Shown here: piece by piece, positions 1-32,473 of the stretch
How the letters are laid out: each line of letters begins with the position of its first letter
Position numbering within the stretch: position 1 is the stretch's first letter
Source: an uncultured Verrucomicrobiota bacterium
GTDB lineage: Bacteria > Verrucomicrobiota > Verrucomicrobiia > Limisphaerales > UBA9464
Direction of reading: 5' to 3'
Length of the DNA: 32,473 nt
NCBI GenBank assembly: GCA_903880005.1
Contig: CAIRNV010000050.1
Coordinates: 1-32,473 of the forward strand
The notes under the pieces: generated by a model
Told to the model about the DNA's origin: nothing
Seen by the model: the letters and a program-made list of their open reading frames with translations, nothing else
Database searches by the model: none
Position numbers and translations under genes: made by a program

Positions 1-91
1 CCTGGAACTGGCCCGCGCCTCGCTCACTCCTCGGCTTGCGCAAGCATCTGCTTCGCAATCACTTCCCTCCCAACTGAATCGTCCCGGCTAA
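1..91 (+). repeat. Dispersed structured repeat, copy A (cut by window edge)
   Basis: This is the 3' part of a repeat that recurs about 169 bases downstream: bases 1-90 match bases 170-259 with a few substitutions and one indel. It contains a perfect 12-base palindrome, GCTTGCGCAAGC, at 34-45. A 41-base stretch at 44-84 is nearly identical (one mismatch) to 10549-10589 in another intergenic region. No protein-coding explanation is convincing. The reading frames that cross it have no recognisable domain. Confidence 0.8.
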
Positions 92-111
92 GGCCGGAAC
101 GATTCCGTTGG
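70..111. repeat. Hairpin at junction of repeat copies A and B
   Basis: The arms 70-88 and 93-111 are 19 bases each. They match as reverse complements at 17 of 19 positions around a 4-base loop, TAAG. The same junction recurs at 248-269, where CGTTCCGGC-TTG-GCCGGAACG is a perfect 9-bp stem with one further pair on its outer side. The 5' half-site is present but decayed at 5112. Neither hairpin is followed by a T-run, so these do not look like ordinary intrinsic terminators. Confidence 0.75.
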
Positions 112-279
112 GTCGGTCGTGCTTGCTTGATCTTCTTTCGCAAGAGCTTCGTCCTTCGCTCGTTACGGGCCTGGCACTGGCCCGCGCCTCGCTCACTCCT
201 CGTCTTGCGAAAGAATCTGCGGCGCAATCACTTCCCTCCCAACTGCGTCGTTCCGGCTTGGCCGGAACGATTCGGGTGC
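92..279 (+). repeat. Dispersed structured repeat, copy B (full-length unit)
   Basis: This is the most complete unit seen. It starts and ends with the same motif, GCCGGAACGATTC (93-105 and 261-273), so adjacent units share a hairpin junction. Bases 92-164 align without gaps to 5112-5184 (about 10 mismatches in 73), and 170-259 align to copy A. A 13-base perfect inverted repeat (133-145 with 203-215) and an inner CGGGCC/GGCCCG pair (about 168-186) predict a long branched or extended hairpin. The unit sits just past the rsmH stop codon, outside any gene. Confidence 0.8.
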
Positions 280-306
280 CTCGAACCTGATCGTGGCGAC
301 GCCAAG

Positions 307-1407
307 TTACGGGGCGGGGGCCCGCCGTGCCCAACGGAGCTTGGCGGAGGCGGAACGCGGGTTGGCCCTCCGTTCCTCGGCGGAGGGACGCAGGACCTCG
401 TCGGGAGCCTCGTCATAGACGCGGGTGCGCAAGCCCTCCTTGAAGGCCTGCTTGACGAGGCGGTCCTCGCCGGAATGAAACGTCAACACGGCAACGCGTC
501 CGTTGGGGCGCAGCACGGACGGCAGCAGCCGCAGCCATGTGGCGAGCGAGCTGTACTCGTCGTTGACGGCGATGCGGAGCGCTTGGAACACCCGTCGCAC
601 GAGGCCGTCGGCGGCGTCGCGGCTCGCATGGGGCCCAGACCATTCACGAAGCCAGGACGCCAGCTCCAGCGTGCGCCGGAATGGCCGGCTCACCCGCGCG
701 GCGGCGATGGCCCGTGCGAGATCGCCTGCGCGGGGCTCGTCGGCGCCGTCGATCAACGCCTGCTCCAGGCGCCGTTCGTTCACCCCCGCCAGCCAGTCCG
801 CCGCCGGGACGCCCCGTGTGGGGTTCATGCGAAGGTCGAGCGGGCCGTCGAACTTGATGGAAAAGCCGCGCGAAGGGTCGTCGATCTGCATCGAGCTGAC
901 GCCGAGGTCGGCGAGGACGACGTCGGCCCCGTCCCATCCCAGCCGCGCCAGGACGGCGGCCATGCCGGCGTGGTTGGAACCCACGGAGACGAAGCGCGTC
1001 TCGTCGTGGCCGGCTGCGCGGATGCGAGCCTCGGCCCTGGGACGCTCGATGGGATCCACGTCGAGGCCCAGCAAGCGGCCGGGCGCGCCGCCGGCCGTGA
1101 CCGCCCGGAGCAACTCCAACGCGTGGCCGCCGTGGCCCAGGGTGGCGTCCACCGCCGTCTCGCCGGGTGCCGGGGCCAGGACCTGGAGGATCTCGGGCAC
1201 CATGATGGGTCGGTGGGACCCGGCGAGGGTCTTGCCGCGGGACTCGATGTGCCGGGCGTCGTCGGGGAACTCCGACGCGCGAAGCTCCTTGTACTTGTGC
1301 TCGAAGCGACGCGGGTGGGTGCCGGGATAACGCGGACGACGGCGGCGTGGAGGCGTCTGCGACCCCGCCGTTGGGTCCGGCGGCGGGCTGGATTCCCCGG
1401 CGTTCAA
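307..1407 (-). CDS. rsmH: 16S rRNA (cytosine-1402-N4)-methyltransferase RsmH
   Basis: RsmH methylates N4 of C1402 in the 16S rRNA decoding centre using SAM, in the cytoplasm. The family motifs are all visible: DATLGHGGHA (residues 87-96) for SAM, LGLDVDP (113-119), LADLGVSSMQID (165-176), RGFSIKFDGPLDLRMNP (180-196), the FHSGEDR block and the C-terminal NPRSASAKLRWARR. The protein has 366 residues, longer than the usual ~310, because about 65 residues precede the HRPIM motif that normally lies near the start. That extension contains a basic RRRRPRYPGTHPRRFE segment. The start is TTG at 1407 and overlaps the upstream ACT gene's TGA as TTGA. An ATG at residue 69 would remove part of the conserved HRPIM motif and is unlikely. 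The usual SLEDR is SGEDR here. No division (dcw) genes are visible before the window ends. Confidence 0.93.
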   Translation of the reverse strand: MNAGESSPPPDPTAGSQTPPRRRRPRYPGTHPRRFEHKYKELRASEFPDDARHIESRGKTLAGSHRPIMVPEILQVLAPAPGETAVDATLGHGGHALELLRAVTAGGAPGRLLGLDVDPIERPRAEARIRAAGHDETRFVSVGSNHAGMAAVLARLGWDGADVVLADLGVSSMQIDDPSRGFSIKFDGPLDLRMNPTRGVPAADWLAGVNERRLEQALIDGADEPRAGDLARAIAAARVSRPFRRTLELASWLREWSGPHASRDAADGLVRRVFQALRIAVNDEYSSLATWLRLLPSVLRPNGRVAVLTFHSGEDRLVKQAFKEGLRTRVYDEAPDEVLRPSAEERRANPRSASAKLRWARRAPAP

Positions 1408-1862
1408 CGGGAGATGTCCCCTTGGTACAAGACCCGGAACTGGTGGCGTTGGAGGGCCACCTCGGCGACGTCCCGGTGCTCGATGCTGATGACGAGGGCG
1501 GACTTGCCGCCGGGCCGCGTGAGGAACGGGTAGGTGTAGTGGAGGTTCAGCTCGGCCTCGACGACGGCGGCCAGCACCTCCTGGAGCCGTTGCTCGGAGT
1601 CGATCTCCACGCAGGCCACCGCGTTCTCGGTGTAGGCCACGGAATGATCGTCCAGGATCCGGCGAGCCTGCTCCGGGGCATCCACCACGATGCGGAAGAT
1701 CGTCGAGTCGGTCGTGTCCAGCACCGAGAGCGCCACGATGTGGACATGGGCGGCGGCGAGGCGCCGGACCACCTCGTGCATCCGCCCCATGCGATTCGCC
1801 ACGAAGACCGAGAATTGTATGACGGGATCACGCTCCCGTTGCTGTGCGACTTCCGATGCCAT
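1404..1862 (-). CDS. ACT-domain protein (tandem ACT-like, regulatory)
   Basis: This is a protein of about 152 residues made of an ACT domain (QFSVFVANRMGRMHEVVRRL onward) and a second ACT-like half ending LVISIEHRDVAEVALQRHQF. ACT domains bind small ligands, often amino acids, and usually regulate enzymes. No catalytic domain is attached, so this is probably a stand-alone sensor, ligand unknown. I chose ATG at 1862. A TTG at 1919 would add 19 residues with no recognisable content. The stop overlaps the rsmH start as TTGA, so the two genes are probably one translationally coupled operon. It is divergent from htrA. The second half is less typical than the first, and the identification rests on fold-like pattern rather than on catalytic residues. 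Confidence 0.75.
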   Translation of the reverse strand: MASEVAQQRERDPVIQFSVFVANRMGRMHEVVRRLAAAHVHIVALSVLDTTDSTIFRIVVDAPEQARRILDDHSVAYTENAVACVEIDSEQRLQEVLAAVVEAELNLHYTYPFLTRPGGKSALVISIEHRDVAEVALQRHQFRVLYQGDISR

Positions 1863-2005
1863 CGTGCGTCGATTGGCAAGAACGGCGTCCCGGCCTGCAA
1901 CCGGAAAGAACGCGGGCAAGGGGGGCGCATGGCGGGCATTTCATCTCGTGGGACGTGCCCTGAATCGGCGGCTTTCCATTTTGGGGTCCGGCGGTACGGT
2001 GCGGC

Positions 2006-3499
2006 ATGCGCGCGTCAACCTGGGTTGGTTCATGGCTCGTCCTGGGCGTGGTCTGCTGCACGCCGTCGTGGGCTGCAGGCAGGGCGGTCCCGCCCACGGC
2101 CATGGAGGTGGCGAGGCATCTCAACGAGGCGTTCGTGGGCATCACGGAGGCCGCCCTGCCGTCCGTGGTGGTCGTGCAGGTCGCCCAGAAGCCGAGCACC
2201 GAGCCCGAGGGGGAGCATCCGCTGATGGAGCAGATGCCGGAGGAGTGGCGCCGGCGATTCGAGGAGTACCGGGACCGGCGCCGCCGGGATCGGGGCGGCG
2301 AGCGACCGGGCTTCGATGGCGAGGGCTCGGGCATCATCTACCGGGCCGACGGTCACATCCTCACCAACGCCCATGTCGTGCAGGAGGCCGAGCGCATCCG
2401 GGTGAAGCTTCATGACGGACGCGAGTTCGACGCCGAGGTGCGGGGGATCGACGCGGACTCGGACATCGCGGTCCTGCGGATCGTGGGCAAGGCGGGGCCG
2501 TTGAAGGCGGCGAGGTTCGCGAACTCGGACAAGGTCCGCGTGGGCGAGTTCGCGGTGGCCATCGGCGCCCCGTATGAACTCGAGTACTCGGTCACCTTCG
2601 GCCACATCAGCGCCAAGGGCCGGGCTGGCCTGGCGTCAGGAATGTTGGACGAGGACTTCCTCCAGACGGACGCCAACATCAACCCGGGCAACAGCGGCGG
2701 GCCGTTGCTCAACCTCGACGGCGAGGTGGTGGGCGTGAACTCGATGATCCGCGGCGTGGGCACGGGCATCTGCTTCGCCATCCCGTCCAACCTGGCGCGC
2801 GAGGTGGCCGACGCCCTGGTGGCGCACGGCAAGTTCCGGCGCTCGTGGCTGGGCGTTGAAATCCGGGGGCTGCGGGAGGACGAGCGTTTGCGGGCGGCGC
2901 ACCAAGGCATCCGTGATGGCGTGGTCGTCTTTGGCGTGACGTCGGAGGGCCCCGCCGACCGCGCGGGCCTCCAGGCCGACGACGTCATCCTCTCCGTGGA
3001 GGGGCGCGGCGTGGGAACGGTGGCCCAGTTGCGGCGTGAGATCACCCGCAAGGCGGCGGGCTCCAAGGTCGCGGTGGACATCCGCCGGGACGGCAAGCCC
3101 CGGACGATCTCGGTGACGTTGGATCCGTTGCCCGACCCCGAGGAACGGATGGCGGCGCGGCAACGGCGTCCGGCGCGTGGCCCGGCGGAGGAAGGCGTCA
3201 GCGCGTTGGGCCTCACGGTGAAGGCAATGACTCCGGGCCTCGCGGAGCAGTTCAAGCTGGGCAAGGCCTCCGGGGTTGTCGTCACCGGCATCGACGAGTC
3301 CGGCCCCTTGGCCGAGTACGGCTTGCGGCCCGGCGACATCATCCTGGGCGTGGACAAGTCCGACGCGAAGACGCCTAGCCAGCTCGGGGACATGCTGCGC
3401 GAGGGCCGCAGCCGGGAGCGATTCACCCTCCGCTACCTCCGGGCGGGCGAGAAGTTGTCCGCCGTGGTCATCAACCCATCCCGTGAGGAAAAGCCATGA
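2006..3499 (+). CDS. HtrA/DegP-family periplasmic serine protease with two PDZ domains
   Basis: This is an S1C trypsin-like protease and chaperone acting on misfolded envelope proteins. It has 497 residues. A signal peptide spans about residues 1-24 (hydrophobic core LVLGVVCC, cleavage near SWA-AG). The protease domain carries the full triad: His123 in TNAHVV, Asp153 in SDIAVL and Ser230 in GNSGGP. PDZ1 lies at about 281-375 (SWLGVEI; GPADRAGLQADDVILSVEG) and PDZ2 at about 405-490 (GPLAEYGLRPGDIILGVD). A charged segment, WRRRFEEYRDRRRRDRGG (about 81-98), sits where DegP-type proteins have the LA loop. The start is ATG at 2006. The stop overlaps the next gene as ATGA. The two following genes appear co-transcribed, suggesting an envelope quality-control operon. 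DegP, DegQ and DegS cannot be told apart from sequence alone, but two PDZ domains argue against DegS. Confidence 0.93.
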   Translation: MRASTWVGSWLVLGVVCCTPSWAAGRAVPPTAMEVARHLNEAFVGITEAALPSVVVVQVAQKPSTEPEGEHPLMEQMPEEWRRRFEEYRDRRRRDRGGERPGFDGEGSGIIYRADGHILTNAHVVQEAERIRVKLHDGREFDAEVRGIDADSDIAVLRIVGKAGPLKAARFANSDKVRVGEFAVAIGAPYELEYSVTFGHISAKGRAGLASGMLDEDFLQTDANINPGNSGGPLLNLDGEVVGVNSMIRGVGTGICFAIPSNLAREVADALVAHGKFRRSWLGVEIRGLREDERLRAAHQGIRDGVVVFGVTSEGPADRAGLQADDVILSVEGRGVGTVAQLRREITRKAAGSKVAVDIRRDGKPRTISVTLDPLPDPEERMAARQRRPARGPAEEGVSALGLTVKAMTPGLAEQFKLGKASGVVVTGIDESGPLAEYGLRPGDIILGVDKSDAKTPSQLGDMLREGRSRERFTLRYLRAGEKLSAVVINPSREEKP

Positions 3500-4602
3500 A
3501 CCCAAGCTGGAACTACGGGTCGGGATCGGTCGCGTCCTTCGTCGTCCAAACGCCGGGGCGGTGCCTTCGGTGGGTTGCTCCTTGGAGCGTGGCGGTGGCG
3601 GTGGTGCTCGCGGGCGGGTTTTCCACCCGGGCCGTGGCCTCGACGGGGGATGGCCCGCCGCCCTTGCAGGACCTGCTGAAGACGGTGCGCGAGCACGTGA
3701 AGGATTCGTCCGCGGCGGAGGCCGCCGCCGCCAAGGCCCTCTTGGACGTCGTGCGAGGCGTGGTGCTGGGCCCGGATTCCCCGGGTGCCATCCCCAGCGA
3801 TGCCCCGGCCGTCGTGCGCAAGGAGCGACTCGAAGCCGGCCCCCTCTACGTGCGGGTCGGGCAGGTGAGCCTGGGGTTGGCGCCGCAGTTGGCGGCAATC
3901 CTCCGCGACACGAACCTCGTGTCCTCCGCGAACGGGCTGGTGCTCGACCTGCGCTTTGCGTCCGGGGAGGAATACAGCGCGGCGGCCAGCGCGGCGGACT
4001 TGTTCGCGCAGCCGGGCTTGCCGCTGTTGGAATGGGGCAACGGCCCTGCGGTGGCCACGACGAAGACCCGTCCGTGGGACCTGCCGGTCGCGGTCCTGGT
4101 GAACCATGAGACCCGTGCCGCCGCCGAGGCCTTGGCGGCCGCCATCCGGTCCGCAAATGCCGGGCTGGTGCTGGGCTCCCCCACGGCCGGCGAAGCCGCT
4201 ATATTCCGCGAGGTTCCGTTGCCCGACGGTCTCAGGCTGCGGTTGGCGACGTCGCCCGTCCGAGCGGGCGACGGCAAGCCGTTGGGACCGGAAGGCGTGC
4301 AACCCGACATCGCCGTTCGGACCGTGGCGTCGAACGACCGCATCTACATGGACGATCCGTTTGCCGTGATCGGGTCGCCGACGGGGGGCGAGGCCGGGGC
4401 CATCACCCATGCCGTGACCGTGCGCCGGCGCGTGACGGAGGCGGACTTGGTTCGGCAACGGCGGGGCGACACGAACCCTCCTGCATCGGCCGTCGCATCC
4501 CCGGCCAAGGTGATCCGCGACCCCGTCCTGGCCCGTGCCGTGGACCTGTTGCGTGGGTTGGCCGCGCTGCGGCCCGCCGGGAAGGAATCCGTCGCCCAGT
4601 GA
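3496..4602 (+). CDS. S41 (CtpA/Tsp)-like protein, catalytic Ser and Lys missing: predicted pseudoprotease
   Basis: This is a 368-residue exported or membrane-anchored protein (hydrophobic segment about 27-43). The region 118-240 follows the C-terminal processing peptidase pattern: YVRVGQVSLG, then GLVLDLRFASG (147-157; family GLILDLRxNPGG), then VAVLVNHETRAAAEALAAAI (198-217) and LVLGSPTAGEA (224-234; family LVGxPTFGKG). Aligned with E. coli Tsp, whose active site is a Ser/Lys dyad 25 residues apart, the Ser position is Ala208 and the Lys position is Glu233. The spacing is kept and both catalytic residues are lost. No PDZ domain is recognisable. The ATG at 3496 overlaps the htrA stop, and the stop overlaps the next gene as GTGA. 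It may be a scaffold or adaptor for the upstream protease, which is inference. Confidence 0.75.
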   Translation: MNPSWNYGSGSVASFVVQTPGRCLRWVAPWSVAVAVVLAGGFSTRAVASTGDGPPPLQDLLKTVREHVKDSSAAEAAAAKALLDVVRGVVLGPDSPGAIPSDAPAVVRKERLEAGPLYVRVGQVSLGLAPQLAAILRDTNLVSSANGLVLDLRFASGEEYSAAASAADLFAQPGLPLLEWGNGPAVATTKTRPWDLPVAVLVNHETRAAAEALAAAIRSANAGLVLGSPTAGEAAIFREVPLPDGLRLRLATSPVRAGDGKPLGPEGVQPDIAVRTVASNDRIYMDDPFAVIGSPTGGEAGAITHAVTVRRRVTEADLVRQRRGDTNPPASAVASPAKVIRDPVLARAVDLLRGLAALRPAGKESVAQ

Positions 4603-5099
4603 ATGCGGCGGACATGCTGGCGTTCATGGGCGCATTGCTCGTGATGCTGCTGGGATTGCTGGGATCCGTCGTGCCGGGCTTGCCGGGCACGCCGCTCATC
4701 CTCGCGGCCGCCTTGATCCACCGTTTGGTGCGGGGCGACGCCGGCGCGAGCGGGTGGGTCCTTGCCATCATGGCGGGGTTGACCTTGGCCTCCGTCGCCG
4801 TGGACTTCGCGGCCTCTTCGCTCGGGGCCAAGAGGCTCGGGGCGACCTGGCGGGGGATGTTGGGCGCGGCGGTGGGCGGGTTGCTGGGCTTGCTTTGGAT
4901 TCCCTTCGGGCTGGTCGTGGGGCCGCTCCTGGGCGCGATGGCGCTGGAGATGCTGGGGGGACGCGCGTGGCGCGAGGCGGGCAAGGCGGGTGCCGGGGCG
5001 GTCCTCGGCGTGATGGCCGGGGCCGTGGGCAAGATCGGTTGCGGGCTGGGCATGATCGGGCTGTTCGTCGTCCACATGCTCGTGCGGTGGATGGCGTAG
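4599..5099 (+). CDS. DUF456 family small membrane protein
   Basis: This 166-residue, strongly hydrophobic protein has about four or five membrane spans. It has the Gly-rich pattern of the DUF456 family: an N-terminal LLGLLGSVVPGLPGTPLI segment, a central DFAASSLGAKRLGAT stretch, and paired glycine-rich helices (GAAVGGLLGLLWIPFGLVVG). The family's function is not established. Translation probably starts at GTG 4599, overlapping the upstream stop as GTGA. An in-frame ATG at 4614 is the alternative. It is the third gene of the htrA operon. A dispersed repeat begins about 12 bases after its stop. Confidence 0.82.
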   Translation: MNAADMLAFMGALLVMLLGLLGSVVPGLPGTPLILAAALIHRLVRGDAGASGWVLAIMAGLTLASVAVDFAASSLGAKRLGATWRGMLGAAVGGLLGLLWIPFGLVVGPLLGAMALEMLGGRAWREAGKAGAGAVLGVMAGAVGKIGCGLGMIGLFVVHMLVRWMA

Positions 5100-5111
5100 C
5101 CGGCGCGACTT

Positions 5112-5250
5112 GGCCGTAACGATTCAGTTGGATCGGTCGTGCTTGCTCGATCTGCTTGCGCAAATCCTTCGTCCTCCGCTCGTTGAGGGTCTCGCACGAG
5201 CCCGCGTCCAAGTCCCCGCTGCATGCATCACGGAATCAGCGCTTCCCGGC
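5112..5250 (+). repeat. Dispersed structured repeat, copy C
   Basis: Bases 5112-5184 align gaplessly to 92-164 (about 63 of 73 identical) in the same orientation. Beyond about 5205 similarity to the rest of copy B becomes patchy, and the last recognisable piece is near 5230-5240. The copy fills the gap between the DUF456 stop and tolC. Its decayed 3' end suggests an old insertion. The open frame that crosses it into tolC (from 5156) is an artefact of the repeat. Confidence 0.7.
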
Positions 5251-5311
5251 CGCGCCTTCACGGTTGCCCCGATTCGCGGGGTCCGTAGCGTCGTGGGCTG
5301 TTGTGGTTTTC

Positions 5312-6715
5312 ATGAAGTCCTCATTGCGCGTTCGGTCCTGCATCCTCGTTGCCGCGATGGCGACGGCCGTCGCATCCACTCCCGAACCAGCCCGCGTCAC
5401 GAAGGACGGACGCGAGCCATCGGCCCCGCCCTGGCCGTCCGGGCCGGTGACACGGGCGCAGTGCCTGGACCTGGCGTTGACGTGGAATGGGTCCCTCCGA
5501 AAGGGCCGGAAGGACATCGCCGAGTCGCACGGCGTCGCGTTGCAGCAGAAGTCAGCGATCCTGCCGCGCCTGGCGACCACCGGCGTGTACAACCGGATCG
5601 ACGAGGGCAAGATCGAGCGGGTCGCCTTCGCGCCGGGCGCGCCGGACGTTGCGTTTGCCAACAACCAGAACTGGAATGTCACCCTGGCCGCGACGCAGCC
5701 GCTATTCGCTGGCGGACGGTTGCGCTCCGCCGCACGTGCCTCGCGCCTCACCGTGGAGGCCGCGCTCGCCAACTACCAGGCGTTGGTCGCCAACACCCTC
5801 CTCGACGTGCGTGTCGCCTACGACGACACGCTGCTCGCGGCGGAGCAGATCCGGGTGCAGGAGGCATCCCTTCAGCTCCTTGAACGCGAGCTGTCCGATG
5901 CGCGGCGCCGCTTCGACGCGGGCACCGTGCCCCGCTTCAACGTCCTTCGCGCCGAGGTCGAGGCCGCGAACGCCAAGCCCCGCCTCATCCGGGCCCGCAA
6001 TGCCCTGCGCAACGCCCGCAACAATCTCGCCGTCCTGCTCGGCTTTGACATCCCGCCGGGCACCGACCGCGACGTGCCGCTTGCCGCCGCCGACTCGTTG
6101 GGCGTGATGCGCTCCGAGGTGGCCTTGCAGGAGGCGATCCTGAAGGCCCTGGGGCAGCGCCCGGAGCTGTCCGCGCTGCGCGCCGCCGAGAAGCTCCGGG
6201 GCGAGGATGTCCTGCAGGCCCGTGCGGATCTCTACCCGCAGGTGTCCGCCGTGGCGGGGTATGGATGGCAGTCGCGCGTCTTCAACCGGGACCTGACGGC
6301 CGCGCTCGACGGATGGAACGCCGGGGCCCAGCTCTCGTGGAACGTGTGGGACTCGGGTCTCACGCGAGGCAAGATCGACGCCGCCAAGGCGCGTCTTGAA
6401 AGGGCTGGCATTGATGTTGCCGACACCCGGCGCCGCATCGAGCTGGAGGTTCGCACCGCCCACTCCAACCACGCCGAGGCCATCGAGGTGCTGGACTCGC
6501 AGGCCCGGGTCATTGAGCAAGCCGAGGAGGCCCTGCGCCTGGCCAACGCCCGGGCCGAGGCGGGCGCGGGCACGCAGCTCGACGTCTTGTCGGCCCAGAC
6601 GGCCCTGACGGAGGCCCGGACCACCTACTCGGTGGCCTTGCGGGACCTTTCCGTGGCCCGCGCGCGCCTGGATCGCGCCATGGGCGAGGGCGTCCAGTTG
6701 GTGGCGCCACGTTGA
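5312..6715 (+). CDS. TolC-family outer membrane efflux protein
   Basis: This is a 467-residue outer-membrane channel subunit, the exit duct for RND, ABC or MFS efflux systems or type I secretion. A signal peptide covers about the first 22 residues (MKSSLRVRSC then ILVAAMATAVAS). Two OEP repeats follow. The first has a strand region ending TLAATQPLFAGGRLRSA and long helices with YQALVANTLLDVRVAYDD. The second has AQLSWNVWDSGLTRGKIDAA and LRLANARAEAGAGTQLDVLS. Both contain the helical pattern and the paired Gly-Thr turns (DAGTVPRFNVLRAE, EAGAGTQLDVL) of the family. I chose ATG 5312 because the longer frame from 5156 runs through repeat copy C and buries the signal peptide. No membrane-fusion or pump gene lies nearby. 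The stop lies one base from the stop of the convergent TSUP gene. Confidence 0.92.
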   Translation: MKSSLRVRSCILVAAMATAVASTPEPARVTKDGREPSAPPWPSGPVTRAQCLDLALTWNGSLRKGRKDIAESHGVALQQKSAILPRLATTGVYNRIDEGKIERVAFAPGAPDVAFANNQNWNVTLAATQPLFAGGRLRSAARASRLTVEAALANYQALVANTLLDVRVAYDDTLLAAEQIRVQEASLQLLERELSDARRRFDAGTVPRFNVLRAEVEAANAKPRLIRARNALRNARNNLAVLLGFDIPPGTDRDVPLAAADSLGVMRSEVALQEAILKALGQRPELSALRAAEKLRGEDVLQARADLYPQVSAVAGYGWQSRVFNRDLTAALDGWNAGAQLSWNVWDSGLTRGKIDAAKARLERAGIDVADTRRRIELEVRTAHSNHAEAIEVLDSQARVIEQAEEALRLANARAEAGAGTQLDVLSAQTALTEARTTYSVALRDLSVARARLDRAMGEGVQLVAPR

Positions 6716-6716
6716 T

Positions 6717-7460
6717 TTAGCGCAACGCCTCCCAACCCAGCTTCGCCGTCATGGCGAGGACGACGGCCAGGAACACGGGCCGGATCACGCGCGCCCCGCC
6801 ACGAATGGCCAGCCTGGACCCCAGGAATGCCCCCACCAACTGCCCGCACGCCATGACCAGCCCGATCCCGTAGTGGACGGAGCCGGATGCGATGAACCAC
6901 CCCAGGGCCGCGAGGTTGCTGGTCAGGTTCATCGCCTTGGTCACCCCCGTCGCACCACGCAGGTCCAACCCTTGCACCAAGACGCAGGCCATCATCCAGA
7001 ACGACCCCGTCCCGGGGCCCAGGAAGCCGTCGTAGAAACCCAGGACCGCCCCGAAGAGCAGCCCAAATGGAAGCACGGCCATGCGCGCAGGACGCTCCTC
7101 CGACCCGAGGTCCGGCTTGATCGCCGTGTACACGGCCACCGCTCCCAGCGCCATCGGCACGAGGCGTCGTAGCGATCCGGGGTCCGCCCACGTCACCGTC
7201 GCGGCCCCTGCCAACGCCGCGACAAACGTCATCGCCACCCCGGCGCGCCAGCGTCGCCACGGCATGAGACCGGCCCGGGCATAGTTCCAGGTCGCCAGGG
7301 CCGTGCCGCACGAGGACTGGAGCTTGTTGGTGCCCAAGGCCACCTGGGGTGGCAGCCCGGCGGACAACAACGCGGGGACCGTCAGGAGCCCGCCGCCCCC
7401 GGCGATGGCATCCACGAAGCCCGCCGCGACCCCCACGGCAAACAACGCTGCCTGCACCAT
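6717..7460 (-). CDS. TSUP-family (TauE/SafE, YfcA-like) anion permease
   Basis: This inner-membrane permease of about 247 residues has roughly seven or eight hydrophobic segments. The first repeat has the classic VGVAAGFVDAIAGGGGLLTVPAL signature and GTNKLQSSCGT. The second repeat has FGAVLGFYDGFLGPGTGSFW and TKAMNLTSNLAAL. TSUP proteins move sulfite, sulfoacetate, thiosulfate or other organosulfur anions, and the substrate cannot be told here. I chose ATG 7460 because GAAGGGAA lies just upstream as a ribosome-binding site and YfcA proteins begin with a similar hydrophobic segment. ATGs at 7478 and 7490 are also in frame. Its stop is one base from the convergent tolC stop, leaving no room for separate terminators. 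Confidence 0.88.
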   Translation of the reverse strand: MVQAALFAVGVAAGFVDAIAGGGGLLTVPALLSAGLPPQVALGTNKLQSSCGTALATWNYARAGLMPWRRWRAGVAMTFVAALAGAATVTWADPGSLRRLVPMALGAVAVYTAIKPDLGSEERPARMAVLPFGLLFGAVLGFYDGFLGPGTGSFWMMACVLVQGLDLRGATGVTKAMNLTSNLAALGWFIASGSVHYGIGLVMACGQLVGAFLGSRLAIRGGARVIRPVFLAVVLAMTAKLGWEALR

Positions 7461-7586
7461 GTTCCCTTCAAGCGTCATGAACGAAGCCAACCCTCACCGG
7501 CGCTCGCTGACAACCGTCGCGACGCCCGCCGCTGCCAGAGCGTTGCATCCCGAGGTTGTGGTGGATCCCGAAAATGCCGTGGCTCG

Positions 7587-7598
7587 CTCAACGTTGAG
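7587..7598. promoter_or_regulatory. Perfect 12-bp palindrome upstream of the TSUP gene
   Basis: CTCAACGTTGAG lies in the 186-base gap between the TPR gene and the TSUP start, about 127 bases upstream of the chosen ATG. It could be an operator for a dimeric regulator. A single 12-bp palindrome in GC-rich sequence is weak evidence. The rest of the gap is GC-rich with several short inverted GGCC-type motifs and no T-run. Confidence 0.2.
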
Positions 7599-7646
7599 AG
7601 CGTGGCCGTCCGCGGCCGCCCCGTGGCCGGCATGGGCCGGTGCGTT

Positions 7647-8153
7647 TCAGGACCCGCCCCACGTCGCGATCTCGTCGCGCAGGACGGCGAGGTCGGGGTC
7701 GTCCATCGCAAGGTCGCGCAGATATGCGACCCCCTTGAGGCGGACGACCTCCGCCAGCCATCGACGGGCGGCGTCGGAGTCGCCGAGTTGGCAGGCGTAG
7801 CAGGCGAGGTTGTAGGGGACGACGGGGTGGGTGGGGAACTTGGCGACGGCCGGTAGCAGGGCCTCGGTGGCCTCGCGGGTTCGACGCAGCTCATGCAGTG
7901 CGTAGCTGCGATGCAGCCAGCCTGAGGCGTCGTCGGGATGGTCGGCCACCATTTGGTCGGCGACGGCCCGGGCCTGGGTCCAATCATGACGGGTCGCATG
8001 GGCGCGCCATGAGAGGTTGGCGGCGAGGAGCGAACGGCGGATGGGTTCTGGGAGTTGGTCCAGTTCCCGGAGCGCCTCGCCGGGCAGCCCAAGGTCCAGC
8101 CAGCCGTCTGCGGCGAGAAGGTGGTGGCGGTCGGGGAACGTGGGTTCCGGCAT
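7647..8153 (-). CDS. Small tetratricopeptide-repeat protein
   Basis: This is a 168-residue cytoplasmic protein with no signal peptide. It consists of helical TPR-like pairs, for example DGWLDLGLPGEALRELDQL, ASGWLHRSYALHELRRTREA and VVPYNLACYACQLGDSDAAR, each with the small-residue spacing typical of TPR helices. It ends with a short acidic segment. TPR proteins bind partners, and no enzymatic site is visible. I chose ATG 8153 (MPEPTFPDRHHLLAA) because the first TPR helix follows at once. ATG 8213 would overlap prmA by 34 bases. It is the last gene of the rph operon, 26 bases after prmA. The start PDRHHL resembles short TPR proteins I associate with Verrucomicrobiota. Confidence 0.75.
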   Translation of the reverse strand: MPEPTFPDRHHLLAADGWLDLGLPGEALRELDQLPEPIRRSLLAANLSWRAHATRHDWTQARAVADQMVADHPDDASGWLHRSYALHELRRTREATEALLPAVAKFPTHPVVPYNLACYACQLGDSDAARRWLAEVVRLKGVAYLRDLAMDDPDLAVLRDEIATWGGS

Positions 8154-8179
8154 GCGATGCGCGGGAAGTGGGCGATGGA

Positions 8180-9112
8180 TCAAGGCTTCGACGCGAGGGT
8201 GGCCGAGCGCCATTCGCCATCGGTGACGGCGCGCTCGACCTTCCAGCCCAGCTCGCCATAGGCCTGTTCCACGGCCGGGAACTGATGCGCAAGGATGCCC
8301 GCGAGGACGAGGCGACCGCCTGGGGCGACCCGGGCAATGATGCGCCGGGCCTCGGCCACGAGCAGGTCGTGCATCAGGTTGGCGCACACCACGTCGAACG
8401 TGCGCGCGGGCCGCCGGGGCAACCGGGTGACGTCGGCCTCGCCCAGCACGACCTTGGCCTCCAGACGGTTCAGTTGGGCGTTCTCCAGCGCGATCCGCAC
8501 GCAGTCGGGGTCGAAGTCGAATCCCTCCACGTGCTGGTAGCCCATGGTGGCGGCGGCAAGGGCGAGGATGCCGGACCCCATCCCGGCATCGAGCAGGGAA
8601 CGTGTCTGCCCGGGCTCGTGAAGACGGACGACCTCCTCCAGGCAAAAGCGGGTCGTGGCGTGCTGTCCTGTCCCGAAGCTGAGGCCCGGGTCGAGCAGGA
8701 GCACCGCTTGCCGCGCCTTCGGGCGTCGTCGGCTCCACGTCGGCTTCACCAGCAACCGGCCGCCCACGTCCATCGGGTGGAAGTGCCGCTTCCAAGACTC
8801 GGCCCAGTCCCGCGCCGGGACCTTCCGGATCGAGAGGGTCGCCGGGGACGGGTCGATGCCATGCCCCGCCAGGCCCGCGAGGGCGGCGCGCAGCTTGGCC
8901 CGCACGGACGCCACCTCGGCAGCGGGCAGAGGACGGTAGGCCGAGACGGTGACCCGTTGGGTGGGGAGGTCCACGTGGGTGCTCGGCGTCACGCCCACGA
9001 CGGCCTCGAGGACGACGCCGATGGCATCCTCGGCCTCGTGGGACGTGACCACGGCGACGTGGCGCAGGGGGTGTCGATCGGGCTTGGGGTTGGGTTTCAC
9101 AGGTCGCGCCAT
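8180..9112 (-). CDS. prmA: Ribosomal protein L11 methyltransferase PrmA
   Basis: PrmA methylates amino groups of ribosomal protein L11 with SAM. This 310-residue version has an N-terminal substrate-binding half (about 1-120, containing ARDWAESWKRHFHP) and a C-terminal Rossmann methyltransferase half. Family motifs are LSFGTGQHATTRFCLEEV, LLDAGMGSGILALAAATMG (SAM motif I), FDFDPDCVRIALENAQLN and VCANLMHDLL. I chose ATG 9112 (MARPVKPNPKPD). It overlaps the upstream phosphatase gene by 16 bases. The frame stays open much further upstream (to 9871), but that part is out-of-frame shadow of the phosphatase gene. Typical PrmA is about 290-320 residues, so the length fits. Confidence 0.9.
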   Translation of the reverse strand: MARPVKPNPKPDRHPLRHVAVVTSHEAEDAIGVVLEAVVGVTPSTHVDLPTQRVTVSAYRPLPAAEVASVRAKLRAALAGLAGHGIDPSPATLSIRKVPARDWAESWKRHFHPMDVGGRLLVKPTWSRRRPKARQAVLLLDPGLSFGTGQHATTRFCLEEVVRLHEPGQTRSLLDAGMGSGILALAAATMGYQHVEGFDFDPDCVRIALENAQLNRLEAKVVLGEADVTRLPRRPARTFDVVCANLMHDLLVAEARRIIARVAPGGRLVLAGILAHQFPAVEQAYGELGWKVERAVTDGEWRSATLASKP

Positions 9113-9723
9113 GGCGTGAAGTTGAGGAGCTGGATCTCGTTGCGTGGCCGGCCGGCCTTGACCTCGCCGACGTCCACCCAGGTTGCGGAGGCGTAGTCGA
9201 TCTCGAAGTGCTCGAACTTGCTCAGGGGCAGGCCCAGGAGCTCGGACAACGCCATGCGGATGACGCCGCCGTGGGCGAACACGGCGATCTTCTGGCCGCG
9301 GCTGCGTTCCAGGGCGAAGTGCAGGGCCTGGGAAACCCTCTGTCGAAACGCGCCGATGGGCTCGGCCTCGTGGATGCGGTCGTTCTCCATGTGGTGGAGC
9401 CAGTCGAAGGCGCTCATGCCGAACCGCTGCTCGACGTCGTTCCACCCGCACCCCGTCCATGCACCGAAGTCCACCTCGCGCAGGCCTTCGAGCAGGACGG
9501 GTTCGGCGGGGTGATGGGCGCGGAACGGGGCCAGCGTGAGCTGCACGCGCTGCATGGGGCTGGCATAGACCGTGTCGAACGCGTGCTGGCGCAGCCACGT
9601 TGCCAAGGCCGCCGCCTGGGCGTGGCCGCGCCCGGACAACCCCATGTCGATGCGGCCCCCGAACACGCGGTGGAACCGCTCCTCCACCTCGGCATGGCGG
9701 ACGAGGAAGACGCTGGTCTTCAT
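9097..9723 (-). CDS. Histidine phosphatase superfamily protein (GpmB/CobC-like)
   Basis: This 208-residue branch-1 histidine phosphatase has the expected residues: Arg9-His10 in LVRHAE (phospho-acceptor His10), Arg59 in ASPMQR, Glu83 in LREVDFGAWTG and His151 in FAHGGVIR. RHAE replaces the commoner RHGE, which is seen in some members. Such enzymes act on sugar phosphates, alpha-ribazole phosphate or phosphoglycerate, and the substrate is not evident. It starts at ATG 9723, overlapping the rph stop as ATGA, and its end overlaps prmA by 16 bases. No cobalamin genes are nearby, so calling it CobC would be unsupported. Confidence 0.88.
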   Translation of the reverse strand: MKTSVFLVRHAEVEERFHRVFGGRIDMGLSGRGHAQAAALATWLRQHAFDTVYASPMQRVQLTLAPFRAHHPAEPVLLEGLREVDFGAWTGCGWNDVEQRFGMSAFDWLHHMENDRIHEAEPIGAFRQRVSQALHFALERSRGQKIAVFAHGGVIRMALSELLGLPLSKFEHFEIDYASATWVDVGEVKAGRPRNEIQLLNFTPWRDL

Positions 9724-10463
9724 GGTTGCCCGCCCGAGATGGCGACGCGTTGAAGCTCCAGGATGCGCCCGATGCCATCACGGCCCAGGGCGAGCATGGC
9801 TTCGAGATCCCCGCCGCTGAACGTGGCTTCCTCGCCCGAGGCTTGCAGCTCGATGAACCGCCCGCCGGCATCCATCACGAGGTTCAGGTCCACGGAGGCG
9901 TCCTTGTCCTCCACGTAGGCAAGGTCCAGCAAGGGCAAGCCCCCCACGACGCCCAGGCTGACGGCCGCCACGGGCCCCTTCAGGGGATTGGACGAAAGCT
10001 TTCCTTCCGACTGGAGCCTCCGGATCGCGTGGGCCAAGGCGACGTAGGCACCCGAAATGGCCGCCGTCCGCGTGCCGCCGTCGGCCTGGAGGACGTCGCA
10101 ATCGACCCATGCCGTGCGCGCGCCCAGCGCGACCAAGTCCACGCCGGCGCGCAATGACCGGCCTATCAGGCGTTGGATCTCCTGGGATCGGCCGTCCAGC
10201 TTCAGCTTCGAGATGTCACGCGGCTTCCGGTCCAGCGTGGAATAGGGAAGCATGGAGTACTCCGCCGTCAGCCAACCCCCGGGCACCTTCTGCGACTGCA
10301 TCCACTTGGGGACCGACTCCTCCATCGTCACGGCGCAGATCACGCGTGTGTTCCCCCATTCCACCAGCACCGACCCCGTCGCGTGCGGCGCGATGCCGGG
10401 GACGAACCGGATGGGGCGCAATTGGCCGGGTTGGCGTCCGTCTGACCTGATGTATCCGCTCAT
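9720..10463 (-). CDS. rph: Ribonuclease PH
   Basis: RNase PH trims the 3' ends of tRNA precursors by phosphorolysis as a hexameric ring. The 247-residue protein matches the family length and motifs: RSDGRQPGQLRPIRF near the start, GSVLVEWGNTRVICAVT, GGWLTAEYSMLPYST, SQEIQRLIGRSLRAGVD, and DCDVLQADGGTRTAAISGAY with the phosphate-binding GGTRT. The C-terminal part has VDLNLVMDAGGRFIELQ and SGEEATFSGGDLEAML. It starts at ATG 10463 without a clear Shine-Dalgarno sequence. It is the first gene of a four-gene operon whose members overlap or nearly touch. Repeat copy D lies upstream. Confidence 0.95.
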   Translation of the reverse strand: MSGYIRSDGRQPGQLRPIRFVPGIAPHATGSVLVEWGNTRVICAVTMEESVPKWMQSQKVPGGWLTAEYSMLPYSTLDRKPRDISKLKLDGRSQEIQRLIGRSLRAGVDLVALGARTAWVDCDVLQADGGTRTAAISGAYVALAHAIRRLQSEGKLSSNPLKGPVAAVSLGVVGGLPLLDLAYVEDKDASVDLNLVMDAGGRFIELQASGEEATFSGGDLEAMLALGRDGIGRILELQRVAISGGQP

Positions 10464-10510
10464 CTGCGGGCGACGCTACCCGGGGAGGCGGTTGGATTCC
10501 AAACGCCGAC

Positions 10511-10600
10511 TTGGCCGGAACGATGCAGTGGGATCGGGCGTGCTTGCTGCATCTGCTTCGCAATCACTCCCCTCCCAACTGAATCGTCCTGGCTTGGCCC
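10511..10600 (+). repeat. Dispersed structured repeat, copy D (internally deleted)
   Basis: The left end (10512-10548) follows the start of copy B: GGCCGGAACGAT, then GGATCGGGCGTGCTTGCT. The sequence then jumps straight to the 3' part, where 10549-10589 match 44-84 with one mismatch. About 80 internal bases are therefore missing. It ends near GGCTTGGCC, and the final hairpin is decayed. It lies in the 244-base gap between the giant gene's stop and rph. The rest of that gap (10601-10707) shows nothing I can name. Confidence 0.75.
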
Positions 10601-10707
10601 GCGTCGTGGCGATTCGGTGGGTGCCTTCCGGGTGGCAGGGTGCTCGGATCCGCCGGAAAAGCTGGGCGCTCTCATACCCGGCGCTGGTTTTCGCGGAAGC
10701 GATCCCT

Positions 10708-13700
10708 CTACGGAGCCTCGACGGCGCGGAACAGGCGCGGTTGGGCGTCGCCCACGGGTTCCACCGAGAAGACGAGGCCCGAGCTGGTTGCCGTCCATTC
10801 GGCCTCCGTCAGCCACTGGGCGAGGTCGTAGGACGACTCGATGCGATAGCGGCGTCCCGGCGTCCCGCGCAGGCGAAGGGTCACGCGGCCGTCGGCTTCT
10901 TGGATGGGAGCCCCAAAGGACGGGGGTGCGCCCACGGGTTCCCCATTCGGGGCGCCGGGCGTGGGCTTGGTCGTGACGTAGTTGGCCACGGCGCCATCCG
11001 GGGACCGGGCGAGGGCGGTGTCGATGGCGAAGGGGCTTTGGCCGTTGAACCAGTCGATGGTGTTGGGCGAGCCGTTGACGAGCCGGGTGAGGGCGAGGCG
11101 GATCTGGGCTCCTCCGGTCAACGGGAGGCGGAAGTTGGCGTGGAGTTCCGCAGCCGTGGACTGCTGCGGCTCGCCGTCCGCAAAGACGACGAGGTGGCCA
11201 AGTGGCGGGATGGAGGTTCCCGGGGGGAATGGCCACTTGAGCGGGACGGCGTCGGCATCGGAGAGGAAGACGCCATCCAAGACGGCGGTGACGGCGCCCG
11301 TGTTGACGATCTCGATCCATGGCTCCGCGGTGCCGGAGGCATCCGTGAGGCCGGAGACATTGCGCGCGACGACCTCGTTGATGCGGATGGGCGGGAATTC
11401 CGGGAGCGATGCCACGACGTTGTTGGGGGCCCCTGGCGTTGATGGCGAGTTGGCCCCGCCCACGAGGACCAGCTCGAGGCCGAAGACAAGGTCGGAGCTG
11501 CCAAGGTTCGATTGGTGGACTTCCACGGCGAAGGTGTTTTCACCCGGGACGAGAAGGTTGGAAGGAAGGGTGAAGGGGCCCTCGAAGACGGCGTCGCTGA
11601 CGGTGCGGTTGGCCAGGGTGTCGTGGGTGGGCTCGATGTCGTCCATGCCGAGGAAGTGGGCCCTCTTGCCGTTGATCCACAGCACGTAGCCATCGTCGAG
11701 GCAGGTGGTGAGCTGGAGGGAGACGTCGGCGGGCAAGGCGGGCAGGGTGACCTTGCGCCGGAAGTAATAGGTGGGTTGGCCGAGGGCGAGCGCGGTGGTT
11801 TTGTTGGTGGGAAGGGCTGCGTTCTCGACGTAGAGGAGGCCTTCCCCGCTGAACCAACCCGCGTCATTGAAGGCGGCCGTGCGCCAGTTGGTGCCGCCCA
11901 CGGGCGGGCCGTCCTGGAAGTACCGCCAGGCATCGGTGAAGCGGATCGCTTCGCGGTTGCCGGAAAGGGCCGAGGCCACGGCCCAGTTCCCGGGACGGTT
12001 GTGGTCCTGCCGGGCATCGACGAGCTGGAGGGAGGCGTTGGTGGCGGTCGTGCCGCCGGGCCACGGATACCCGACGTCGTAGTCGAGCCGGTCGAGGATC
12101 TCGGAGGGTTGGCCGGGCGTGCTGGGCGTGCGGAGAACGATGGAGTCGAACTGCGTGCCCAAGCCACCGGTCCAAGCGCCCGCCACGGCGGGGGCATTGC
12201 CAAAGGCGGCCCGGAAGGACGCGACGTTTTGCACGACCACCACCTGGGCGGACGGCGCGAGAACGGTCCCGGCGGGGAAGGTGAACCGGATGCTGGAGCC
12301 GACGAGTTCCAGCCCGGAGATGTCCCATGGGGTTTGCGCGGAGCGGTTGAGGATCTCGATGAACTGGGTGCCGGGCGTCTGCGGCCGACGCAGCACCTCG
12401 TTGATCACAAGCTTCGGACGCGGGCGGGTGACCACTTGCAGGATGCGGCTGTCAGACAGCGACGGCGTGGCGTCATCGCTGACTTGGACGGTCACGCTCT
12501 GCGTGGATGCCCCGGCGTCCTCGCCGACGAGCCATTGAAGGGTGCCGGTGACGGGGTCGATGGCGGCCTCGGCGGGCGCGCCGGGCGCGAGGCTGTAGCG
12601 AAGCGCTTGCGGGGGCAGGTCCGCATCTCTTGCGGCGGCGCGAACGACGACGCGTTGGCCCTCGTCCACGACGAACGACGGGAAGGTTGCCAGCACGGGC
12701 GGGAGGTTGACCTCGCGGACTTGGATGAGGACCTCGCGGACGATCGAAGCCGTCTCGGGGGACGTGTCGGTGGCGCGGACGAGGACCACGTAGTTTCCCG
12801 GCCCTTGGGCCTCGGTGGGGGTCCACGCCAATCGACCGGCGGCCGCGTCGAGCGAGAGCCCGGCCGGGATGGTTCCTTCGAGCGAGAAGCGCACCGGGGT
12901 GCCCTCCGGGTCGATGGCGACGAGCAGCAGGTCCAACCGCTTTCCTTCGTCGATGGCGACCGGGGCCGGTTGGGGAAAATGAGGCGGGTTGTTGATCTCG
13001 GCGACGTCGATCCGGACGCTGCCACGCGCCGACAACGGGGGCGTGCCGTTGTCGGTGACGCGATAGCCCACGGTCACGGCCGTGCCCCCGCGCGACTCGT
13101 CGGGGATCCATGTGAGGACGCCCGCCGGGGAGATGGAGAGCCCCTCCGGCACGGGGCCGTCGGTCTCAAAGGCGAGCCCGTTGCTGGGCAGGTCTGGGTC
13201 GGAGGCGACCAAGGGCAGGCTGAGAAGCTGGCCTTCGCCCGCGTTGGCCGTGGTGAGGGGAGGGACAACGGGCGGACGATTGACCTCCGACACGGCGATG
13301 GTCACCCGCGTGGTGCCGGTGCGCGGGGGTGCGCCGTTGTCCGTGGCGCGCACCAGGAAGGAGAACGTCCCGGGGCCGTCGGCCTCCGAGGGAGTCCATC
13401 GGAACACGCCGGTGGACGGATGGATGCTGGACCCAGGGGGCGCGTCCTGGCCCAGGGCATAGGAGAAGGAATGGCCGGGATCGGGATCGGAGGCGACGGC
13501 GGTGAAGGTGGCCTCGGATTGCTCGGCGACGGAGACGGGGGCGACGGGGTTGAAGATGGGCGGGCGATTGGCCCCGGCGATGATGTTGGGTGCGCCGGGT
13601 GTCGGGGACTCCATGGCAAACAGGGGGGGAGCCGAGGCATCCGGGAATCGGCCCATGGAGACATCCGTTGCCTGGGCTGCGAAGGAGAGGCCATCCACGA

Positions 13701-16700
13701 GGTTGCCGGAAGGATCGAACAGCCCAAGCTGCTCGCCGGAGCGGGACAGCGCGAAGGCGACATGAAGCCCGGAGTTGGTGGGTTGGTTTTGGGCCGTCTC
13801 GTTGTCGGCCCAGACGAGGAGGAAGCCGCCGGGCGGGATGGGATACCCGCCGGGGATGCGGAACATGGAGGCGAGCGAATTGGTGAGGTTGTCCGTGAGG
13901 TAGTAGCCCGCGAGGTCCACGGGTTGAGTCCCGGCGTTGTGAAGCTCGAACCAATCGTCGAAATGGCCGTCGGCGGGGTCGGCGATGCTGCTGGTGTTCT
14001 GCGCCATGAACTCGTTGATCCACACGTCCACGCGCGGCGTGGCGGGGTCGTTGGTGGAGCCCGGGGTGGGATTGAACAGGATGCGGCGGGTGCGCGGCTC
14101 GCCATCGGGCACGGAGCCGAAGGCGCGTCCCGGCGGGAGGAGGTCCCACGACAGGTAGTCGAGGACGGCCGGGGCATTGGCCGTGCCTTGGCGGCGCGCA
14201 AGGGCGACGACGCCGTTGGTGGGGTTCAGCCGGAAGCTTGTGTGGGGAATGGAAGCCGTGGCCTCGGCCGGCTCGCCATCGGCCCAGACGGTGAGGACGC
14301 CGCCGGCGGGGATGGAGAGGCCGTCCGGGAACGGCCATTGGGTGAGGTTCGTGACGTTGTCGGAGAGGAAGAGGCCGCCGAGGGCGACGGCGACGGGACC
14401 CGTGTTGATGATCTCGATGAAGGGATCGCGGTCGCCCGCGTTGTCGGCGGGCCCGGCGACGTTGGCGGGCAGGACCTCATTAAGCCAGAGGGTGGGGAAG
14501 GCGGCGAGTGCCTGGACGGTGGCGTTGGCGCGCCCGGGGGTGGCTGCGTTCACGGCATTGGTCGCCGTGGCGGCCCAGTTGGCGACACGCCACGACCCAC
14601 GAGATGGATCCATCAGCTGCAATGAGGGCCCGAGCCCGTCGGCGTTCGTGGGCCATGGGAGCCGGTTGTCGTAGCGGACGTCGGTGACGAGGACGCGGTT
14701 GGTCCCGACGGGCTGCCAGAGCGCGATGCGTTCGCCGCCGTTGTCGAGGGAGCCGGGGAATTCGTCGAACAGAGGCGTGTTGGCCCCATAGGTGGCGGCG
14801 AAGGCGACGCGATCGCGGGCGAGGACGAGGAAGGCGCCGGGGTTGATGATGGCGCCCGGAGGGAACGCATAGCCCAGTCCCTCCAGCTCGAACCCCGAGA
14901 GGTCGAAGGCGGTGGACGTGGAGCGGTTGTGCAACTCGACGAAGGACGACCCGGAAGCGAGCCCGTTGTACTGGACCTCGTTGATCACGACGAAGTCCGA
15001 GGGCTTCTGGAGGGCGCCGGCAAAGGTGACGGTCCGGGAGGCGGCCATGCCGGGGATGGGGTTGCCGAGCCGGTCGATGGCGACGATGGCGAGGGCGTTG
15101 GTCGTGGCGGCAAGCGGGACGCGGAGCCGGAACCGTTGCTGGTCCAGCCATTCAGTGGGGACGGTCCTGCCATTGACGAGGATGTCGGCGGCGGCGAACG
15201 GGGCGATGCCCTCGAGGGTGGCGATGGGGGTCGCGGAGGCGAAGGTCGTGCCTGCCGGGGAGGTGACGGCAAAGTTCGCGGCGTCGTTGGCGGCGATTTG
15301 TTGCCGGATGAATTCACGCCGCGCATCGAGGTATCCGGAGATGGACTGCGGCGAGGCGGCCCCGATGCGATTGAAGGCCAGCGACGATGCGCGGGCGTTG
15401 AACTGGGGCTGGTACTGGGAGGGTTGGAAGGGGCCGGCGACGGCCTCGGCATAGGCGCGCCACGCCATGCGGCGGAAGGCGGGCGAGGCGAACATGAAGT
15501 TCACGTTGCCGTCGTTGCCGTCGAAGAGGCGGCGGCTGGGGCCGTCCCCGGCTCCCAGGACCCAATCCATGTCCCAGGGCAGGATGACCCAACGTCCCCC
15601 GGGCGGGTAATAGATGTACTTGTTCTGCGAGTTGCCGGTGCCCCACGTGTCCCAGTTCCCCATGCAGCCATCCAGGGCGAACATGCGCATCCATTGCTCC
15701 ATGTCGGCGACGTTGCTGACGACGGCCTGGTAGTTGGTGGACCGGTCGTTGGCCGCCGAGACCAAGGCGAGGAAGTTGGTGAAGTCGTTGGCGGTGGTGC
15801 CGTTCGGGCGGGCCTGCCAGTTCCAGCGATAACGCGACAGGCTATACTGGCCGTTGGGGGCCTTATAGGACCCGAGGTCGGCCCCGATGGGGTCGAAGCC
15901 CCCGTCGCTCCGGAACTCGAACCAGAACGCGACCTTGTGGAGGTCGCCCTCCGGAGCATCCGGGAACCATGCCTCCGCGTAGTTGTTGCTCGGCTGCTCG
16001 AGGTCCTCGCCCACGTTCCCGTGCTGGCCGCCGTTGCGGAAGAAACGAATGTAGTGGGCGTGCAGGTAAGGCAGGCGCATGCGACGCGTGAACCACTGCG
16101 CCATCTGGTTGCGGAGGAACGTGGGTTCCTCCCCCCCGTTCCCCGTGAGGCCGAAGACGCGGTCGGCCGTCCCCAGCAGGAGGTCGTCGGCCGGGACCGT
16201 GACCGCGAAGTCGGCCTGGCCCGTGAAGGGGCTGCCCTTGCGACGGATGCCGGCGTTGTAGATCACCCGGACGTTTCCGTGGACCAGCGTGGTGTCGCGG
16301 TACGTGTTGTCGAGGCCGTCGGCATTGAGGGCGTTGTCCACCTCGGGGGTTGTCCACGAATGGATGTGCTCGTACGTGCCAAACGGGACGGGGTCACCCC
16401 AGCGGACGTTGGCCTCTGAGACGGCGGGCAAGCCCTGGAAGACGGGGCCCGAGGGAAACTGGGACCACGCCACGCTGGGCGCGCCGTCGGCGGCCTCGAT
16501 TCTGAATTGGACGAGGGTCCCGGCGGCGCGCCCGTTGAGGGTGGCGGACCAGACGCCATCGCCCGCCACGGCGTCGCCGAAGAGGCCGTCGTCACGCATG
16601 GCCAGCGTGTTGAACGCCCCGGTGGACCCGGTGCGAAAGCGGAGGTTCACCGAGCCCAGGCCGTCGGGGTCTGACACGCGGGCAGTGACCACGACGGGTT

Positions 16701-19700
16701 GGCTGGCGTCGGGCACGGCGGGCGAGTGGGAGACCTCGGAGATGGCAGGGCCGGCGTTGTTGACGAGTCGGGTGTTGGCTTGGCCAGGTGTGCCGAGGTT
16801 CTTGGGGACCGCGAGGGAGGCGGTCAGTTCAAGGCCGCCGCCGCGGGTGCGCATGAGGATTTCCGGCCAGCCCGCCACCCAGCGGGCCCGCAGCCGGAGG
16901 GTGCCGCGCACGTCGTTGTTGAGCCCCGCCGAGATGTTGGCGCGGATGCAGTTCCTCCCGGCGTCGAGGTCGCCCGGGGCGATGATGCGAAGGACGCGGT
17001 TGCCGGCGAAGGCACCCGTGGACTCCACGCGGGAGCGGGAATGGTGACCGCCGAAGGTCCAGCCGGTGGCGGTGATGCCCGCGCCCGTCTCGAAGCCGCC
17101 GTTGGACAACAGGGAGAGCCCCGTGGGCCCCAGGACCTCGACGTTGTCCAGCAAGCATTCGCCCGCCCCGAGCATGCCGAGGTGGATCGCGTCGGGCGTC
17201 GTGGCCCCGAATCGCAGCACGTCGTTGATGGAAAATTCCTGCCACGCGGCCTTCCCGGACTCATCCGAGTCCGCCCAGCTCGCGGCCAGGAGCGTGTCGG
17301 CGCGCGGGTCCACCAGCTCGAGCGACGATCCGCCGCCGTCCGCCCACTTGCCCCACCGTCCACCCTGGCGCCATGCGACCTCGCCCACCGGGATGTGGAC
17401 CGTCCGGCTGGTGATCGCACCCAGCTCGTTCGTGGACTGGATGTCGTCGGGCTTGGCCAGGACCAGCCGTTCGCCACGATTGCGGAGGGAGCCGGACCAG
17501 TTGCCGTGGACGATCGCGGGCGGGAGGGTCGGGTAGTTCGAGAGAAGCCGGGCGCGGTCGCGCCCAACCACCACGAACCCGCCTGGCGCAATCGCGGCGT
17601 CTTCGGGGAACGTGAAGCTGACCGCCTCGGACAGCCTCCAACCCGCCAGGCTGACGGGCGTGGCGGAACGATTGTGGATCTCGACGAACTCGTCGGCGTC
17701 GTCCTGGGAGATCGGGTTGTACATCACCTCGTTGATGACGACGTCCTCGACCCGGCGCGGTGCGTTGGGTGCACCGGCCGTGGACGAGGCGAGGCGGCGC
17801 AACGCGGGCGCGCCGTCGGGAACCCGTCCGTAAGAGACGCCGTTTTCCTGCGGCGCCAGCCGGATGCCATCGATCACCCGGAGCCCGTTGGAGCTGATCA
17901 GCAGGACGGTTTCCCCTGCGGCACTGAGCCGGAAGCCCAGGGTGTTTTCGTCCAATGCGAGGAAGGACCGGGGCTCCAGCGTCGTGCCGGCCGGGAACCG
18001 GTAGCGATTGGTGCGGACGTCGTCCGTGAGGATGCAGCCGTCGAGCACCACGGGGTTGGGGCCGCGGTTGTAGAGCTCGACGAAGTCCAGCAGGGGCGGG
18101 TCCGTGTGGGCGAGCAGCTCGTTGATGGACACGCTGCTGGCGGGGTCCGCGACGATGGGGTCGGGCGCGCCGGGGTTGCCGCCGCGCAACGCGCTGGCAG
18201 CCCATGCCCGAGGGTCGGCCTCGCCATAGCTCGGGTTGACCAAGACCAACGAGTGCCCAGATCCGTCCGCCACGATGGGCCACGGCGCACGGGTGTCGTA
18301 CTCGACGAAGAGCTTCCGCGCCCCCAGCTCGTCGCGTAGCTCGACCGCGTCGCCGCCGTTGTTCAAGGCGCCGGCGAACGGGCCGAGCACGCGGGACAGC
18401 CCCGTGGCCGCCTGGAGGACCTCGGGCTCGGCAGACACAACGAGGAACTGGCCGCCCGCCAAGGAAGTACCTTGCGGGAACGTGTACTCGACGCCGCCGC
18501 GCAGGCTCCACCCGGACAGGTCCTCCGGGATGTCCGATGCGTTGAACAACTCGACGAACTCGGGCCCGGACCCCGGGCCGACGTCGGCCGGGTGGTAGTG
18601 GATCTCGCTGACCACGACGCGGGTGCGCCGGCTTGTGACACCGAGGCCCTCGCGGGTGGGGACGTACGGCGCGATGACCGGGGCCGGGGCCGTGCCGTAG
18701 TCCGCGAAGCGCGCCAGGGCGGGGATCTCGGGATGGCGCCCGGCGACGGAGAGCCCGACGAAAACCTGGGACGGGAGCGCCGCGTTCATGGCGCCGAGCT
18801 GCGTCCAACGGGTGCCATCCATGGAGGCGAACCCGGTGAAATCGTTGCCGACGCGCCGGAGGCGGAGCCAGGTGAAGGGGTGGTTGACCGGGAACCCGCC
18901 GCGGATGGAGGCGGCGGTGGCGGCGGCCGAGGGGGTGTTGCGGGACTCGAAGAAGACCCCGGCCCGTGGCGAGGAGGCGAACACGCCGGCGAACGGCGCG
19001 TTGCTGGCGAGGGTCGATCGGGCCATCAAGCCGGCCGAGGCAAAGGCGTCCGACGCATCCAGCCCCGTCAGACGCACGCGCAGGTCGAAGTTCCCGCTCG
19101 TCGTTTGCCAGCCGAAGGTCGCGGCATCCGAGGTGCCGCCCACGTCGCCCCCTCTCGCCGACAGGACGAAGGCGCCGGCATCGCCTCGCACGACCGAGGC
19201 GCCGATGGCGTCCGAACCCAGGTTGGACGGCGACAGCTCGGAGGCCGTGAAGGCGACCTTGGCATTGGCGGGAAGCGGGTTGGGCGCGCTGGCGCGGTCG
19301 GTGACCCCGTTGACCGTCAGGTTGTATCGGTTGGCGAGCGCGAGGTTGGAGACGGCGAGCTGGATCCGATGCGGGGCGTCACCCATGGCGACCCCCGTGA
19401 GCAGGGCGCCGCCGTCGATCTGGAAGGCGGTGGCGAGCGGGAGGCCCGGGAGCTGGATGGGCTCCGAGAACTCGATGACGACGGCGGACAACCCCAGGTT
19501 GTACGCGCGCACGATGGAGGGCGGCGTGGTGTCGCGCGTCACGGTGAGCCTCGCGCCGTCGGAGACAACGCTGCCCAGCGAATTCGTGAGGAGCGCGGTG
19601 AAGACGGCACCGTTGTCAGCGGGCGTCACGGGGCCCACGACGAGGGTCTTGAGGTTGGTGGACGAGATCGTCGAGCCGTTGCGCTGCCAGATGACTTGGG

Positions 19701-20370
19701 TGAGGCCGGGGTTGTCGTAATCGACCGTGAAGGTGGCGAACCCACCCTCGACGAGGGTGACGGGCTGGGGATGAAGGCTGACGTGGGGCGGTTGCGGCAG
19801 TTGCCCCCATGCCGTGAAGTGTTCCAGCGGGATGGGGCCCTCGTCCTTGCCGTCAGGCCGCAGCCAGCGCACGGCGAGGTTGTCGCCGCCGCCACCCTCC
19901 TTCTGCAACGCCTCGATGTAGTAGCTCTTGCCAGCCACCAACGGGATGGGCTCGCTGCGTTGCTCGGGGCTTTGTTCCCACGCCCGGGAGGCGGTCCACC
20001 CGCTGACTTGCGCGATTTGCCGGCGGTTGGCGGGGTACGCGTCCGTGCTCAGGAACAACGACGACCCGTCGTCGCTGGCGATCCAGAAGGTGTAGTTGCC
20101 CGTGACAGGCGCGACGAACGTGGCCCGAAGTCGCTGGCCATAGTTCTCGTTCCAGTCGGTCGGGGCCTCGAAAAGCGTCGTCAGGAGGTTCGTGAGCGAC
20201 GGCGAGGCGGGATAGGCCGGGTTGTTGGTGAGGTCGGCCACGGAGTTGCCCCCGATGCCGAGCCACACCTCGCGCAGGACGCTTCCGGCCCGTGCGGACG
20301 GACCCGCGCACCACGACGCCAGCAAGACCATGCAAACCCACGAAACCCACCGTTGGTTAGGATGCTTCAT
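10708..20370 (-). CDS. Giant secreted multidomain protein: PA14-like, eight lamin-tail domains, CotH kinase-like, cadherin-like repeats
   Basis: This is a 3220-residue exported protein with a signal peptide (1-28, ending ARA). Approximate order: PA14-like (35-185), Ig-like (190-280), SbsA/Ig-like (285-380), concanavalin-like (390-560), lamin-tail domains starting near 583, 745 and 875, carbohydrate-binding-like (about 1085-1190), an Ig-like linker, a CotH kinase-like domain (about 1330-1690, with NWDTWGTGNSQNKYIYY and ILPWDMDWVLG), lamin-tail near 1793, 1963 and 2115, four cadherin-like repeats (about 2267-2645, each with NRPP/NNPP-type starts and a D.DP motif), lamin-tail near 2654, galactose-binding-like (about 2808-2970), lamin-tail near 2993, and a C-terminal RRYRIESSYDLAQW module. 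Lamin-tail starts read (V/I)INEV or similar. CotH in Bacillus phosphorylates coat proteins; the target here is unknown. No sorting signal is obvious. It may be a surface or polymer-binding protein. Confidence 0.9.
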   Translation of the reverse strand: MKHPNQRWVSWVCMVLLASWCAGPSARAGSVLREVWLGIGGNSVADLTNNPAYPASPSLTNLLTTLFEAPTDWNENYGQRLRATFVAPVTGNYTFWIASDDGSSLFLSTDAYPANRRQIAQVSGWTASRAWEQSPEQRSEPIPLVAGKSYYIEALQKEGGGGDNLAVRWLRPDGKDEGPIPLEHFTAWGQLPQPPHVSLHPQPVTLVEGGFATFTVDYDNPGLTQVIWQRNGSTISSTNLKTLVVGPVTPADNGAVFTALLTNSLGSVVSDGARLTVTRDTTPPSIVRAYNLGLSAVVIEFSEPIQLPGLPLATAFQIDGGALLTGVAMGDAPHRIQLAVSNLALANRYNLTVNGVTDRASAPNPLPANAKVAFTASELSPSNLGSDAIGASVVRGDAGAFVLSARGGDVGGTSDAATFGWQTTSGNFDLRVRLTGLDASDAFASAGLMARSTLASNAPFAGVFASSPRAGVFFESRNTPSAAATAASIRGGFPVNHPFTWLRLRRVGNDFTGFASMDGTRWTQLGAMNAALPSQVFVGLSVAGRHPEIPALARFADYGTAPAPVIAPYVPTREGLGVTSRRTRVVVSEIHYHPADVGPGSGPEFVELFNASDIPEDLSGWSLRGGVEYTFPQGTSLAGGQFLVVSAEPEVLQAATGLSRVLGPFAGALNNGGDAVELRDELGARKLFVEYDTRAPWPIVADGSGHSLVLVNPSYGEADPRAWAASALRGGNPGAPDPIVADPASSVSINELLAHTDPPLLDFVELYNRGPNPVVLDGCILTDDVRTNRYRFPAGTTLEPRSFLALDENTLGFRLSAAGETVLLISSNGLRVIDGIRLAPQENGVSYGRVPDGAPALRRLASSTAGAPNAPRRVEDVVINEVMYNPISQDDADEFVEIHNRSATPVSLAGWRLSEAVSFTFPEDAAIAPGGFVVVGRDRARLLSNYPTLPPAIVHGNWSGSLRNRGERLVLAKPDDIQSTNELGAITSRTVHIPVGEVAWRQGGRWGKWADGGGSSLELVDPRADTLLAASWADSDESGKAAWQEFSINDVLRFGATTPDAIHLGMLGAGECLLDNVEVLGPTGLSLLSNGGFETGAGITATGWTFGGHHSRSRVESTGAFAGNRVLRIIAPGDLDAGRNCIRANISAGLNNDVRGTLRLRARWVAGWPEILMRTRGGGLELTASLAVPKNLGTPGQANTRLVNNAGPAISEVSHSPAVPDASQPVVVTARVSDPDGLGSVNLRFRTGSTGAFNTLAMRDDGLFGDAVAGDGVWSATLNGRAAGTLVQFRIEAADGAPSVAWSQFPSGPVFQGLPAVSEANVRWGDPVPFGTYEHIHSWTTPEVDNALNADGLDNTYRDTTLVHGNVRVIYNAGIRRKGSPFTGQADFAVTVPADDLLLGTADRVFGLTGNGGEEPTFLRNQMAQWFTRRMRLPYLHAHYIRFFRNGGQHGNVGEDLEQPSNNYAEAWFPDAPEGDLHKVAFWFEFRSDGGFDPIGADLGSYKAPNGQYSLSRYRWNWQARPNGTTANDFTNFLALVSAANDRSTNYQAVVSNVADMEQWMRMFALDGCMGNWDTWGTGNSQNKYIYYPPGGRWVILPWDMDWVLGAGDGPSRRLFDGNDGNVNFMFASPAFRRMAWRAYAEAVAGPFQPSQYQPQFNARASSLAFNRIGAASPQSISGYLDARREFIRQQIAANDAANFAVTSPAGTTFASATPIATLEGIAPFAAADILVNGRTVPTEWLDQQRFRLRVPLAATTNALAIVAIDRLGNPIPGMAASRTVTFAGALQKPSDFVVINEVQYNGLASGSSFVELHNRSTSTAFDLSGFELEGLGYAFPPGAIINPGAFLVLARDRVAFAATYGANTPLFDEFPGSLDNGGERIALWQPVGTNRVLVTDVRYDNRLPWPTNADGLGPSLQLMDPSRGSWRVANWAATATNAVNAATPGRANATVQALAAFPTLWLNEVLPANVAGPADNAGDRDPFIEIINTGPVAVALGGLFLSDNVTNLTQWPFPDGLSIPAGGVLTVWADGEPAEATASIPHTSFRLNPTNGVVALARRQGTANAPAVLDYLSWDLLPPGRAFGSVPDGEPRTRRILFNPTPGSTNDPATPRVDVWINEFMAQNTSSIADPADGHFDDWFELHNAGTQPVDLAGYYLTDNLTNSLASMFRIPGGYPIPPGGFLLVWADNETAQNQPTNSGLHVAFALSRSGEQLGLFDPSGNLVDGLSFAAQATDVSMGRFPDASAPPLFAMESPTPGAPNIIAGANRPPIFNPVAPVSVAEQSEATFTAVASDPDPGHSFSYALGQDAPPGSSIHPSTGVFRWTPSEADGPGTFSFLVRATDNGAPPRTGTTRVTIAVSEVNRPPVVPPLTTANAGEGQLLSLPLVASDPDLPSNGLAFETDGPVPEGLSISPAGVLTWIPDESRGGTAVTVGYRVTDNGTPPLSARGSVRIDVAEINNPPHFPQPAPVAIDEGKRLDLLLVAIDPEGTPVRFSLEGTIPAGLSLDAAAGRLAWTPTEAQGPGNYVVLVRATDTSPETASIVREVLIQVREVNLPPVLATFPSFVVDEGQRVVVRAAARDADLPPQALRYSLAPGAPAEAAIDPVTGTLQWLVGEDAGASTQSVTVQVSDDATPSLSDSRILQVVTRPRPKLVINEVLRRPQTPGTQFIEILNRSAQTPWDISGLELVGSSIRFTFPAGTVLAPSAQVVVVQNVASFRAAFGNAPAVAGAWTGGLGTQFDSIVLRTPSTPGQPSEILDRLDYDVGYPWPGGTTATNASLQLVDARQDHNRPGNWAVASALSGNREAIRFTDAWRYFQDGPPVGGTNWRTAAFNDAGWFSGEGLLYVENAALPTNKTTALALGQPTYYFRRKVTLPALPADVSLQLTTCLDDGYVLWINGKRAHFLGMDDIEPTHDTLANRTVSDAVFEGPFTLPSNLLVPGENTFAVEVHQSNLGSSDLVFGLELVLVGGANSPSTPGAPNNVVASLPEFPPIRINEVVARNVSGLTDASGTAEPWIEIVNTGAVTAVLDGVFLSDADAVPLKWPFPPGTSIPPLGHLVVFADGEPQQSTAAELHANFRLPLTGGAQIRLALTRLVNGSPNTIDWFNGQSPFAIDTALARSPDGAVANYVTTKPTPGAPNGEPVGAPPSFGAPIQEADGRVTLRLRGTPGRRYRIESSYDLAQWLTEAEWTATSSGLVFSVEPVGDAQPRLFRAVEAP

Positions 20371-20379
20371 GTGAAACTT

Positions 20380-20405
20380 AAGAAGAATTAAGCACGAACC
20401 GTGCT
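20380..20405 (-). terminator. Weak intrinsic-terminator-like hairpin between the MOSC gene and the giant gene
   Basis: Read on the minus strand, AGCACG-GTT-CGTGCT forms a 6-bp stem with a 3-base loop (20391-20405), followed by TAATTCTTCTT. The stem overlaps the MOSC stop codon. The short stem and interrupted T-run make it a weak candidate. The AT-rich tract could equally be part of the promoter of the giant gene, whose ATG lies 9 bases further on without a Shine-Dalgarno sequence. Confidence 0.35.
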
Positions 20406-20955
20406 AGGGCGTTGGCGCGTGGCTCATCCCCGGGGCCGCCGCCGGACCCGTGCCACGCGATCCCGGCGCCCCTTCGCACCCCACGGGCGTCACCGGGTCG
20501 CCGACCTTTGCTTCGCCGGACTCCACGACGACCGCGATGACCCCTTGGCAAGGCGGCTCCATCAAGGCGCGCAGGCCGGGCTGCACCGCGTCCATCTTGG
20601 CGCAGGGGTCGCGGTGCTGGGTCACCTCCAGCAGCATCGACCCCACCCGCAGCCGGCGGCCAACCATCGCGGCCAGCTCGATGCCCTCCGTCTCGATGTT
20701 CGCCCGGGCCTCTCCAGGCTGGATGGGAGGGCCTCCAAGTCGTGTCGCATGCGCGGCCAGGACCTCGCGCTCGATGAGCGTCACCTGGCGGCGGCTGGGC
20801 TTCCCCGTCCGTCGGCTCAAGCGACCGAAGTAGCGTCGGTCGCCCACAAATCCCTTCCCCTCCACGGCCTCGATGCGCGCGACGGGCACGAGGGGGTCCC
20901 CAGCCTTCCGCGGGTGGAGGTGCAGGGAGGCGACCTTGCCGGGGGTGGGGTTCAT
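20404..20955 (-). CDS. MOSC-domain protein
   Basis: This is a 183-residue MOSC (molybdenum cofactor sulfurase C-terminal) domain protein. MOSC proteins bind molybdenum cofactor or sulfur through a conserved Cys, here in HRDPCAKMD. Other family features are the N-terminal VASLHLHPR, then VEGKGFVGDRRY, then RQVTLIEREVL, and PGEARANIETEG followed by GRRLRVGSMLLEV. The reading frame is open further upstream to 21753, but that part lies out of frame inside the HupE-like gene. The true start is ATG 20955, overlapping the upstream stop as ATGA. The last 25 residues are a Gly/Pro-rich tail. Stand-alone MOSC proteins resemble YiiM/YuaD; the substrate here is unknown. Confidence 0.87.
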   Translation of the reverse strand: MNPTPGKVASLHLHPRKAGDPLVPVARIEAVEGKGFVGDRRYFGRLSRRTGKPSRRQVTLIEREVLAAHATRLGGPPIQPGEARANIETEGIELAAMVGRRLRVGSMLLEVTQHRDPCAKMDAVQPGLRALMEPPCQGVIAVVVESGEAKVGDPVTPVGCEGAPGSRGTGPAAAPGMSHAPTP

Positions 20956-22268
20956 GCGTTGCGAAGCGCCGCCCAAAGAAACCAGGCACCCCCGGCCGCC
21001 ACGACGACCGATCCCCACCGCTCGATGCGTGCCAGCAGTTTGGGGGCGGATGTCGTCTCCTCGACCGGGGAGGCAGGACGTCGGTCCATGGCCCTCAGGA
21101 TGCCAAACAAGGGCGCGCCCACGGCCAGGTGGGCGAGTTCGACCCCGAGGCAGAAGGCGATGATGGGCATCGCCAACCGCATCCCAGAGGCTCCGCCCAG
21201 GGCCTCGGCAAGCCCGCCCGCAAAACCCAGCCCATGGACCCATCCGAAACCCAACGCAACCAGCAGTCGCCCGTGGCCCTTCACATGCCCGGGGGCCAGC
21301 ACGTTTTGGAGGGCGACGACCACGATGCTCCCGGCGATGACGGGCTCGACGATCCACGACGGCAGGGAGAGCCAGCCCATCGCCGACAGCGTGACGGTCA
21401 GAGAGTGCGCCAGCGTGAAGACGCCGATGATCCCCAGCAATCGACGCCACGTTGCGGCCGTCAGCGTCAGGGCCGCGAGGAACAGCAGGTGATCGTACCC
21501 GGAGGCCACATGGTGCAGGCCATGGCGCAGGAAGCCCACAAACCCCGAGACCGTCGCACCCGTGTCGGCGGACTCCTGTGCGAGAAGCGGGGCAGGGGTG
21601 TTGGTCGTGGGCGGGCTCGAAGTTGCGGCGGGGCCTCCCGCGGTCGGCATGGCGGCCAGCACGACGTCCACGTCCTGCCCGATTCGCACCACGCCCTCGC
21701 CGAGGACGCGGCGGAGGGGATCCGTGACGGACAGGACGTGCGACACGTCCCACGGGATGCCAGGTGCGAAGCTGAGGCCTTGGAGGACGTCGTGCGCGAA
21801 CCGGAGCGGCACGGGCCCCGGGGCGACGGGAATCGTGGCCTCCAGGTCATAGGCGGCGTGGCGCCGCTCCGGGGCCTCGTCGTCGGTGCCGGAAGCCCCC
21901 TCGTCCACGAGGAGGTTGTAATCGAGGACCTCGACGGGGAGCCGCGTCCCCCGCGCGATGACGTGAAGATGCTGGGTGACGTAGGCCGCGTGGTTGGAGA
22001 GCGCGGCGATGAGGGAGGCGGGTTGCGCAAGCTGGGCGGGCTTGAGCCCTTGGATGACGGCGACCTCGCGCAGCGTCACGGTGGCGCGCATCGCCAGCCG
22101 GTTGGACGACGCCACCACCTGCCAACGGTTTTGCAGGAAGGGATGGGCGTGCACGGCCACCGGCAGGGCCCATGCCAGCAAGAGCCAGCAAGCACGACGG
22201 ACCCAATTGCATCGCTCCGCCCCAGCACCACCGCTCGCGCCCGCTGGCCTGTCGTCCGTGGGTGCCAT
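20952..22268 (-). CDS. HupE/UreJ-2 family membrane protein with large N-terminal exported domain
   Basis: This protein has 438 residues from ATG 22268. A hydrophobic signal lies at about 24-41 (WLLLAWALPVAVHAHP), followed by an extracytoplasmic domain of roughly 190 residues. The C-terminal part (about 235-435) has six or so membrane spans carrying the HupE/UreJ pattern: FLRHGLHHVASGYDHLLFLAAL, FTLAHSLTVTLSA and GFGWVHGLGFAGGL. The conserved His and Asp suggest metal binding. Related proteins are linked to nickel or cobalt supply, but the HupE_UreJ_2 group is functionally undefined. A TTG two codons upstream (22274) is an alternative start. It begins 9 bases after the ABC gene's stop and overlaps the MOSC gene by 4 bases. 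Confidence 0.82.
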   Translation of the reverse strand: MAPTDDRPAGASGGAGAERCNWVRRACWLLLAWALPVAVHAHPFLQNRWQVVASSNRLAMRATVTLREVAVIQGLKPAQLAQPASLIAALSNHAAYVTQHLHVIARGTRLPVEVLDYNLLVDEGASGTDDEAPERRHAAYDLEATIPVAPGPVPLRFAHDVLQGLSFAPGIPWDVSHVLSVTDPLRRVLGEGVVRIGQDVDVVLAAMPTAGGPAATSSPPTTNTPAPLLAQESADTGATVSGFVGFLRHGLHHVASGYDHLLFLAALTLTAATWRRLLGIIGVFTLAHSLTVTLSAMGWLSLPSWIVEPVIAGSIVVVALQNVLAPGHVKGHGRLLVALGFGWVHGLGFAGGLAEALGGASGMRLAMPIIAFCLGVELAHLAVGAPLFGILRAMDRRPASPVEETTSAPKLLARIERWGSVVVAAGGAWFLWAALRNA

Positions 22269-22277
22269 GGGCAACGA

Positions 22278-23060
22278 CTAGCCGATGACCAGCCCAAGGC
22301 GCTCCTTGCGTCGGACGACGCGAACGGGGGCCCCAAAGGCCGTGGAGACCGACTGTGATCGCAGGGCCTTGCCGAGCGGACCCGAAGCCACGACCCGGCC
22401 CTCCCGCAGGAGGAGGGCATGGGTGAAGCACGGGATGATCTCCTCGACGTGGTGGGTGACGAGGACGAGCGAGGGCGCGCCCTCGGTGGTGGCCAAGCGT
22501 TGGACGAAGCCGAGGAACAGCTCTCTCGCGACGGGGTCGAGCCCGGCGCAAGGCTCGTCGAGGATGAGCAACCGCGGGCGTGGCATGAGCGCGCGTGCGA
22601 TCAGGACGCGTTGGCGCTCGCCTTGCGAGAGGACGGCCCAGGGTCGCTCCGCCAGGTGCAGGCATTCCACCTGGTCGAGCAGCTCGGCCGCGCGGCTGCG
22701 GTCCGCCGCGCTGGGCCGACCCCAGAAGTCGATCATGGCGTACTTGCCGCTGGCGACGGTGTCGATGGCGGGCTCGGCATCCGCCATCAATTGGCGGATG
22801 GAGGACGAGACGATGCCGAGGTGGAGGCGGAGCTGGCGCCAATCCGACTCGCCGTATCGCTCGCCCAGGAGGTCGATCTCGCCGGACGTCGGCATGAAGT
22901 AGCCGGTCAGCGCGGCGAGCAGGGAGGTCTTGCCGCAACCATTGGGGCCCAGGATCACCCAATGCTCGCCCGGCATCATGCGCCATGAGACCTCGCTCAG
23001 GATCGAGGTGCCATCGCGTTGGATGGAGAGGGACTGGATGTCGAGGACCGGGGTGTTCAC
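22278..23060 (-). CDS. ABC-type ATPase, ModF/YlmA-like, no membrane partner
   Basis: This is a 260-residue single nucleotide-binding domain. Walker A is GPNGCGKT (38-45), the signature is LSQGERQR, Walker B is LLILDEPCAGLD, and the H-loop lies in VTHHVEE. The best general match is the ModF/YlmA type of soluble or orphan ABC ATPase rather than a defined importer, because no permease or binding protein adjoins. It starts at GTG 23060, overlapping the upstream methyltransferase stop as GTGA. The frame is open upstream to 23891, but that part shows no ABC motif and lies opposite the methyltransferase frame. It may act with a distant permease or in another energy-dependent role. Confidence 0.88.
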   Translation of the reverse strand: MNTPVLDIQSLSIQRDGTSILSEVSWRMMPGEHWVILGPNGCGKTSLLAALTGYFMPTSGEIDLLGERYGESDWRQLRLHLGIVSSSIRQLMADAEPAIDTVASGKYAMIDFWGRPSAADRSRAAELLDQVECLHLAERPWAVLSQGERQRVLIARALMPRPRLLILDEPCAGLDPVARELFLGFVQRLATTEGAPSLVLVTHHVEEIIPCFTHALLLREGRVVASGPLGKALRSQSVSTAFGAPVRVVRRKERLGLVIG

Positions 23061-23797
23061 TTGCGGAGGTGGGCCAGGATCTCGCCCGGGAAATAGGGCA
23101 GGGCGCGCACCACCTCCTTGAGCATGCGGGGGCTCATCTGGGACGGGACGGTGGCGCGGACGTAGGCGCGTGGATGGACCAGATTTGCGGGCAGCGGACG
23201 CGACGCCCCGGAGGCGAGGGGATAATCGGGCAGGCGCGTCGTGCGAACAAAGGCGAACATGTTCTGGACGTACCACCACGCCACCTCGTCGCGGTCCCAG
23301 ATCTGCCATCGGAAGCAGTCGATGGGGGTGAACCCCTGCTTCTCGAACAAGGGGATCCAATAGCTGGGCCACTGCTCGTTGACATGGTGGGTTCCGCCTT
23401 GGCCCGGCACGGCGGCGCTGAAGACCACGACGTCGCCGAGCTTGCAGAGGTCCGCGACGAACGACGGTCCGCGCGAGGCGTCGAGGTGCTCCGCGACCTC
23501 GAGGCAGTTGACCAAGTCGAACCGGCGCCCGAGGTCGAGGGGCTGCGCGAGGTCCCGCCGTTCCAGGCGCTCGGCCGGGATGAGGAGTTGATGGTGTCCC
23601 ACCACCTCGCCGTCGATGCCCAGCACGTCGCATCCGGCCTCCATGTAGGCACGGGCCCAGGTGCCGGAGCCGCATCCGACATCGACCACGGAACGCGAGG
23701 GGAAGAGGCGGAGGACGAGGGGGACGACGGCGCGGGCGGAGGAAGCGGAGTCTTCCTTGAGGCCCTCGTAATAGCGGTTGGAGTACGGTGAGGGCAT
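23057..23797 (-). CDS. Class I SAM-dependent methyltransferase
   Basis: This 246-residue protein has a Rossmann methyltransferase core. Motif I is VVDVGCGSGTWARAY (about 37-51), the acidic end of strand 2 is VLGIDGE, and motif IV is LVNCLEVAEHLDASRG. The C-terminal third (WPSYWIPLFEKQGF, then a Trp-rich segment WDRDEVAWWYVQNMFAFV) resembles methyltransferases of the Methyltransf_23/FkbM-neighbour kind found near polysaccharide or lipid genes. The substrate is unknown. It starts at ATG 23797, 14 bases after glcF stops, and is coupled to the ABC gene by a GTGA overlap. Confidence 0.85.
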   Translation of the reverse strand: MPSPYSNRYYEGLKEDSASSARAVVPLVLRLFPSRSVVDVGCGSGTWARAYMEAGCDVLGIDGEVVGHHQLLIPAERLERRDLAQPLDLGRRFDLVNCLEVAEHLDASRGPSFVADLCKLGDVVVFSAAVPGQGGTHHVNEQWPSYWIPLFEKQGFTPIDCFRWQIWDRDEVAWWYVQNMFAFVRTTRLPDYPLASGASRPLPANLVHPRAYVRATVPSQMSPRMLKEVVRALPYFPGEILAHLRK

Positions 23798-23811
23798 GGG
23801 GCGGCTGGGGG

Positions 23812-25110
23812 CTAGCCGTTGCGGTAGGCCTCGGCGAGGAGGGTGACGGGGTGGGCGACCCGGACGTTGGCGCCGCGTTCACGCAGGCCATTCATCACCT
23901 GGAGGAGGCACCCCGGGTTGCCGGTGGCGACGACGGACGCCCCGGTGGAAAGGACGTGATCGACCTTTCGCCCGAGGAGGCGCCCGGCCATCTCGGGCTG
24001 GGTCAGGTTGTAGATGCCGGCCGAGCCGCAACACCACGAGGCCTCGGGCAACTCCACGAGGCGCAGGTTTGGGATCGACCGGAGCAGTTGACGAGGCTGG
24101 GACGAGACCTTCTGCCCATGGCACAGGTGGCAGGACTCGTGATACGTGACGGCGACTTCGGGCTGGCACGCGGCCGGCGCGATGATCCCGATCTCGGCCA
24201 GCCATTCGGCGACGTCCTTGACGCGATCGTCCCACTGGCGCGCGGCGTGGGCGAGTCGGGGGTCGTCGTGGAGGAGCTTGTGGTAGTGCTTGAGATGGGA
24301 GCCGCAGCCGCCGGCGTTCGTGATGATGGCGTCGTACTCGGCGGGCGGGAACTGGGCGAGGTTGCGTCGGGCGAGATCCTGGGCGAGGCCCCACTCGCCG
24401 TTGTGGGCGTGGAGGGACCCGCAGCAGGACTGGTTCGGGGGCGTGTGGACTTCGCAGCCGTTGCGGGCGAGGACCTCGGCGGTGTCGCGGTTAACGTTGG
24501 AGAAGATGAGGTCCTGGGCGCACCCGGTGAGGAGGGCGACCTTGAAGCGCCGGGTGCCGACGGCCGGGAGGACCGGCGGGATGATCTCGTCGGAGAAGCG
24601 GGGCTGCACCTCGGGCGTCATGGCCTCCAGCTCGCGGAGGCGCGAGGGCAGGAGACGGGTCAGGCCGGAGGACCGGACGAGTCCCTGGAGCCCGGTGTCT
24701 TGCCACAGTCGGAGCGCGGCCCCGGCGGCCTGAAGGCGGCCGTGGTCCATGAAGAGCCATTCAAGGGTGGCCTTGCGGATGCCCTCGCGGCGGGGGTTGT
24801 CGAGGACCCCGGAGGCCTCCACCTCGGCGCGCGCATGCTCGAAGAGCTCGGCGTAGTTCACCCCGGCCGGGCAGGCCGTCATGCAGGCCAGGCAGCCCAG
24901 GCAGAAGTACATCTCCTCCCCGAACGCCGGGGTGACCGGAAGCCGGTCGTCGGCGATGGCGCGCATGAGCGCGATGCGGCCCCGGGGGCTGTTGCGCTCG
25001 AGCTTGGTGGCATCGTAGGTGGGGCACGTGGGCAGGCAGAGGCCGCAGTGCATGCACTGCTGCACGACGGAGTAGTCGAGGCCCTTGAGGTGCGACGCCG
25101 TGGCGGTCAT
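23812..25110 (-). CDS. glcF: Glycolate oxidase iron-sulfur subunit-like protein (GlcF)
   Basis: GlcF passes electrons from the flavin subunits of glycolate dehydrogenase to the membrane. The 432-residue protein has two 4Fe-4S ferredoxin clusters: Cys19, 22, 25 and 29 in CMHCGLCLPTCP, and Cys70, 73, 76 and 80 in CLGCLACMTACP. Two cysteine-rich (CCG) domains follow, with QSCCGSLHAH and CHLCHG...SWCCGSAG. The family length is about 400-440. It starts at ATG 25110, 51 bases after rpoD ends. GlcD and GlcE are absent on both sides, so the gene is separated from its usual partners. Related lactate-oxidising or heterodisulfide-type proteins share this architecture, so the substrate is inferred by family only. 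Confidence 0.83.
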   Translation of the reverse strand: MTATASHLKGLDYSVVQQCMHCGLCLPTCPTYDATKLERNSPRGRIALMRAIADDRLPVTPAFGEEMYFCLGCLACMTACPAGVNYAELFEHARAEVEASGVLDNPRREGIRKATLEWLFMDHGRLQAAGAALRLWQDTGLQGLVRSSGLTRLLPSRLRELEAMTPEVQPRFSDEIIPPVLPAVGTRRFKVALLTGCAQDLIFSNVNRDTAEVLARNGCEVHTPPNQSCCGSLHAHNGEWGLAQDLARRNLAQFPPAEYDAIITNAGGCGSHLKHYHKLLHDDPRLAHAARQWDDRVKDVAEWLAEIGIIAPAACQPEVAVTYHESCHLCHGQKVSSQPRQLLRSIPNLRLVELPEASWCCGSAGIYNLTQPEMAGRLLGRKVDHVLSTGASVVATGNPGCLLQVMNGLRERGANVRVAHPVTLLAEAYRNG

Positions 25111-25161
25111 GGGGCTGGGATGGCTCCGATGGCCGGGTTCATGGGATCGAAGGCCGGGGCG

Positions 25162-27339
<2,178 letters not shown>

Positions 27340-27382
27340 AAGGGGAGGGTCTGGCGAAGGCCAGCCTGCAATAAAGCGTGCG

Positions 27383-27411
27383 ACTATCCCGAGGAGCCTT
27401 TCTAGCGTCAA
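27383..27411 (-). promoter_or_regulatory. Predicted sigma-70 promoter for rpoD
   Basis: On the minus strand, TTGACG (27406-27411) is followed after exactly 17 bases by GATAGT (27383-27388). The -35 box matches consensus at five of six positions and the -10 at four of six. Transcription would start near 27376, giving a leader of about 37 bases before the ATG at 27339. It lies in the 143-base gap between the divergent genes. No comparably good promoter was seen on the plus strand in this gap. Confidence 0.5.
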
Positions 27412-27475
27412 GGATGGGGACGCCCCGGTGGAAGCCTTGTTTCCTGCCTCGACTCGTGGGGAAGGCATCGGTAAC

Positions 27476-27481
27476 GAGGGG
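27476..27481 (+). promoter_or_regulatory. Ribosome-binding site for the TAT-exported isomerase-like gene
   Basis: GAGGGG lies a few bases before ATG 27483. The spacing is short, but together with the twin-arginine motif that follows it supports this start over the longer frame from 27378, whose first 35 residues carry no signal. Confidence 0.4.
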
Positions 27482-27482
27482 C

Positions 27483-28415
27483 ATGAACCGGAGGGACTTC
27501 ATGGCCAGGACGATGGGGTGTGCAGCCGCGGCACCGTGGGCTGCCGGTCGCGCAGATGCCGCCGACGAGAAGAAGAAGAAGGAACCCGAGGCGCCCCGGC
27601 CGAAGCCTCCAGCGGTCGGTTCCCAGTTATATGGCTGGGGCCAGTACTACGCCCGGGAGGGCAAGGACCTGTCGAAGCACATGGATGACGTCCTCGGGGC
27701 GTTGCGCGATGCCGGCTACGACTTCGCGGAGGGTTCCCTCGACGTCGCAACCCCCGAGAACAACGCCAAATTCGCGGACCGTTTGCGGAAGAAGGGCATG
27801 CGCCCCGTCAGCTTGTACGTGGGCGGTCCCACCCACGTGCTGGGTCAGGCCACGCAGACCTGCGAGCGCATCGCCCGCGCTGCGAAGGACGCCTCCAAGG
27901 CGGGCTTCGGCATCATCAACTTCAACCCCGACCCGATCGGCCGCCCGAAGACCGACCGCGAGCTTGAGGTCCAGGCGGAGGCGCTGGCGGAGCTGGGCGC
28001 GGAGTTGGCCGGCATGGGGATGCGCCTCGGGATCCACCATCACACGCCCGAGCTGGCCAACGGTGGCGTCGAGTTCCATTCCAACTTCCGCCGGACGCGC
28101 CCGGACCACGTCGGCTTCTGCTACGACGTGCATTGGGTTTACCGGGGAGGCATCGCGCCCGCCATCGCCCTGAAGGAGCACGGCGACCGGATTGTGAGCT
28201 GGCACCTCCGCCAGAGCCGCGGCCAGACGTGGTGGGAGGACCTAGACTCCGGCGACATCGACTACGCCGCGATCGCCTCCGAGGTGCGGGCACGCAAGCT
28301 CCCCGAGTTCTTCGCCGTGGAGCTCGCCATCGAGGCGGGCACCGTCGTCAGCCGCGGGGCCGTGGAGAACCACGCGCGCAGCCGCCGGTTCGTCCGATCG
28401 GTGTTCGGCGTCTAG
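27483..28415 (+). CDS. Sugar phosphate isomerase/epimerase-like TIM-barrel protein, TAT-exported
   Basis: This is a 310-residue protein of the xylose-isomerase-like TIM-barrel superfamily. It begins with a twin-arginine signal (NRRDFM, Arg3-Arg4, then an Ala-rich stretch to about residue 26), so it is probably folded in the cytoplasm and exported. A Lys-rich linker follows. Barrel-like motifs include [22 protein letters not shown] (metal-site type His), [21 protein letters not shown] and [18 protein letters not shown], with [12 protein letters not shown] near the end. His, Glu and Asp residues sit where the family binds a divalent metal. The substrate is unknown. Such exported epimerase-like proteins are common in Planctomycetes and Verrucomicrobia. 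It lies 16 bases upstream of mnmA and is probably co-transcribed with it. Confidence 0.82.
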
Positions 28416-28419
28416 CCGC

Positions 28420-28424
28420 GGAGG
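28420..28424 (+). promoter_or_regulatory. Ribosome-binding site for mnmA
   Basis: GGAGG at 28420-28424 is followed by seven bases and ATG 28432. This is the clearest Shine-Dalgarno site in the window and fixes the mnmA start. Confidence 0.7.
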
Positions 28425-28431
28425 ACCCGGA

Positions 28432-29559
28432 ATGAACGAGGTCAAGGATACGGTCGTCGGTCGCGGCGCGGTCCATGGACCCGCGCGGCCGTCGCGCGTC
28501 GTGGTCGGGATGAGCGGCGGCGTGGACTCGTCGGCGACGGCCGCCCTGCTCCTGGAGCAAGGGCACGAGGTCATCGGCGTCACCCTCAAGCTGTGGCCCC
28601 AGGACTGCTCCGCCCGCGCGGAGGACAAGTGCTGCGGGCCCCAGGCCGTGATGGATGCGAGGTCGGTCTGCTCGCGGCTCGGCATCCCGTTCTACCTCGT
28701 GGACGAGGCCGGGGAGTTCCAGCAGAGGGTCATCGGCTACTTTGCCGACGAATACCGGGCCGGTCGAACCCCCAACCCCTGCGTGATGTGCAACCAACAC
28801 CTCAAGTTCGGGAGCCTGCTGCGTCGCGCGGACCAGCTCGGCGCCGAGTACATCGCCACCGGCCACTTTGCACGCATCGAGCGGCACGACGACGGCAGCG
28901 TCTCGCTCCTCCGGGGCAGGGACCCGCGCAAGGACCAGAGCTACTTCCTCTTCAGCCTCCGGCAGGAGCAGCTTCGCCGGGCGTTGTTCCCGCTTGGCGA
29001 CAAGACCAAGGCCGACACCCGCGCGGTCGCGCGCGAGTCCGGCCTGCGCACGGCCGACAAGGAGGAGAGCATGGAAATCTGCTTCGTCCCCGACAACGAC
29101 TACGGCGGGTTCCTCGAGGGCTCCGGGCTGGTGGCCCGGCACGAGGGCGACATCGTGGACGCCTCGGGCCGCGTGCTGGGCCGTCATCAGGGCGTTGAGT
29201 TCTTCACCGTGGGCCAGCGCCGCGGCCTGGGCATCGCGGCGGGTCGCCCCCTGTACGTGGTCCGCCTCGATGCCGCCCGCAACCAGGTGGTCGTGGGGGA
29301 GGAGCCGGAATTGCTACGCGACCGCTGGCGCGTCGCGTCCACGAGCTGGATCGACGGCATCGGCCCCCGTGAGGAAGTGGGCTGCACGGCTCAGGTGCGG
29401 CACGGGCACCCGGGCGTGGCGGCCCTCGTGCGGCCCTTGCCTGGCGGCGTGACCGAGGTGGTGGCGTCCGAGCCCGTCCGGGCCGTGACGCCCGGCCAGG
29501 CCTGCGTGTTCTATGACGGCGACCGCGTCCTGGGCGGCGGCTGGATCACCCAGGCCTGA
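28432..29559 (+). CDS. mnmA: tRNA-specific 2-thiouridylase MnmA
   Basis: MnmA thiolates uridine-34 of Lys, Glu and Gln tRNAs using ATP and a sulfur relay. The 375-residue protein has the PP-loop SGGVDSS (28-34), the NPCVMCN motif with nucleophile Cys120 and a further Cys117, and the second catalytic Cys217 in EICFVP. Further landmarks are ATGHFARI (142-149), DPRKDQSYFLFSL (164-176), GVEFFTVGQRRGLGI and the C-terminal beta-barrel ending QACVFYDGDRVLGGGWI. The first 20 residues are a short extension before the PP-loop domain. It ends six bases before the convergent TPR gene ends. Confidence 0.95.
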   Translation: MNEVKDTVVGRGAVHGPARPSRVVVGMSGGVDSSATAALLLEQGHEVIGVTLKLWPQDCSARAEDKCCGPQAVMDARSVCSRLGIPFYLVDEAGEFQQRVIGYFADEYRAGRTPNPCVMCNQHLKFGSLLRRADQLGAEYIATGHFARIERHDDGSVSLLRGRDPRKDQSYFLFSLRQEQLRRALFPLGDKTKADTRAVARESGLRTADKEESMEICFVPDNDYGGFLEGSGLVARHEGDIVDASGRVLGRHQGVEFFTVGQRRGLGIAAGRPLYVVRLDAARNQVVVGEEPELLRDRWRVASTSWIDGIGPREEVGCTAQVRHGHPGVAALVRPLPGGVTEVVASEPVRAVTPGQACVFYDGDRVLGGGWITQA

Positions 29560-29565
29560 CCCGCT

Positions 29566-30753
29566 TCACGATGTCGTTCCAGCGCCTCCGGATGCCGGCC
29601 CCTCGGCCCGCGGAGGCCCGCCGGTCAGGGGGGACGCATGCGTGATGGACTCCAACTCGCGGATTCGAGCTAGGGCCGCCGCGCGCTTTTGCACGGCGGC
29701 GCCTGGATCGGCGGCCACGGACAAGGACCTCGTCAAGACGTCCGCCCATTCCCGCAAGGTCGCCAACTCTGCCCCGGGCGTCCCGTGATCCCTTTCCCAC
29801 GACGCCATCCATTCAAGGACCGTACTCAGGTCGCGGAGCGCCTCGGGCGATGGCCCGAGCTGTTCCACCAGGCGACGACGGATGCCGAGGCTCTCGCGCC
29901 ATGCCTGGGCGGCTCGGTCCCAGTGACCGTTTCGCGAGGCGACCCTCCCGGAGGCACGCCAAGCCACCGCCAAGGCCCGGTTTATCGAGGGCGTGGCCTC
30001 CTCGCGGGTCGATGAACGGAGGATCGTGACGAGTTCCGAGGCGATGGAGCCCGCGCGGACGAGGTCGCCCCGTTCGAGGGAAAGTTCGACGAGGTCCTCC
30101 ACCAACTGGGACGACGGCGGATGGGCGTGGGTTCCGTCGCGCCAGCGGGACCATTCGGCGAAGAGCAATGCCTCGCGTTCGGAGGGCGGGGAGGCGGGGC
30201 CTTGCTGGGGCGTCGCCGGAACGTCGCGATGGAACGGCGGGTGGGGCAACACGGCGGGGCGGCACGCCCGGACCTCGCGGCTGAGGGTTCGCACGCTCCA
30301 GAGGTCGGGCGCGATGCCGCCGATGCGCGCGATGTAGTGAGTGGGGAGGGAGAGGACGAGGAGGCCTGGAACCTCACGTTCCAGCCGGGAGCGTTGCTCG
30401 TTGAGGCGTGCGAGGACGTGGTCGCGGGCGCGGTTCCATGCGTCATCGCCCGGGGAACCCTGGAGATCGATCCAGACGGGCGGGCGGCGGGAAGGAAACC
30501 GGGCGTCCGCCTGGAGGGCGCCCACGATGTCGGCCGTGGCCGACGCCGGCGATGCGGGGACAACGTGCTGGATGGCGGCGGTCTGGAACCTCAAGGCGTC
30601 CTGCATCCGGCCACGGATTGCGTCGAGCGCGGCCGGGTCGTCGGAGTACAGCAGGACCAACGTGAAGCCCTCATGCCAATCCATGAGTTGGCGAAGCTCT
30701 CGCCAGATGTCCTCGTCGAGGGGCAGTTCGCTGGGTTTGCCCGGGTCTGGCAT
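29566..30753 (-). CDS. TPR protein with an NTPase-like N-terminal domain lacking a P-loop; partner of the upstream ATPase
   Basis: This is a 395-residue soluble protein that I do not recognise as a named gene. Residues 20-165 alternate strands and helices (TLVLLYSDDPAALDAIRGRM at 31-50; PPVWIDLQG at 91-99; LARLNEQRSRLEREVPGLLV at 114-133; IAPDLWSVRTL at 147-157) in the manner of an ATPase fold. There is no GxxxxGK(S/T) Walker A motif, so it probably cannot bind ATP in the usual way. A Pro-rich linker (165-195) leads to helical TPR-like repeats (about 215-345). ATG 30753 lies five bases past the ATPase stop without a Shine-Dalgarno sequence, so translation is probably coupled. The frame continues upstream to 31329 as a shadow of the ATPase gene. 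It may be a sensor or adaptor, which is inference. Confidence 0.7.
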   Translation of the reverse strand: MPDPGKPSELPLDEDIWRELRQLMDWHEGFTLVLLYSDDPAALDAIRGRMQDALRFQTAAIQHVVPASPASATADIVGALQADARFPSRRPPVWIDLQGSPGDDAWNRARDHVLARLNEQRSRLEREVPGLLVLSLPTHYIARIGGIAPDLWSVRTLSREVRACRPAVLPHPPFHRDVPATPQQGPASPPSEREALLFAEWSRWRDGTHAHPPSSQLVEDLVELSLERGDLVRAGSIASELVTILRSSTREEATPSINRALAVAWRASGRVASRNGHWDRAAQAWRESLGIRRRLVEQLGPSPEALRDLSTVLEWMASWERDHGTPGAELATLREWADVLTRSLSVAADPGAAVQKRAAALARIRELESITHASPLTGGPPRAEGPASGGAGTTS

Positions 30754-30758
30754 GAAGG

Positions 30759-32105
30759 TCAGCCCGGGTGAATCAACTCCCGGACGAGGGGCAGGACATC
30801 GCACCATGCCTTGCCGTTGCGGTAGTCGAGGATGAGGTGGTTGTCGAAGAGCCGGGCGAGCGTGGCCAGGCCGCTGATGCCGTCCAACGCCGGGCCCTTG
30901 CCCTTGGCGACCTGCATGAGCCAGTCGCGGTCCTCCTTGGAAAGCTGGAAGTCGGCGCGGGTGTCGCGGAGCGCATACTGGACGATGGAATCGTCGGTCA
31001 TCGGCAGCGGACGACCGGGACACTTGAGGAGGGCGCGTTGGATGATGAGGAAGAAGATGCGCAGGTTGCCGCCGCTGGCATGGGCGACCTCGCGAAGCTG
31101 GGAGGGCGGGAACACCTCGGCCCACCGGGGGAAATGGGCATCCAAGACCGAAAGCATGAGGTCGATGCCCGGTTCGTGACGGGCCCCTTGCCGGAGCGGG
31201 TTGGCGTCCAGGGCCTCCGCAGGCTGGGGCCCCGGCGTCTCCTCCACCTTGATGTGAGGCAGCCCATGGATGCCGCCGTAGAGCGCCTGGATCCCGGGCG
31301 CGACCAGCGGGAGCGTGGGTGGCACGCAATAGACGACATGGAGCGTGTTGAACCCCAGGTTGTGGGCGTGGCCGAAGAAGACGTTGGAAAGGCTCTGGAA
31401 GACGGCGTCCGCATCGCTTCCTGATCCCCGGACTTTTTCGAGCGAATCCACGATCAAGACGACCTTGGCATCGGGATGGAGGCCGCGGTCGCGAACATCC
31501 TGCACGAGGCCGTCCACGAACTCCCGGGCACCCTTCACGAAGGTGTCGAGGGAGGCCTCCGAGATCCTCCGCAGCGATTCCTTGAACGTCGGATTGTCCT
31601 TCAACGCCAGCTTGAGGTCGGCGAAGCCCCCCAGCTTGAGGGTGGCCTCGGAGGCTTGGACCCCGGTGCGGGTCAGGAAGTCCTTGATGCGTTCCCAGTA
31701 GCCCGAGCGCGCCGGATCGGACCCAAGGCCCCTCGCGTAGGCCTCCGAAAAGGCACCCAGCACCGCCACCAACAAGTCCGTGATCCCAAGCGCGGCGGTC
31801 TCCTTGAGGTAATCGAGGGCATCGACGTAGTAGGCCGCATGTCCGTCGTCCCGGAGCGATCGCGTCAGATGGATGAGTTCGGTGGTCTTGCCCGAACCCC
31901 GCTGGCCGGAAAAAAGGTAGGACGCCGCCGTGTCGCGGAACTCGATGGCGCGGCGCAGCTCCCCGAGCGGATCCCGTCCGTCCGTCAAGTGGATGCCCTC
32001 CACGTACGCCATGGGCTGGATGTCTGCCCTCGACGGACTGGGGACTTGCAGCGGGATCGCGTTGTAGAACTCCTTGAGGAGCTTCTTTTGCTCGGACGCA
32101 TTCAT
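30759..32105 (-). CDS. STAND/AAA-like P-loop ATPase, first gene of a two-gene cassette
   Basis: This is a 448-residue soluble ATPase. Walker A is SGQRGSGKTT (66-75, Lys73) and Walker B is VVLIVDSLEKV (215-225, Asp220). A sensor-2-like SGGNLR (344-349) starts a helix, and the C-terminal winged-helix-like end reads LILDYRNGKAWCDVLPLVREL (424-444). The order of P-loop domain, then SGGN helix, then winged helix is like Orc/STAND or AAA ATPases. There is no membrane span. I chose ATG 32105 (MNASEQKKLL); another in-frame ATG at 32168 is possible. A GGAG lies about 10 bases before the chosen start. The downstream gene encodes the TPR partner. Upstream lies the MITE-like element. Defence or signalling use is inferred, not shown. 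Confidence 0.75.
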   Translation of the reverse strand: MNASEQKKLLKEFYNAIPLQVPSPSRADIQPMAYVEGIHLTDGRDPLGELRRAIEFRDTAASYLFSGQRGSGKTTELIHLTRSLRDDGHAAYYVDALDYLKETAALGITDLLVAVLGAFSEAYARGLGSDPARSGYWERIKDFLTRTGVQASEATLKLGGFADLKLALKDNPTFKESLRRISEASLDTFVKGAREFVDGLVQDVRDRGLHPDAKVVLIVDSLEKVRGSGSDADAVFQSLSNVFFGHAHNLGFNTLHVVYCVPPTLPLVAPGIQALYGGIHGLPHIKVEETPGPQPAEALDANPLRQGARHEPGIDLMLSVLDAHFPRWAEVFPPSQLREVAHASGGNLRIFFLIIQRALLKCPGRPLPMTDDSIVQYALRDTRADFQLSKEDRDWLMQVAKGKGPALDGISGLATLARLFDNHLILDYRNGKAWCDVLPLVRELIHPG

Positions 32106-32203
32106 GCGGTCATGGCTCCGGCCGGCAGCCGTGGCCATGAGCAAGGCTGTTGCCATGTTGCCATGCATGACAAGGGGCCATTTGTCCCGGTGCCGCGCCT
32201 CTA

Positions 32204-32473
32204 GTGTCGTGTCTCACAAGTGGCTGGTGTTTCGCCGCGAGGGATTTTCGTGTCCAACGAGGCGCGAGAGACGAGCAGACCCGCAGAGGTCTGTGAGGAG
32301 CGAGCAACGACGTGGGACGCGAAAAGGGCCGCGGCCCTTCGGGTTGCTCCAAGAATGCCCCGGGGCTTCGTTGTTCGTCCGTCACAGACCGCTGCGGGTA
32401 GGCTCCGTCCTCACGCCTTGCCCCGGGGCATTCTTGGAGCAACCCAACACCAGCGATTTGTGAGACACGACAC
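32204..32473. mobile_element. MITE-like palindromic element with 28-bp terminal inverted repeats
   Basis: The outer arms 32204-32231 and 32446-32473 match as reverse complements at about 26 of 28 positions; both start GTGTCGTGTCTCACAA when read inward. Inside, 32341-32366 and 32420-32445 are perfect 26-bp inverted repeats. A second pair, 32273-32312 with about 32366-32405, is roughly 80% complementary. The two internal pairs interleave, so both cannot fold as simple nested hairpins. A perfect 16-bp palindrome, AAGGGCCGCGGCCCTT, lies at 32324-32339. No transposase is encoded, and the frames that cross it have no domains. The element ends exactly at the window edge, so a target duplication cannot be seen. 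It lies about 100 bases upstream of the ATPase gene. Confidence 0.75.
32324..32339. repeat. Perfect 16-bp palindrome inside the MITE-like element
   Basis: AAGGGCCGCGGCCCTT is its own reverse complement. It falls between the left internal arm and the first 26-bp arm, so it could be the tip of a small hairpin or a protein-binding site. Confidence 0.75.

What the first reader, a model, noticed from the sequence alone, without database searches (positions are those of the whole stretch)
29566..32105. Candidate undescribed two-gene system: STAND/AAA-like ATPase plus TPR protein with a P-loop-less NTPase fold
An intact ATPase (Walker A Lys73, Walker B Asp220, SGGN sensor, winged-helix end) is coupled, with a five-base gap, to a protein whose first 165 residues look like an ATPase fold with no Walker A, followed by TPR repeats. 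A live/dead NTPase pair with TPRs resembles sensor-switch modules of STAND-type conflict or signalling systems. No obvious nuclease, protease or toxin effector is present, so the effector may be distant or the pair may act differently.
Basis: partly seen in the sequence, partly recalled or inferred. Interest (0 to 1): 0.75.

Follow-up and report, generated by a model that had tools for sequence, protein, structure and literature searches.

The report
Two-gene STAND ATPase–pseudoATPase sensor pair
Two neighbouring bacterial genes, an ATP-using switch protein and a partner built from a related-looking but dead ATP-binding domain plus a repeat "sensor", almost always occur together and keep swapping the sensor part, so they probably form a split version of an immune-type receptor like those that detect invaders in plants, animals and bacteria.

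Summary
Gene A (30759-32105, minus) is an intact ORC/Cdc6-STAND-type AAA+ ATPase with a C-terminal winged helix. Gene B (29566-30753, minus) starts five bases after A. It has a 166-residue alpha/beta domain without a Walker A motif, a disordered linker and a TPR superhelix.

It is a real, sporadic two-gene module and not a core gene pair. Across 320 genomes of the order, the A profile and the B N-terminal profile hit the same 15 genomes (one-sided p about 5e-26, phylogeny ignored). In 17 of 19 A loci a B gene is adjacent, usually overlapping or within 30 bp. N118, R121 and D150 are invariant in 28 of 28 B domains. B's C-terminus is swapped among relatives: TPR, NACHT-LRR, cyclase-NACHT-HEAT, nSTAND1-WD40.

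The design matches, in architecture, the predicted counter-invader "nSTAND2" operon of Kaur et al. 2021, but carries sensor or NLR modules instead of GT4/HEPN. Membership could not be tested.

Most likely it is a split NLR-like switch: A is the motor, B the swappable sensor. Defence is plausible (a Type IIG restriction gene in one operon, a TIR in one cluster) but unproven. B's P-loop ancestry is supported by topology, not by strong statistics.

The parts
30759..32105 (-). Gene A: active ORC/Cdc6-STAND-type AAA+ ATPase, 448 aa
31884..31907 (-). A Walker A, GQRGSGKT (residues 67-74, K73)
   Evidence: G67, G70, G72 invariant, K73 nearly invariant
31446..31463 (-). A Walker B, VVLIVD (residues 215-220), followed by SLEK
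   Evidence: D220 invariant in 15 relatives
31059..31076 (-). A lid motif SGGNLR (residues 344-349; candidate sensor-2 Arg R349)
   Evidence: G345, G346, R349 invariant
30762..30938 (-). A C-terminal winged-helix-like domain (residues 390-448)
   Evidence: model secondary structure; match over 15-447 to 2qen
29566..30753 (-). Gene B: pseudo-STAND N-terminal domain plus TPR protein, 395 aa, 5 bp after A
30256..30753 (-). B N-terminal alpha/beta domain (residues 1-166), no Walker A
   Evidence: family alignment of 28 domains
30391..30402 (-). B motif N118-x-x-R121 (end of helix 3, before strand 4)
   Evidence: N118 and R121 invariant in 28 of 28
30304..30309 (-). B motif P149-D150 of APDLWSVR
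   Evidence: D150 invariant in 28 of 28, P149 25 of 28
29629..30198 (-). B TPR superhelix (residues 186-375), putative sensor
   Evidence: fastest-evolving part

Best explanation
A and B are a two-protein, NLR-like molecular switch. A is the ATP-dependent motor: an ORC/Cdc6-STAND AAA+ ATPase that should assemble on ATP binding. B is the partner: its N-terminal domain is probably an eroded copy of the same kind of P-loop domain and serves as the constant docking module onto A, while its C-terminal TPR superhelix is the interchangeable sensor. A ligand, most plausibly an invader protein, binds the TPRs; B then changes how it docks on A; A exchanges or binds ATP, oligomerises and passes the signal on. 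In the window no catalytic effector is fused to either protein, so output is either through A's winged helix (nucleic acid or partner binding) or a gene elsewhere. In relatives the output or relay is attached: a TIR on a second A-like subunit, a nucleotide cyclase and NACHT on B, a Type IIG restriction enzyme in the operon. Shown: the architecture, the folds of A and of B's TPR part (as confident models), strict pairing, sensor swapping, sporadic spread, purifying selection. Inferred: physical A-B complex, ATP-driven assembly, ligand sensing, a role in defence.
For: A profile hits and B-NTD profile hits fall in the identical 15 of 320 genomes (p 4.8e-26). In 17 of 19 A loci of that scan a B gene is adjacent, and 21 of 23 measured A-B junctions lie within 30 bp, 14 of them overlapping. 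The constant part is A plus the B NTD (three invariant polar residues in 28 of 28); the variable part is B's C-terminus: TPR, NACHT-LRR in L014, cyclase-NACHT-HEAT in L100, nSTAND1-WD40 in L026 and L027. Calothrix plasmid L028 has two A-like ATPases, one with a C-terminal TIR (PF13676 1.5e-33), and a B with two tandem NTDs, which suggests one NTD per A. L096 has B-A-B, one motor with two sensors. In L012 a Type IIG restriction-methyltransferase (E 1.9e-261) overlaps B. In Nostoc L031 an A-like domain is the C-terminus of a SAV_2336-type protein beside MoxR, as in ternary conflict systems. A's fold: Cdc6 Z 15.0, PAB2304 14.6, TnsC 14.2, NRC4 resistosome 11.9, CED-4 11.7.
Against: No test shows that A and B bind each other, hydrolyse ATP or defend cells. 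No effector is visible in the window operon; sequence more than 368 bp upstream of A is beyond the contig end. Most neighbours in relatives read as housekeeping genes, so there is no defence-island signal. P-loop ancestry of the B NTD rests on predicted topology and a degenerate Walker-B-like segment; profile-profile scores against A are weak (P 0.0024 and 0.03), and the NTD could not be folded and searched alone. No relatives in phages or viral contigs.
Confidence: 0.6

Rival explanations
1. Non-immune regulatory switch: the pair senses an internal metabolite or protein (like MalT-type STAND regulators with TPRs) and controls gene expression or assembly through A's winged helix.
For: A has an intact winged-helix end; STAND-TPR proteins such as 6mfv appear among fold matches of B; neighbours are mostly housekeeping; no effector in the window operon.
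Against: Sporadic distribution, decayed copies (L017 fragments, L102 and L103 with broken A frames), plasmid copies, swapping of sensor modules, NACHT, nSTAND1, TIR and cyclase associations.
Confidence: 0.25
2. The pair is a defence system in the strict sense (abortive infection) and a true member of nSTAND2 of Kaur et al. 2021, with the TPR in the effector position.
For: Same two-gene grammar, one active and one eroded STAND, variable C-terminal fusion on the eroded one (PMC8195603); Type IIG operon.
Against: None of the Pfam-scanned B proteins shows the GT4 or HEPN modules said to be commonest among its listed hits; A has no conserved Arg at the strand-5 position; the nSTAND2 alignments are in supplements that could not be read.
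Confidence: 0.35
3. B's N-terminal domain is not a P-loop NTPase relative at all but an unrelated Rossmann-like adaptor that docks on A.
For: Weak profile-profile score to A; no Pfam hit to the NTD; fold matches for the NTD alone were not obtained.
Against: Strand and helix order equals that of A minus lid and winged helix; the hhalign register puts B's strand 3 (hhhh[G/D]LE, e.g. IMLIDLEKAI in L099) on A's Walker B (VLIVDSLEK) and strand 4 on sensor 1; Foldseek rows with RFC subunits span NTD plus TPR.
Confidence: 0.2
4. A mobile-element accessory: a TnsC/MuB-like ATPase with an adaptor that regulates transposition or replication.
For: TnsC and MuB are close fold matches; a MITE lies about 100 bp upstream of A.
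Against: No transposase in the operon; the MITE is one of at least 40 genome-wide copies; B pairing and NLR-type fusions have no obvious place in a transposition module.
Confidence: 0.05

Closest known systems
nSTAND2 two-gene system (Kaur et al. 2021, eLife 10:e70394, PMC8195603)
   Same: Mobile two-gene bacterial operon; both proteins built on STAND modules; one has eroded NTP-binding motifs and is fused to variable C-terminal modules; the family is said to be near DAP3/CR-ATPases, basal to classic STANDs, which fits A's ORC/Cdc6-TnsC-like fold matches and a weak mS29/DAP3 profile hit.
   Different: No GT4 or HEPN module seen; modules here are TPR, NACHT, nSTAND1, WD40, cyclase. A lacks a conserved Arg at the strand-5 finger position. 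Direct sequence comparison was not possible.
iSTAND / iSTAND2 MoxR-vWA ternary systems (PMC7159879, PMC8195603) and BrxB iSTAND of BREX (PMC12839542)
   Same: A P-loop domain without Walker motifs, predicted to sense invaders; an A-like ATPase does occur in a MoxR/SAV_2336 cluster (L031).
   Different: No MoxR-vWA pair or PglZ recognised beside the window pair or its relatives; the partner is a STAND ATPase instead.
Antiviral STAND (Avs) and bacterial NACHT proteins
   Same: STAND switch plus C-terminal TPR sensor logic; Avs4 and AVAST5 are among Foldseek rows of B.
   Different: Motor and sensor are on two proteins, and no N-terminal nuclease or protease effector is present.
Archaeal STAND-like ATPases PAB2304 (2qen) and SSO1545 (2fna)
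   Same: Whole-length fold match to A (Z 14.6 and 13.3).
   Different: Only 12-13% identity; no B-like partner was looked for in archaea.

Membership tests
STAND-type (ORC/Cdc6-clade) AAA+ NTPase, protein A | Intact Walker A and hhhhD Walker B | tested here: met
   G67, G70, G72, D220 invariant, K73 nearly so in 15 relatives
STAND-type (ORC/Cdc6-clade) AAA+ NTPase, protein A | AAA+ core plus helical lid plus winged helix | tested here: met
   Model pTM 0.84; 2qen aligned over 15-447, Z 14.6, rmsd 4.6, 294 residues
One curated STAND/AAA family (ATPase_2, AAA_16, nSTAND3), protein A | Score above the curated cut-off | tested here: not met
   ATPase_2 19.9 of 33.2 bits, AAA_16 18 of 32.6, nSTAND3 14.9 of 27.2; A is filed only at clade level by fold and motifs
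Inactive STAND domain (iSTAND-like), protein B NTD | No functional Walker A | tested here: met
   No GxxGxGK[ST] in the window B or in the 28 aligned domains
Inactive STAND domain (iSTAND-like), protein B NTD | P-loop NTPase fold | tested here: inconclusive
   Predicted element order fits, but the NTD was not searched alone and profile-profile scores are weak
nSTAND2 two-gene system | Two-gene operon of an active and an eroded STAND, the latter with variable fusions | tested here: inconclusive
   Two-gene operon and variable fusions met; STAND nature of B not settled
nSTAND2 two-gene system | Conserved arginine finger in both proteins | tested here: inconclusive
   B has R155 at the end of helix 4 in 18 of 28 and invariant R121; A has no conserved Arg between strands 4 and 5; the authors' finger position is not given in the text
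nSTAND2 two-gene system | Sequence membership in the authors' alignment | not testable with these tools
   Alignments are in supplementary files, which cannot be read here; no model of that name among the hits
nSTAND2 two-gene system | GT4 or HEPN module (described as the most common fusion, not as universal) | tested here: not met
   No GT4 or HEPN among the listed Pfam hits of the scanned B proteins
iSTAND MoxR-vWA ternary system | MoxR ATPase and vWA protein in the same operon | tested here: inconclusive
   None recognised by reading ORFs around L002 and other relatives; not profile-searched, and the window ends 368 bp upstream of A
Avs antiviral STAND | One polypeptide: N-terminal effector, STAND core, C-terminal sensor | tested here: not met
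   A has no effector and no sensor repeats; TPRs are on B
Known PADLOC defence protein | PADLOC model match | tested here: not met
   Only mad8 at E 0.026 for A and nothing for B

The most novel reading that the evidence does not exclude
A split NLR with exchangeable receptors: one shared ATPase motor (A) is activated in trans by different sensor proteins (B) through a dedicated pseudo-ATPase docking domain, whose invariant N118/R121/D150 and, in most members, R155 complete or gate A's ATP site. This would be a bacterial counterpart of plant sensor/helper NLR pairs, with the sensor domain swapped between genomes (TPR, NACHT, nSTAND1-WD40) and effectors such as TIR carried on a second motor subunit.
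Probability: 0.3. Interest if true: 0.72.

Novelty: new variant of a known kind. Interest (0 to 1): 0.5.

Why it matters
If right, it gives a compact, testable system in which the sensing and the ATP-switch halves of an immune-type receptor sit on separate proteins joined by a dead ATPase domain. It would let one ask directly what a pseudo-STAND domain does (docking, finger in trans, or nucleic-acid sensing as proposed in PMC8195603) and how bacteria exchange sensors on a constant motor. It also defines a domain family with three invariant residues that none of the Pfam, NCBIfam or PADLOC searches made here matched to a curated model.

Tried and rejected
Curated family searches of the window pair gave only sub-threshold hits (Pfam, PADLOC, NCBIfam), and sequence searches of solved structures gave nothing informative. 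The B NTD of the window found nothing in plasmids; cyanobacterial and other relatives had to be used. Viral contigs gave no relatives of A, phage records none. Profile-profile comparison of the B NTD with A was tried twice and is not strong enough to claim homology. The suspicion that G000:C138 encodes an A fusion was dropped: the upstream 345 or so residues look like a spurious extension in GC-rich DNA, with a natural start MNERQSGRGEV; it is still labelled "fusion" in the tree. A conserved site next to mnmA was sought and not found: in relatives mnmA has other neighbours, and L002 shares no flank with the window. Literature searches for the PADLOC name PDC-S20, for Npun2340 and for Sll1717 gave nothing useful. 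The VIA list for B is filled by TPR proteins, so it says nothing about the NTD.

Full report
What is in the window. Gene A (30759-32105, minus strand, 448 aa) and gene B (29566-30753, minus strand, 395 aa) are separated by five bases. B converges on mnmA (28432-29559) with six bases between the stop codons. The window is the whole of contig C50 of a 492-contig, 5.02-Mb genome; a 75%-identical relative of A lies in a Verrucomicrobia MAG. A carries Walker A GQRGSGKT (K73), Walker B VVLIVD (D220) and SGGNLR at 344-349, all conserved across relatives. Against the relative L002, dN/dS is 0.22 for A, 0.37 for the B N-terminal domain and 0.51 for the TPR part: both genes are maintained, and the presumed sensor changes fastest.

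What the proteins are. The window proteins reach no curated cut-off in Pfam or NCBIfam and have no convincing PADLOC match. The A model (pLDDT 80.9, pTM 0.84) matches ORC/Cdc6 (7jgr_G Z 15.0, 246 residues, rmsd 3.4), the archaeal ATPase PAB2304 over its whole length (2qen Z 14.6, 294 residues, rmsd 4.6), TnsC (7mbw_A Z 14.2), the NRC4 resistosome (11.9) and CED-4 (11.7); Foldseek agrees and adds RdrA, BrxC, Apaf-1 and a TIR-NLR. So A is an ORC/Cdc6-STAND-clade AAA+ ATPase with a winged helix. B's model (pLDDT 81.2, pTM 0.51) has an N-terminal five-stranded alternating alpha/beta domain, a disordered linker and a TPR superhelix at 186-375 that matches solved TPR domains (Z 12.5-16).

Is the B N-terminal domain a dead P-loop NTPase? 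It has no Walker A. Its strand and helix order equals that of A without lid and winged helix. In an alignment of 28 domains N118, R121 and D150 are invariant; R155, in 18 of 28, sits at the end of helix 4 just before strand 5, where clamp-loader arginine fingers sit (position from my own knowledge; alignment). Strand 3 often ends in hhhh[G/D]LE, for example IMLIDLEKAI in L099, which hhalign sets on A's VLIVDSLEK, and strand 4 on A's sensor-1 strand; but the scores are weak (P 0.0024, 0.03). I treat homology as likely, not shown.

The pair is real and mobile-like. In 320 genomes of the order, A (E <= 1e-20) is in 15 and the B domain (E <= 1e-6) is in the same 15; by chance p is about 5e-26 (this ignores phylogeny). 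In that scan 17 of 19 A loci have an adjacent B gene; the other two, G000:C138 and G649:C455, are distant paralogues. Of 23 measured junctions, 21 are within 30 bp and 14 overlap. Class and phylum scans give 7 of 384 and 6 of 388 genomes. Of nine genomes of the genus two hold the close ortholog, and those two share no flanking genes in the stretches compared. Plasmids of Acidisarcina and of cyanobacteria carry relatives. In the A tree the window clade (nine rows, support 100/100) includes the Acidisarcina plasmid copy, and one genome (G244) holds A-B loci on three separate branches. Some copies are decaying (L017, L102, L103).

What varies is B's C-terminus. TPRs occur in the window and most relatives. 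L014 has NACHT with LRR-like repeats, L100 a Guanylate_cyc domain (PF00211), NACHT and HEAT repeats, L045 WD40 repeats (cyclase-like and NACHT-like stretches by my reading), L026 and L027 nSTAND1 plus WD40. L028 has two tandem B domains beside two A-like ATPases, one with a TIR domain. L096 has B-A-B. In L012 a Type IIG restriction-methyltransferase (PADLOC E 1.9e-261; Pfam MmeI domains) overlaps the end of B. In Nostoc L031 an A-like domain is fused to a SAV_2336-type protein beside a MoxR ATPase, the setting of ternary conflict systems (PMC7159879).

Mechanism. The constant parts, A and the B domain, are presumably what works together; the variable part is presumably what is matched to a changing target. 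The reading with best support is a split NLR: A switches and assembles with ATP, B docks through its dead domain and senses through its repeats. The doubled B domains beside two A-like ATPases in L028, and B-A-B in L096, fit one docking domain per motor and several sensors per motor. Complex formation, ATP-driven assembly, the ligand and the outcome are inferred. No effector is seen in the window, where the contig ends in a repeat 368 bp upstream of A.

What is known. Kaur et al. 2021 (PMC8195603) predicted a mobile two-gene counter-invader operon, nSTAND2, whose two proteins are STANDs, one eroded and fused to variable modules, most often GT4 or HEPN. The present pair has the same grammar. 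It differs in its modules, and A has no conserved Arg before strand 5. The authors' alignments could not be read, so membership is open. Other dead STANDs (iSTAND, iSTAND2, BrxB) have different partners. I therefore rate it a new variant of a known kind.

Limits. Neighbours of most relatives read as housekeeping genes (by eye), so guilt by association with defence is thin: one restriction operon, one TIR, cyclase and NACHT fusions. The scans sampled mainly one phylum plus plasmids. Structure jobs were limited to two, so the B domain was not searched alone and no complex was modelled.

Noticed in passing
window 32204-32473: MITE-like element of about 270 bp with terminal inverted repeats (GTGTCGTGTCTCACAA...) at the contig end, about 100 bp upstream of gene A; about 40 copies or more in the genome, many at contig ends.
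   Followed up: partly
window 10708-20370 (-): A 3220-aa open reading frame, by far the longest in the window; not examined.
   Followed up: no
L043 (G000:C138) and L044 (G000:C451): Two further distant A-family ATPases in the same genome without a recognisable B partner.
   Followed up: partly
L046 9637-11064 and L047 607-1971: A-family ATPases without B, in both cases near a gene that reads as a glutamyl-tRNA synthetase; a separate, partnerless branch of the family.
   Followed up: partly
L028 7824-15331 (Calothrix plasmid AP018277): Three-gene cluster: A, A-like ATPase with TIR, and a WD40 protein with two tandem B domains.
   Followed up: partly
L079 175-8753 (G000:C200): An 874-aa TPR protein with a marginal B-domain profile match (not at its N-terminus) beside a 1633-aa helicase/methyltransferase-like protein by eye.
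   Followed up: no
L077 2-580 (G224): The 3' end of a DUF1016-like nuclease gene (by eye) just upstream of another A-B pair.
   Followed up: no
L069 (G201:C21): Two mnmA-like matches about 6 kb apart, one covering only the C-terminal 40%.
   Followed up: no
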